The position numbers were made by a program, and so were the translations under genes. A DNA stretch of 37,643 nucleotides from a virus: positions 1 through 37,643 of the IMG/VR virus record IMGVR_UViG_3300020450_000003; one strand, written 5' to 3'. The notes under the pieces are model-generated. The model was given only the letters and a program-made list of their open reading frames with translations. It did not search any database and was not told where the DNA came from. The number at the start of each line of letters is the position of its first letter. The stretch's first letter is position 1. Of this stretch, positions 1 to 37,643 are shown piece after piece.

Positions 1-77
1 ACGTTGAAAGCGGCGTGCTGACGCAAAATCACGCATTGACTGGGAATGACGTTACAACAGGAAACCCAACAGTCGAT
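1..77. repeat. Contig-end overlap, left copy
   Basis: These 77 bases are identical to 37567-37643. The repeat lies inside one open reading frame that stays in frame across the junction. This is the signature of a circular or circularly permuted molecule assembled by a de Bruijn graph method. The length of 77 equals a common default k-mer, so the repeat is more likely an assembly overlap than a biological terminal repeat. Confidence 0.95.
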
Positions 78-683
78 ACGACAAATTTAACTATTAATTT
101 TGCGTTATCGGCAAATGACATTACTCTTGGCAACCCAACGGTCGATACAACAGCATTAGTTGAAGAATATGCATTTGCGGCGGCTGACATAACGTTTGGC
201 AATCCAACAATTGACACAACAATTTTACGCGAAAATTATGAATTTGCTTCAAACGATGTTATTACACAGCCAATTGTTGTTGACAGTACATCGTTAACAG
301 TGAATTTTGTATTGGTTGGTGATAATGTTACATTGGGCAATGTTGACGTTCCAACATTAACAATTTTTGAACAAGAACAATTTAGCGCGCCACCTGTGAC
401 AATGGGAAATCCAATTGTATCGTTAGGCGTTTTGTCACAAAATCATGTTATCGTGCCAACAGATGTAAATATGGGTGCGCCAGATGTAGGAAAAGCAAGA
501 TTTCCATTCATGACATTGACACCGCCGCCAGAAATATACACAGAGCAATTGATTTCGCCAAAAACGTATACAGATGCACCTCCATTGCCTTCAAAAACAT
601 ATACCGAACAAATAATTCCAAATTCAAACACAACAGATAAACCCGAACCACCATCACAAAATTGGCCAGAAAAAAATGTGTAA
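1..683 (+). CDS. Repeat-rich virion protein, 3' part (gene wraps the origin)
   Basis: This is the C-terminal part of a gene that begins at 37122; joined across the contig ends it encodes about 375 aa. The frame is open from position 3, so the apparent GTG at 15 is an internal codon and not a start. The part here holds three GNPTVDTT-like motifs spaced about 27 residues apart, then the segment TIFEQEQFSAP and a second GVLSQNH...MGAPDV block. These mirror the order of motifs in the first half of the protein. The C-terminus changes to a Pro/Thr-rich tail with KTYT and IYTEQ repeats (nt 520-680). I recognise no enzyme domain. The position between tail-fibre genes suggests a fibrous or surface virion component; that is an inference. 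Confidence 0.75.
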   Translation, partial: VESGVLTQNHALTGNDVTTGNPTVDTTNLTINFALSANDITLGNPTVDTTALVEEYAFAAADITFGNPTIDTTILRENYEFASNDVITQPIVVDSTSLTVNFVLVGDNVTLGNVDVPTLTIFEQEQFSAPPVTMGNPIVSLGVLSQNHVIVPTDVNMGAPDVGKARFPFMTLTPPPEIYTEQLISPKTYTDAPPLPSKTYTEQIIPNSNTTDKPEPPSQNWPEKNV

Positions 684-713
684 TTGGACGATTTAAAAAA
701 ATTGTGATATGGT
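684..713 (+). promoter_or_regulatory. Candidate sigma70-like promoter for tail-fibre gene
   Basis: TTGGAC (684-689) and TATGGT (708-713) are separated by 18 bp in the short gap before the gene at 734. The -35 matches the consensus well and the -10 is moderate. There is no terminator upstream, so read-through from the preceding gene is equally possible. Confidence 0.3.
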
Positions 714-733
714 AACACAAAAAGGAGCGATCA

Positions 734-1531
734 ATGGCTATTACAATAACCAAACCAACAGTCGGCGGAAGTCAAGACACGTGGGGGGAAACGTTAAATC
801 AGGCACTTGATACAATTACGGACAGCGTAAACGGTACGACAGGAGATATAGCTCCCAATCTAACATCAGGACAATGGAAAGTTGGTGGCGTTGCGATAAC
901 GTCAACAGGTGATGAAATAAATGTTCTTGATGGAAATACAAACGCCACATCAACAACAATTATTTCTAGTGATAGAGTTGTTTTTAATGATGGCGGCACA
1001 ATGAAACAGGTCAGCATGAGTGACATAAACACATTCATTCAAGCATCATCTGGATCGGTTGGAAACGGACAAATAACAATTAGCGCGGGTAATGCATTGA
1101 CTGGCGGCGGTAATTTTACCGTAAACCAATCAGGTGCAACAACAGTAACGATAAATCATGAAGACACATCATCACAAAGTAGCGTTAACAATTCTGGAAC
1201 AACGGTTATACAAGATGTTACGTTAGACGGTTACGGTCATGTGACAGGTTTAACATCGGCAACAATACCTTCCACAGGTTCATCTGGCCCAAGTTTTAAT
1301 ACTGTTGGAAGTCTTGGTGTAGGAGGTCCATCAACAAGTTCAAATGGAACACATACACACGCGGCGGGAACAAATTATTCTGGTTCTAATATAAGTTTTG
1401 GAAATTCAACAGGATCGGGAACGTGGAAATGTTTGTCTCCATCATCACGATCAAATACATACAATTACAATGACAACCCAACAACAACGGTAAATTATAT
1501 TCGTGCGGGTTTATATGAAAGAATTTCATGA
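734..1531 (+). CDS. Tail fibre / tail collar-like protein
   Basis: This is a 265-aa beta-rich, Ser/Thr/Gly/Asn-rich protein. Its N-terminus has the pattern ITKPTVGGSQDTWGETLNQ, which is familiar from fibre proteins of marine podoviruses and probably attaches to the baseplate or nozzle. The middle contains NALTGGGNFTVNQSG and TLDGYGHVTGL, typical of trimeric fibre shafts. The C-terminal GTHTHAAGTNYSG resembles collar-type tip domains with His clusters. The start is supported by AAGGAGCG eight bases upstream of the ATG. The stop overlaps the next start (ATGATG). It probably takes part in receptor binding; the receptor cannot be told from sequence. Confidence 0.75.
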   Translation: MAITITKPTVGGSQDTWGETLNQALDTITDSVNGTTGDIAPNLTSGQWKVGGVAITSTGDEINVLDGNTNATSTTIISSDRVVFNDGGTMKQVSMSDINTFIQASSGSVGNGQITISAGNALTGGGNFTVNQSGATTVTINHEDTSSQSSVNNSGTTVIQDVTLDGYGHVTGLTSATIPSTGSSGPSFNTVGSLGVGGPSTSSNGTHTHAAGTNYSGSNISFGNSTGSGTWKCLSPSSRSNTYNYNDNPTTTVNYIRAGLYERIS

Positions 1532-1764
1532 TGGAAATAAAACAAATAAGAAACCCACAATACAACGCTGAAGGCAATATTGATTGTGAAATAGATCATC
1601 CCGATCATGGTTGGATGCCATACACAATTGCTAATGATGATGTTGACAATACAATTGATAATGGTGAATTAAAAAAAATGGCAGATGAAATTGGAATTGA
1701 AAAATATGTTGAACCAGAAATTCCAAAAAACCCAGAAGCTGAAGACATAATTAATTCGTTATAA
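1528..1764 (+). CDS. Small acidic protein after tail fibre (possible fibre chaperone)
   Basis: This 78-aa protein begins KQIRNPQYNAEGNIDCEIDHPDHGWMPY. That pattern recalls small proteins encoded directly after fibre genes in marine phages, and the N-terminal part of tail-fibre assembly proteins. It is acidic and soluble with no membrane segment. The start overlaps the fibre stop, which indicates translational coupling. A fibre-folding or accessory role is inferred from position only. ATG at 1528 and ATG at 1531 are both possible starts. Confidence 0.6.
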   Translation: MMEIKQIRNPQYNAEGNIDCEIDHPDHGWMPYTIANDDVDNTIDNGELKKMADEIGIEKYVEPEIPKNPEAEDIINSL

Positions 1765-2276
1765 TGAGAAAAATAATTGTCGGGCAAGATGACATTATTG
1801 AATTAAAAGATGTTATCAATTTTACAAAACAAACATGGGAAAGATTTCTTTCACAAGATAATGGCAATACAAAACAAGAATTTTTAGACGCAAAAATTCC
1901 TGATGTTGATGTGCCGCACCCAGAAACAGCAACGCCAAATTTCTGTTATGATAAAGATTTTATTATTGAAGACAGAGTGGAAGCAAGAATTTTATTGCGT
2001 CAATGGTGCAGAAAAAACGGCGGCAAAGAATTAACAAACAGCATTGTTTACAAACCAAATACATTAATGAAATGGCACACAAACAGCGATAATAAAGGCG
2101 TTCGGCGATATTATACATATACAAACGGAAATGCTTGGTTTGCTTATAAAGATGAAAACGGCATAATATTATATGACAAAGACGAAAAAGGTTGGACAAT
2201 AAGAGAATTTGAAACACCTGTTTGGCATTCTATTTTTACCGAAAATGTAAGGTTTTCTTTTGGAATACGAATGTAA
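1764..2276 (+). CDS. 2OG-Fe(II) oxygenase-like / cupin-like protein
   Basis: This 170-aa protein has a double-stranded-beta-helix type motif pattern. WHTNSD (residues 104-109) gives H105 and D109 as possible metal ligands. VWHSIF gives a distal H155, followed by R163 in NVRFSFG, which fits a co-substrate-binding Arg. The H-to-D gap is three residues instead of the usual one, so the metal site is atypical and could be non-catalytic. It starts immediately after the preceding gene (TAATG) and overlaps the next gene by 17 nt. Its neighbour is a clearer member of the same superfamily. The substrate is unknown; a role in modifying a virion or surface molecule is a guess from context. Confidence 0.5.
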   Translation: MRKIIVGQDDIIELKDVINFTKQTWERFLSQDNGNTKQEFLDAKIPDVDVPHPETATPNFCYDKDFIIEDRVEARILLRQWCRKNGGKELTNSIVYKPNTLMKWHTNSDNKGVRRYYTYTNGNAWFAYKDENGIILYDKDEKGWTIREFETPVWHSIFTENVRFSFGIRM

Positions 2277-2775
2277 TAATCCTTGGCATCATTTAATTAT
2301 TGATGATTTATATGATACCGACACAATAAAAAACGAATTGATTGCATACATAAAAGCAAACCCATTTTATGTAAGTCAAAAAACAATGAATATATTTAAT
2401 TTTGATAAAATACCATTAACAAAAAAATTAAGCACATCGGTAAATTTGTTAAATTATCTTGATAAATTCAAACACAGAAAAGTAAAAAATCCCGTCGTTG
2501 AAACTGATATAAGCATTAATTTACCAAATCATGAATACAGAATACACGATGAAATCAAAAGAAAAATATTATCGTTTGTTACATACATTCATCCCGTCAA
2601 ATCACATGGCACATTGTTGTATGATAAAAATAAAAACTTTGTTAAAGAAATTGAATGGAAACCAAAAAGAACAATGGTGTTTGCGGGTGAAACAGGGCAA
2701 ACATGGCACAATTTCAAATCTGGAAATCATATTCGAATTACGATGAACAGTTTTATTGTTGAACAAAATGTTTAG
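2260..2775 (+). CDS. Putative 2OG-Fe(II) oxygenase
   Basis: This 171-aa protein opens with NPWHHLIIDDLYD, a common start of small phage and bacterial 2OG-Fe(II) hydroxylases. YRIHDE supplies the HxE facial triad pair (H96, E98). TWHNF supplies the distal H150, and HIRITM supplies R159 for binding 2-oxoglutarate. The spacing of about 52 residues between the proximal and distal His is normal for the family. TLLYDKNKNFVKEIEWKPKR is the usual strand region between them. It overlaps both neighbours, so it is translationally coupled. The reaction is probably a hydroxylation; the target (sugar, protein or nucleotide) cannot be read from sequence. Confidence 0.65.
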   Translation: MEYECNNPWHHLIIDDLYDTDTIKNELIAYIKANPFYVSQKTMNIFNFDKIPLTKKLSTSVNLLNYLDKFKHRKVKNPVVETDISINLPNHEYRIHDEIKRKILSFVTYIHPVKSHGTLLYDKNKNFVKEIEWKPKRTMVFAGETGQTWHNFKSGNHIRITMNSFIVEQNV

Positions 2776-3646
2776 ACCATACGCTAGAGGTTGGGCAATA
2801 TACAGACAAGACAAGATGCCGAAATTGCGTAAAGCTGTTGATGTTAAAAAATTTGAAGACGAATTATTTAAAACAGAAATAAAAGCAATTCACATTGATA
2901 TTGTAAATCGGCAAAATTTAGATGCGTATGCTGACACGTTTGTTTATAGCGAAGGAACACCAAATTTTCATCATTTCTCTTGCTCAAAAAAAGCTGAATA
3001 TGTTCACATTTCGGGGCAAGGTTGGTTTGATTATCTTGGGACAAACAACCCATATAAAAACGAATATAAAAATTACGATATAGACAGCACAATTCTTGAT
3101 TTTTATTTGTCGTTAGAAAATAACAAATTTGGGATTAAAAGAAACAAACCCAATTGGGCAAATTTACCAGACAATTTTGATTTGTTTGTAATGCAACAAC
3201 CAACAACAAAAGATAGAAATGAAACGCAAGATGTTTTGCGATATGCAAAAAATACAAAACGTCATGTTATATTTTCAGCTCACCCATCATCAAATGACGC
3301 GCATGATTGGGAGATTTTTAAAAAAAGCGGTTTGGTTTGTGAATATACACATTTTGTTGATGACATAAACACGAATGATTTGGCAAAAAAATGTCAACGT
3401 TTGATCAGTGCTTGTAGCGGCGTAAATTTTTTGGGTTTGTTACATAATAAACCAACATTCAGCTATAGAAATATGCCGTGGAGCGAAATATCTAGCGTTA
3501 TTAAAGACGCGACAAACGAAATTGACGATAAAACGCCAGAAAAACAAGATTTGCTTCGTTTCTTGTCTTGGTATTATAACGAAATAACAATTGACATACA
3601 AAGCAAAGATTGGCGCAACAAATTGTGGAAGCAAATCAATACATAA
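2768..3646 (+). CDS. Capsule-synthesis/Kdo-transferase-like protein
   Basis: This 292-aa protein (start ATG at 2768; a TTG at 2756 is in frame but less likely) resembles the capsule polysaccharide synthesis family seen in KpsC/KpsS-like Kdo transferases. The features I see are DLFVMQQPTTKDR, the HVIFSAHPSSND segment (compare the family's HP-containing nucleotide-sugar loop), and ISACSGVNFLGLLHNKPTFSY, which matches the SS/ALxxGKPV-type end of the second Rossmann domain. It overlaps the oxygenase upstream by 8 nt, and the radical SAM gene follows closely. A glycosyltransferase-like role on a virion or host surface polymer is inferred. The family assignment is by motif and is uncertain. Confidence 0.45.
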   Translation: MFRPYARGWAIYRQDKMPKLRKAVDVKKFEDELFKTEIKAIHIDIVNRQNLDAYADTFVYSEGTPNFHHFSCSKKAEYVHISGQGWFDYLGTNNPYKNEYKNYDIDSTILDFYLSLENNKFGIKRNKPNWANLPDNFDLFVMQQPTTKDRNETQDVLRYAKNTKRHVIFSAHPSSNDAHDWEIFKKSGLVCEYTHFVDDINTNDLAKKCQRLISACSGVNFLGLLHNKPTFSYRNMPWSEISSVIKDATNEIDDKTPEKQDLLRFLSWYYNEITIDIQSKDWRNKLWKQINT

Positions 3647-3663
3647 AAGACGATAGAAACGAT

Positions 3664-4482
3664 ATGTTTGACGTTATGGAGCGGCGGATTTCTATGGATA
3701 ATCCATTTTCGTCATTATTGTCTATTGATTTGATGGTAACCGAATTATGCAATCTTTCTTGTGAATTTTGCCCACGTTCAAAGGGTTATCCCAATCAAAA
3801 TTTGCATATGGATTTATCCGTAATAAGAAAAATTGCAAATGAATTGGCAAAATTAGAATATAAAAACAGGATTGTGTTTTGTGGGTTTGGCGAACCGTTA
3901 TTATACAATTATTTGTTTGAAGCGATAGAAATATTGCGACAAAAATTGCCGTGGCAACAAAACATTCACATTGTAACGAACGGAGACAGATTAACACGAT
4001 CCAAAATGCAAGATTTGTACGAAATTGGTTTAAATAAAATATTTGTTTCTATGTACGAACAACAAATTGAACGTTTTAATGAAATTTTTAAATCCGTGGA
4101 TAAATCCAAATACCTTTTGCAACATTATTATTTAGATAAAAAAGATAATTATGGGTTTGTTCATCTTAGCAACAGAAGCGGTTATAATTTTGTCACAAAT
4201 GAAAGAATTATGGGTTGTAATATGCCGTTTTATGCAATGAATATACATTATGATGGAAATGTGTTATTATGCTGTCATGATTGGAAAAAATCGGTTTCAA
4301 TGGGTAATGTCATGAAACAAAATTTGAAAGATATTTGGTTAAATAGCACAATATTCAATGAATATAGAAATAAATTGCAAAAAGAACGAAACATAAATCC
4401 ATGTAAAAATTGCAACATTGATGGCAAATTTTACGGCAATAAATCAAGAAACACTTTATTATCGAGGTCGCAATGCCAATAG
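3664..4482 (+). CDS. Radical SAM / SPASM-domain enzyme
   Basis: This protein of about 272 aa has the radical SAM cluster motif C29xxxC33xxC36 (TELCNLSCEFCPRSKG). It is followed by the SAM-binding GFGEPLL segment and by HIVTNGD. The C-terminal part has the SPASM pattern: GCNMPFYAMNIHYDGNVLLCCHDW, a GN-containing turn, DIWLNS, then NPCKNCNIDG, giving Cys ligands for auxiliary clusters. SPASM proteins mature peptides or act on sugars, so the substrate is open. Starts at 3664, 3676 and 3694 are all possible; 3694 has GGAGCGG upstream. It overlaps the nozzle gene by 10 nt. No obvious precursor peptide gene with a Cys-rich core lies adjacent. Confidence 0.8.
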   Translation: MFDVMERRISMDNPFSSLLSIDLMVTELCNLSCEFCPRSKGYPNQNLHMDLSVIRKIANELAKLEYKNRIVFCGFGEPLLYNYLFEAIEILRQKLPWQQNIHIVTNGDRLTRSKMQDLYEIGLNKIFVSMYEQQIERFNEIFKSVDKSKYLLQHYYLDKKDNYGFVHLSNRSGYNFVTNERIMGCNMPFYAMNIHYDGNVLLCCHDWKKSVSMGNVMKQNLKDIWLNSTIFNEYRNKLQKERNINPCKNCNIDGKFYGNKSRNTLLSRSQCQ

Positions 4483-7400
4483 TCCCAATAGATTTGCAAG
4501 CTGGTTTTTATAGAAATGGAACTGATCTTGAAGGTTCAAATCGTTGGCGGGATGGCAGTCTTGTAAGATGGTTAGATGGTTCAATGAGGCCAATTGGCGG
4601 TTGGGAAGCAAGAAAAAATGGGTTTAGTGAACACCCAATAAGAGGGATGCACTCGTGGCAATCAAATAATGGAACAGCTTGGTTAGCGGGCGGCAGTTAT
4701 AATGAATTGAAAGTTATGACAGGCGCGGGCGTTGCTTATAATATCACGCCAGATGATTTGGCAACAGGTCGAGAAAGCGCGGCGGTCAACACAGGTTATG
4801 GCTTTGGTTATTATGGTCAAGATTATTACGGCAACCCAAGACCAGTAAATTCTGATACTATTCCGCAAGAAGCGTCAGTGTGGCAATTAGATAATTTCGG
4901 TCAAAATTTGATTGCTCATCATTCAGATGATGGGCGTTTGTTTGAATGGTCATTGTCAACAACGCAAGGTTCAAATCTTATAAACAATGGAAATTTTGCC
5001 GCTGATGCCGCTTGGAATAAAGGCGATGGATGGTCAATTTCACAAGGCAAAGCAAAATGGGCAACATATTCACCATCTTTCAATCCAAGTAATATGTCTA
5101 GCTATAATTCTATTGGAGATGAAATAGAATTTGTTGAAGCTGACGGTCAAACGTTGCTTACAACTCATGAATTTGATGATGGTGACGCGGTAATTTATAG
5201 AGTTCCAGCGGGATCGGAACCTGTTCCAGAATTAACACCTAATCAAACTTATTATATTATAAAAGGTTTTCTTCAAGGAAATAATGAAGTTCAGCTTGAA
5301 GCATCAGTGGGTGGTGGTGCTATTAATTTTGCCTATCCACCAAATTGGCAAATTAATGGCGGGAGCGGTCTTTTTGATACTGTAAACGATACGATTGAAA
5401 TGCCAACAACAGTTGGGCCACAAAGTTTTGTAAATGGTTTTCGCTTTTATTATAGCGTTCATAACAGCGCGGTTGCAGTTGGCGGTTTAACCCCTGGAAA
5501 TTCTTATTATGTTATAAATCGGGACAATGCGGCTAACACAATTCAAGTGTCAAATGATTATACTGCAAACACAACGCCAACGCTGTCAAATGCTTCGCCA
5601 ATCGTTGTGACGGTTGTGAATGTTATGGGCGCAAATAAATATTATTTTGATGGAGTAGAAGCACCCGCAATTACATTGTTAAGAGGTCAAAATTACATAT
5701 TCGATGTTTCCGACAGTTCAAACACAAACCACCCGCTTCAATTTCGTGATGCGTCTGGAGTGCCAACAATTGCATATCAAGTAAGTGGCACCGCGGGACA
5801 AGCGGGCGCAACGGTAACGTTGCCAATAACCGTTTCTGGAGGCAATACTCGTGTTGCTGAATATCTTTGTCAAACACATGGCACAAGCATGGGAAATAGT
5901 GTTTCGGTGGTATCACCTTTTGGTACTCCAATTGATATAACAACAGATGGAACATCAACAGGTTTTCATAGATTTATAAAAAGTCATGTTGTGGGTGGTT
6001 TTCATCAATTAGAATTACAATCGTTTGGCAATTTAGATCAAACATTTGGCAGTCTGGTTGCAACGCCAGATGATCAAGATAGTCATGACGTTACAATAAC
6101 ATTGGACGACCCAAATACAGACAACAACGTTGCGGCTAAACCAAGCGTAAAATTAAAAATATCAGGGTTAACAACCACAACGGTTTTTGTTGATGAATTT
6201 TTAAATGTTGGTGAAAATACATTTAGATTTGGACCCGATGATACAGCAGCAAAAATAGAAATAATTCCGCAAGCATTAAACACACCCGAATTTTATGTTG
6301 ATAATATTCTATTGCGACAAAAAACGGTAATTGAACCAATTGCAAACGCGCCAATCAACAATAAAGGAATGGTTGTAACGGAAGAACGATTTATTTTTGC
6401 ATTGGGTTCTGGTGGCAATAGCCGCAAAATTTCTTGGTGTGATAAAGAAAATAACACCGTTTGGAACCCATTAGCAACCAATGAAGCGGGTGACATAGAA
6501 TTAGCCACGGCAGGCCAGATAATGCAAGGCATAAGAAGTCGTGGCGTAACATTGATTTTAACTGATACAGATGCCCATGTGGCGCAATATATCGCCCCGC
6601 CGTATGTGTATTCCTTCCAAAGAATTGGGACACATTGCGGGGCTGTGTCACGTTTGAGCGCGGTGGCTGTTGATCGCGGCGTGTTTTGGTATGGGCAAGA
6701 AAATTTTCATTATTTCGATGGCAACACAGTTCAAACATTAAAATGTGATGTTCATGATTATGTATTCGGTGACTTTAACAAAGACCAACAATCTAAGGTT
6801 TGGGGAATGTCGGTCGGAACGGAAGATGAAATTTGGTGGTTTTATTGTTCATCATCATCACAAGAAATTGACCGATATGTTGCATACGACTCAAAAGAAG
6901 GTCATTGGTTAATTGGCAATCTTTCAAGAACATCTGGCGTTTCTCGCGGTGTTTTTGCTAATCCGTTTATGTCGGGTGAATTAGCTGAAACCATAACAAT
7001 AAACGTAACGGTTGTTAATGATAGTGGAAACAAATATCAATTAAATCTTTATTCTGGTTCAGCACCGCAAATTGAATTGGTCAAAGGTAAAACTTACATA
7101 TTTGATCAATCACATTCGTCAAATTCTGGTCACCCGCTACGTTTTTCATCAACACCAGATGGCACCCATAGCTATGGCGTTGAATATTTAGAAGGCGTGA
7201 CTGTTGTCGGAACAGCGGGACAAGCGGGAGCATATACGCAAATTGTTGTCGGAAATTATGCGCCGACATTATATTATTATTGTGTCAATCATGGCATGAT
7301 GGGTGCTATGGCAACGGTTGCGGATCAAGTCACAATATACAATCATGAATATGGTAACAATTACGATGGCAATACAATATTTTGTGAAACGGGTCCGATA

Positions 7401-7670
7401 CAAATCGGGACAGGTGAAAAGATTGCAAAGGTTACAAATCTAATTCCTGATGAAAAAACACAAGGCGATGTAAATCTAAAATTTAAAACACGTTTTCATC
7501 CCAATGATGTAGAAAGAACATTTCCAACAACGGGATCATATAACCCAAACAACCCAACATCGGTAAGATTTTCTGGCAGACAATTAAGAATGAGAGTTGA
7601 AGGAAACAACAATGTCGATTGGCGTGTTGGAGTAATGCGATTAGATGTTAAAGCGGGAGGCAAACGTTAA
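4473..7670 (+). CDS. Tail nozzle-like structural protein with two cupredoxin-like domains
   Basis: This 1065-aa protein begins DLQAGFYRNGTDLEGSNRWRDG and contains MQGIRSRG, FQRIGTHCGAVS and VFWYGQENFHYFDGNTV. These resemble the nozzle/stabilisation proteins (P22 gp10-like) that close podovirus tails. Two insertions of about 90 aa look like cupredoxins. The first has H420 (NHPLQF), C466, H469 and M473. The second has H887 (GHPLRF), C937, H940 and M942/M943. Both show the C-x2-H-x1-3-M arrangement of type 1 copper sites such as amicyanin. A region with SNLINNGNFAADAAWNKGDGW at about 170 suggests an added carbohydrate-binding-like module. The start ATG at 4473 has GAGGTCG upstream. Copper binding is not proven. 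Confidence 0.65.
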   Translation: MPIVPIDLQAGFYRNGTDLEGSNRWRDGSLVRWLDGSMRPIGGWEARKNGFSEHPIRGMHSWQSNNGTAWLAGGSYNELKVMTGAGVAYNITPDDLATGRESAAVNTGYGFGYYGQDYYGNPRPVNSDTIPQEASVWQLDNFGQNLIAHHSDDGRLFEWSLSTTQGSNLINNGNFAADAAWNKGDGWSISQGKAKWATYSPSFNPSNMSSYNSIGDEIEFVEADGQTLLTTHEFDDGDAVIYRVPAGSEPVPELTPNQTYYIIKGFLQGNNEVQLEASVGGGAINFAYPPNWQINGGSGLFDTVNDTIEMPTTVGPQSFVNGFRFYYSVHNSAVAVGGLTPGNSYYVINRDNAANTIQVSNDYTANTTPTLSNASPIVVTVVNVMGANKYYFDGVEAPAITLLRGQNYIFDVSDSSNTNHPLQFRDASGVPTIAYQVSGTAGQAGATVTLPITVSGGNTRVAEYLCQTHGTSMGNSVSVVSPFGTPIDITTDGTSTGFHRFIKSHVVGGFHQLELQSFGNLDQTFGSLVATPDDQDSHDVTITLDDPNTDNNVAAKPSVKLKISGLTTTTVFVDEFLNVGENTFRFGPDDTAAKIEIIPQALNTPEFYVDNILLRQKTVIEPIANAPINNKGMVVTEERFIFALGSGGNSRKISWCDKENNTVWNPLATNEAGDIELATAGQIMQGIRSRGVTLILTDTDAHVAQYIAPPYVYSFQRIGTHCGAVSRLSAVAVDRGVFWYGQENFHYFDGNTVQTLKCDVHDYVFGDFNKDQQSKVWGMSVGTEDEIWWFYCSSSSQEIDRYVAYDSKEGHWLIGNLSRTSGVSRGVFANPFMSGELAETITINVTVVNDSGNKYQLNLYSGSAPQIELVKGKTYIFDQSHSSNSGHPLRFSSTPDGTHSYGVEYLEGVTVVGTAGQAGAYTQIVVGNYAPTLYYYCVNHGMMGAMATVADQVTIYNHEYGNNYDGNTIFCETGPIQIGTGEKIAKVTNLIPDEKTQGDVNLKFKTRFHPNDVERTFPTTGSYNPNNPTSVRFSGRQLRMRVEGNNNVDWRVGVMRLDVKAGGKR

Positions 7671-8017
7671 TGCCAGTTACGCCGCCAATATTAGGTGAAG
7701 ACATTCGGCAATGGGGGCGACAATTAAATTTATTTCTAACAAGAAATCTAGGTAAATTGTATTTTAAAACATCGGACGATAACCCAAGCGAAAACGGCAT
7801 TTTTCTTTGGGATGATGATAAAAATTATCCTGTTGTTTCGGCGCAGAACGAATTTAAACAAATTGCAATGAAACAAACAACCCCACCAAATAGCATAGGC
7901 GTTTCGGGAAACGTGACAGGAATGTTGGCGTGGGATGGGAATTATATTTACGTTTGCACAGCAGACTATGATGGAACAACAAACATTTGGAAGAGGGCGG
8001 CATTGTCCGCGTATTAA
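7670..8017 (+). CDS. Small tail-associated structural protein
   Basis: This 115-aa protein starts at ATG within the stop of the nozzle gene (TAATG). Its C-terminal half (GMLAWDGNYIYVCTADYDGTTNIWKRAAL) is a pattern I recognise from the ends of many marine phage tail and fibre proteins. The N-terminal half (DIRQWGRQLNLFLTRNLGKLYFK) is helical and could attach it to the tail. No enzyme motif is present. The role in the tail complex is inferred from this motif and from its position. Confidence 0.6.
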   Translation: MPVTPPILGEDIRQWGRQLNLFLTRNLGKLYFKTSDDNPSENGIFLWDDDKNYPVVSAQNEFKQIAMKQTTPPNSIGVSGNVTGMLAWDGNYIYVCTADYDGTTNIWKRAALSAY

Positions 8018-8389
8018 ATGCTTGATATGCCAGTGAATGAATTAGAACGTTGTAAGCCGTGGATTGAAGCGGCATTGGAATATTCTGGTGGAACACACAC
8101 GTTCGATGATGTTAAAGAAAACATTATAAAAGGTATCATGCAATTATGGCCAAGCCCGAGGGGGTGCATTGTTACAGAAATTGTGATATACCCAAGAAAA
8201 AGAGTGTTAAATGTGTTTTTAGCGGGCGGCGAATTGGATCAAATTTTAGACATGGACAGCGATGTTAAAGCATGGGCAAAGGCGCAAGGTTGCGTTGAAG
8301 CAAGAATGTCGGGGCGTGTCGGATGGCAAAAACCTTTAAAATCATTGGGTTGGAAGCCGTTGTTTAACGTTATGGGTAAGGAGCTTTAA
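8018..8389 (+). CDS. Conserved phage protein between tail and ejection genes
   Basis: This 123-aa protein contains CKPWIEAALEYSGGTHTFDDV, QLWPSPRGCIVTEIVIYPRKRVLNVFLAGG and DVKAWAKAQGCVEARMSGRVGW. This block is widely found in alphaproteobacterial podoviruses near the internal virion genes. The strand-helix order vaguely resembles a GNAT fold, but there is no clear acetyl-CoA loop. It starts directly after the preceding stop; ATG at 8027 is an alternative start. The function is unknown. A virion or assembly role is inferred from its place in the operon. Confidence 0.6.
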   Translation: MLDMPVNELERCKPWIEAALEYSGGTHTFDDVKENIIKGIMQLWPSPRGCIVTEIVIYPRKRVLNVFLAGGELDQILDMDSDVKAWAKAQGCVEARMSGRVGWQKPLKSLGWKPLFNVMGKEL

Positions 8390-8390
8390 T

Positions 8391-8831
8391 ATGTCGAGCG
8401 GTGGCGGTAGACGAAACAAAGAAACAACAATGCCAAAATTTATGGAAACAGCCATACAACAAGGCATTGGGATGGGAACAGACGCGGCGCAAGTTGGTTA
8501 TGTTCCGTATTATGGTCCTGACGTAGCGGCATTTTCGCCAATGCAAAATGCGGCATTTGCTGGAACGGATGCAATGGCGCAAGCTTTCGGTATGCCAACA
8601 GCGGGAAATCAATCATATTTTCCAGAAGCGACACAAATGGGTGGCGGCATGGGTTATTCATCGGGCGATATATATGACGCGGCAGTTTCTGAATTGCAAG
8701 CGAAACGACCCGCGCAAGCTGATTATATTGATAGTTTTGTTATTGATCCTGTTACTGGTCAGGCGGGTGCAAACGCACCAACACGACAACCAGTTGCAAT
8801 AGAAATGTCTGGCGGTAAAGGAGGCAAATAA
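8391..8831 (+). CDS. Small internal-virion-type protein
   Basis: This 146-aa protein is rich in Gly, Ala, Met and Gln. The segment YGPDVAAFSPMQNAAFAGTDAMAQAFG matches small proteins upstream of ejection-protein genes in marine phages. AAGGAG lies about 6 nt before the ATG. The stop overlaps the next start (TAATG). It has no catalytic motif and no membrane helix. It is probably a minor virion component ejected with DNA, by analogy with neighbouring genes. Confidence 0.55.
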   Translation: MSSGGGRRNKETTMPKFMETAIQQGIGMGTDAAQVGYVPYYGPDVAAFSPMQNAAFAGTDAMAQAFGMPTAGNQSYFPEATQMGGGMGYSSGDIYDAAVSELQAKRPAQADYIDSFVIDPVTGQAGANAPTRQPVAIEMSGGKGGK

Positions 8832-9460
8832 TGGCGGGAGCGGGAAACCCAAACATGATGGCTAACCCAATGAGCGGAAGCGTGTTTCAAAATGCGGCTA
8901 ACGCAACAAATATGGCGGGTGCGGCCTATGCTAATCCAAACGTTAATCAATTTATGAACCCATATCAGCAAAACGTTGTTGATAAAACATTGCGTGATGT
9001 TGGCAATGCGGCGCAAATGGGAATGAATACATTAGATGCTCAAGCGCAAGCGGCGGGTGCTTTTGGCGGTTCACGGCATGGCATACAAGGTGCTGAAGCA
9101 ATGAAAGGCTATCAACAGCAAGCATTAGACAAAGTTGGTCAATTAAATCAACAAGGTTACAACACCGCCATGAACAATGCATTTCAACAAGCCGCGGGTT
9201 TACAAGGCATCGGTCAACAAGCTTTCAATATGGGTCAAGCGATTACAAATCAACAAATGCAACAAGGCACAATGCAACAGCAATTGATGCAAAATTTATT
9301 GAATAATGCAAAAACACAATATGGCGGTTACACAGGACAACCTCAACAAGGTTTGAATACAATGCTTTCAGCCATATCAGCGCAACCGCAAGTTAGCGGC
9401 GAATCAGACAGTTACCAACCAGGAATTTTTGATTATATTATGGCGGCGGGAAGTTTTTAA
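8831..9460 (+). CDS. Internal virion / DNA ejection protein (small)
   Basis: This 209-aa protein is very rich in Gln, Asn, Ala and Met (for example NQQMQQGTMQQQLMQNLL). It carries the motif NPYQQNVVDKTLRDVGNAAQMG followed by LDAQAQAAGAFGGSRHG, which I recognise from putative DNA ejection proteins of podoviruses. It is predicted to be largely helical. GGAGG sits 5 nt before the ATG. Tight packing with genes on both sides points to coordinated late expression. It probably forms part of the channel or internal core released at infection. Confidence 0.6.
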   Translation: MAGAGNPNMMANPMSGSVFQNAANATNMAGAAYANPNVNQFMNPYQQNVVDKTLRDVGNAAQMGMNTLDAQAQAAGAFGGSRHGIQGAEAMKGYQQQALDKVGQLNQQGYNTAMNNAFQQAAGLQGIGQQAFNMGQAITNQQMQQGTMQQQLMQNLLNNAKTQYGGYTGQPQQGLNTMLSAISAQPQVSGESDSYQPGIFDYIMAAGSF

Positions 9461-10522
9461 ATGATTTTTGACAGTTTCATAAAACCCGATAAAAGAACAG
9501 GATTATCAATATTAAATAGATTAGGGCGTTCGGCGGCATTATTAAATCCTGTCAATCCAAATGTGGCAAATTATCTTGCAATGATGGATGACAGAAGTAA
9601 ACAAAACATTGCTCAAGAAACACGAAACACAACAATAAAAACGTTACAGCAAAAAGCAGAACAAGGCGATGCGTTGGCGGCTAGATTTTTGTCTGGCATA
9701 CAATCAGGAGCATTAAACCCGCAACAAGGAATGTCGGGTTATTTCAACGCATTACAATCGCAAGACCAATTCAATAGAACGCAATCGGCGGCAAAAGAAA
9801 AAACACAAATGGCATTAGATTTGCAAAAACAACAAGCCGAAAATGTTGCAACGTATTTAAAAGGAACAGGCAACGATGAATTGGCCGCTATGGTAATGGC
9901 AAACCCAGCACTTGCGGGTGAGGTAATGGGCGATTTGGCCGCGTTGAAAATGAAACCAACAACTGGCGGTTATTCAAAAGAGCAAATGTCAGCAATGCAA
10001 GCATTGCGAGGTGATGTTAGGAAAGACACAAAATTATATAAAGAGATTTCCGAAGGTTATGACGGCATTGAAGCATTTTATAATAATAGAGGCGCGGTTA
10101 GCGATTATGCGTTGGCCGTTGCGTTTGCTAAAATTCTCGATCCGGGCAGTGTAGCCAGAGAAGGTGAAGTTGCGGCTGTACAAAATGCGGGTGCAAAATT
10201 ACCAGCATTGAAACAAGCATTAGAAAATGCGGTTACAAATAAAGGTAAATTGCCCCCAGAAATTCGTGAAGAAATCGCAAGATTGGCAAGAGAAAAATTA
10301 ACGGCAATTTTACCACAAGCACAAGAAACATTAGACAGATATCAAGCGACAGCCGACAAATTGGGAATTGATTTCGAGGACATATATTATGGCCCAATGT
10401 TTGAGGAGCCTGATGCAGTCGTACCGCAAAAAATTCCTGAAAACGTTGCTCAATTGGGCATAACGCAAGACGATTGGGAATTAATGACACTTGATGAAAA
10501 ACGAGAATTTTTGGAGATGTAA
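9461..10522 (+). CDS. Internal virion / DNA ejection protein (middle)
   Basis: This is a 353-aa, mostly helical, Ala/Gln/Lys-rich protein. The segment ALAVAFAKILDPGSVAREGEVAAVQNAG is a hallmark found in ejection-type proteins of many podoviruses and in some tape-like proteins. The last third (DDWELMTLDEKREFLEM) is acidic and may contact the next protein. The start follows the previous stop immediately. No lytic enzyme motif was seen. The ejection role is inferred from the motif and from its position between the small and large internal proteins. Confidence 0.6.
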   Translation: MIFDSFIKPDKRTGLSILNRLGRSAALLNPVNPNVANYLAMMDDRSKQNIAQETRNTTIKTLQQKAEQGDALAARFLSGIQSGALNPQQGMSGYFNALQSQDQFNRTQSAAKEKTQMALDLQKQQAENVATYLKGTGNDELAAMVMANPALAGEVMGDLAALKMKPTTGGYSKEQMSAMQALRGDVRKDTKLYKEISEGYDGIEAFYNNRGAVSDYALAVAFAKILDPGSVAREGEVAAVQNAGAKLPALKQALENAVTNKGKLPPEIREEIARLAREKLTAILPQAQETLDRYQATADKLGIDFEDIYYGPMFEEPDAVVPQKIPENVAQLGITQDDWELMTLDEKREFLEM

Positions 10523-12463
10523 GTGGCTTTATCTGAAGAACAACAAGCAATTCTTGATCGTGTTCGAGAAAAACGAGCAAAAAAAGAAAAAGTAAAAGCT
10601 GAAACCCCAACACAAAGGGGGCGAATGTTTGCTCAAGGCTTAACGTTTGGTTTCGCTGATGAAATAGAAGCGGCTGTCAAATCTTTAGGCAAACGCGAAT
10701 ATAAAGATTTGGTAAAAGAAATAAGAACATTAAATAAAGCTTATTCGGACGCAAACCCAATAAAAGCATTAGGTTATGAATTGGGCGGTGCCGCATTGCC
10801 AAGCATGATTGCGGGTTTATTTACTGGTGGCGCGGGTGCGGCGGCGGGTGCGGGTCGTGTATTGTCAAAATATCCTGCATTGGCAAAAGTTGCGGCGGCA
10901 TATGCACCAACAACAATGAAAGGTGCAATCAAAGCGGGAGCGGCAAGCGGTGCGGCTTATGGCGCGGGAACATCTGAAGGTGATATTGCTGACAGAGCGC
11001 AAAGGGCGGCAATTGGCGGTGTGACAGGTGGCGCAATTGGCGGCGCGGCACAAAAAGCGATGCCATTTTTAGAAAAAGCGGTTACAAAACCTACAGACGC
11101 GATATTGAGAAAATTAGGCGGCAGAAATGCAAGCCGTGTTGATTCCGAAGCAAGACGCATTGTTAGCGATGGAATGTTGGAAGTTGACGAAGTGCTTGAA
11201 GACGCGGCAAAAGGTCGTTCGTTAGCAACAAACCCAAATATCGGTGAAGACTTGCGCTCATACAGAGCAACAGGTGGTCGAGCCGCAACAATATTAAAAG
11301 ACTCATTAGATGATAAAACAGTGGGTCGAAGTTTACGACAAAACGTTGTTGCTGAAATTCAAGATAAATTGTCAGAAATAAAAGACCCGAATTTGTTAAA
11401 GAAAATAACAATGGATGAGGACGCGGCAAAAGCATTAGAAAGAAAAGCATATTCTAAATTTGACGATATAGACGCAAACGCCGCCGTTCTGGAAGCATTG
11501 AAAAAAGCAATTAAGCGTGTTCCGTCAGCAAAAAAAGATATTGATGATTTGTTTCAAGCAAAAACAGGATCAAAAGCAGTTTCGTTTGATAAAGAAACTG
11601 GCGAAATTATATTGGCTGAAGGAATATCAGTCGGTGAAGTTGAAGCCGTTCGCCGCACAATAAGAGATTTGGCGAACAGTAAATTTGATAAGAAAAAAGG
11701 AACGGTGGCATCTTATATCGCTGAAGCACAAGACGAATTAAAATCATCGTTAAATGCACAATCAAAAGATTTGAGAAAAACAAGAGCAGACGCGGCAAAA
11801 TTAAGAACATCGCGGGAAGCATTTGACGGTGGGCGCAAAGCGTTTGGCAAACAAGCCGCAGATATAGACATTGAATTTAATTCTATTGCAAGCAATCCTG
11901 ATAAATTAAAAGCATATCGAACGGGATTTATGCAAGCAATTCGTGACAAAATGACTTCTACTTCTAGAAAAAGTTTTCTTGAAAATATTAAAAATCAAGA
12001 AAGCAAAGAAGGACAAATTTTTAAACGTATTTTCCCAGATCAATCATTTGATGAAATTGAGGATATGTTAGAAACCGTTTCACGATTTAATACAGCAAAT
12101 AAAACAATTCAAGGCGGTTCACAAACACCAGTAACGCAAGCAAGACAAGCAAGACAAGGCGCGGACGTCAGCATGGGTGATATAATAGAAAGCGTTTCAA
12201 GCCCAATTGCGTTTGCAAGAACAACTCAAAAAGTTGCAAAACAATTGCGTCCTGATTTGACAGATGCAGAACGCGAAGCAGTGGTTAGAATTATGACAAC
12301 AACAAATCGTGATGAATTATTAAAAGCATTACAAGATAATACAATGACCGCACAGCTTCAAGATTTAGTGGAACGCGCCGTTCGAATGGTTAGACAAGGC
12401 GCACAACAAGGATCAATTGCGGCTGCAGCGCCACCATTAAGTGGAATCTTTGGAAATAGATAG
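10523..12463 (+). CDS. Large internal virion / DNA ejection protein
   Basis: This 646-aa protein starts at GTG with TTGGAG 7 nt upstream. After a charged N-terminus it has RGRMFAQGLTFGFADEIEAAV. It then has a long Ala/Gly-rich hydrophobic stretch (about residues 85-180: LPSMIAGLFTGGAGAAAGAG and further AGAA/GGA repeats) that could insert in the host envelope. The rest is helical, with coiled-coil-like Lys/Glu/Asp periodicity. This layout resembles P22 gp16/gp20-type ejection proteins. No transglycosylase signature is visible. It lies directly before the portal. Confidence 0.6.
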   Translation: MALSEEQQAILDRVREKRAKKEKVKAETPTQRGRMFAQGLTFGFADEIEAAVKSLGKREYKDLVKEIRTLNKAYSDANPIKALGYELGGAALPSMIAGLFTGGAGAAAGAGRVLSKYPALAKVAAAYAPTTMKGAIKAGAASGAAYGAGTSEGDIADRAQRAAIGGVTGGAIGGAAQKAMPFLEKAVTKPTDAILRKLGGRNASRVDSEARRIVSDGMLEVDEVLEDAAKGRSLATNPNIGEDLRSYRATGGRAATILKDSLDDKTVGRSLRQNVVAEIQDKLSEIKDPNLLKKITMDEDAAKALERKAYSKFDDIDANAAVLEALKKAIKRVPSAKKDIDDLFQAKTGSKAVSFDKETGEIILAEGISVGEVEAVRRTIRDLANSKFDKKKGTVASYIAEAQDELKSSLNAQSKDLRKTRADAAKLRTSREAFDGGRKAFGKQAADIDIEFNSIASNPDKLKAYRTGFMQAIRDKMTSTSRKSFLENIKNQESKEGQIFKRIFPDQSFDEIEDMLETVSRFNTANKTIQGGSQTPVTQARQARQGADVSMGDIIESVSSPIAFARTTQKVAKQLRPDLTDAEREAVVRIMTTTNRDELLKALQDNTMTAQLQDLVERAVRMVRQGAQQGSIAAAAPPLSGIFGNR

Positions 12464-12472
12464 GACATTTAC

Positions 12473-14572
12473 ATGGAATTAAAAAAATTAGATGGTTTAG
12501 AAATTGAAAACATCGTTTCCAAAGCAATAAATGATGCCACTGATTTTATAGACAGTGAAATTGAACCGCAAAGAATAAAAGCACAAAGATATTTTGATGG
12601 CGAAGTTGACATTGGTCATGAGGATGGCAGAAGCAAAGTCGTTGCAACAAAATGTCGTGAAGCTGTAAGAGGAATAAAACCATCTATTCAGCGTGTTTTT
12701 CTTACAAACGACAAGCCAGTTGAATTTGTGCCGCGAGGTCCCGAGGACGTAGCAACGGCAGAACAAGCAACATCATATATTTCATACAAATTTGCACAGC
12801 ATGACGGGTACAGAGTGCTTTCGGACGTGTTCCAAGATGCGCTCGTAAAAAAAGCGGGAATTGCGTATGTTTATTATGATACAGAAACCAGACAAGAAAT
12901 TGAAACTCACGTTGGAATAAATGATGATGTGTTTTCTTTTCTTGCGGCTCAAGAAAATGCCGAAATTATAGAACATACAGAAACACAAGAATTGTTTGAA
13001 GACGAAACTGGAAATCAAGTCATGCAAACAAAGCATGATGTAAAAATTGGAACGTCTTATGAACAAGGCGACATAACAATTCAATCGTTGCCGCCAGAGG
13101 ATTTTTTTGTAGATAGAAACGCTCGTTCATTAGATGATTTTTATGTTGTCGGTCATACAAGCGAAATGACAGTTGCCGATTTGTTAGCAATGGGTTTTTC
13201 ATTAGATGATATACAAGATATTGATTATGGAAATTACAGCGTAACAGATGACGAAGCAGAATTTGAAAGACGCAATTTTGCTGTCGATGAAAGTGAAGAC
13301 GAAAACATTAGCGCGGCATCTAAAAAAATAAGCGTAACAAATGCGTTTATGAAATTAGATGTGGAAGGAACAGGCGTTCCAAAATTGTATCAATTTATTT
13401 GTGCGGGAAGCGAATTTAAAATTTTAGATTTCTATGAAGCGGACGAAGTTCCATATGCAATTTTTGAATGTGATCCAGAGCCACACGCTTTCTTTGGTTC
13501 ATCTTTGGTTGATTTGGTAATTAATGATCAAGACGCGGCAACATCAATGCTTAGAGGTGTATTAGATAACGTTGCACTGACAAACAATCCAGGCGTTCAA
13601 GTAATGGAAGGTCAAGCAAAAATAGAGGATTTGTTGAATAACGAAATCGGCAGAATTGTTAGAGTGTCAAACCCAAATGCAATAACTGAAATGTCGATAC
13701 CGTTTACCGCGGGAAGCACATTACCCGCATTGCAATATTTTGATCAATTGGTTGATAACAAAACAGGCGTTTCAAAAATGGCGCAAGGTTTAGACCCGAA
13801 TGTTTTAAAATCAACAACAGCAACCGCCATTGCGGCATCACAAAATGGGCAAACAGGACAAGCGGAAGTTATTGCTAGAAATTTTGCCGAAGGTGGCATG
13901 AAGCAAATGTTTTCATTGATGTTGCGATTGATGGTTAAAAACGGCAATGAAGTTGAAATGATGCGTTTGAATGGGTCGTTCGTACCAGTGAACCCAAAAG
14001 GTTGGGAAGCTGAAATGGATTTGATTGTTAACGTTGGTATTGGTAACGGTCGAGAAAATGAAAGAATGACTGTTTTACAACAAGCGTTAAATATTCAACA
14101 GCAAATATATCAAGCATATGGCGCACAAAATGGCATTGTGACATTGACGCAAATTAGAAACACGCTTGCCGATATTCTTGCAATTGGTGGTGTTAGAAAT
14201 GCTGATAGGTATTTTATGCCGATGACACCAGAAGTTGAACAAATGATGATTACAAACGCGCAAGCAAATCAACAAAGATTAGCATCGCAACAACAAGACC
14301 CAAATCAAGCATATCTCGCCGCAGAACAAATGAAATCTAACAATGATTTGGCAAAAGCAAAAATGCAAACTGATTTTAAAATGCATGAACTAGGAATGAA
14401 AGATGATTTGGAACGCGATAAGATGGTTCAAGATATCGCAGTGAAATTTGCCGAAATGATTGGTAAATATGACACTGCAATTGATATTGAGGGAATTAAA
14501 GCAGAACAAAATCGTCCTCGTGAACACAACGAAGCAATGAAAACAGCGGGTATGAATGGACAAGGATATTGA
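12473..14572 (+). CDS. Portal protein
   Basis: This 699-aa protein forms the dodecameric DNA-entry ring at one capsid vertex. I recognise the podovirus portal order: YFDGEVDIGHEDGRSKVVATKCREAV near the N-terminus, IKPSIQRVFLTNDKPVEF, VKKAGIAYVYYDT, LPPEDFFVDRNARSLDD, then a stem region with LRGVLDNVALTNNPGV and KSTTATAIAASQNGQ. The C-terminal barrel region (from about 600) is Gln- and Met-rich and charged. TAGGACA lies upstream of the ATG. The scaffold and capsid follow, as expected for a head operon. The stop overlaps the next small gene by 17 nt. Confidence 0.85.
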   Translation: MELKKLDGLEIENIVSKAINDATDFIDSEIEPQRIKAQRYFDGEVDIGHEDGRSKVVATKCREAVRGIKPSIQRVFLTNDKPVEFVPRGPEDVATAEQATSYISYKFAQHDGYRVLSDVFQDALVKKAGIAYVYYDTETRQEIETHVGINDDVFSFLAAQENAEIIEHTETQELFEDETGNQVMQTKHDVKIGTSYEQGDITIQSLPPEDFFVDRNARSLDDFYVVGHTSEMTVADLLAMGFSLDDIQDIDYGNYSVTDDEAEFERRNFAVDESEDENISAASKKISVTNAFMKLDVEGTGVPKLYQFICAGSEFKILDFYEADEVPYAIFECDPEPHAFFGSSLVDLVINDQDAATSMLRGVLDNVALTNNPGVQVMEGQAKIEDLLNNEIGRIVRVSNPNAITEMSIPFTAGSTLPALQYFDQLVDNKTGVSKMAQGLDPNVLKSTTATAIAASQNGQTGQAEVIARNFAEGGMKQMFSLMLRLMVKNGNEVEMMRLNGSFVPVNPKGWEAEMDLIVNVGIGNGRENERMTVLQQALNIQQQIYQAYGAQNGIVTLTQIRNTLADILAIGGVRNADRYFMPMTPEVEQMMITNAQANQQRLASQQQDPNQAYLAAEQMKSNNDLAKAKMQTDFKMHELGMKDDLERDKMVQDIAVKFAEMIGKYDTAIDIEGIKAEQNRPREHNEAMKTAGMNGQGY

Positions 14573-14801
14573 AAAATCAGCAAAAAAAGCGCAAGCATTG
14601 CTGTCAAATACAACGTTTATTGAAACAATGAAGGATTTACGAAACGACCAAATGTTGAGTTTCGCAAATAGCAGTGCCAACGAAACGGAACAACGTGAGG
14701 ATGCTCATGCCGTTTTGCGGGCGTTAAATTTAATCGAAGCGAAGTTGCAAGCGAAAGTTGACGCAATGACGCTCATAACGAAGGGAAAGCACCGTGGCTG
14801 A
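14556..14801 (+). CDS. Small helical head-module protein
   Basis: This 81-aa charged protein is predicted to be all helical (DKDIEKSAKKAQALLSN, then AHAVLRALNLIEAKLQAK). It overlaps both the portal stop and the GTG start of the scaffold gene, which is typical of tightly coupled head genes. There is no recognisable domain. Similar small genes between portal and scaffold occur in related podoviruses. It may be an assembly cofactor, but nothing in the sequence shows it. Confidence 0.55.
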   Translation: MDKDIEKSAKKAQALLSNTTFIETMKDLRNDQMLSFANSSANETEQREDAHAVLRALNLIEAKLQAKVDAMTLITKGKHRG

Positions 14802-15801
14802 AGAAACGACTAACCCAATAGACGGCGATAATATTGAGGCGGTCGCCGCAAGTCTATTTGAAACACCTCAAAATCCTGAGAATGAAGAAACCGAAACTGT
14901 AGAAGCAACTGAAGACACTCAGACGGAAGCAGTGGAAGAACCAACAGACGAACAGGATGATATCGAAGCATCAAGCGATATTGATGAAAACATAGATGAT
15001 GCTGAGGAAGTTGAAACCGAAAGTCAGGACGTTTTTGACATGGTTTTTGAAGTGCCAGTTGATGGCAAAACAGAAAGCCGCACTGTCAAAGAACTAATCC
15101 AAGGGTTTTCGGGGCAAAAATACATCCAAAAAGGCATGGCTGAAAATGCTGAGAACAGGAAAACGCTCGATGAGGAGCGCAGTTCATTAGATGCAGAAAA
15201 AGCCGCATTTGCCCAACGCATGACTGAAATCTCTAAAATTAGTGAACAAATGCAAAACGGTGATTTACCTAAAATCATACCATACCCTGATCAAAGTTTG
15301 CAGATTACCGATCCGATGGAATTTAATTTGCAAGCTGAAAATCATAGGCGGTCAGTTGATGAACGCAACGCATGGGTTGCGAAATACAATCAAGCTGAAG
15401 AGGAAAGGTTTAAAATCGAAAAGGAGCAAAATGATCGGTTCGTTGCAAACGAATTAGGCAAAGTAGGCGATTGGTGGCCTGAATTTGCTGATCCATCGAA
15501 ACGTGAAACTTTATTGTTAGATTTGAAAAAAGAAACAATGGAAATTTACGGCTTTTCGGATGCAGATATGGCAACAGTTCGCACAAATGGCGAATTGCGT
15601 ATCATGTCGGACGCGCTCAAATACCGCAAAATTTTAGCACAAAAAGACACGGCTAAACAAAAAGCGGCAAAAGCTCCACCTGTCAAAGCAACAAATAAAC
15701 GTGTAGCGGCGGCGGGTAAAGCAAGGAACGCTAAAGATAGATTGGGAAGGATGCGGGAAACTGGTAGCGTCGATGACGTTGCTAAATTTTTAGAAATGTA
15801 A
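14794..15801 (+). CDS. Capsid scaffolding protein
   Basis: This 335-aa protein starts at GTG with AAGGGAAAG upstream. Its first 90 residues are extremely acidic (Glu/Asp/Thr-rich). A heptad-like coiled coil follows (about 110-160: NRKTLDEERSSLDAEKAAFAQ), then a basic C-terminus (KAAKAPPVKATNKRVAAAGK). This acidic-coil-basic layout and the placement between portal and capsid genes are those of scaffolds that guide procapsid assembly. The basic tail is the expected capsid-binding end. No protease motif is visible. Confidence 0.75.
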   Translation: MAEETTNPIDGDNIEAVAASLFETPQNPENEETETVEATEDTQTEAVEEPTDEQDDIEASSDIDENIDDAEEVETESQDVFDMVFEVPVDGKTESRTVKELIQGFSGQKYIQKGMAENAENRKTLDEERSSLDAEKAAFAQRMTEISKISEQMQNGDLPKIIPYPDQSLQITDPMEFNLQAENHRRSVDERNAWVAKYNQAEEERFKIEKEQNDRFVANELGKVGDWWPEFADPSKRETLLLDLKKETMEIYGFSDADMATVRTNGELRIMSDALKYRKILAQKDTAKQKAAKAPPVKATNKRVAAAGKARNAKDRLGRMRETGSVDDVAKFLEM

Positions 15802-15822
15802 CTTTGCCAAGAGGAAAATAAA

Positions 15823-16782
15823 ATGGCTGTAGCAAGTGACACAAACGAAACATATAATGTTTCAACTATAAGAGAGGATTTATCGGAAGCGATGGCTTCG
15901 ATAACGCCAACTGAAACTATTTTTATGACAACAATCGGATCGCGTAATGTTGACAACACTTATTTCGAGTGGAGTGAAGTCGACCTCGCGGCGGCGGCAG
16001 ACAATCGTCAGATAGAGGGCGATACTGGTTTGGCGAACGATGCTCCTACCAACGCGGTAAGAAAAGGGAATTATACCCAGATCAGTACCAAAACGGTGGA
16101 AGTATCATCAACTAACCAAGCCGTTAATGGAGTAGCAAATGCTCAAACCGTTGCAAAGCAGGTTGCTTACAAATTGTCGGAATTAAAGCGCGACATGGAA
16201 AAAATGCTTCTTGATAACGTAGCGGCAAACGCGGGTGCTTCTGGCACAGCGCGAGCAAGTGCTGGTCTTCCCGCATTTTTGACAACAAACGTTGATCGCG
16301 GCACTGGTGGTGCAGATGGCACAACATCAGGCACAGGGTCAGCGGGTTCTGTAAATGCGGCGGCTACCGATGGAACAGCTAGACCAATTACTGAAGCAAT
16401 GCTTAAAACAGTGATTGCGAATTGTTGGGATCAAGGTGCAACACCTTCAATCGTTCTTTGTGGATCATCACAAAAACAAACGATTTCGGGTTTCACTGGC
16501 AACGCAACAAAGTTCCAAGAAGTAGACGGAAAGCGTTTAACAGCCGCGGTTGATATCTACGTTTCCGATTTTGGAACGCTTCAGATAACGCCCTCGCGTC
16601 ATATCCGTACCCGTGACGTGGCGGTACTGGACCCATCATATGCGGAAGTTGCATATCTACAGACTGCTAAGCAAGAAGCACTTGCTAAAATTGGTCTGTC
16701 AGAGCGCCGCTTGATTTCTTGCGAATTTGGTTTGCAAGTGACAAGTGAAAAAGCGCATGGTATGGTTGCGGACGTTTCATAG
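15823..16782 (+). CDS. Major capsid protein (DUF5309/SU10-type, HK97 fold)
   Basis: This 319-aa protein begins NVSTIREDLSEAMASITPTETIFMTTIG, the hallmark of the DUF5309/SU10-type capsid family. Further typical blocks are TYFEWSEVDL, QISTKTVEVSSTNQAV, AYKLSELKRDMEKMLLDN, TIVLCGSSQKQTISGF-like (residues about 212-227) and a C-terminal DPSYAEVAYL...ISCEFGLQVTSEKAHG. There is no N-terminal prodomain long enough to need a protease, matching the separate scaffold. AGAGGA precedes the ATG. A strong terminator directly follows, as expected for a highly expressed gene. Confidence 0.88.
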   Translation: MAVASDTNETYNVSTIREDLSEAMASITPTETIFMTTIGSRNVDNTYFEWSEVDLAAAADNRQIEGDTGLANDAPTNAVRKGNYTQISTKTVEVSSTNQAVNGVANAQTVAKQVAYKLSELKRDMEKMLLDNVAANAGASGTARASAGLPAFLTTNVDRGTGGADGTTSGTGSAGSVNAAATDGTARPITEAMLKTVIANCWDQGATPSIVLCGSSQKQTISGFTGNATKFQEVDGKRLTAAVDIYVSDFGTLQITPSRHIRTRDVAVLDPSYAEVAYLQTAKQEALAKIGLSERRLISCEFGLQVTSEKAHGMVADVS

Positions 16783-16791
16783 TGTAACTTA

Positions 16792-16816
16792 GGGGGGTTT
16801 GCGCCCCCCTTTTTTT
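16792..16816 (+). terminator. Rho-independent terminator after capsid gene
   Basis: GGGGGG (16792-16797), a 6-nt loop, CCCCCC (16804-16809) and seven T residues form a compact intrinsic terminator. It would limit read-through from capsid mRNA into the connector and lysis genes. Those genes continue on the same strand without an obvious new promoter, so partial termination is likely. Confidence 0.85.
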
Positions 16817-16828
16817 AAAGGACAGGTA

Positions 16829-17077
16829 ATGAAAATAAAAATAACATCCGATAGAAACCCATGGGTCAACGGAATGAAATGCGCTGAGGGGCAAGAATTA
16901 GACGTAAGCGATGCTGATGCAAAGATATTAATTGCGGGTGGCATGGCTGTAATGGCTAACGAACCAAAAAGAGCAAGAAACAAAAAAGGGCAATTGATCG
17001 CTGATAATCCTGACACGCCAGAAAATGAAGCGTGGGAAGGCGGCAAAGCGCCAAAGAAAAAGAAAACAAAAAAATGA
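16829..17077 (+). CDS. Small head-module protein with basic C-terminus
   Basis: This 82-aa protein starts at ATG 16829, 8 nt after AAAGGACAGG; an earlier in-frame ATG at 16799 lies in the terminator and is rejected. KITSDRNPWVNGMKCAEGQELDVSDADAKILIAGGMA resembles small proteins after capsid genes. The C-terminus is a poly-Lys tail (KAPKKKKTKK). The stop overlaps the next ATG (ATGA). The function is unknown; head completion or DNA contact would fit the position and charge. Confidence 0.6.
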   Translation: MKIKITSDRNPWVNGMKCAEGQELDVSDADAKILIAGGMAVMANEPKRARNKKGQLIADNPDTPENEAWEGGKAPKKKKTKK

Positions 17078-17361
17078 CATATCATCCAGAAATAGAAACG
17101 CGATTTTTTGATGAGGATGGCAAGATTATCGTCAACAGAAAACAAGACGTTCAAGATATATTAGATTTCAACAAAGAACGAAATATTGATGGCCACAATA
17201 AAAAATCAGATATGCGATTGGTTGGCAGTATACCGTTCACTGTCATTGAAATGTGGATGAAAGAAAGCGGCGAACGTTTGGGAAGTGAAGCGTTTGCTGA
17301 ATATGTAAAAAAGAAATTGCAAAGCGGAGAATTTTCTAAATTGATTGCAAACGGTTATTAA
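17074..17361 (+). CDS. Conserved small phage protein
   Basis: This 95-aa protein starts at the ATGA overlap with the previous gene. It contains KQDVQDILDFNKERN and MRLVGSIPFTVIEMWMKESGERLG...KKLQSGEFSKLIANGY. This pattern (a DVxxIL-xNK block, a SIPxxVxExW block and a C-terminal LxDxxF-like end) is common in marine podoviruses after the capsid gene. It has no membrane helix and no catalytic motif. It may be a head-tail connector component; that is positional inference. Confidence 0.6.
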   Translation: MTYHPEIETRFFDEDGKIIVNRKQDVQDILDFNKERNIDGHNKKSDMRLVGSIPFTVIEMWMKESGERLGSEAFAEYVKKKLQSGEFSKLIANGY

Positions 17362-17362
17362 A

Positions 17363-17767
17363 ATGGAACTGCCAAAGGTCAATATTGCAGTAATTGGCGT
17401 TGTTTGTTCTAGCTTGGGCGGCATGGTTTGGTATGCCAGTGAACAAGCTTCTATCATTGCAAATTTGGAAGAAACGGTGGCTGTCCTCGATGCCCAAAGC
17501 AATACGACCGATAAAGTTAATATGTTGCGGGATATTGAACAAAATACTGAAAATATAGAGGATATTATTGACTATATAAGCGAGGTAGAGGAAGACGGCG
17601 GCGAAACAATATCGGAAATATATGACGAATTTGAGGAGATATACGAAACCCAAGAAGGTTTTCTTTTAAAATTCAATCAAATTATTAAATTACAAGCACG
17701 AATAAAAACTTTAGAAAATACAATTGATTTTTTGGCAAGACGGCCAACAATGTCCGATGGTAGATAA
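17363..17767 (+). CDS. N-terminally membrane-anchored coiled-coil protein (spanin-like)
   Basis: This 134-aa protein has its best start at ATG 17363; a TTG at 17345 is in frame. Residues 5-24 (VNIAVIGVVCSSLGGMVWYA) form one transmembrane or signal-anchor helix. The rest is acidic and heptad-like (NLEETVAVLDAQ..., DIEQNTENIEDIIDYIS..., LQARIKTLENTIDFL). That layout fits an inner-membrane spanin subunit or a lysis accessory protein. The gene opens a run of membrane proteins that leads to the holin and endolysin. No paired outer-membrane lipoprotein is seen, so the role is uncertain. Confidence 0.6.
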   Translation: MELPKVNIAVIGVVCSSLGGMVWYASEQASIIANLEETVAVLDAQSNTTDKVNMLRDIEQNTENIEDIIDYISEVEEDGGETISEIYDEFEEIYETQEGFLLKFNQIIKLQARIKTLENTIDFLARRPTMSDGR

Positions 17768-17769
17768 CA

Positions 17770-18225
17770 ATGGATCCAATTACAATCCTCGCCGGTTTGA
17801 AAACTGGTCTTGCCGCAGGGAAAAGCGTTGCTTCGTTATCAAAGCAGATTGGGCAATTTTTTGACGCTACCGACAATGCAAAAAAACAATTACAAAAAAA
17901 AGGCGTATCAGGTAAAAATGTGAACGCCATTGCCATGGAACGTTTTGCAAAACTACGTCAGGCGGCAGAGGCGGAAGCCGAATTAAAAAAATTTATTTCA
18001 GAAAGTCTTGGGCCATCGCATTGGCAAACGCTTTTAAAAATTCGCAGGGAAGTTTTAGCCGAAAAGCGTGAAGCGGAAGCCAGAGCGAGGCGTGAAGCGC
18101 AAGACCGAGCAGATTTGGCATTAACCGCCGCTTCAATTGTTTTGCTACTCACGGCGGCTGTGATTGGCTCCACAGCCTACCTTCATCATATGGGGTGGTT
18201 AGACATATGGGATTATTTGCCGTGA
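17770..18225 (+). CDS. Helical protein with C-terminal transmembrane segment
   Basis: This 151-aa protein begins MDPITILAGLKTGLAAGKSV and has a long charged helix (EAEAELKKF..., REVLAEKREAEARARREAQDR). It ends with one membrane segment, about 117-138 (ALTAASIVLLLTAAVIGSTAYL), and GWLDIWDYLP. It is of a type seen in marine phage lysis regions next to holins. The C-terminal anchor suggests an Rz-like or holin-accessory role, without direct evidence. Its end overlaps the start of the next gene (18207). Confidence 0.55.
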   Translation: MDPITILAGLKTGLAAGKSVASLSKQIGQFFDATDNAKKQLQKKGVSGKNVNAIAMERFAKLRQAAEAEAELKKFISESLGPSHWQTLLKIRREVLAEKREAEARARREAQDRADLALTAASIVLLLTAAVIGSTAYLHHMGWLDIWDYLP

Positions 18226-18392
18226 TTTATGTTCTTGTTTTTTTACATTTTATAAATACAGACAATTTAAAGTTTTATCAAATTGCTACATTTTCGGATA
18301 AAGAGGAATGTCTAAAACAAGCGGAGAAAGCCAAAATCCTCGTTACCCACAATTCAATGAAAGTTTCGTGCTTGGAGATTACGACCCAATAA
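18207..18392 (+). CDS. Small membrane-anchored or exported protein
   Basis: This 61-aa protein starts at ATG 18207, inside the end of the previous gene. The first 15 residues (MGLFAVIYVLVFLHF) are a hydrophobic signal or anchor. The rest (FYQIATFSDKEECLKQAEKAK...MKVSCLEI) has two Cys and resembles small exported phage proteins with a F-x(K/E)-EEC pattern. It overlaps another frame from 18308. A periplasmic role around lysis is possible. Confidence 0.55.
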   Translation: MGLFAVIYVLVFLHFINTDNLKFYQIATFSDKEECLKQAEKAKILVTHNSMKVSCLEITTQ

Positions 18393-18517
18393 TAATAGAA
18401 CATGGGAAAAAATGGGCGGCATACGATAAAAATGGACGATTGATAATTTTAGGATATAATAGGCGCATATGTCAGGAGTACGCAAATGACAGAGTTCGAA
18501 AAATTAGACAAAGATAA
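18308..18517 (+). CDS. Hypothetical small protein overlapping the previous gene
   Basis: This 69-aa frame overlaps the previous gene by 85 nt in a different frame. The part beyond the overlap (GDYDPIIIEHGKKWAAYDKNGRLIILGYNRRICQEYANDR) looks like a real soluble protein with a short beta hairpin and a helix. The first 20 residues have weaker character. A GTG at 18368 could be the true start. The last 32 nt overlap the holin gene at 18486. I do not recognise a family. Confidence 0.45.
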   Translation: MSKTSGESQNPRYPQFNESFVLGDYDPIIIEHGKKWAAYDKNGRLIILGYNRRICQEYANDRVRKIRQR

Positions 18518-18800
18518 AAATGGCAATCTAAGCAAAAAAGAATTTTTGGCGTTGGAAGTGGAAGACAGAAAACTAAAAATTGCCGATGCAGACGAAAAGC
18601 GTAATACGGAGCGGTTGCTTGTCAAAGCTTGCTGTGCTGGAATGTTGCTCTATCCTTTCATTATTTTGCTTGCTTCTGTTTTGGGTTTTGAAACGGCGGC
18701 ATCATTAATCACCGACATTGCAAGCGTTTATGTTGTTGCGGCAAGCGGCGTTGTCGTTGGTTATTTTGGATTCAACAGCATAAGGGATAAAAACGCATGA
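18486..18800 (+). CDS. EF-hand-containing holin-like membrane protein
   Basis: This 104-aa protein starts with a canonical 12-residue EF-hand loop at D8-E19 (DKDKNGNLSKKE; ligands D8, D10, N12, N14, S16, E19). A charged helix follows, then two transmembrane segments (about 52-69, CAGMLLYPFIILLASVLG, and about 75-96, LITDIASVYVVAASGVVVGYFG). Small two-TM proteins with an N-terminal EF-hand are common in lysis regions of marine phages and are taken as holins. CAGGAGT precedes the ATG. The next gene overlaps its stop. Calcium control of lysis timing is an attractive but untested idea. Confidence 0.65.
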   Translation: MTEFEKLDKDKNGNLSKKEFLALEVEDRKLKIADADEKRNTERLLVKACCAGMLLYPFIILLASVLGFETAASLITDIASVYVVAASGVVVGYFGFNSIRDKNA

Positions 18801-19183
18801 TTGGTCAGTTAATAGGACCAATTGCCAATATTGCGGGCGGTTGGTTGCAAGGAAAAGCAGACGTAAAAGCGGCAGAAGCAAAATTAAAATTAACAGAAGC
18901 TGAAGCCAAAGCAAAAATTATGCTGTCAAAAGAAACTTCAATTGCAGATTGGGAGCGCATTATGGCGCAAGGTTCCCAGAACAGTTGGAAAGACGAATGG
19001 CTGACTATTTTGTTCAGCATCCCACTTGTGCTTGTTTTCTTAGGAGATACTGGTCGACAAGTTGTTGCTGATGGTTTCGCGGCATTAGAAACGATGCCTG
19101 ATTGGTATCAATACACATTGGGCGTAATTGTTGCGGCAAGTTTCGGTGTAAGGTCGGCAACAAAATTTTTCGGAAGGAAGTAA
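18797..19183 (+). CDS. Holin of the GTA 3-TM type
   Basis: This 128-aa protein has an amphipathic N-terminus (GQLIGPIANIAGGWLQGK), an Ala/Lys/Glu helix, and SQNSWKDEWLTILFSIPLVLVFLG. It ends with a second hydrophobic region (WYQYTLGVIVAASFGVRSATKF). The SWKDEW...P pattern and the PDWYQY...FG end match the holin superfamily described for gene-transfer-agent release (PF11351), common in alphaproteobacterial phages. It would form the membrane lesion that gives the endopeptidase access to peptidoglycan. It overlaps the gene upstream, and the endopeptidase follows 1 nt later. Confidence 0.75.
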   Translation: MIGQLIGPIANIAGGWLQGKADVKAAEAKLKLTEAEAKAKIMLSKETSIADWERIMAQGSQNSWKDEWLTILFSIPLVLVFLGDTGRQVVADGFAALETMPDWYQYTLGVIVAASFGVRSATKFFGRK

Positions 19184-19184
19184 A

Positions 19185-19643
19185 ATGACTTATAAATTAG
19201 GAAAAGGAAGCCTTGCAAATTTAGAAGGCGTTGACGAAAGAATGGTGGCGGTAGTTAAATATGCTATTTCTGTTTCCAAGCAAGATTTCAGTTGCATATG
19301 TGGTTTAAGAACGATGGAAGAACAACGCGCTCTTTTCAATAAGGGTGCTTCCAAAACTATGAAATCGAAACATTTGGATGGGCTTGCTGTTGATTTGATG
19401 GCGTATATATCGGGTGTCGGTGATAGATGGGAATTGAAATTATATGACGAAATTGCTGATGCAATGTCCGAAGCCGCAAAACAAGTTGGCGTAAGAATTA
19501 GGTGGGGCGCGGCTTGGCATATTGATAATATCGCAGATTATGACGGTACAATGGAAGATGCGTTAAAAGATTATTGCAGATTGCGAGAGTCTCAAGGTAA
19601 ACGGCCATTTATTGACGCGCCGCATTTTGAAATAAGAGAATAA
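19185..19643 (+). CDS. Endolysin, M15-family peptidoglycan endopeptidase
   Basis: This 152-aa protein has the M15/VanY-like zinc site. SKHLDGLAVDL gives H63 and D70, and DAPHFEI gives H147, with the usual spacing. CGLRTMEEQRALFNKGAS (about 39-56) is the family's substrate-binding region. It probably cleaves L-Ala-D-Glu or the peptide cross-link of peptidoglycan. It has no signal peptide, so it needs a holin, and two candidates lie directly upstream. CGGAAGGAAG precedes the ATG. It is the last gene of the late operon and ends at a strong terminator. Confidence 0.88.
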   Translation: MTYKLGKGSLANLEGVDERMVAVVKYAISVSKQDFSCICGLRTMEEQRALFNKGASKTMKSKHLDGLAVDLMAYISGVGDRWELKLYDEIADAMSEAAKQVGVRIRWGAAWHIDNIADYDGTMEDALKDYCRLRESQGKRPFIDAPHFEIRE

Positions 19644-19649
19644 AAAAAA

Positions 19650-19681
19650 CCTGACGGGAACACCACTGGAAGACCGTCAGG
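19650..19681. terminator. Bidirectional terminator between convergent operons
   Basis: CCTGACGG (19650-19657) and CCGTCAGG (19674-19681) form an 8-bp stem with a 16-nt loop. The + strand side is followed by CTTTTCTGTTT. The minus strand side is followed by eight T residues (A tract at 19642-19649). It thus ends the late + operon at 19643 and the minus operon that finishes at 19742. Confidence 0.85.
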
Positions 19682-19741
19682 CTTTTCTGTTTAATAACTT
19701 ACGTTATACGCAATTTGTTGATAACATAGATCAACATTAAA

Positions 19742-19954
19742 TCAAGGTTTTTCTGGTCTGATTTTTGGTCTAATAATTTTTGATGGAATGTCAGATGGCA
19801 AACACCATCCCGCTTCGCCATTTATTCTGTCATAAAGCGAATTGTTGTCTAACAATTCATTCCAACAGCTTTCATAATTTGGAAACCATATTTTGGTTTC
19901 GTTCAATTGATCATTCATCCAATAATGAATAATTAACAAATGAAAAAATTCCAT
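19742..19954 (-). CDS. Hypothetical small early protein
   Basis: This 70-aa protein contains KIWFPNYESCWNELLDNNSLYDRINGEAGWCLPSD and ends KIIRPKIRPEKP. The pattern (a WFP...SC helix and a later Cys before IxxxxIRP) is of a type seen in small marine phage proteins. AAAGAGGAGAG lies about 10 nt before the ATG. It is the last gene of the minus operon that starts at 20604. The N-terminus (MEFFHLLIIHYW) is hydrophobic but short. The function is unknown. Confidence 0.6.
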   Translation of the reverse strand: MEFFHLLIIHYWMNDQLNETKIWFPNYESCWNELLDNNSLYDRINGEAGWCLPSDIPSKIIRPKIRPEKP

Positions 19955-19955
19955 G

Positions 19956-19982
19956 TTGTTATGCTCTCCTCTTTATTATAGA
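19956..19982 (+). promoter_or_regulatory. Candidate + strand promoter for a structured RNA
   Basis: TTGTTA (19956-19961) and TATAGA (19977-19982) are spaced 15 bp apart. A start about 7 nt downstream would fall at 19989-19991, exactly where the folded element begins. The spacing is shorter than ideal. No + strand gene follows, so the promoter would serve only a non-coding RNA. Confidence 0.3.
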
Positions 19983-19989
19983 AAAATTT

Positions 19990-20053
19990 TGAGGGGTTGT
20001 AAGCGGTCTTACTCGGTGAAATTACTGCCTGTTCTTATCACCGCCCCTCACCA
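19990..20053 (+). ncRNA. Three-way-junction, tRNA-like folded element
   Basis: The + strand can fold into an outer stem GAGGGG/CCCCTC (19991-19996 with 20044-20049; T19990 and A20050 could extend it), a hairpin GTAAG-CGGT-CTTAC and a hairpin CGGTGA/TCACCG with an 18-nt loop. The closing stem is followed by A-CCA, as at a tRNA 3' end. It is too short for a tRNA and lacks a T arm and an anticodon arm. It could equally work on the minus transcript between two small genes. The complementarity is directly visible; a function is not. Confidence 0.45.
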
Positions 20054-20055
20054 AT

Positions 20056-20145
20056 TTAATTATTTAGATAATAAATTATATATGGCGCAAAATATACCAA
20101 CGCTGTTATGCCTAGCAAAAATGCCAAATTTGTTATATACTGCAT
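20056..20145 (-). CDS. 29-aa hydrophobic membrane peptide
   Basis: The ATG at 20145 is preceded by GGGAGGTTC seven bases upstream, the same extended Shine-Dalgarno as other early genes of this phage. The product is 29 aa with one predicted membrane helix (ITNLAFLLGITALVYFAPYI) and a Tyr/Asn-rich end. Size and composition resemble both small phage membrane proteins and type I toxin peptides. It lies between two genes of the same minus operon and opposite a candidate + strand RNA. No family is recognised. Confidence 0.6.
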   Translation of the reverse strand: MQYITNLAFLLGITALVYFAPYIIYYLNN

Positions 20146-20168
20146 TTACGAACCTCCCTGTTTGAACT

Positions 20169-20195
20169 GCGCCCCCATGATAGGGGCGCTTTTTT
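20169..20195 (+). terminator. Rho-independent terminator, + strand
   Basis: GCGCCCC (20169-20175), a 7-nt loop and GGGGCGC (20183-20189) are followed by TTTTTT. It is oriented for + strand transcripts, although the coding genes here are on the minus strand. It would end a transcript begun near 19990 or protect the minus operon from read-through. On the minus strand there is no T tract after the stem. Confidence 0.8.
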
Positions 20196-20196
20196 G

Positions 20197-20604
20197 TTAT
20201 AGATTTAATTCATGGATTGCTGTGTCTAAAGATTCCAACCATTTCGGACTATCTGTCCATTGATTGCTTCGCATTTTGGGAATTGTTATTGCGTAATGCC
20301 CGAAGTGCAAACCTTCCTCATACAAATCATAACGTTTTGTAATATGACCGTCTTTGTCTAATTCGTCATGATTGTATCCGTATGTGGTTCGATGATTCCA
20401 ACCAAAATCGTCATGTTTGGAAGCATCAAATAAACTGACCGTTATTTCGGCATCTCCGTCACGAATGTTGTAAATACCTTTGGTACGTTCAACAAGGTTA
20501 ATGATCGCTTTTTTAACGGTGTCATGTTTTGTTTCGAAACAAGCCCAAACGGAACCTGTTCCGATCAAAATCAATCCAAAGTATAGTGGTGTTTCAGATT
20601 TCAT
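20197..20604 (-). CDS. Hypothetical early protein with N-terminal hydrophobic segment
   Basis: This 135-aa protein begins MKSETPLYFGLILIGTGSVWACF, which could be a membrane anchor or signal. A soluble domain follows with KKAIINLVERTKGIYNI, DAEITVSLFDASKHDDF and a His/Tyr-rich middle. AGAGGTTCAAG directly precedes the ATG. It is the first gene after a strong sigma70-like promoter with the shared 21-bp box. I recognise no family. Being first in an early operon suggests a host-takeover or regulatory role, without direct evidence. Confidence 0.6.
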   Translation of the reverse strand: MKSETPLYFGLILIGTGSVWACFETKHDTVKKAIINLVERTKGIYNIRDGDAEITVSLFDASKHDDFGWNHRTTYGYNHDELDKDGHITKRYDLYEEGLHFGHYAITIPKMRSNQWTDSPKWLESLDTAIHELNL

Positions 20605-20635
20605 CTTGAACCTCTTTTTTTATTAAATTGTCAAA

Positions 20636-20664
20636 TAACGTGCTAACGTCATGTCAGCACGTTA
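20636..20664. promoter_or_regulatory. 9-bp perfect inverted repeat in early leader
   Basis: TAACGTGCT (20636-20644) and AGCACGTTA (20656-20664) are perfect inverted copies 11 nt apart. They lie just downstream of the minus -10 box (20673-20678), near the expected transcription start. The repeat could be a repressor operator or a 5' leader stem-loop. TAACGT-like half sites recur in the -10 or spacer regions of two other minus promoters. Confidence 0.55.
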
Positions 20665-20672
20665 ACAATTAC

Positions 20673-20716
20673 AGTATAACATATTAAAAATCGTTTGTCA
20701 ACAGTTAGTTTACAAA
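20673..20716 (-). promoter_or_regulatory. Early promoter with shared 21-bp box (operon 20604-19742)
   Basis: On the minus strand TTGACA (20696-20701) and TATACT (20673-20678) are separated by 17 bp, a near-perfect sigma70 promoter. The -35 is the end of the shared box TTTGTAAAC-N5-GTTGACA (20696-20716). The divergent promoter at 20731 carries the same box, so the pair may share one regulator. Confidence 0.8.
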
Positions 20717-20730
20717 TAAAAAATTGATTA

Positions 20731-20773
20731 ATTGTAAATAAAGTGTTGACATTACTGCCAAACCTGTTATATT
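20731..20773 (+). promoter_or_regulatory. Early promoter with shared 21-bp box (DUF932 gene)
   Basis: TTGACA (20746-20751) and TATATT (20768-20773) are spaced 16 bp apart. The 21-bp box at 20731-20751 (ATTGTAAAT-N5-GTTGACA) has the same internal spacing as four minus-strand boxes. The leader ends in ATGGAGGTTC before the ATG at 20808. Confidence 0.8.
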
Positions 20774-20807
20774 AAGAATATCAAACATAGAAAAATGGAG
20801 GTTCTAA

Positions 20808-21650
20808 ATGCTTGATATAACTGAAAAAAATCGTGATTGGGTTTTCCCAGTTGAAGAACGTCAATTTGTCCCAATGGGTATGACTGAGCCAGTTCAAGGC
20901 TGGAAAACACTTGTCAGAACCGATGGCGAAAAAGACGAAGTCTTGCACGTTTGTCGTGATACTTACACAATGTTAAGTCATGATGATGTTGTTAATTCAA
21001 CATATGACGCGGTTAAAAAAGCGAACATATCAAAAGATTTTGAATTTGATGTTCGTTGCGTAAATTCTGGCAGACAATTAGAGGTCGAGGTTTTGTTTAA
21101 CGACCTTATAATTGAACCCAAAAAGAATGATCATATTAAATATAGAATTAGAGCATTTAATTCACTTGATGGGTCATTTGCGTATCAAACAACGGCTGAT
21201 GCAATGCGTTTGTTTTGCATGAACGGTTGCACCACACCCGATGCAATTTCAAAAGTATGGGCAAGACATACATCGCAAATTTCTACCGAAGGCGGTTCTG
21301 CCAAGATTGTCAGAGGTTTAGAAAATTTTCACAATCAAAAAGACGTTTATCAAGAATGGGCAAAACATAAAATTGCGCGTGATGATGCAGAACGTTTTAT
21401 TAAAAAATGTGTTGTTGCAAGAAGTTCCAAAACATCTGAAGAAAAACACAATCAGAAACAATTGGAAACTTTAATGGGTCAATTAGATACAGAATTTAAA
21501 ACTTTGAATAAAACAAAGTGGGCATTGTATAATTGTTTGACACATTGGGCAACGCATACAAAAGAAACTGCGTCACCAATTCGTACAACCCGACATAGAG
21601 AAAACGTTATTGCGAAAGCAATGAAAACAGATATGTGGGAAACAATCTAA
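20808..21650 (+). CDS. DUF932 family protein
   Basis: This 280-aa protein has the DUF932 pattern (phage/plasmid-like protein family): a start with the query-like WVFPVEERQFVPMGM...VRTDGEKDEVLHVCRDTYTMLSHDDVVN, then NSLDGSFAYQTTADAMRLFCMNGC and a C-terminal region of charged helices. The family is common in phages and plasmids, and its molecular role is not established. It is the first gene behind a strong early promoter with GGAGG 6 nt before the ATG. A terminator directly after it makes it a mono-cistronic unit, so it is probably made early and in quantity. Confidence 0.75.
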   Translation: MLDITEKNRDWVFPVEERQFVPMGMTEPVQGWKTLVRTDGEKDEVLHVCRDTYTMLSHDDVVNSTYDAVKKANISKDFEFDVRCVNSGRQLEVEVLFNDLIIEPKKNDHIKYRIRAFNSLDGSFAYQTTADAMRLFCMNGCTTPDAISKVWARHTSQISTEGGSAKIVRGLENFHNQKDVYQEWAKHKIARDDAERFIKKCVVARSSKTSEEKHNQKQLETLMGQLDTEFKTLNKTKWALYNCLTHWATHTKETASPIRTTRHRENVIAKAMKTDMWETI

Positions 21651-21652
21651 CA

Positions 21653-21684
21653 AAAGGGGGATAAAACCCCCTTTATTTTTTTTT
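21653..21684 (+). terminator. Rho-independent terminator after DUF932 gene
   Basis: AAAGGGGG (21653-21660), a 6-nt loop and CCCCCTTT (21667-21674) are followed by A and a run of nine T residues. It separates the DUF932 gene from the small regulatory genes downstream. No clear promoter lies in the 20 bases before the next gene, so some read-through is expected. Confidence 0.88.
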
Positions 21685-21705
21685 GGTCTATAATGGAGGA
21701 AATCA

Positions 21706-22074
21706 ATGGACGGAAAAACAAGACAAGATGAAATTGATGAACAAGCGTCACAATTCAGCCAACAACACCCAGAGGTTTCTAGGTTGTTTGTAAAATTTAC
21801 AAATGAAATTATATCACGCGGTTTTGCAAATTATTCCGCGCAAGCAATTTTTGAACGTATTCGATGGGAAACGGATCAAGCAGATGTGGATGGTAAATCA
21901 TCTTTTAAATTAAATAATAATTATGTTCCTTGGTTTGCAAGAAAATTTATGGAAAGATACCCAGAACATGATGGTTTCTTTAGAACACGAACACGCATAA
22001 GTTCGAAACAAAGCGCAACAAATTTGCCAGAACTTACACCAGATTATTTTGAATGGAATGTTAATGGACAATAA
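21706..22074 (+). CDS. Conserved phage protein of unknown function
   Basis: This 122-aa protein contains FVKFTNEIISRGFANYSAQAIFERIRWET, then FKLNNNYVPWFARKFMERYPEHDGFFRTR. The order (RGF..YSA..I..RIRWET, then N-NYV...ARKFM..P.H..FF..R) belongs to a small conserved phage and prophage family whose function I do not know. TGGAGG lies 8 nt upstream of the ATG. Its stop overlaps the start of the Fis-type protein. It could bind nucleic acid, given its Arg/Aromatic content, but no motif proves this. Confidence 0.6.
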   Translation: MDGKTRQDEIDEQASQFSQQHPEVSRLFVKFTNEIISRGFANYSAQAIFERIRWETDQADVDGKSSFKLNNNYVPWFARKFMERYPEHDGFFRTRTRISSKQSATNLPELTPDYFEWNVNGQ

Positions 22075-22261
22075 AGAAATAATGCAATGGAAAGATTTGC
22101 TGTCAGAACATAAAGACGCAAAGAAACATTTATTAAACAATGCGTTGCAAGAATGTGGCGGCTCTAAATCAAGAGCCGCTCGTAAAATCGGTATATCTCG
22201 GCAACAATATCATAGATTGTGCATTACCCATCAGGTGAAATATGACAATAAAATTCATTGA
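22064..22261 (+). CDS. Fis-type helix-turn-helix DNA-binding protein
   Basis: This 65-aa protein starts within the previous gene; ATG at 22064 is preferred over 22049 because it shortens the overlap. Its C-terminal half (NALQECGGSKSRAARKIGISRQQYHRLC) matches the Fis/NtrC-type HTH: an L..C.GN-like turn, SRAARKIGIS as helix-turn and QQYHRL as the recognition helix. It lacks a separate dimerisation domain beyond a short N-terminal helix. It is a candidate for the regulator of early or late promoters. Its target cannot be read from the sequence. Confidence 0.7.
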   Translation: MDNKEIMQWKDLLSEHKDAKKHLLNNALQECGGSKSRAARKIGISRQQYHRLCITHQVKYDNKIH

Positions 22262-22535
22262 AACGTGGGATGAAATGTTAGCCAGACACCATCAGGAAAA
22301 AATAAATAGTTTGGTGATATTATCACAAAACGGTTATACTCAAACTGAAGCCGCGCATATTCTTGGCATGACGAAAACACATTTAAACATTTTTGTTAAA
22401 AGAAATAAAATTGTTTGGAAGGTGAAACGACAAGGACACAGGGATGGGCAACGAAATTTTAAGCGACGAACAAAAAGCAATAAGGCGTTTTTTGTTGTCG
22501 GAAATAGATCGCACCGAACAACGGCGGCGATGTAA
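22242..22535 (+). CDS. Helix-turn-helix protein
   Basis: This 97-aa protein has VILSQNGYTQTEAAHILGMTKTHLNIFVKRNKI (about residues 25-57), a clear HTH of the YTQxEAAxxLGxTxxHL type. The last 40 residues are very basic and overlap the next gene in another frame, so that tail may be poorly constrained. Its start overlaps the end of the Fis-type gene by 20 nt. Two unlike HTH genes side by side suggest a small regulatory switch. The target sites are unknown; the 21-bp promoter boxes are one candidate. Confidence 0.65.
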   Translation: MTIKFIETWDEMLARHHQEKINSLVILSQNGYTQTEAAHILGMTKTHLNIFVKRNKIVWKVKRQGHRDGQRNFKRRTKSNKAFFVVGNRSHRTTAAM

Positions 22536-22644
22536 AGACAAACCAAACACAGCAAACACCGATTATTTTTATGCAAAACAACGGTTAAATGATTTTTATT
22601 CAGAATTAGAAAAAGATGGAATTTGTATATGTCGCGGAAATTAG
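22444..22644 (+). CDS. Hypothetical small charged protein
   Basis: This 66-aa protein is rich in Lys, Asp, Glu and Arg (LSDEQKAIRRFLLSEIDRTEQRRRCKDKPN...YFYAKQRLNDFYSELEKDG) and looks helical and soluble. It begins 92 nt before the stop of the HTH gene, in another frame. AAGGACACAGGG precedes the ATG. No family is recognised. Its composition is more protein-like than the overlapping tail of the HTH gene, so I think it is real. Confidence 0.5.
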   Translation: MGNEILSDEQKAIRRFLLSEIDRTEQRRRCKDKPNTANTDYFYAKQRLNDFYSELEKDGICICRGN

Positions 22645-22928
22645 AATTAGATTTGAGTGATTTGTCTGATTTGGAAGATATGGAAGACACTTCTAAACCT
22701 CCCGAGGCAATGGTATTTATGGGTGAAGAATGTAGCAATGAAGAATTGGCAATGCTTTTGCCAGAAATAATGAACGATTATAAATTTAATCCTATCGTTA
22801 TTTCTCCAGTTTTTTATTCCAAGAAAAATGGCGATGGTGGGAGAATTGTTATTGTTTTTTTTGAAGACACAACGTCCGTTTATGATATTGATGTTTACAT
22901 AAAAGAAAAGAAAAAGGCGATGCATTGA
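22629..22928 (+). CDS. Hypothetical acidic protein
   Basis: This 99-aa protein uses ATG 22629; a TTG at 22623 is in frame. It begins with an acidic repeat (LELDLSDLSDLEDMEDTSKP) and continues with a compact alpha/beta-looking region (EELAMLLPEIMNDYKF...GGRIVIVFFEDTTSVYDIDVYIKEKKK). The acidic N-terminus might mimic DNA or serve as an interaction tail. It sits just before the RusA gene with a near-overlap. I do not recognise it. Confidence 0.5.
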   Translation: MSRKLELDLSDLSDLEDMEDTSKPPEAMVFMGEECSNEELAMLLPEIMNDYKFNPIVISPVFYSKKNGDGGRIVIVFFEDTTSVYDIDVYIKEKKKAMH

Positions 22929-22930
22929 TA

Positions 22931-23362
22931 ATGCTAAGACAAATAAATTTTAAGGTTAGCGGCAAGCCCATCGGAAAAGGTAGGCCAAGATTTACAAAAT
23001 CTGGTCATGTTTATACGCCCAATGAAACAAAACAATATGAAACAAGAATTAAAAATGCCGCATGGGCGGCAATGAAACGTGAAAAATTAAACCCAACGGA
23101 TAGAAGGGTTACAATTACAGCAAGCGCATATTTTGAAGTTCCGAAATCTTACAACAAACAAAAACGGATTGAATGTCAATGTGGGATACATATTCCCAAA
23201 CGCCCAGATATTGATAATATTGCAAAATCAATATTGGATGGGTGCAACGGAATCGCGTTTAAAGATGATTGTCAGGTTTGGCATCTGAGCGTTAATAAAC
23301 GTTTTTGTGATGTTCTTGATGTTCCACATATCAATGTAAAAATTCAATGGGACGAACAATAA
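22931..23362 (+). CDS. rusA: RusA-like Holliday junction resolvase
   Basis: This 143-aa protein cuts four-way DNA junctions during recombination and packaging-linked debranching. The N-terminal GKPIGKGRPRFTKSGHVYTPNETKQYE is the family signature. RPDIDNIAKSILDGCNGIAFKDDCQVWHL carries the catalytic Asp cluster and the DN..K...D block, with the DD pair near the end. The length fits the family. ATG 22931 is chosen over TTG 22925. Its stop overlaps the convergent HNH gene by 19 nt. It pairs functionally with the ERF, SSB and HNH genes on the opposite strand. Confidence 0.85.
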   Translation: MLRQINFKVSGKPIGKGRPRFTKSGHVYTPNETKQYETRIKNAAWAAMKREKLNPTDRRVTITASAYFEVPKSYNKQKRIECQCGIHIPKRPDIDNIAKSILDGCNGIAFKDDCQVWHLSVNKRFCDVLDVPHINVKIQWDEQ

Positions 23363-23664
23363 TCATAATCGTTGCCGTAACAGTCCCGCCATTTGTTCGG
23401 TTCTTTATGTATCGCAATCTTTGATTGATCCCATAAACCTTGATGATGACCTTCACATAATGGAATCGCCATATTGTCAGCCGTTTTTTTTGTGCTGAAC
23501 CTGTCATGAATTACATGATGCGCTGTTGTCGGTGAATTTTGTTTTTCGCCAAATTTTTGACAAACGCAACACGACATTTGTCTTATCTTATCAAGATATT
23601 TTGGGTTTTTTTTTGCTTTTTCTTTTTTGAGGCCAAGCGGTGGTTTGTTTGCCAAATTAGTCAT
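23344..23664 (-). CDS. HNH-type nuclease (Ref/DUF968-like)
   Basis: This 106-aa protein has a CCVCQ zinc-type pair, then TTAHHVIHDRFSTKKTADNMAIPLCEGHHQGLW, which is an HNH/beta-beta-alpha-metal pattern (HH...N...HH). The layout resembles DUF968 and the RecA-dependent Ref nuclease group that replaces NinG-like functions in phages. A Lys-rich N-terminus may contact DNA. It is the last gene of the minus recombination operon, starting in an ATGA overlap with the gene before it. A DNA end-processing or junction role is inferred. Confidence 0.7.
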   Translation of the reverse strand: MTNLANKPPLGLKKEKAKKNPKYLDKIRQMSCCVCQKFGEKQNSPTTAHHVIHDRFSTKKTADNMAIPLCEGHHQGLWDQSKIAIHKEPNKWRDCYGNDYDYCSSH

Positions 23665-24068
23665 AAAGGATCATAACCAATCGCTTCAGATAATTTTCCC
23701 ATTGCTTGATCAAAAAATTTTGAAAATTCTTGTTGATCCATTTTTGTAAAAGCAATGCTGTCAGGAATATAATAAATTTGATTATTATGTTTGTTTACAA
23801 CCGTTCTATAATAACCGCAAAGCATTTTTAAATCATCATGCAAATGTTGCGATGTAGGCCATTTGTCTGTTGTTTTTACAACATCATTTAGAACGGCAAA
23901 ATATTTTTTGTGATGTTGTTCCGAACGTTTGGACGTAGGTTTTAAATCAAACAATTGATCGTTCGGCATTTCTTCAATTGTTTCAGCATCATATCGCGTG
24001 ACAGGGTGTAAAACCCCATCACGCTTAAAGACTTGCAATGTCGGCTTGTCAAAATGGGATTTCATCAT
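23661..24068 (-). CDS. DUF1367-like recombination-operon protein
   Basis: This 135-aa protein is read from ATG 24068 (or 24065); longer in-frame starts would run deep into the SSB gene. The region KPTSKRSEQHHKKYFAVLNDVVKTTDKWPTSQHLHDDLKMLCGYY, then YYIPDSIAFTKMDQQEFSKFFDQAM matches the DUF1367 phage family, often found beside Nin-region genes. The IPDSI-F and EF-FF blocks are characteristic. It lies between SSB and the HNH nuclease, so a recombination or nucleic-acid role is likely. No catalytic residues are known to me. Confidence 0.65.
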   Translation of the reverse strand: MMKSHFDKPTLQVFKRDGVLHPVTRYDAETIEEMPNDQLFDLKPTSKRSEQHHKKYFAVLNDVVKTTDKWPTSQHLHDDLKMLCGYYRTVVNKHNNQIYYIPDSIAFTKMDQQEFSKFFDQAMGKLSEAIGYDPL

Positions 24069-24417
24069 CAAAATCTTTTTTTGCTTCGCCGCCCGTATCC
24101 TCGCTTTCATCTTGTTCGTCTTGGGAAGAGGTTCGTTTCCCGCCACACAATTCAAGCGTGTTGACATTACAAGTCAATTTTGTGTTGCCATTATAGGTGT
24201 CTGTTCCAAATTCACCTTGAACAAAAACCTTTTGTCCTTTTTTGAGGGAAGGAAACAAGGCGGTTGCTAATTTCCCCCATAAAGAACAATCCCAATATGA
24301 AACTTCTTTTGTTCGTCTATTGGTAACGGCAACAGCAAAATTAGCAACATCTGTTCCGTTAAATTCACCCATTCTGCAATCAGCAGTTAAATTTCCTAAA
24401 ATATTAATTTGTTGCAT
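24049..24417 (-). CDS. ssb: Single-stranded DNA-binding protein
   Basis: This 122-aa protein has an OB-fold SSB pattern: MQQINILGNLTADCRMGEFNGTDVANFAVAVTNRRTKEVSYWDCSLWGKLA, then LKKGQKVFVQGEFGTDTYNGN. After a Gln/Asp/Glu linker it ends in DDEIPF, the acidic tip that binds partner proteins. ATG 24417 is the family start; an earlier in-frame ATG at 24495 lies in the ERF gene. It probably coats ssDNA for the ERF annealase made from the gene upstream. It overlaps both neighbours. Confidence 0.88.
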   Translation of the reverse strand: MQQINILGNLTADCRMGEFNGTDVANFAVAVTNRRTKEVSYWDCSLWGKLATALFPSLKKGQKVFVQGEFGTDTYNGNTKLTCNVNTLELCGGKRTSSQDEQDESEDTGGEAKKDFDDEIPF

Positions 24418-25051
24418 TTTCTTGCTCACGTTTTGCCAATTTGTGATTTGAAAATGCTTCCGCCACAGCGTCTCCAATTCGTTTTGAAAATTCATTTAAT
24501 TGCTTAACCAATACTGTTCCTCTGTTAAAACCTTCCTCAAAATTTTCTGGCGTTGCGCCATCTATCAACCAATTTTCTGTTTTAACAGCACGTTCAAGCA
24601 AATTTTGTTGAGCCAATGTAATGCCTTTTTTGGGCGTTATGGATTCATATCGTTTCACTTCCCTTGCAACAGGATTTAATGCTTGTTCGCCATCATCATC
24701 TTTGTTGCCAGATATAACACCACCTAATTGTGACAATCCATAGCGTCTTGCATATGTTATGGCACTACCGAGCGATTGCATATCATTTGGTTTATAAAGT
24801 AAACGAACGGACGTTTCCCACGTTTTACCCGATGAATGTTCAAAAACGGTTTTTAGAAAATCACCTTGTTCGGTCGCAAATTGAACATGATTGATAACAA
24901 AATTACGCGGTTGAAATGCTTCTTTAACAACACGAACAACCTCATTTAAATCGGCATAATCATTATTTACAAAACCTGTGGCATTTTTTATTGCCAACGC
25001 TAGATCGCTTTGTGCGTCTATGTAATCCTTTATAGCTGAATTATTACTCAT
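24404..25051 (-). CDS. erf: ERF-family single-strand annealing protein
   Basis: This 215-aa protein has the ERF core (about 30-130): YADLNEVVRVVKEAF, then HVQFATEQGDFLKTVFEHSSGKTWETS, and QSLGSAITYARRYGLSQLGGVISGNKDDDGE. The SAITYARRY and DDDG elements are the family signature. It anneals homologous single strands during phage recombination and concatemer formation. The C-terminal part is helical and charged. The start overlaps the Gp157 stop (TAATG), and the stop overlaps the SSB start. Confidence 0.88.
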   Translation of the reverse strand: MSNNSAIKDYIDAQSDLALAIKNATGFVNNDYADLNEVVRVVKEAFQPRNFVINHVQFATEQGDFLKTVFEHSSGKTWETSVRLLYKPNDMQSLGSAITYARRYGLSQLGGVISGNKDDDGEQALNPVAREVKRYESITPKKGITLAQQNLLERAVKTENWLIDGATPENFEEGFNRGTVLVKQLNEFSKRIGDAVAEAFSNHKLAKREQENATN

Positions 25052-25536
25052 TATTTCATCCTTATTGATATAGTTGGATCGCCATTATGTAGTCTTGCAC
25101 CTTCGACATGGTGACCTTGATTTAATTTTTCTTTTATTGCGTTCTTAATTGGTGCTTTTTCTACCTTCACAAATTCGTCAGGTAACTGGTCTATATTATC
25201 AACAATTAAACTTTTTACACCTTCTTTTCGGCTTATTGTGCCGAATGAATGTGGTATGTTTTTTTGATTTGTTGAATATAAAATTTTCTGCAAAGATTGT
25301 TTAATTTTGTCTTTTTTATTTTCAAATCTATCTTTACGTTCTTTGAACGTTTTCATCACTTCGTTCAAAGCATTTATGTCAGCGTTGGCAATTTGATATT
25401 CTTTTAACAATTCGCCAACAACATACATAACGTCCGTTTCACCGTCTAACGTATCCCAGAAACATTGATTATCGTCAGAATATTCCCGTAATTGATCGGC
25501 AACAAACGTTAATACACCTGTATCAATCCTTTGCAT
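25051..25536 (-). CDS. Siphovirus Gp157-like protein
   Basis: This 161-aa protein has the Gp157 pattern: an acidic N-terminal helix region, a Lys-rich coiled coil (KTFKERKDRFENKKDKIKQSLQKIL), then IPHSFGTISRKEGVKSLIVDNIDQLPDEFVKVEKAPIKNAIKEKL and a final GARLHNGDPTISIR. The family is typically encoded next to phage ERF/RecT and SSB genes. ATG 25536 with GCGAGGCG upstream is preferred over the longer frame. The exact function is not established; a recombination accessory role is inferred from the constant neighbourhood. Confidence 0.8.
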   Translation of the reverse strand: MQRIDTGVLTFVADQLREYSDDNQCFWDTLDGETDVMYVVGELLKEYQIANADINALNEVMKTFKERKDRFENKKDKIKQSLQKILYSTNQKNIPHSFGTISRKEGVKSLIVDNIDQLPDEFVKVEKAPIKNAIKEKLNQGHHVEGARLHNGDPTISIRMK

Positions 25537-25774
25537 TGTCGCCTCGCAAATTTTGTTGTTCGGCATAGATATCACAAGCTAATGTAACCGCTTTTGAAAT
25601 AACGGTATCAGCATTTAATGGAAACATTTGTGCTTGTAATTGTTGCGCTGAAATTTGCCCCGCTTCGCATTGCATACGAATATCGGTATTATAATTTAGG
25701 ATAGCATCTTGTATTTTTTCCCGTATAAAAACAGGCGATGGATGATCCTGAATGTAAGGATTTTTTTTCGTCAT
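25523..25774 (-). CDS. Hypothetical first gene of the recombination operon
   Basis: This 83-aa protein starts at ATG 25774, marked by TTGGAGGTTCAT; an in-frame extension to 25828 would include the promoter. It contains IQDHPSPVFIREKIQDAILNYNTDIRMQCEAGQISAQQLQAQMFPLNADTVISKA, mostly helical. No domain is recognised. It overlaps the Gp157 gene by 14 nt, so all genes to 23344 are likely one transcript. Confidence 0.6.
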   Translation of the reverse strand: MTKKNPYIQDHPSPVFIREKIQDAILNYNTDIRMQCEAGQISAQQLQAQMFPLNADTVISKAVTLACDIYAEQQNLRGDNAKD

Positions 25775-25796
25775 ATGAACCTCCAATTGTTCTAAC

Positions 25797-25840
25797 ACAT
25801 TAATTTTAGCCGTTTTTTTTGTCAACAAAAATTTTACAAA
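25797..25840 (-). promoter_or_regulatory. Early promoter with shared 21-bp box (recombination operon)
   Basis: On the minus strand TTGACA (25820-25825) forms the end of the shared box TTTGTAAAA-N4-TGTTGACA (25820-25840). At 17-bp spacing the -10 would be TAATGT (25797-25802), which is weak, so an activator acting at the box is conceivable. The start codon follows at 25774. Confidence 0.65.
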
Positions 25841-25849
25841 TAATTTATC

Positions 25850-25877
25850 TTGTTTTAAATTGGAATGTGCTTATAAA
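25850..25877 (+). promoter_or_regulatory. Candidate promoter for replication genes
   Basis: TTGTTT (25850-25855) and TATAAA (25872-25877) are separated by 16 bp on the + strand. The promoter lies in the divergent region opposite the recombination operon promoter. The transcript would start just before the leader hairpin at 25884. Confidence 0.5.
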
Positions 25878-25883
25878 GAAAAG

Positions 25884-25907
25884 GAGCGACCTCGTTGAAG
25901 GCCGCTC
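25884..25907 (+). promoter_or_regulatory. Leader hairpin upstream of replication genes
   Basis: GAGCG (25884-25888) pairs with CGCTC (25903-25907). CCT (25890-25892) pairs with AGG (25899-25901), with one mismatch between the two stems. No T tract follows, so it is not a normal terminator. It would sit at the 5' end of the replication transcript, where it could stabilise the mRNA or control its translation. Confidence 0.5.
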
Positions 25908-25947
25908 ACTGGAGAAATACAACACAACTAGAATGGAGGTTCCGTAT

Positions 25948-25992
25948 ATGTTATATTTTTTCTTTAGCACGCAAATCATAAATGGGCAATAA
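25948..25992 (+). CDS. 14-aa leader peptide before the initiator gene
   Basis: The ATG at 25948 follows ATGGAGGTTC, the strongest ribosome site in this region, and encodes only 14 residues (MLYFFFSTQIINGQ) before a TAA at 25992. The initiator ATG follows 4 nt later and has no good Shine-Dalgarno of its own. The arrangement suggests translational coupling or reinitiation. The peptide itself need not be functional. Confidence 0.5.
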   Translation: MLYFFFSTQIINGQ

Positions 25993-25995
25993 AAA

Positions 25996-26652
25996 ATGTC
26001 CCATTACATGACAGCGTTAGCAATGAAACAAAAAGATTTAAAGCCATCAACAAAAATTGTTTTGTATTGGATAGCCGATCATTACAATGATGATACAAAA
26101 GCTTGTTTTCCCAGTCAGACAAGATTGGCGCAATTATGCCAAATGACACGAACGAGCGTAAATAATCATATTTTATTGTTAAGAGAAAAAAACATTATTA
26201 CGACAACGCAACGACACAGGCCAGATGGCGGCAAATCAACGTTGGGTTATGAATTACATTTGCAAGATGATGTAAAAGATTTAAACAACCCATGTAAAAA
26301 TAATTTACAAGGGCATGACAAAAAAATTGATAACAATAACCTTGTAAATATTAACCATGTAAATTTAAAAAAAGATATAGATAGCTCGGTTTTGTTTGAT
26401 GAATTTTGGCAATTATACCCAAGAAAGATTGGCAAAGGCGCGGCAAGAACCAAATTTTTCTTAGCATTAAAAAAAGTTCCTTTTGACACAATCAAACAAG
26501 CGTTGCAAAATTATGTTGAAAAGATTGAAGGGAAAGACAAACAATTTATTCCCAATCCTTCAACTTGGTTACATCAAGAAAGATGGGACGATGAAATTGG
26601 ATTGTTGCCCGCAAGAACAACGACAGCATATTTGGAAGAATTATTAAAATGA
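25996..26652 (+). CDS. Lambda O-like replication initiator with winged helix
   Basis: This 218-aa protein has an N-terminal winged-helix domain: KPSTKIVLYWIADHYNDDTKACFPSQTRLAQLCQMTRTSVNNHILLLREKNII, typical of phage replisome organisers. A hydrophilic Asn/Lys linker of about 35 residues follows (about 92-128). The C-terminal domain (FDEFWQLYPRKIGKGAARTKFFLALKK...FIPNPSTWLHQERWDDE) is common in O-like initiators. The DNA encoding the linker carries four iteron-like repeats, as the lambda O gene carries its origin. It probably binds those repeats and recruits a loader or helicase. Confidence 0.75.
   Translation: MSHYMTALAMKQKDLKPSTKIVLYWIADHYNDDTKACFPSQTRLAQLCQMTRTSVNNHILLLREKNIITTTQRHRPDGGKSTLGYELHLQDDVKDLNNPCKNNLQGHDKKIDNNNLVNINHVNLKKDIDSSVLFDEFWQLYPRKIGKGAARTKFFLALKKVPFDTIKQALQNYVEKIEGKDKQFIPNPSTWLHQERWDDEIGLLPARTTTAYLEELLK
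26290..26365. other. Candidate replication origin: four iterons inside the initiator gene
   Basis: Four 11-bp elements with the core CC(A/T)TGTAAAW lie within 76 bp: 26290-26300 (+), 26302-26312 (minus), 26340-26350 (+) and 26355-26365 (+). They fall in the Asn/Lys linker of the initiator gene and are surrounded by very AT-rich DNA. The placement is like lambda ori inside O. Origin function is inferred; the repeats are short and the region is AT-rich, which raises the chance of coincidence. Confidence 0.5.
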
Positions 26653-27170
26653 ATTATGAAACGCGAAAAAGAATGGTTTCAAATTGGTTGTTTGATTTTC
26701 TAAAGAATTATGAAGTGCCGCCGCATTTAGATCAAGATGCAAGCAAAAAAGAATTGGTAAATATGGTTGAAGACATAAACAGCGAAATACCGTTGTTGAA
26801 AGAAAACAGTTTTAAATTGTTATTAGAGAATGTTGCCAAACATATCAGAAAAAATCAAACATCAAGACGATGGCCAACAATCGCATTTTTTATCAAAGCC
26901 GTAAAAGAACATAGGGAAAAAGCGATGAATGACATGGCAAAAGAAACATTGCCAAGCCCATCACAAAACGAAAAAATTGACCGCACGTTAATAATCAACG
27001 CAAAAAGAATAAAAGACGGTATTCCCGTTGACGAATATTATATTGTTGGAAACGGCAAAAAAAAATTATTGGAAGAAAAATTAATAACAGAACAGGATTT
27101 AAAAAAATACGATGGATTTAAAAGATTATTCTTTGATGAAAGTCAAAGATTTAAGGCCGTACAAAAATAA
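26649..27170 (+). CDS. Possible lambda P-like replication partner
   Basis: This 173-aa protein starts in an ATGA overlap with the initiator. It is helical and charged (MVEDINSEIPLLKENSFKLLLENVAKHIRKNQTSRRWPTIAFFIKAVKEH). The RRWPTIAFFIKA segment is a pattern found in P-like or loader-type phage proteins. The C-terminal half (KRIKDGIPVDEYYIVGNGKKKLLEEKLITEQDLKKY) has no motif I know. No Walker motif is present, so it is not a DnaC-type ATPase. The helicase-loading role is inferred from its position after an O-like gene. Confidence 0.5.
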   Translation: MNYETRKRMVSNWLFDFLKNYEVPPHLDQDASKKELVNMVEDINSEIPLLKENSFKLLLENVAKHIRKNQTSRRWPTIAFFIKAVKEHREKAMNDMAKETLPSPSQNEKIDRTLIINAKRIKDGIPVDEYYIVGNGKKKLLEEKLITEQDLKKYDGFKRLFFDESQRFKAVQK

Positions 27171-27654
27171 TAGCCGCATACACAAAGAACCACAAATTCA
27201 ACAAATAGCAGATTCCATTGAACAATGGGGTTTTACAATGCCAATTTTGATTGATGATGAAAAAACAATTTTGGCAGGACATGGTCGTTTGATGGCGGCA
27301 CAAAGATTAAAAATGCCAGAAGTACCTGTTTTAATTGCAAAAAATTGGAGTGAAGAACAAAAAAAAGCATATGTAATTGCTGATAATAAATTGACGGAAA
27401 ATTCGTTTTTCGACCCAGATATGTTGAAAGTCGAAATAAACAATTTGACAGACAAAAATTTTGACATTGATCTATTGGGTTTTTCTGATCAAGAATTGGC
27501 TAAATTATTCGATGAATTAAATTTGGATGATATAAAAGAAATAGACGAAAATTTTGCACAACATGAATTGTTATTAACGTTTGATACTGAAGAACAATTG
27601 GCTGAATATTATGAAAAAGCTGAACAGGAAGGAATACAATGCAAAATTTTGTAG
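27112..27654 (+). CDS. ParB/sulfiredoxin-fold domain protein
   Basis: This 180-aa protein has the ParB N-terminal domain: LMKVKDLRPYKNNSRIHKEPQIQQIADSIEQWGFTMPILIDDEKTILAGHGRLMAAQRLKMPEVPVLI, with the GHGR box at about residue 63-66. YVIADNKLTENSFFDPDML is the typical second block of phage ParB domains that are often fused to DNA methyltransferases. Here no methyltransferase follows in the same protein. It overlaps the upstream gene by 59 nt and the ABC/GNAT gene by 16 nt. Such domains bind or cut nucleotides or DNA; joint action with the next gene is inferred. Confidence 0.75.
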   Translation: MDLKDYSLMKVKDLRPYKNNSRIHKEPQIQQIADSIEQWGFTMPILIDDEKTILAGHGRLMAAQRLKMPEVPVLIAKNWSEEQKKAYVIADNKLTENSFFDPDMLKVEINNLTDKNFDIDLLGFSDQELAKLFDELNLDDIKEIDENFAQHELLLTFDTEEQLAEYYEKAEQEGIQCKIL

Positions 27655-28745
27655 TCAATTTAAAATCAGACCCGCCAAAAGGTTTTCGTAGCATCAAAGC
27701 ATCGCAAAGCGTTGATTTGCCGATTGATCAAAAATTGGTGCATAATTTATCTGTAAAAGCTGATATACATACAGATTTTAATGTTGGTTTAATAATTGGT
27801 GCTTCGGGTTCTGGCAAAACAACGTTAGCAAAAGAAATGTTTGGACCCGCTTGTTTTGATGAATTGTTAGATTTAAAAAAACCAGTGATTGAACAATTCA
27901 GAAAATCAATGTCATACGAGGATTGTGTAGCGGCACTCACAGGAATTGGGTTGTCACAAGTTCCATGTTGGGTAAAACCCGCGGGTGCATTGTCAAACGG
28001 TCAAAAAGCAAGAGCCGAAGCGGCGTTGCAAATGTGTTCGTTACGACCATTCGTTGTGATTGATGAATTTACATCGGTTGTTGATCGCAACGTTGCAAAA
28101 GTAATGGCGCATTGTGTTCAAAGATTTGCGCGAAAATTTGAAAAAAAGATTGTTCTTGTATCTTGTCATTATGATGTTTTCGAATGGTTAAATCCAGATT
28201 GGGTTATTGATTGCAACGATGAAAGTTATCTTGATCGGAGGTTGGAAAGGCGCGAATACAAAAGACAAGAACAAATGCAATTCGAAATTGCCAAATGTCA
28301 CCGAAATACATGGCGAAATTTTAGCAAATATCACTATCTAAGCGATAGATTGGCGGGTGGCCACATTGAATGTTTTGGAATCTATTTAGATAATAAACAA
28401 GTTGGGTTTCAATGTTTTGCAAATTATGTACCGCATAGAAAAGGCACAAAAAAGATAATGCATAGCAATCGAACCGTTGTTCATCCAGATTATGTTGGGT
28501 TTGGGTTGGGAATGAAGGTGATTGATCTAACTTCACAATATATGCATGAACAAGGATTTCTTGTCCAAGCAAAATTTTCTGCATTGCCTGTCTATTACGC
28601 AATGAAGAAACATAAAAATTGGAGATTAACAGCCGTGTCGAATAATACGCAAGAAAGCCAATTTATTCCAGGCGGCAATAGCAAACGCAAATCAGGTTTC
28701 CGCCAAAAGACGAAAACCTTTTCATTTAAATTTATACCGTCTTAA
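27639..28745 (+). CDS. ABC-type ATPase fused to GNAT acyltransferase (COG2401-like)
   Basis: This is a 368-aa fusion. The N-terminal ATPase has Walker A GASGSGKTT (54-62), a variant signature LSNGQ (118-122), Walker B FVVIDEFTS (138-146, E143 catalytic) and an H-loop His (H177). The helical insert between Walker A and the signature is short, as in non-transport ABC proteins. The C-terminal GNAT domain has HPDYVGFGLGMKVI (282-295) for acyl-CoA binding. No membrane segment is present. The fusion matches COG2401. Together with the ParB gene, it is a candidate DNA-modification enzyme of the Mom-like kind, by inference. GGAAGGAATACA precedes the ATG. Confidence 0.8.
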   Translation: MQNFVVNLKSDPPKGFRSIKASQSVDLPIDQKLVHNLSVKADIHTDFNVGLIIGASGSGKTTLAKEMFGPACFDELLDLKKPVIEQFRKSMSYEDCVAALTGIGLSQVPCWVKPAGALSNGQKARAEAALQMCSLRPFVVIDEFTSVVDRNVAKVMAHCVQRFARKFEKKIVLVSCHYDVFEWLNPDWVIDCNDESYLDRRLERREYKRQEQMQFEIAKCHRNTWRNFSKYHYLSDRLAGGHIECFGIYLDNKQVGFQCFANYVPHRKGTKKIMHSNRTVVHPDYVGFGLGMKVIDLTSQYMHEQGFLVQAKFSALPVYYAMKKHKNWRLTAVSNNTQESQFIPGGNSKRKSGFRQKTKTFSFKFIPS

Positions 28746-28972
28746 AGATTGCAAAGATGCGCGGTCATATCGTCATTGGATACCGCATAGACCATTGTTT
28801 TTCCGTCAATCGCACCGTTTGCGTGATTAAGAATAAAATGTAAAACGTCATTTTCCTCTGCACAAATTTGTTTGATACGATTGCGGCCATAGCCACGAAC
28901 ACAAGTAAAATGTTTGCGATTGTCATACACGCTTTTTTCATATTCTGATAAATTGTCATATATCTTTTTCAT
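28742..28972 (-). CDS. Hypothetical small early protein
   Basis: This 76-aa protein starts at ATG 28972 behind ATGGAGGTTCAC; the in-frame extension to 29005 lies upstream of that site. It contains YDNLSEYEKSVYDNRKHFTCVRGYGRNRIKQICAEENDVLHFILNHAN, soluble with two Cys and a basic patch. Its own promoter with the 21-bp box lies 50 bp upstream. Its stop overlaps the end of the convergent ABC/GNAT gene by 3 nt. The function is unknown. Confidence 0.6.
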   Translation of the reverse strand: MKKIYDNLSEYEKSVYDNRKHFTCVRGYGRNRIKQICAEENDVLHFILNHANGAIDGKTMVYAVSNDDMTAHLCNL

Positions 28973-28995
28973 GTGAACCTCCATTACATAAAAAA

Positions 28996-29039
28996 ACGTT
29001 AACACAATTTTTACATCATGTCAACGTTTTGTTTACAAA
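28996..29039 (-). promoter_or_regulatory. Early promoter with shared 21-bp box (gene 28972)
   Basis: On the minus strand the box TTTGTAAAC-N5-GTTGACA occupies 29019-29039, with TTGACA at 29019-29024. At 17-bp spacing the -10 is TAACGT (28996-29001), weak and similar to TAATGT at the recombination operon promoter. The shared weak -10 type suggests dependence on a bound activator. Confidence 0.65.
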
Positions 29040-29043
29040 TATA

Positions 29044-29280
29044 TTAATATTCTTTTTGTGATCCGTCTGCTTTCCCGCAAGAATATCCCGCATGATAATC
29101 GTCAATTTGTTCCTCTGTCATTGCGTCTTGTGTTATCGTCAACGATGATACGGTGGAATCAGAATACATATGTGGATCACGTGGGCGGTGATACCAAAAA
29201 TCAGCCATCCCACGATCAAATGCCCCGCCATGTCTTGCGTCATAACATTTGCCATTCCAATATTTTAAACGTTTTCGCAT
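29044..29280 (-). CDS. Hypothetical small early protein
   Basis: This 78-aa protein contains MRKRLKYWNGKCYDARHGGAFDRGMADFWYHRPRDPHMYS, then EEQIDDYHAGYSCGKADGSQKEY. The GGAFDRG-AD-YY(x)R and DDYHAGY blocks look like a conserved small phage protein pattern. CAGGGTG lies before the ATG. It overlaps the preceding gene by 1 nt and shares its promoter. It is soluble, with two Cys and four His. A metal-binding role is possible but unproven. Confidence 0.6.
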   Translation of the reverse strand: MRKRLKYWNGKCYDARHGGAFDRGMADFWYHRPRDPHMYSDSTVSSLTITQDAMTEEQIDDYHAGYSCGKADGSQKEY

Positions 29281-29558
29281 TATGAACACCCTGCAAATAA
29301 AGGTGACATTGATGAAAAGATTTTATTGTAAGATACGATTTCTGTTAAATGATCCTCACAAAAACATTCGATATCATATTCATCATCTAATTCGTTATAT
29401 AATGAACGACAACGTTCCATTGCGGCAAGTAAATCGCCCTCTTGTCCGTTTGCAATATGTGCATCGGTAAGAAAATTAAGAACATTCTCGGCGGCTTCGT
29501 CAAATGACATATTTTGCAATTCGTCATTTACGGTCAAAAATTCTGGTATAATTAACAT
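29280..29558 (-). CDS. Hypothetical acidic early protein
   Basis: This 92-aa protein uses ATG 29558, one base after the previous stop; the in-frame extension to 29606 would lie inside the gene before. It is acidic and helical (SFDEAAENVLNFLTDAHIANGQEGDLLAAMERCRSLYNELDDEYDIECFCEDHLTEIV). It has no recognised domain. It is the second gene of a three-gene minus operon of small proteins. Confidence 0.6.
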   Translation of the reverse strand: MLIIPEFLTVNDELQNMSFDEAAENVLNFLTDAHIANGQEGDLLAAMERCRSLYNELDDEYDIECFCEDHLTEIVSYNKIFSSMSPLFAGCS

Positions 29559-29559
29559 C

Positions 29560-29724
29560 TTAAAATTCCTTGCTTTCGTCCCAACGATCAATAAAATTAA
29601 GAACAAACGATTGTTGTTCTACAGACAAATCTTCCAACAATGCACCTTGGGCATCAATTGTTTTGTCTTCAATGTTAATTTGATTGTTTAGCCAATCATT
29701 CCATTCATCTATTAATTTATTCAT
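29560..29724 (-). CDS. 54-aa acidic early protein
   Basis: This short gene starts at ATG 29724, directly behind AGAGGTTCAAA, and encodes 54 aa (MNKLIDEWNDWLNN...; ends FIDRWDESKEF). It is acidic, Trp-rich and probably helical. It is the first gene after a strong early promoter with the shared 21-bp box. I do not recognise it. Confidence 0.6.
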   Translation of the reverse strand: MNKLIDEWNDWLNNQINIEDKTIDAQGALLEDLSVEQQSFVLNFIDRWDESKEF

Positions 29725-29749
29725 TTTGAACCTCTTTGTTTATACATAT

Positions 29750-29793
29750 AATATAGGTTATTTCACGTTAAATGTCAACACTTTGTTTACAAA
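29750..29793 (-). promoter_or_regulatory. Early promoter with shared 21-bp box (operon 29724-29044)
   Basis: On the minus strand the box TTTGTAAAC-N5-GTTGACA occupies 29773-29793. TTGACA (29773-29778) and TATATT (29750-29755) are separated by 17 bp. The spacer contains TTTAACGTG, related to the TAACGTG half site of the inverted repeat at 20636-20664. Confidence 0.8.
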
Positions 29794-29825
29794 TAATTAC
29801 ATTAATTGATCATTCAAAATTTATC

Positions 29826-29856
29826 TTGTAAATTGATGGGATACATTACATATAAT
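29826..29856 (+). promoter_or_regulatory. Candidate late promoter for terminase operon
   Basis: TTGTAA (29826-29831) and TATAAT (29851-29856) are 19 bp apart, long for sigma70, but the -10 is perfect. The start codon at 29863 is only 7 nt after the -10, so the mRNA would be nearly leaderless. TCTTGTAAATT overlapping the -35 resembles the origin iterons. Confidence 0.45.
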
Positions 29857-29862
29857 AAGATT

Positions 29863-30252
29863 ATGGCAGATACAAAAATCAAAACAAAAGAATTGAAAAA
29901 AAGAGGTCCGAAAGGCGTATCTAAGCCATTGGAAGAAAAAGACTTTCAACGATTATTGAACATGATCAGGATACAATGCACACAAAACGAAATTTGTGAT
30001 GTTTTAGATATGTCAGACACAACATTAAATCGCCGTTTACAAGAGCGAGGATATGCAAATTTTGAAGACTTCCTTAAAAAGCATAACAGCGAAGGAAAAA
30101 TGTCATTAAGACGTATGCAATGGCAAGCGGCAGAAAATGGCAATTCAACAATGCTTGTGTTTCTCGGCAAACAATATTTAGGCCAAAAAGATAAGATTGA
30201 AAATAAAGTGGATGCCAACATCGTCGCTTACAAATGGCTAGATGATGATTAA
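29863..30252 (+). CDS. Terminase small subunit-like protein
   Basis: This 129-aa protein uses ATG 29863; in-frame ATGs at 29806 and 29836 fall upstream of the -10 box. It contains KRGPKGVSKPLEEKDFQRLLNMIRIQCTQNEICDVLDMSDTTLNRRLQERG, a helix-turn-helix for recognising the packaging site, then LRRMQWQAAENGNSTMLVFLGKQYLGQKDK, typical of small terminases. It would bind phage DNA and hand it to the large subunit, whose gene overlaps its stop by 11 nt. It opens the late operon. Confidence 0.8.
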   Translation: MADTKIKTKELKKRGPKGVSKPLEEKDFQRLLNMIRIQCTQNEICDVLDMSDTTLNRRLQERGYANFEDFLKKHNSEGKMSLRRMQWQAAENGNSTMLVFLGKQYLGQKDKIENKVDANIVAYKWLDDD

Positions 30253-31501
30253 AACAATACAATACAGACCGCGAAAATTAATAAGACCATATCACAACAG
30301 AAAAGAACGATACGCAATCATTGTTGCTCATAGACGTTTTGGAAAAACGGTGGCCGCAATTAATGATTTGATAAAAGACGCATTAACAATCAATCGTCCA
30401 CAAGTTCGTGTTGCATACATTGCCCCATATTATCGACAAGCCAAAGCCATCGCTTGGGATTATTTGTTAGAATACACAAAAGATATTGAAGGCGTGGAAT
30501 ATAACGTTGCTGAATTACGAGCCGATTTTCCCAACGGCGCAAGATTTAGATTGTTCGGCGCAGATAATCCCGACAGTTTACGCGGTTTATATTTTGATCA
30601 TGTTGTATTAGATGAACCCGCAGATTTTCCACAACGCGCATGGCCTACGGTTATAAGACCGTCACTAGCCGATAGAAAAGGCCGCGCAACATTTATTGGA
30701 ACGCCCAAAGGCAAAAATCAATTTTATGATACATTTATCAGCGCGCAAAAAGATGACAATTGGTATTGTTCAATGTTGCGAGCATCCGAAACGGACATTC
30801 TTGACGCTGAAGAATTGGCTGAAGCAAAGAAAGCAATGGGTGATGATAGATATGAACAAGAATTTGAATGTTCATTCGAAGCAAGTATTGTCGGCGCATA
30901 TTATGCAAAAGAAATGAAAACAGCAAAACAAGATGGCAGAATTACAACCGTTCCATATGACCCATCTATTGGTGTTGTCAGCGCATGGGATTTGGGCATT
31001 GGCGACAGCACAGCGATTTGGATGGCTCAATACGCGGGGCAAGAAATAAGATTGATTGATTATTATGAAAATTCTGGTGTGGGGCTAGATCATTATGCAA
31101 AAGAACTTAGTAAAACGGGGTATCATTTTACTGACCACATCTTGCCCCACGATGTTCAAGTTAAAGAATTGGGAACAGGCAAGTCAAGAATTGAAACATT
31201 ATCTAATCTTGGAATACAAAATGTGACAATTGCGCCACGATTATCTGTTGATGATGGCATCCAAGCGGTGCGGTCAATGTTGAATAAATGTTGGTTCGAT
31301 GAAAATAAATGTGAACGTGGCGTTGAAGCGTTGACACAATATAGGCGAGAATTTGACGAAAAATTAAAACATTGGCGAGGTCGGCCATTGCATGATTGGA
31401 CGTCACACGGAAGCGATGCCATGAGATATTTGGCAATTGGCAAACGTGACACATATGAATGGGATCAGCCAATAAGAAGGAATTTGCAAGGGATCGCATA
31501 A
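30242..31501 (+). CDS. terL: Terminase large subunit
   Basis: This 419-aa protein is the DNA-packaging motor. The ATPase domain has a Walker A-type AHRRFGKT (29-36) and Walker B HVVLDEP with D124 and E125. FIGTPKGKNQFYD (about 154-166) carries the coupling motif III. The RNase H-fold nuclease shows WDLGIGDST with D250, and a final HGSDAMRYL with D392. The length is typical of podovirus-type large terminases. It overlaps the small subunit gene and is followed by two short basic genes. ATG at 30242 or 30245 are both possible. Confidence 0.92.
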   Translation: MMIKTIQYRPRKLIRPYHNRKERYAIIVAHRRFGKTVAAINDLIKDALTINRPQVRVAYIAPYYRQAKAIAWDYLLEYTKDIEGVEYNVAELRADFPNGARFRLFGADNPDSLRGLYFDHVVLDEPADFPQRAWPTVIRPSLADRKGRATFIGTPKGKNQFYDTFISAQKDDNWYCSMLRASETDILDAEELAEAKKAMGDDRYEQEFECSFEASIVGAYYAKEMKTAKQDGRITTVPYDPSIGVVSAWDLGIGDSTAIWMAQYAGQEIRLIDYYENSGVGLDHYAKELSKTGYHFTDHILPHDVQVKELGTGKSRIETLSNLGIQNVTIAPRLSVDDGIQAVRSMLNKCWFDENKCERGVEALTQYRREFDEKLKHWRGRPLHDWTSHGSDAMRYLAIGKRDTYEWDQPIRRNLQGIA

Positions 31502-31531
31502 TCTGCTATATATGTGGCAGAGGTGACGCGC

Positions 31532-31684
31532 ATGGCTGGAAAAGGTTTATATCACAATATCAATAAAAAGAAAAAAGAAGGACGCAAGCCAAGACGTAAA
31601 GGGTCGAAAGGCGCGCCAACCGATGCTGATTTTGCACGTGCTAAAAAGACAGCAAAAAAACCCAAGCCCAAAAGGAGAAAGTAA
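31532..31684 (+). CDS. 50-aa basic protein after the terminase
   Basis: The ATG at 31532 opens a 50-aa Lys/Arg-rich protein (MAGKGLYHNINKKKKEGRKP...; GSKGAPTDADFARAKKTAKK). The pattern GLY-NI-K(R)KK...G-KGAPT is a familiar one in marine phages next to the terminase. CAGAGGTGA lies upstream. The high positive charge suggests DNA binding in the head or in packaging. The stop overlaps the next start. Confidence 0.7.
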   Translation: MAGKGLYHNINKKKKEGRKPRRKGSKGAPTDADFARAKKTAKKPKPKRRK

Positions 31685-31821
31685 TGCCGCACGGAAAAGG
31701 GACATACGGAAGCAAAAAGGGGAGACCGCCAAAGAAAAAAACAGGCGGTAAAAAATTGACAGCAAAACAAAAAACGTTGCCAAAATTTCTTCAAAAGAAA
31801 ATTATGAAAAGTAAAAAATAA
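31684..31821 (+). CDS. 45-aa basic protein after the terminase
   Basis: ATG 31684 overlaps the previous stop, and AAAGGAGAAAG lies just before it. The product is 45 aa (MPHGKGTYGSKKGRPPKKK...; ends LPKFLQKKIMKSKK). The pattern GKGTYGSK-GRPPKK with LPK-LQKKI is shared by many marine phage genomes in this place. It contains an AT-hook-like GRPPK core, so minor-groove DNA binding is plausible. The stop overlaps the next ATG. Confidence 0.7.
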   Translation: MPHGKGTYGSKKGRPPKKKTGGKKLTAKQKTLPKFLQKKIMKSKK

Positions 31822-32918
31822 TGAGCAGAATATTCCGAAACGGTGTTGAATTAAAGGGTGATGAACGCAAAGCCGCTTTAGAACGTCATAATGCTATACG
31901 CGCAAGACATAGCGGCGCTGGAAAAGCACCGACACCTGTTCGGGGAGCGGGCGGCGGCAAAGGCGGTAACCGTCCCGCACAAATCGACCCAACAAGCAAA
32001 TCAGGCAAAGAATTGATTGCCAAATTTAACAACGATGGGCGATATGGTTATTATAATACAAACAAAAAACACGAAAAATATAAATATGGCGAATATGTTC
32101 CGTTTCTGAAAGATGCAACGGACGGAGGCGGGTTTGATACAAGCGGCACGTTTTTTAAAGGTGCGGGACCTATATCAAATCTTTTAAATGTAGCGAAAAT
32201 AAGACCATACGGACAATCACAAACGCCACGCGAACAAATTGGGTATCGTGATTTTACAGACATGACAGATAGAGGTGGGCCACAAGCAAGCGGCGGCGCA
32301 TATGAAGGTGGAGGGTTAATAAGCGCGGCGGCAAATCTTGTTGATCAAATTAGCGGCGTTGATCAAGGCACACGAACACCGTACAACGCTCCCACACAGA
32401 TAACATTGAATAGACCAAAATTGAGACCCGCAACATTAATGACAAATAGACCCGATGAATTAATGACGGAGCCATTTAATAATACGATATCTGTTCCAGA
32501 CGAAGTTGGCGGCGTTCCGTTTAACAATCAGCCGCGTGGTTCAGATATGCCAAACATGAATATGCCAGCAAATGCCGCATATCTTGATCCATTAGAACCA
32601 TTTGGCGGTCGTGGTCGTGATGTTACGCAACAAACTTTTTTAGATAATCAACCGCAAGACGCTGAAGCCATGCAAAAACAATATGTTTCGCCAATCGTAA
32701 ACAAATTGACGGAAGTTTTTAGCAATGATGCTGAACCGCAAGAACCAGAATTTGAAGCATTAAACCCTGATTTGATTGGTTTAGAAGGATTTAACGTTGC
32801 GCCTGAAGACGCGCAATTTGCCAATGGCGTATATGAATTGATGCCAGATTTCATTGAAATGAGCAATGAACGGCGAAATAGATTGATCGAAATATTCAAA
32901 GAATCCAGAACTCGTTAA
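31821..32918 (+). CDS. Hypothetical virion-module protein
   Basis: This 365-aa protein starts with a basic region (GDERKAALERHNAIRARHSGAGKAP) and a Gly-rich stretch. The middle is low in regular structure and rich in Gly, Pro and Asn. The C-terminus is acidic and helical (EALNPDLIGLEGFNVAPEDAQFANGVYELMPDFIEMSNERRNRLIEIF). No enzyme motif was seen. The late operon position between terminase and adaptor suggests a virion or assembly protein. No family is recognised. Confidence 0.6.
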   Translation: MSRIFRNGVELKGDERKAALERHNAIRARHSGAGKAPTPVRGAGGGKGGNRPAQIDPTSKSGKELIAKFNNDGRYGYYNTNKKHEKYKYGEYVPFLKDATDGGGFDTSGTFFKGAGPISNLLNVAKIRPYGQSQTPREQIGYRDFTDMTDRGGPQASGGAYEGGGLISAAANLVDQISGVDQGTRTPYNAPTQITLNRPKLRPATLMTNRPDELMTEPFNNTISVPDEVGGVPFNNQPRGSDMPNMNMPANAAYLDPLEPFGGRGRDVTQQTFLDNQPQDAEAMQKQYVSPIVNKLTEVFSNDAEPQEPEFEALNPDLIGLEGFNVAPEDAQFANGVYELMPDFIEMSNERRNRLIEIFKESRTR

Positions 32919-33133
32919 TGGCAAAAAGAAAAAAAATATCGCCATCAGTAAAATACGCTAATGGAACAACATATAAAGACAGCAAAGGCCGAACACATAA
33001 AAGAACATCAGCAAAAGGAACAAAACGCGGCGACTCTTATTGCGCCAGATCAAGCGGGCAAAAACAAACAGCAAAAGTAAAAGTCAGACGAAAAGCTTGG
33101 GGTTGTCGCGGCAAGAAATCGGTTAGAGGTTAA
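32918..33133 (+). CDS. Small basic Cys-containing conserved phage protein
   Basis: This 71-aa protein (ISPSVKYANGTTYKDSKGRTHKRTSAKGTKRGDSYCARSSGQ, then RRKAWGCRGKK) is strongly basic with two Cys. The order YANG-TYKD-GR-HKR, GD-YCARS and a final WGC is a pattern I know from cyanophage and other marine phage genomes near head or terminase genes (possibly DUF6321). The role is unknown; nucleic-acid binding is suggested by its charge. Its start overlaps the previous stop. Confidence 0.65.
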   Translation: MAKRKKISPSVKYANGTTYKDSKGRTHKRTSAKGTKRGDSYCARSSGQKQTAKVKVRRKAWGCRGKKSVRG

Positions 33134-33135
33134 TC

Positions 33136-33753
33136 ATGGCATTATCTAATTATACAGAATTACAAGCACACATTGCTGACACATTAAATCGTGATGATTT
33201 AAGCACCGTTATACCCGAATTTATTGTTATGGCTGAAAGCCGATTGAATAGAGAAATCAGACATTGGCGCATGGAAAAAAGAGCAACAGCATCATTCGAT
33301 GCACAATATACGGCGTTGCCAACAGATTTTTTACAACCAATAAGATTTGTCGTTGAAACAACACCGATTTGCACATTGGAACAACAGAACGCAAAAGGCA
33401 TTGCTGATTTAAGAGAGGTTAGCAATGCGACAGGCAAGCCAACATCTTATTGCATTTTAGATGGTTCAATAGAAGTGCATCCAACACCTGATACGGCATA
33501 TACAGTTGAAATGACGTATTATGAAAAGATAGACTCTTTAAACAGCGGCAACCCAACAAATTGGTTATTAGAAAATTATCCTGACGCTTATTTATATGGT
33601 TCATTGTTGCACAGCGCGCCATATTTAGCGGAGTCGGAAAGATTGGCAGAATACGGAGCGTTGTATCAAAGCTCAATTGATGGTATTAACACAGACAGCG
33701 ACCAATCAAGAACAGCATCGAGTGGTAGGCGTATTATTATAAGGAGTTATTAA
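33136..33753 (+). CDS. Head-to-tail adaptor (SU10-adaptor-like)
   Basis: This 205-aa protein begins NYTELQAHIADTLNRDDLSTVIPEFIVMAESRLNREIRHWRME, the characteristic helical start of SU10-type adaptors. A beta-containing middle follows (YTALPTDFLQPIRFVV) and then LLENYPDAYLYGSLLHSAPYLAESERLAEY. Adaptor rings join the portal to the nozzle in podoviruses. This agrees with the SU10-type capsid and portal found elsewhere in the genome. GTTAATC precedes the ATG, and the previous stop is 2 nt away. Confidence 0.8.
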   Translation: MALSNYTELQAHIADTLNRDDLSTVIPEFIVMAESRLNREIRHWRMEKRATASFDAQYTALPTDFLQPIRFVVETTPICTLEQQNAKGIADLREVSNATGKPTSYCILDGSIEVHPTPDTAYTVEMTYYEKIDSLNSGNPTNWLLENYPDAYLYGSLLHSAPYLAESERLAEYGALYQSSIDGINTDSDQSRTASSGRRIIIRSY

Positions 33754-34125
33754 ATGGCTACAGTCGCAGATAGAGTATTGGACAATGGGCTAACGGTCCT
33801 TGATGTAGAAGCCAATGCCGTTCACATCACTTCACAGCAAGCAACAACGTTTGCAGAAGCAACAAGCACATATACGCTTGGCAACACAACATCAATTTCA
33901 ATTTCAGCGCCAACGGATAGAACGGGCGGCGGAAGACAAGTGACATTAACAGCGGTGACAGGCGCAAGCGTTACGGCAAGCGGCACAGCAACCCATTACG
34001 CAATCGTGGACACATCAAATTCAAGATTGCTTGTAACGAGCGCATTGACAGCATCGCAATCTGTAACATCTGGAAACACGTTTTCTTTAGAAGCATTGGA
34101 CGTTGGAATACCAGATCCTACATAA
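33754..34125 (+). CDS. Small decoration- or tail-associated structural protein
   Basis: This 123-aa Ser/Thr/Ala-rich beta protein contains RVLDNGLTVLDVEANAVHITSQQATTFAEATSTYTLGN, then TGGGRQVTLTAV, HYAIVDTSNSRLLVTSALTASQSVTSGNTF and a final DVGIPDP. I recognise this as a common marine podovirus protein encoded next to the adaptor. An Ig-like or beta-barrel fold is likely. AAGGAGTTATTAA precedes the ATG. It is probably on the virion surface or in the tail; the exact place is unknown. Confidence 0.65.
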   Translation: MATVADRVLDNGLTVLDVEANAVHITSQQATTFAEATSTYTLGNTTSISISAPTDRTGGGRQVTLTAVTGASVTASGTATHYAIVDTSNSRLLVTSALTASQSVTSGNTFSLEALDVGIPDPT

Positions 34126-34137
34126 TAGGAGCAACAC

Positions 34138-35373
34138 ATGGCGTTTGTTCTTAAAGACAGGGTTATGGAAACCACCACCACAACAGGATTAAGCGCGTTC
34201 ACGTTAGCGGGTGCTAAAACTGGTTATCAATCTTTCAGTGCAATTGGAAACGGTAATACAACCCATTATGTTGCTACAGACGGAACAGATTGGGAAGTTG
34301 GAACGGGCGTATATCTATCAAGTGGGCCAACCCTCAACAGAGTTGTAATAAGCAGTTCAAACGGCGGTTCAGCCGTAAATTGGGGATCAGGCGAAAAAGA
34401 TGTTTTTTGTGCTGTTGGCGCAGATAAAATGATATTTGAAGACGCGGGAAATAATATAAGCGTTGGAAATAATATCACTGTTGGAGGCACCGTTGACGGT
34501 AGAGATTTACAAACTGACGGAGCAAAATTAGACGGTATTGAAGCAAGTGCAACAGCCGATCAAACAGACAGCGAAATAAAAACCGCTTATGAAAATAATT
34601 CGGATACAAACGCTTTCACAGACGCATTACAAACAAAATTAAATGGCATCGAAACAAATGCTGATGTAACAGATACAACAAACGTTGTTGCGGCATTAAC
34701 AGCGGGAACAAATGTAACGATTGCGGCAAATGGAACTATTTCAAGCACAGATACAAACACCACTTATTCAGTTCAAGATGGCGGTCTTACAGAAATAAAT
34801 TTTACAACGGCAAGAAAAAACAAATTGGATGGCATTGCCGCTAATGCAACAAATACATCAGCACCTTTTTATACGGCGGCGATTGCAAGCAGTGATGTAA
34901 CTAATGCGTTAGGATATACGCCATATAACAGCACAAACCCAAGCGGTTATACAACATATAGCGCAAATCAAACATTAAATACCAATAGCGCACCAACATT
35001 TAATCAAGTTTATGCCAATCAGCTTTATTCTTATGGCAACATTTATGCTTATTTTTCAGATGAAAGATTGAAAGAATTTCACGGCACAATTGATGATGCT
35101 CTTGCAAAAGTAAATAAATTAAATGGTTATTATTTTACAGAAAACGAAACAGCAAAAACGTTAGGTTTCGATAATGACGCAAAACAAGTTGGTGTATCAG
35201 CGCAAGAAGTAAAGAATGTTTTGCCCGAAATAATAGACAGCGCGCCAATAAATCAAAAACATAATACAGATTATATGACCGTACATTATGATAAATTAGT
35301 TCCGTTGTTAATCGAAGCAGTCAAAGAATTAACAAAAGAAATTGAGGCGCTAAAAAATGGCTCTTCAATCTAG
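34138..35373 (+). CDS. Tail fibre with S74 intramolecular chaperone domain
   Basis: This 411-aa protein is a fibre whose C-terminus is an S74-type endosialidase chaperone: SDERLK at 307-312 (S307 and K312 the catalytic dyad), then YYFTENETAKTLGFDNDAKQVGVSAQEVKNVLPEI and YDKLVPLLIEAVKELTKEIEAL. The chaperone trimerises the fibre and then cuts itself off before S307, leaving about 306 aa. The shaft has repeats such as KLDGIEASATADQTDSEIKTAYE and LNGIETNADVTD. TAGGAGCAAC precedes the ATG. It overlaps the next fibre gene by 17 nt. Confidence 0.85.
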   Translation: MAFVLKDRVMETTTTTGLSAFTLAGAKTGYQSFSAIGNGNTTHYVATDGTDWEVGTGVYLSSGPTLNRVVISSSNGGSAVNWGSGEKDVFCAVGADKMIFEDAGNNISVGNNITVGGTVDGRDLQTDGAKLDGIEASATADQTDSEIKTAYENNSDTNAFTDALQTKLNGIETNADVTDTTNVVAALTAGTNVTIAANGTISSTDTNTTYSVQDGGLTEINFTTARKNKLDGIAANATNTSAPFYTAAIASSDVTNALGYTPYNSTNPSGYTTYSANQTLNTNSAPTFNQVYANQLYSYGNIYAYFSDERLKEFHGTIDDALAKVNKLNGYYFTENETAKTLGFDNDAKQVGVSAQEVKNVLPEIIDSAPINQKHNTDYMTVHYDKLVPLLIEAVKELTKEIEALKNGSSI

Positions 35374-35989
35374 CGGTCAAATAACATTTAACGATCTACA
35401 CGTTGAAGTTGGTGGTGGTAGCGGCACAAGTTGTAGCATTAACGATACTGATATTCGCCAATTAATAGGGAAAAGTTCGGGAGCAAGCGTTAATATTGCT
35501 GAATTTTATGGTGCAAGCGCGGGTCCTCAATTACAAATTACAGCATATGGAACACAATACGTTGCGGCAACAGGCGGAAAAAATATACAACCCGCCAAAA
35601 TATATTTCTTTAGTTCATCAGCCGCAAGCATGGTAAATGCTATGACTGGCGTTTCAACAGGTTACGGTTTAATTATAACAGATTATGGCTACAACGATGG
35701 CAACGGCATAAGCGGAATTGGCTACAATATGCAGAAAACCACTCCGGGCGGCGGTTATCAATATATGCAACAAAATTTGCATAGCTTTTCAAGAAATCAC
35801 GGTAATTTGTCAGGTCAGCATTATGTCAAAACGTTTTATAACAATTCGTTAATTTCTACATCAAACAGTCAATATGATACAAACAATGCGGGAGCTGGTT
35901 TAGCGTTTGGCAATCGTTTCGGTTCGAATCCAAGTATTGCGGCGGCTAGAAGCAATGCATCATCGTGGCGATTAGAATTATATTATTAA
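35357..35989 (+). CDS. Fibre-like protein with conserved attachment N-terminus
   Basis: This 210-aa protein begins ALQSSGQITFNDLHVEVGGGS, then SINDTDIRQLIGKSSGASVNIAEFYGAS, the recurring N-terminal module of marine and cyanophage tail fibres and tail proteins. The rest is Asn/Ser/Tyr-rich and beta-like (TTPGGGYQYMQQNLHSFSRNHGNLSGQHYV). It is probably a short receptor-binding or accessory fibre. It overlaps the S74 fibre gene. No S74 or collar domain is present, so it may need a helper for folding. Confidence 0.7.
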   Translation: MALQSSGQITFNDLHVEVGGGSGTSCSINDTDIRQLIGKSSGASVNIAEFYGASAGPQLQITAYGTQYVAATGGKNIQPAKIYFFSSSAASMVNAMTGVSTGYGLIITDYGYNDGNGISGIGYNMQKTTPGGGYQYMQQNLHSFSRNHGNLSGQHYVKTFYNNSLISTSNSQYDTNNAGAGLAFGNRFGSNPSIAAARSNASSWRLELYY

Positions 35990-35992
35990 TAA

Positions 35993-36517
35993 ATGGCATA
36001 TTTTGGCGTTATAAGCGAAAAATTTAATCAATCAGTGTTTGATGTTTGTTACGATTACAGCAAACAAATATGTGTTGAATATGTGCAAAGATATAAACCT
36101 GATTTGCAAAACATAGATATGAAAGAACATTGGCAAGATATCTTTCAACAAGAAAAAGACAATGATCAATTTTATATTGAAGGTTATGAGGTAATTCATA
36201 ATGGTCACGCCATGCCTGTTGGGTATTTCGTAGCAAAAATAGAAAACGAAAAATTAATTTGTAACGTTTTTTTGCCCGCAAAAAGAACAAGCACAAACAG
36301 GCCAGTTGTGGTTGATTTGAATATGTGGGATGATTTGATGCAATTAACGAAATCATTAGGTTGCAAAGAATATATATGGCAAAGTGATAAACATGGCAGA
36401 ATTTGGAAAGCTTTTAAAATAATGGCACAAAAATTAAATTATGATGTAACGTTGATTGAAAATGGTGGTTTTGGAGCTGATGTTTATTCGGAAATGAGGT
36501 TGAAATTTAAACAATGA
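35993..36517 (+). CDS. GNAT-like protein of unknown substrate
   Basis: This 174-aa protein has a possible GNAT layout: helices at the N-terminus, then HAMPVGYFVAKIENEKLICNVFLPAKRTSTNRPVVVDLNMWDDLMQLTKSLGCKEYIWQSDKHGRIWKAFKIMAQKLNYDV, with strand-strand-helix-strand order. The usual Q/RxxGxG/A acyl-CoA loop is not evident, so the call is weak. It sits between fibre genes and a sulfotransferase gene, whose start overlaps its stop (ATGATC within TGA). It may help to modify virion or host glycans. Confidence 0.4.
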   Translation: MAYFGVISEKFNQSVFDVCYDYSKQICVEYVQRYKPDLQNIDMKEHWQDIFQQEKDNDQFYIEGYEVIHNGHAMPVGYFVAKIENEKLICNVFLPAKRTSTNRPVVVDLNMWDDLMQLTKSLGCKEYIWQSDKHGRIWKAFKIMAQKLNYDVTLIENGGFGADVYSEMRLKFKQ

Positions 36518-37125
36518 TCATAACAAACGATTGGACATTTGTTCATATACCGAGAAATGGCGGCACTTCATTAAAAACATCATATCTTGAAGCAAATCAC
36601 GATTTACAACTTGGACGTGATATATTGATGCATCCAATAGAAAGACAAGATTTATTAAGACCACACGAAATAATAGATTTAGAAAATATGAACACGTTTG
36701 CAACTGAATTTGCATTGGTTAATCATTGGGAAAGTTTCATTCCTGATGGTTCAAAATTATTTACAATTGTTCGTCATCCATATCAAAGATTTCAAAGTTT
36801 ATGCCGTCGAGCATACGATTTAGAATTAACTGATCCCAAAGAAAATTGTTTAGATATTGATTTTATGCTTAATCATGAAGGTTTTGGTTCTTGGAAACCA
36901 AACAACACAATGAAAGAATATTTAGATAGCACAACAAAACCTATAACGGTTTACAAATATGAAACAGAATATGAAAAAGCACATACGGATCACGGATTAT
37001 TAAAAAAAGACGTTCTTTTATATCAAAGCGATGATCAAACAAATATATTAACACCAGAAAATATAGTAAAATTAAATGATCATTATCATGATGATTTTAT
37101 AGAATTTGGTTATACAAAAGAATGA
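36514..37125 (+). CDS. Sulfotransferase-family protein
   Basis: This 203-aa protein has the two PAPS-binding sites of membrane-type and heparan-type sulfotransferases. The 5'-phosphosulfate loop is HIPRNGGTSLKTSY (11-24). The 3'-phosphate-binding block is TIVRHPYQRFQSL (84-96), with R87 and the expected aromatic and Arg residues. It is shorter than Golgi enzymes and has no membrane helix, so it is soluble. It would transfer sulfate from PAPS to a hydroxyl, perhaps on a glycan of the virion or host surface. It overlaps the repeat protein gene by 4 nt (ATGA). Confidence 0.75.
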   Translation: MIITNDWTFVHIPRNGGTSLKTSYLEANHDLQLGRDILMHPIERQDLLRPHEIIDLENMNTFATEFALVNHWESFIPDGSKLFTIVRHPYQRFQSLCRRAYDLELTDPKENCLDIDFMLNHEGFGSWKPNNTMKEYLDSTTKPITVYKYETEYEKAHTDHGLLKKDVLLYQSDDQTNILTPENIVKLNDHYHDDFIEFGYTKE

Positions 37126-37643
37126 CAGCTTTTCATCCCATAGCAGGCGCGGCAATTGCCGACATTGGTATTGAAAACGATGCATTGGTTGGTACCGATG
37201 TAACGCTTGGAAATCCTGTTGTTGATACAACAACATTAACACAAGAATTTGCTCTTGCCGCTCCTGATGTTACGATGGGCAACCCAACAGTTGACACAAC
37301 GGCATTAACAGAAGTTGTTAATACGTCATTTGCCGCGGCTGATATATTATTTGGAAACCCGACAGTAGACACAACAGCAATTAGTCAAAATCATTCATTG
37401 GAAGGCGTATATAACGGAAGCGCAATTGTCGTTCCAAATCTAACAATCTTTGAAGACGAAACATTTAGCGCGCCTGATGTAATAACAGGATCAGTAAGAG
37501 TTGGAGCGGGTGTATTAACACAATTACAAGGTTTTGTACCTTCGCCAATAACAATGGGAGCGCCAGACGTTGAAAGCGGCGTGCTGACGCAAAATCACGC
37601 ATTGACTGGGAATGACGTTACAACAGGAAACCCAACAGTCGAT
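37122..37643 (+). CDS. Repeat-rich virion protein, 5' part (gene wraps the origin)
   Basis: The ATG at 37122 overlaps the sulfotransferase stop. The frame stays open to the contig end and continues in frame at position 1 to a stop at 683, giving about 375 aa. This part has three GNPxVDTT motifs, the segment NLTIFEDETFSAPDV, then GVLTQ...MGAPDV. The same motif order is repeated in the second half, so the protein looks like a tandem duplication of about 150 residues. The predicted structure is beta-rich and regular. The fibre context suggests a virion surface component. Confidence 0.75.
   Translation, partial: MTAFHPIAGAAIADIGIENDALVGTDVTLGNPVVDTTTLTQEFALAAPDVTMGNPTVDTTALTEVVNTSFAAADILFGNPTVDTTAISQNHSLEGVYNGSAIVVPNLTIFEDETFSAPDVITGSVRVGAGVLTQLQGFVPSPITMGAPDVESGVLTQNHALTGNDVTTGNPTVD
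37567..37643. repeat. Contig-end overlap, right copy
   Basis: These 77 bases are identical to positions 1-77. Removing one copy gives a 37,566-bp circle in which the gene from 37122 continues in frame to 683. Confidence 0.95.

Follow-up and report, generated by a model that had tools for sequence, protein, structure and literature searches.

The early block and its five promoter boxes

The window, by which we mean the whole stretch of DNA analysed, is a virus record of 37.6 kb. Its late genes begin with TerS (29806) and TerL, reach the window end and resume at position 1, ending at about 20165. Positions 20197-29724 form the early block, which encodes RusA-, NinB-, SSB-, Erf-, Gam-, Rep- and ParB-like proteins. 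An earlier note on this DNA had described five promoter boxes, and all five were found at the coordinates and on the strands that it gave. They lie in the early block, closely upstream of start codons, with 48-94 bp between the end of the box and the end of the start codon. The features discussed below are the following.

20197-20604, minus strand: gene behind box 1, 135 aa, no known function
20696-20716, minus strand: box 1, exact; -35 TTGACA at 20696-20701, -10 TATACT at 20673-20678, N17, extended (TGT)
20731-20751, plus strand: box 2, ATTGTAAAT-AAAGT-GTTGACA; -35 at 20746-20751, -10 TATATT at 20768-20773, N16, extended (TGT)
20808-21650, plus strand: gene behind box 2, DUF932, 280 aa
21653-21674, plus strand: hairpin resembling a terminator, located after the box 2 gene and before the HTH_8 gene
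22058-22261, plus strand: candidate repressor by profile, predicted fold and co-occurrence with the box; stand-alone HTH_8 (Fis/NtrC-type) protein, 67 aa
22242-22535, plus strand: second HTH protein, distantly paralogous to HTH_8; its distribution differs from that of the box
25523-25774, minus strand: gene behind box 3, 83 aa, no known function, followed by Gam-, Erf-, SSB- and NinB-like genes
25820-25840, minus strand: box 3, TTTGTAAAA-TTTTT-GTTGACA; -10 TAATGT at 25797-25802, N17
28742-28972, minus strand: gene behind box 4, 76 aa, no known function, kept in relatives
28997-29015, minus strand: second operator-like dyad TGTAAAA-ATTGT-GTTAACG, 22 bp downstream of box 4, overlapping the spacer and the -10
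29019-29039, minus strand: box 4, exact; -10 TAACGT at 28996-29001, N17, with TGn
29560-29724, minus strand: gene behind box 5, 54 aa, no known function, followed by 29280-29558 and 29044-29280
29773-29793, minus strand: box 5, exact; -10 TATATT at 29750-29755, N17; divergent from terS

The sequence TTTGTAAAC-N5-GTTGACA is exact at three of the five boxes (boxes 1, 4 and 5); box 3 carries one mismatch (TTTGTAAAA) and box 2 carries two (ATTGTAAAT). Boxes 1 and 2 are divergent, with 37 bp between their dyad centres. The box promoters have the layout of sigma70-type promoters, with a gap of 16-18 bp between -35 and -10 and a start codon downstream. An extended -10 (TG in front) is present at three of the five, including the 'weak' TAACGT.

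Allowing up to 3 mismatches, the window contained 9 matches against 1.14 expected, and the maximum across 100 shuffles was 4. Two of the 9 are the same sites read on the opposite strand, which exposed the true dyad structure. The conserved unit is a 19-bp imperfect dyad, TGTAAAY-N5-GTTGACA, with the half-site TGTMAAY, and the -35 hexamer falls within its right arm. At an arm spacing of 5, the window holds three perfect and two one-mismatch dyad matches, and at all other spacings together none that is perfect and two with one mismatch. The near-palindromic left part TTTGTAAACAAA, which had been singled out earlier, was rejected as a separate unit, since its N5 interior differs among the five boxes. 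A direct-repeat reading (TTTGT at 11 bp) was likewise set aside because the dyad accounted for more columns. A sixth, weaker match at 33317-33337 lies within a late gene and is probably due to chance.

A weight matrix was trained on 26 non-redundant sites, all from other phages. When it was applied to the window, the five boxes took ranks 1 to 5 (scores 31.3, 28.6, 22.8, 20.2 and 19.1), ahead of a next score of 14.3; the best score per random window averaged 7.7 (maximum 21.7 in 60). The matrix consensus, TTGTAAATAAWTTGTTGACA, widens the dyad to TGTMAAYAA-W-TTRTTKACA. The core columns of this matrix were set by the search pattern, and the independent evidence consists of the flanking and interior columns together with the recovery of the window boxes.

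Distribution of the box in related phages

Relatives found through TerL and Rep carried the same box ahead of homologous genes, namely DUF932 and the genes preceding TerS and Gam; their Rep proteins were 42-68% identical to that of the window. The homologue of box 3, which in the window stands upstream of 25523-25774 and the Gam/Erf/SSB/NinB genes, is among those kept. Close relatives sharing this gene order do carry the box; its absence from them, named in the earlier note as a refutation, was not observed. A DNA-only scan of all IMG/VR contigs with the pattern TTTGTAAAYNNNNTGTTGACA revealed more phages, with 2-5 boxes each in their early regions, and most of the promoters recovered had an RBS-ATG 46-62 bp downstream. 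Viral contig searches with DUF932 and with the second HTH protein found no relatives, and relatives of these two proteins were reached via Rep.

The box carriers are uncultured, mostly marine phages of one clade. In trees of RusA and NinB the box-bearing phages formed a single clade, and the Rep tree was less firm on this point (81/88). In the box-less sister phages, a search for a recurring promoter box with a consensus -35 came up empty, and the cultured TerL relatives Venkman, P26218 and HTVC106P had neither the box nor HTH_8. Within the window the box stands only before early genes, and it recurs throughout the clade, which bears out the phage-specific early regulon that the earlier note had proposed.

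A stand-alone HTH_8 protein as candidate regulator

The earlier note had suggested that one of two neighbouring HTH proteins may be the regulator. The evidence gathered here supports the HTH_8 protein (22058-22261), whereas the distribution of the second (22242-22535) disfavours it as the box regulator: it is missing from four box-bearing records (G006, G007, G025 and G043) and present in one box-less record (L029). The HTH_8 protein scored 33.8 bits against the Pfam HTH_8 profile, for which the curated cut-off is 22. Its predicted model has three helices (pLDDT 83.6), with the long helix before the HTH that is typical of the Fis/NtrC fold. The top 24 VIA-align entries for this model were all Fis or NtrC-type, the best being NtrC4 and Fis at a Z score of 7.8, a modest value for a small domain. 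Within the recognition helix, RQQ is kept throughout. Two dozen PhoH-like false positives (EQKDAKKHILxN) were discarded from the profile search, and the iterated profiles of the two HTH proteins, which had merged, were separated by hand.

HTH_8 is restricted to box-bearing phages. In the TerL family, it was found above the Pfam cut-off in 7/7 box-bearing records covering its region and in 0/12 box-less records, 8 of which were shown to include the segment from RusA to Rep; one further record with the box (G008) was left out of this count, its contig ending within the interval from RusA to Rep. Among records recovered by the DNA pattern alone, those of at least 20 kb with at least two boxes all encoded HTH_8 (6/6). 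None of seven long records with a single strong box did, and the single box in these is probably a chance match. The box and HTH_8 arose once in the clade, and with all box carriers in that clade their association counts as one evolutionary event. A separate TerS family is distributed almost exactly as the box is.

In nine records examined, a box on the same strand precedes the HTH_8 gene by 0.6-1.2 kb. This position behind a box promoter suggests that the protein is autoregulated. In the window, the hairpin at 21653-21674 stands between box 2 and the HTH_8 gene, and expression of this gene from box 2 would need read-through or another promoter. Collectively, these data indicate that the five boxes are real and make up an early regulon that is conserved and has a good candidate for its repressor; the HTH_8 protein probably docks at the box to shut the early genes off.

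Proposed repression of early promoters and comparison with known systems

The earlier note had read the weak -10 elements as a sign of activation, but the structure of the promoters favours repression. The box contains the whole -35, which is a near-invariant consensus, and several of the poor -10s are extended (TGnTA). Many relatives keep an extended -10 at 16 bp; the low average -10 information in the relatives counts against the repressor reading. A second dyad lies 20 to 22 bp downstream, over the spacer and the -10, at 7/38 non-redundant promoters (two of the seven being close relatives of each other) against 0.16 expected, and none of 2000 simulations reached seven. The promoter of box 4 is among them; its TAACGT sits inside the second operator-like dyad, so that this 'weak' -10 probably reflects operator overlap. 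At one conserved promoter, in G025 and G043, TTTACA replaces TTGACA, a change that completes the dyad and weakens the -35. The position of the -35 inside the dyad, the tandem dyads and this substitution all fit occlusion by a repressor.

We consider it fairly probable, judging from sequence, that these are host-polymerase early promoters turned off through five operators by a phage-encoded, autoregulated Fis-type repressor. We infer binding, dimerisation, repression and timing for the HTH_8 protein as follows. Upon phage entry, host RNA polymerase would fire the box promoters, which have a consensus -35 and extended or near-consensus -10s, and the HTH_8 protein would be one of their products. 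A dimer of this protein may then bind the 19-bp dyad; as the right half-site is the -35 hexamer, the bound protein would block sigma region 4 and close the early promoters, including its own, directly or by read-through. The early regulon would thus be a self-limiting pulse, over once late expression begins. At some promoters, the additional dyad that covers the -10, two helical turns further downstream, would allow a tighter closure.

Three other explanations were weighed against such a repressor. The boxes could be class II activator sites, at which a phage protein beside sigma region 4 switches on early or delayed-early promoters whose -10s are poor. The site centre at about -39 is close to -41.5, and many of the promoters have a weak -10 consensus. 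Class II activated promoters usually have a poor -35, however, whereas the -35 here is otherwise near-invariant consensus and lies entirely within the dyad. Tandem dyads cover the -10, several -10s are extended or match 5/6 of the consensus, and the HTH_8 protein has no domain besides its DNA-binding domain. We regard activation as unlikely. That the left part of the box is simply an AT-rich, UP-element-like feature of strong host promoters, with no phage regulator, is very improbable. Strong promoters typically have an AT-rich stretch, such as TTATTTGTAAAT, ahead of a consensus -35, but UP elements have neither a fixed G nor a fixed 19-bp symmetry, whereas the G and the TAAA of the box are fixed at exact spacing despite deep divergence, show dyad symmetry with the -35 side and are matched by the second dyad downstream.

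That some other factor binds the boxes, be it TerS, the second HTH protein or an exploited host regulator such as a TyrR/Fis-like protein, seems quite unlikely. TerS has an HTH, its family tracks the box and one box adjoins terS; yet TerS belongs to the late packaging genes, and the boxes stand at several early promoters rather than at a single pac-like site. The second HTH protein is contradicted by its distribution, given above. A host regulator is brought to mind by the half-site TGTAAA, which is that of the TyrR box, but same-backbone box-less relatives lack the box. TyrR itself carries sensor and AAA domains, both of which are missing from the phage HTH_8 protein. The two systems are alike in the half-site, in the dyad and in sites that overlap promoters, and the phage box looks like sites bound by dimeric regulators whose domains are related. 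They differ in spacing: the TyrR box is TGTAAA-N6-TTTACA with a required G-N14-C (PMC4374768), and the phage box, with N7 (G-N15-C), does not qualify for the TyrR regulon.

The relation of the candidate repressor to the Fis/NtrC domain rests on the profile score above cut-off and the predicted fold, and these dimeric domains bind dyads with an AT-rich centre. Fis itself is a loose binder and NtrC a sigma54 activator; the phage protein, in contrast, stands alone at 67 aa and is predicted to recognise a specific, conserved 19-bp site. If this is true, a free-standing Fis/NtrC-type domain would serve as a repressor devoted to the early genes of a phage, an unusual role for the family. Several phage operators under one regulator, some of them over the -35, are found in lambda Cro/CI and the L5 stoperators, whose DNA-binding families differ from HTH_8. 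The box system is probably not a lysogeny switch, because no lysogeny module (CI-like repressor or integrase) was recognised among the window ORFs scanned, which were part of all ORFs, and a TerL search of 84,980 bacterial and archaeal genomes found no relative. Our literature search found no description of phage Fis-type early repressors, and the proposed self-limiting on/off switch looks new for these phages.

The Aca autorepressors share several features with the proposed regulator: a small stand-alone phage HTH protein, an inverted repeat placed within a strong core promoter and in some cases joined by another, a presumed block of RNA polymerase, and autoregulation (PMC9410906). The box promoters, too, hold an inverted repeat within the core promoter. 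Unlike in the Aca systems, several separate early promoters here have one operator in common, and the operator sequence differs. No anti-CRISPR was recognised, the first genes having no known function. The phage protein is a clear Fis/NtrC-type HTH_8, whereas Aca1, the only Aca family compared, scores under the HTH_8 cut-off and matches the phage protein over a stretch of 28 residues only (10/28 residues, 21 bits), and homology to Aca1 was rejected on these grounds. As a tentative extension, the whole early programme of this clade may be a regulon of -35-fused 19-bp operators, some of them tandem, under one small Fis-type autorepressor; the short first genes behind these promoters might then be strongly expressed early and serve host takeover or anti-defence, much as acr-aca operons do. 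The regulator and its operator form a testable pair for uncultured, mostly marine phages with many early genes of no known function, and the box, by marking the genes expected to be expressed first, could help to pick host-takeover and anti-defence candidates from metagenomes.

The 21706-22074 gene and the boxes in related phages

The protein encoded at 21706-22074 has a counterpart, 79-82% identical, in three box-less related phage records (L011, L013 and L073), where it was found between NinB and SSB and on the opposite strand to RusA. This gene was probably transferred recently across the border between box-bearing and box-less phages. The boxes of three box-bearing relatives (L126, L129 and L154, which are G027, G028 and G037) are split into two blocks more than 10 kb apart.

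Possible control elements

20610-20672 (-): leader of the box 1 transcript, strong hairpin
29810-29826: GATCATTCARAATTTAT element upstream of terS, outside the boxes

The leader hairpin forms around AACGTGCTGACATGACGTTAGCACGTT (z -5.07) and is possibly a control element for the 20197-20604 gene. The element upstream of terS was near-identical in the related records L005 and L006 and partially matched in L007 and L009; it could be a late promoter or a packaging element.

Other coding regions

27639-28745: ATPase-like protein, weak PADLOC matches

These matches were to mad3 and mad8 (1e-10 and 4e-6, respectively). Among the relatives compared, the protein was present only in L011. The tail genes include a radical-SAM-like ORF (3610-4482).

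Follow-up and report, generated by a model that had tools for sequence, protein, structure and literature searches.

An ABC-ATPase/GNAT fusion coupled to a ParB-like protein as a candidate phage DNA-base modification module

The window analyzed here is the whole 37,643-bp stretch of an IMG/VR phage record carrying terminase, portal, tail fibre and recombination genes, and it encodes a ParB-like protein whose gene overlaps that of an ABC-type ATPase fused to a GNAT acyltransferase domain. We consider it probable that this pair constitutes a phage self-DNA modification module, in which an acyl group would be placed on the exocyclic amine of a base in an ATP-gated, ParB-assisted and protective reaction. 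A base-modification machine had been proposed from the letters of the window alone (hereafter the sequence-only reading), and this proposal is supported by gene neighborhood, single-ORF fusions, exchange with the modification enzyme Mom and comparison of active sites.

Both genes were confirmed as open reading frames on the plus strand, at the positions first assigned to them. The upstream gene (27112..27654) codes for a 180-aa ParB/Srx-like protein with an AGHGR motif, which matches PHROG_620 (2.2e-50) and the N-terminal part of a Type II MTase in PADLOC (4e-32). Its Pfam ParB_N match (1.3e-5) scores 25.5 bits, just below the curated cut-off of 26.3, and a ParB N-terminal domain is present, with TIGR00180 matching at 1.5e-9; the product is likely a DNA- or nucleotide-handling partner. 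The downstream gene (27639..28745) codes for the 368-aa ABC-ATPase/GNAT fusion, and the two coordinates overlap by 16 nt (27639..27654). A good Shine-Dalgarno-like site, AGGAAGGA (27626..27633, plus strand), falls within the ParB gene near its 3′ terminus, with 5 nt separating it from the ATG at 27639, so the two proteins are probably translated together by putative translational coupling. Residues 26-366 of the fusion match PHROG_11143 (4.6e-76), a function-unknown family in PHROG that is matched over its full length by the ABC and GNAT parts, and the AlphaFold2 model displays two confident domains (pLDDT 92.3, pTM 0.85). PADLOC returned only weak matches to the ABC region (mad3, mad8) and called no defence system on this protein. 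The next genes on the same strand (29806..31501) are a terminase small-subunit-like gene (PHROG_309, 1.6e-4) and a terminase large subunit (Pfam Terminase_6N, 1.5e-11); small minus-strand ORFs occupy the intervening region (28742-29606).

ABC-GNAT relatives are encoded in 81 phage records, at least about 600 IMG/VR stretches and 434 bacterial-genome stretches, a recurrence far beyond chance. Carriers of the module include the Leptospira phages LE3 and LE4 (L. biflexa Patoc), Lactococcus P335, Pseudoalteromonas SL25 and Gordonia Jace. At least 42 of 80 bacterial-genome copies adjoin phage terminase or portal-like genes and hence look like prophage genes. In the viral clusters, most large ORFs 3′ of ABC-GNAT encode a terminase large subunit, and in some genomes the module is remote from terminase, for example next to tail genes (L033, L034) or in T4-like phages (L028, L029). 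ABC and GNAT are separate adjoining genes in several lineages (Streptococcus, Oenococcus and phage pT24). Residue conservation was determined on 197 loci, 175 of them with a full-length fusion, forming 103 clusters at 70% identity. The motifs named by the sequence-only reading were all recovered on the plus strand: Walker A GASGSGKT (residues 54-61, 27798..27821) with G54, S56, G57, G59 and K60 in 103/103 clusters, the ABC signature LSNGQ (118-122, 27990..28004) with S119 and G121 in 103/103 and L118 in 102/103, and Walker B D142 with catalytic E143 (28062..28067) in all 103. An H-loop, H177 (28167..28169), is likewise present in every cluster, and D149 of the ABC part is identical or nearly so across the set. 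Within the GNAT domain (residues 207-368, 28257..28742, plus strand; pLDDT 88.8 when modeled alone, with PDB matches), the acyl-CoA pyrophosphate loop PDYVGFGLG, placed at about 283-291 (28485..28511), retains P283 and G287 in 103/103 clusters and G289 in 97/103. It is preceded by R278 (28470..28472; 103/103) and by an H232-Y233 dyad (28332..28337; His in 101/103, Tyr in 103/103). The catalytic residues of the ABC part and those of the GNAT part are near-invariant, and both halves of the fusion must therefore be under strong constraint.

A search for conserved ParB neighbors had been suggested as a check, and such neighbors were found. Among 96 ABC-GNAT clusters with at least 700 nt of upstream sequence, a ParB-like ORF lies within 6 kb upstream in 81, the gap is below 60 nt in 67, and the coordinates of both genes overlap in 54. 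Two further loci from planctomycete MAGs (L183:7275-9107 and L150:7236-9074) encode ParB, ABC ATPase and GNAT in a single reading frame, 611 codons long in L183 and 613 in L150; both were scored as ParB-less in the 96-cluster count, though ParB is fused within the same ORF. ParB is missing from the vicinity in several members of the family. In large phages of Pseudomonas, E. coli and Rhizobium (L036, L037 and L039), two ParB-like genes precede an ABC-only protein, and a weak match to the ABC-GNAT family follows at least one gene after it, possibly a divergent split form of the fusion.

The locus is also shared with Mom. Gene order in this region is shared by the Arthrobacter phages EastWest (L030) and Sicarius2 (L474), with flanking proteins 35-90% and ParB 60% identical; ParB is kept in both, and the gene following it encodes ABC-GNAT in EastWest and Mom in Sicarius2. 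Likewise, the Porphyromonas prophages 008a (L034) and 012a (L040) are 88% identical in DNA through the last tail gene and 82% identical across the final 93 bp of the opposite flank, and between these shared flanks 008a harbors ABC-GNAT with a formyltransferase gene and 012a harbors Mom. Because Mom modifies adenine in DNA, the two swaps form the strongest argument for DNA modification, and we take them as strong genetic support for a predicted role of ABC-GNAT on DNA bases. Aeromonas phage PX29 (L029, L042) has one gene of each kind, ABC-GNAT and Mom, at distant positions. The ASCH domain, possibly a fold that binds modified bases, is annotated in genes close to ABC-GNAT in Streptococcus MismyG (L038:4982-5350) and close to Mom in Enterococcus phiEf11 (L475:291-896).

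The ParB side of the pair tells a similar story. We collected 77 newly fetched relatives of the 27112-27654 ParB, a non-random sample of its nearest ones, and called methyltransferase-like tails from protein length plus a DPPY-type motif. Such a fused tail is present in 50 of the 77, which agrees with the statement that the window ParB is without the methyltransferase frequently found fused to such proteins; 10 precede Mom and 6 precede ABC-GNAT. Nine had no called partner, three of these being located before a C5-cytosine methylase, one before a TET-associated glycosyltransferase and two cut by a contig end. Hence, at least 70 of 75 informative close relatives are fused to or beside a DNA-base modifier. 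The glycosyltransferase following a ParB of the same clade (L362:1763-2623) was identified as TAGT with an E-value of 8e-34. In the Mom subfamily represented by Microbacterium phage Appa, the same ParB is found upstream in 69/69 loci and is adjacent in 63, mostly overlapping by ~7 nt; for Mu-type Mom, ParB is upstream in 1/79 loci. A tree of 192 ParB domains requires at least 21 partner changes among ABC-GNAT, Mom and fused methyltransferase, compared with a mean of 60 upon shuffling, so partners cluster on the tree yet have been repeatedly exchanged.

We then compared the GNAT active site with those of Mom and of the RNA acetyltransferases TmcA, Kre33 and NAT10. In the AlphaFold2 model, the first GNAT helix ends with H232-Y233, and hhalign places Mom H48-Y49, invariant in 164 Mom sequences, at the matching position. 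Mom (the phage Mu methylcarbamoylase; PDB 8bv8) and ABC-GNAT thus have in common the GNAT superfamily, a His-Tyr dyad in the same place and, in related phages, the same locus or ParB-coupled slot, whereas Mom contains neither an ATPase nor the canonical acyl-CoA loop, both of which are found in ABC-GNAT. Mom D139 and Y149, invariant in the same 164 rows, have no conserved counterpart, as no Asp or Tyr reaches 85% conservation within G291-W328 of ABC-GNAT. Family-level sequence comparison yielded no significant match to Mom (PHROG_1384, E 0.06; hhalign probability 8%), nor did the GNAT HMM match Mom sequences in the reverse search. The missing D139/Y149 and the weak profile scores rule out membership of the Mom family. 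The link to Mom drawn by the sequence-only reading consequently holds for locus exchangeability and for the dyad, but not for family membership, as D139/Y149 lack a conserved counterpart and the structural neighbors are ordinary GNATs.

E. coli TmcA is closer in profile: its HY at 377-378 and its Arg at 460 (in RIAVHP) are both in register with ABC-GNAT, the latter aligning with R278, and hhalign gives a probability of 72% (E 3.4e-5, 144 columns) with a TmcA profile of three sequences. NAT10 carries the same pair of HY and Arg motifs. Acetylation of rRNA and tRNA is lost in the H545A and R637A mutants of yeast Kre33 (PMC6770127), and we read His545 and Arg637 as the putative equivalents of H232 and R278 from aligned motifs rather than from a numbered structure. 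As a control, a loose test for a His-Tyr pair N-terminal to the acyl-CoA loop was positive for 3/23 ordinary GNATs vs. 97/103 ABC-GNATs. The top PDB match of the whole fusion model is TmcA (2zpa), a piecewise alignment with a TM of 0.30. The GNAT domain alone gave 363 PDB matches at E ≤ 0.001; the best 50 of the 363 are all GNATs, mainly protein or small-molecule acetyltransferases, so that the fold resembles general GNATs most, and Mom 8bv8 is absent among these 50. TmcA, Kre33 and NAT10 share with ABC-GNAT an NTPase and a GNAT in one chain with HY and Arg in register; however, they acetylate an RNA nucleobase, their NTPase is helicase-like instead of ABC, and they carry N- and C-terminal RNA-related domains that ABC-GNAT does not. 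Membership of this family was rejected as well, since neither Pfam DUF1726 nor GNAT_acetyltr_2 (PF13718) was found and the NTPase has an ABC signature and H-loop. From these alignments, the GNAT domain is predicted to act in a TmcA/Mom-like manner while belonging to neither family.

The base-acylation idea itself is not new. According to PMC7824862 (2021), Iyer et al. 2013 predicted that a GNAT coupled to an ABC ATPase acylates a nucleobase of DNA; phage pT24 is named there as a carrier. The sequence-only reading arrived at this existing prediction on its own. The window protein matches the pT24 ABC/GNAT gene pair with an E-value of 5e-41, and the class of Iyer et al. (PHROG_11143), as cited there, has the same architecture and is the same family as far as testable, with no essential difference. 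In pT24, ABC and GNAT are encoded separately and a neighboring ParB was not detected, whereas in the window they are fused and overlapped by ParB. Phage ParB-methyltransferase fusions (PHROG_498) contain a ParB part homologous to the window ParB (3e-47), but their modifier is a methyltransferase in the same chain, compared with an ABC-GNAT in the next gene here. Within an incomplete coverage of the literature, we found no papers on ABC-GNAT with ParB, Mom swaps, triple fusions, the HY/Arg signature or a formyltransferase link.

Several other functions of the pair have to be weighed against this. The ParB and an SMC-like ABC ATPase might act near terminase as a DNA segregation or packaging factor with a regulatory GNAT; SMC-type ABC ATPases act on DNA, and terminase genes are located downstream in many relatives. 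Yet few residues of the protein are better conserved than those of the GNAT active site, the module is also found far from terminase (L033, L034, L028, L029), and Mom replaces it, which makes this explanation very unlikely. A comparably low probability is assigned to TmcA-like acetylation of mRNA or tRNA, which might for example protect against host defences that cleave tRNA: the whole-model match to an RNA acetyltransferase, the better profile match to TmcA than to Mom and the common His-Tyr and Arg argue for it, while the RNA-binding domain of TmcA is absent, and the ParB partner and the locus point to DNA, the substrate of the Mom enzyme that takes its place.

Acylation of a protein (host RNA polymerase, ParB or a capsid/packaging protein) by a host-takeover or regulatory module is the most serious of these alternatives, though still unlikely. 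It would agree with the mainly protein or small-molecule N-acetyltransferases among the best 50 of 363 structural neighbors and with known phage GNATs that acetylate host RNA polymerase, as mentioned in PMC7824862, but it leaves unexplained both the same-locus exchange with Mom and the pairing of this ParB clade with methyltransferases, Mom and a base glycosyltransferase. Finally, several phage genomes annotate the protein as 'ABC iron siderophore transporter', and its ABC motifs and NBD-like fold are compatible with a transporter ATPase or an antibiotic or metabolite resistance protein. We found no membrane permease partner beside the ABC-GNAT gene in the annotated loci read, the protein is coupled or fused to GNAT and ParB across phages, and at least 42 of 80 bacterial-genome copies are located beside phage terminase or portal-like genes. 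The absent permease and the phage context led us to reject this reading as barely credible, which bears out the earlier statement that the ATPase is not a transporter.

For the favored DNA-base modification module, the GNAT domain would take an acyl group from acyl-CoA and attach it to a base in DNA at its exocyclic amine, either adenine N6 or cytosine N4. Driven by ATP, the ABC domain may form a dimer that closes on DNA and either makes the base accessible or gates the reaction, with ParB bringing the enzyme to DNA or holding DNA together with the ABC dimer. The resulting base tag would shield replicated phage DNA from host nucleases before packaging, and the site just before terminase in many relatives fits such modification of replicated DNA prior to packaging. 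TmcA is the NTPase-GNAT precedent for this mechanism. The gene pair, its motifs and their conservation, the single-ORF fusions, the exchange with Mom and the partner choice of ParB are observed, and DNA as substrate, the base, the acyl group, the roles of ATP and ParB and protection are the parts of the module that we infer. In five lineages (Pseudomonas, Porphyromonas, Gordonia, Rhizobium and Thiomicrospira), a formyltransferase-domain gene is positioned immediately after ABC-GNAT or overlaps it, with Pfam PF00551 domains at L034:5005-5478 and L033:5023-5640 and homologues after ABC-GNAT in L032, L174 and L185. This arrangement suggests formylation as a second step.

More tentatively, as a possibility that we hold at somewhat below even chances, the module may make an undescribed N-acylated adenine or cytosine in an ATP-gated reaction, formylated further where the formyltransferase follows, and ParB may serve as a general docking or licensing subunit for methyltransferases, Mom, base glycosyltransferases and ABC-GNATs. 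If the favored modification reading is right, genes that are widespread in phages as a pair and go under the names 'ABC transporter', 'DNA modification methylase' or 'hypothetical' would encode an ATP-driven DNA-base acylation system that phages swap with Mom, and a large clade of phage ParB proteins would gain a role as partners of base-modifying enzymes. The matched phage pairs put the question of base modification within direct reach of mass spectrometry.
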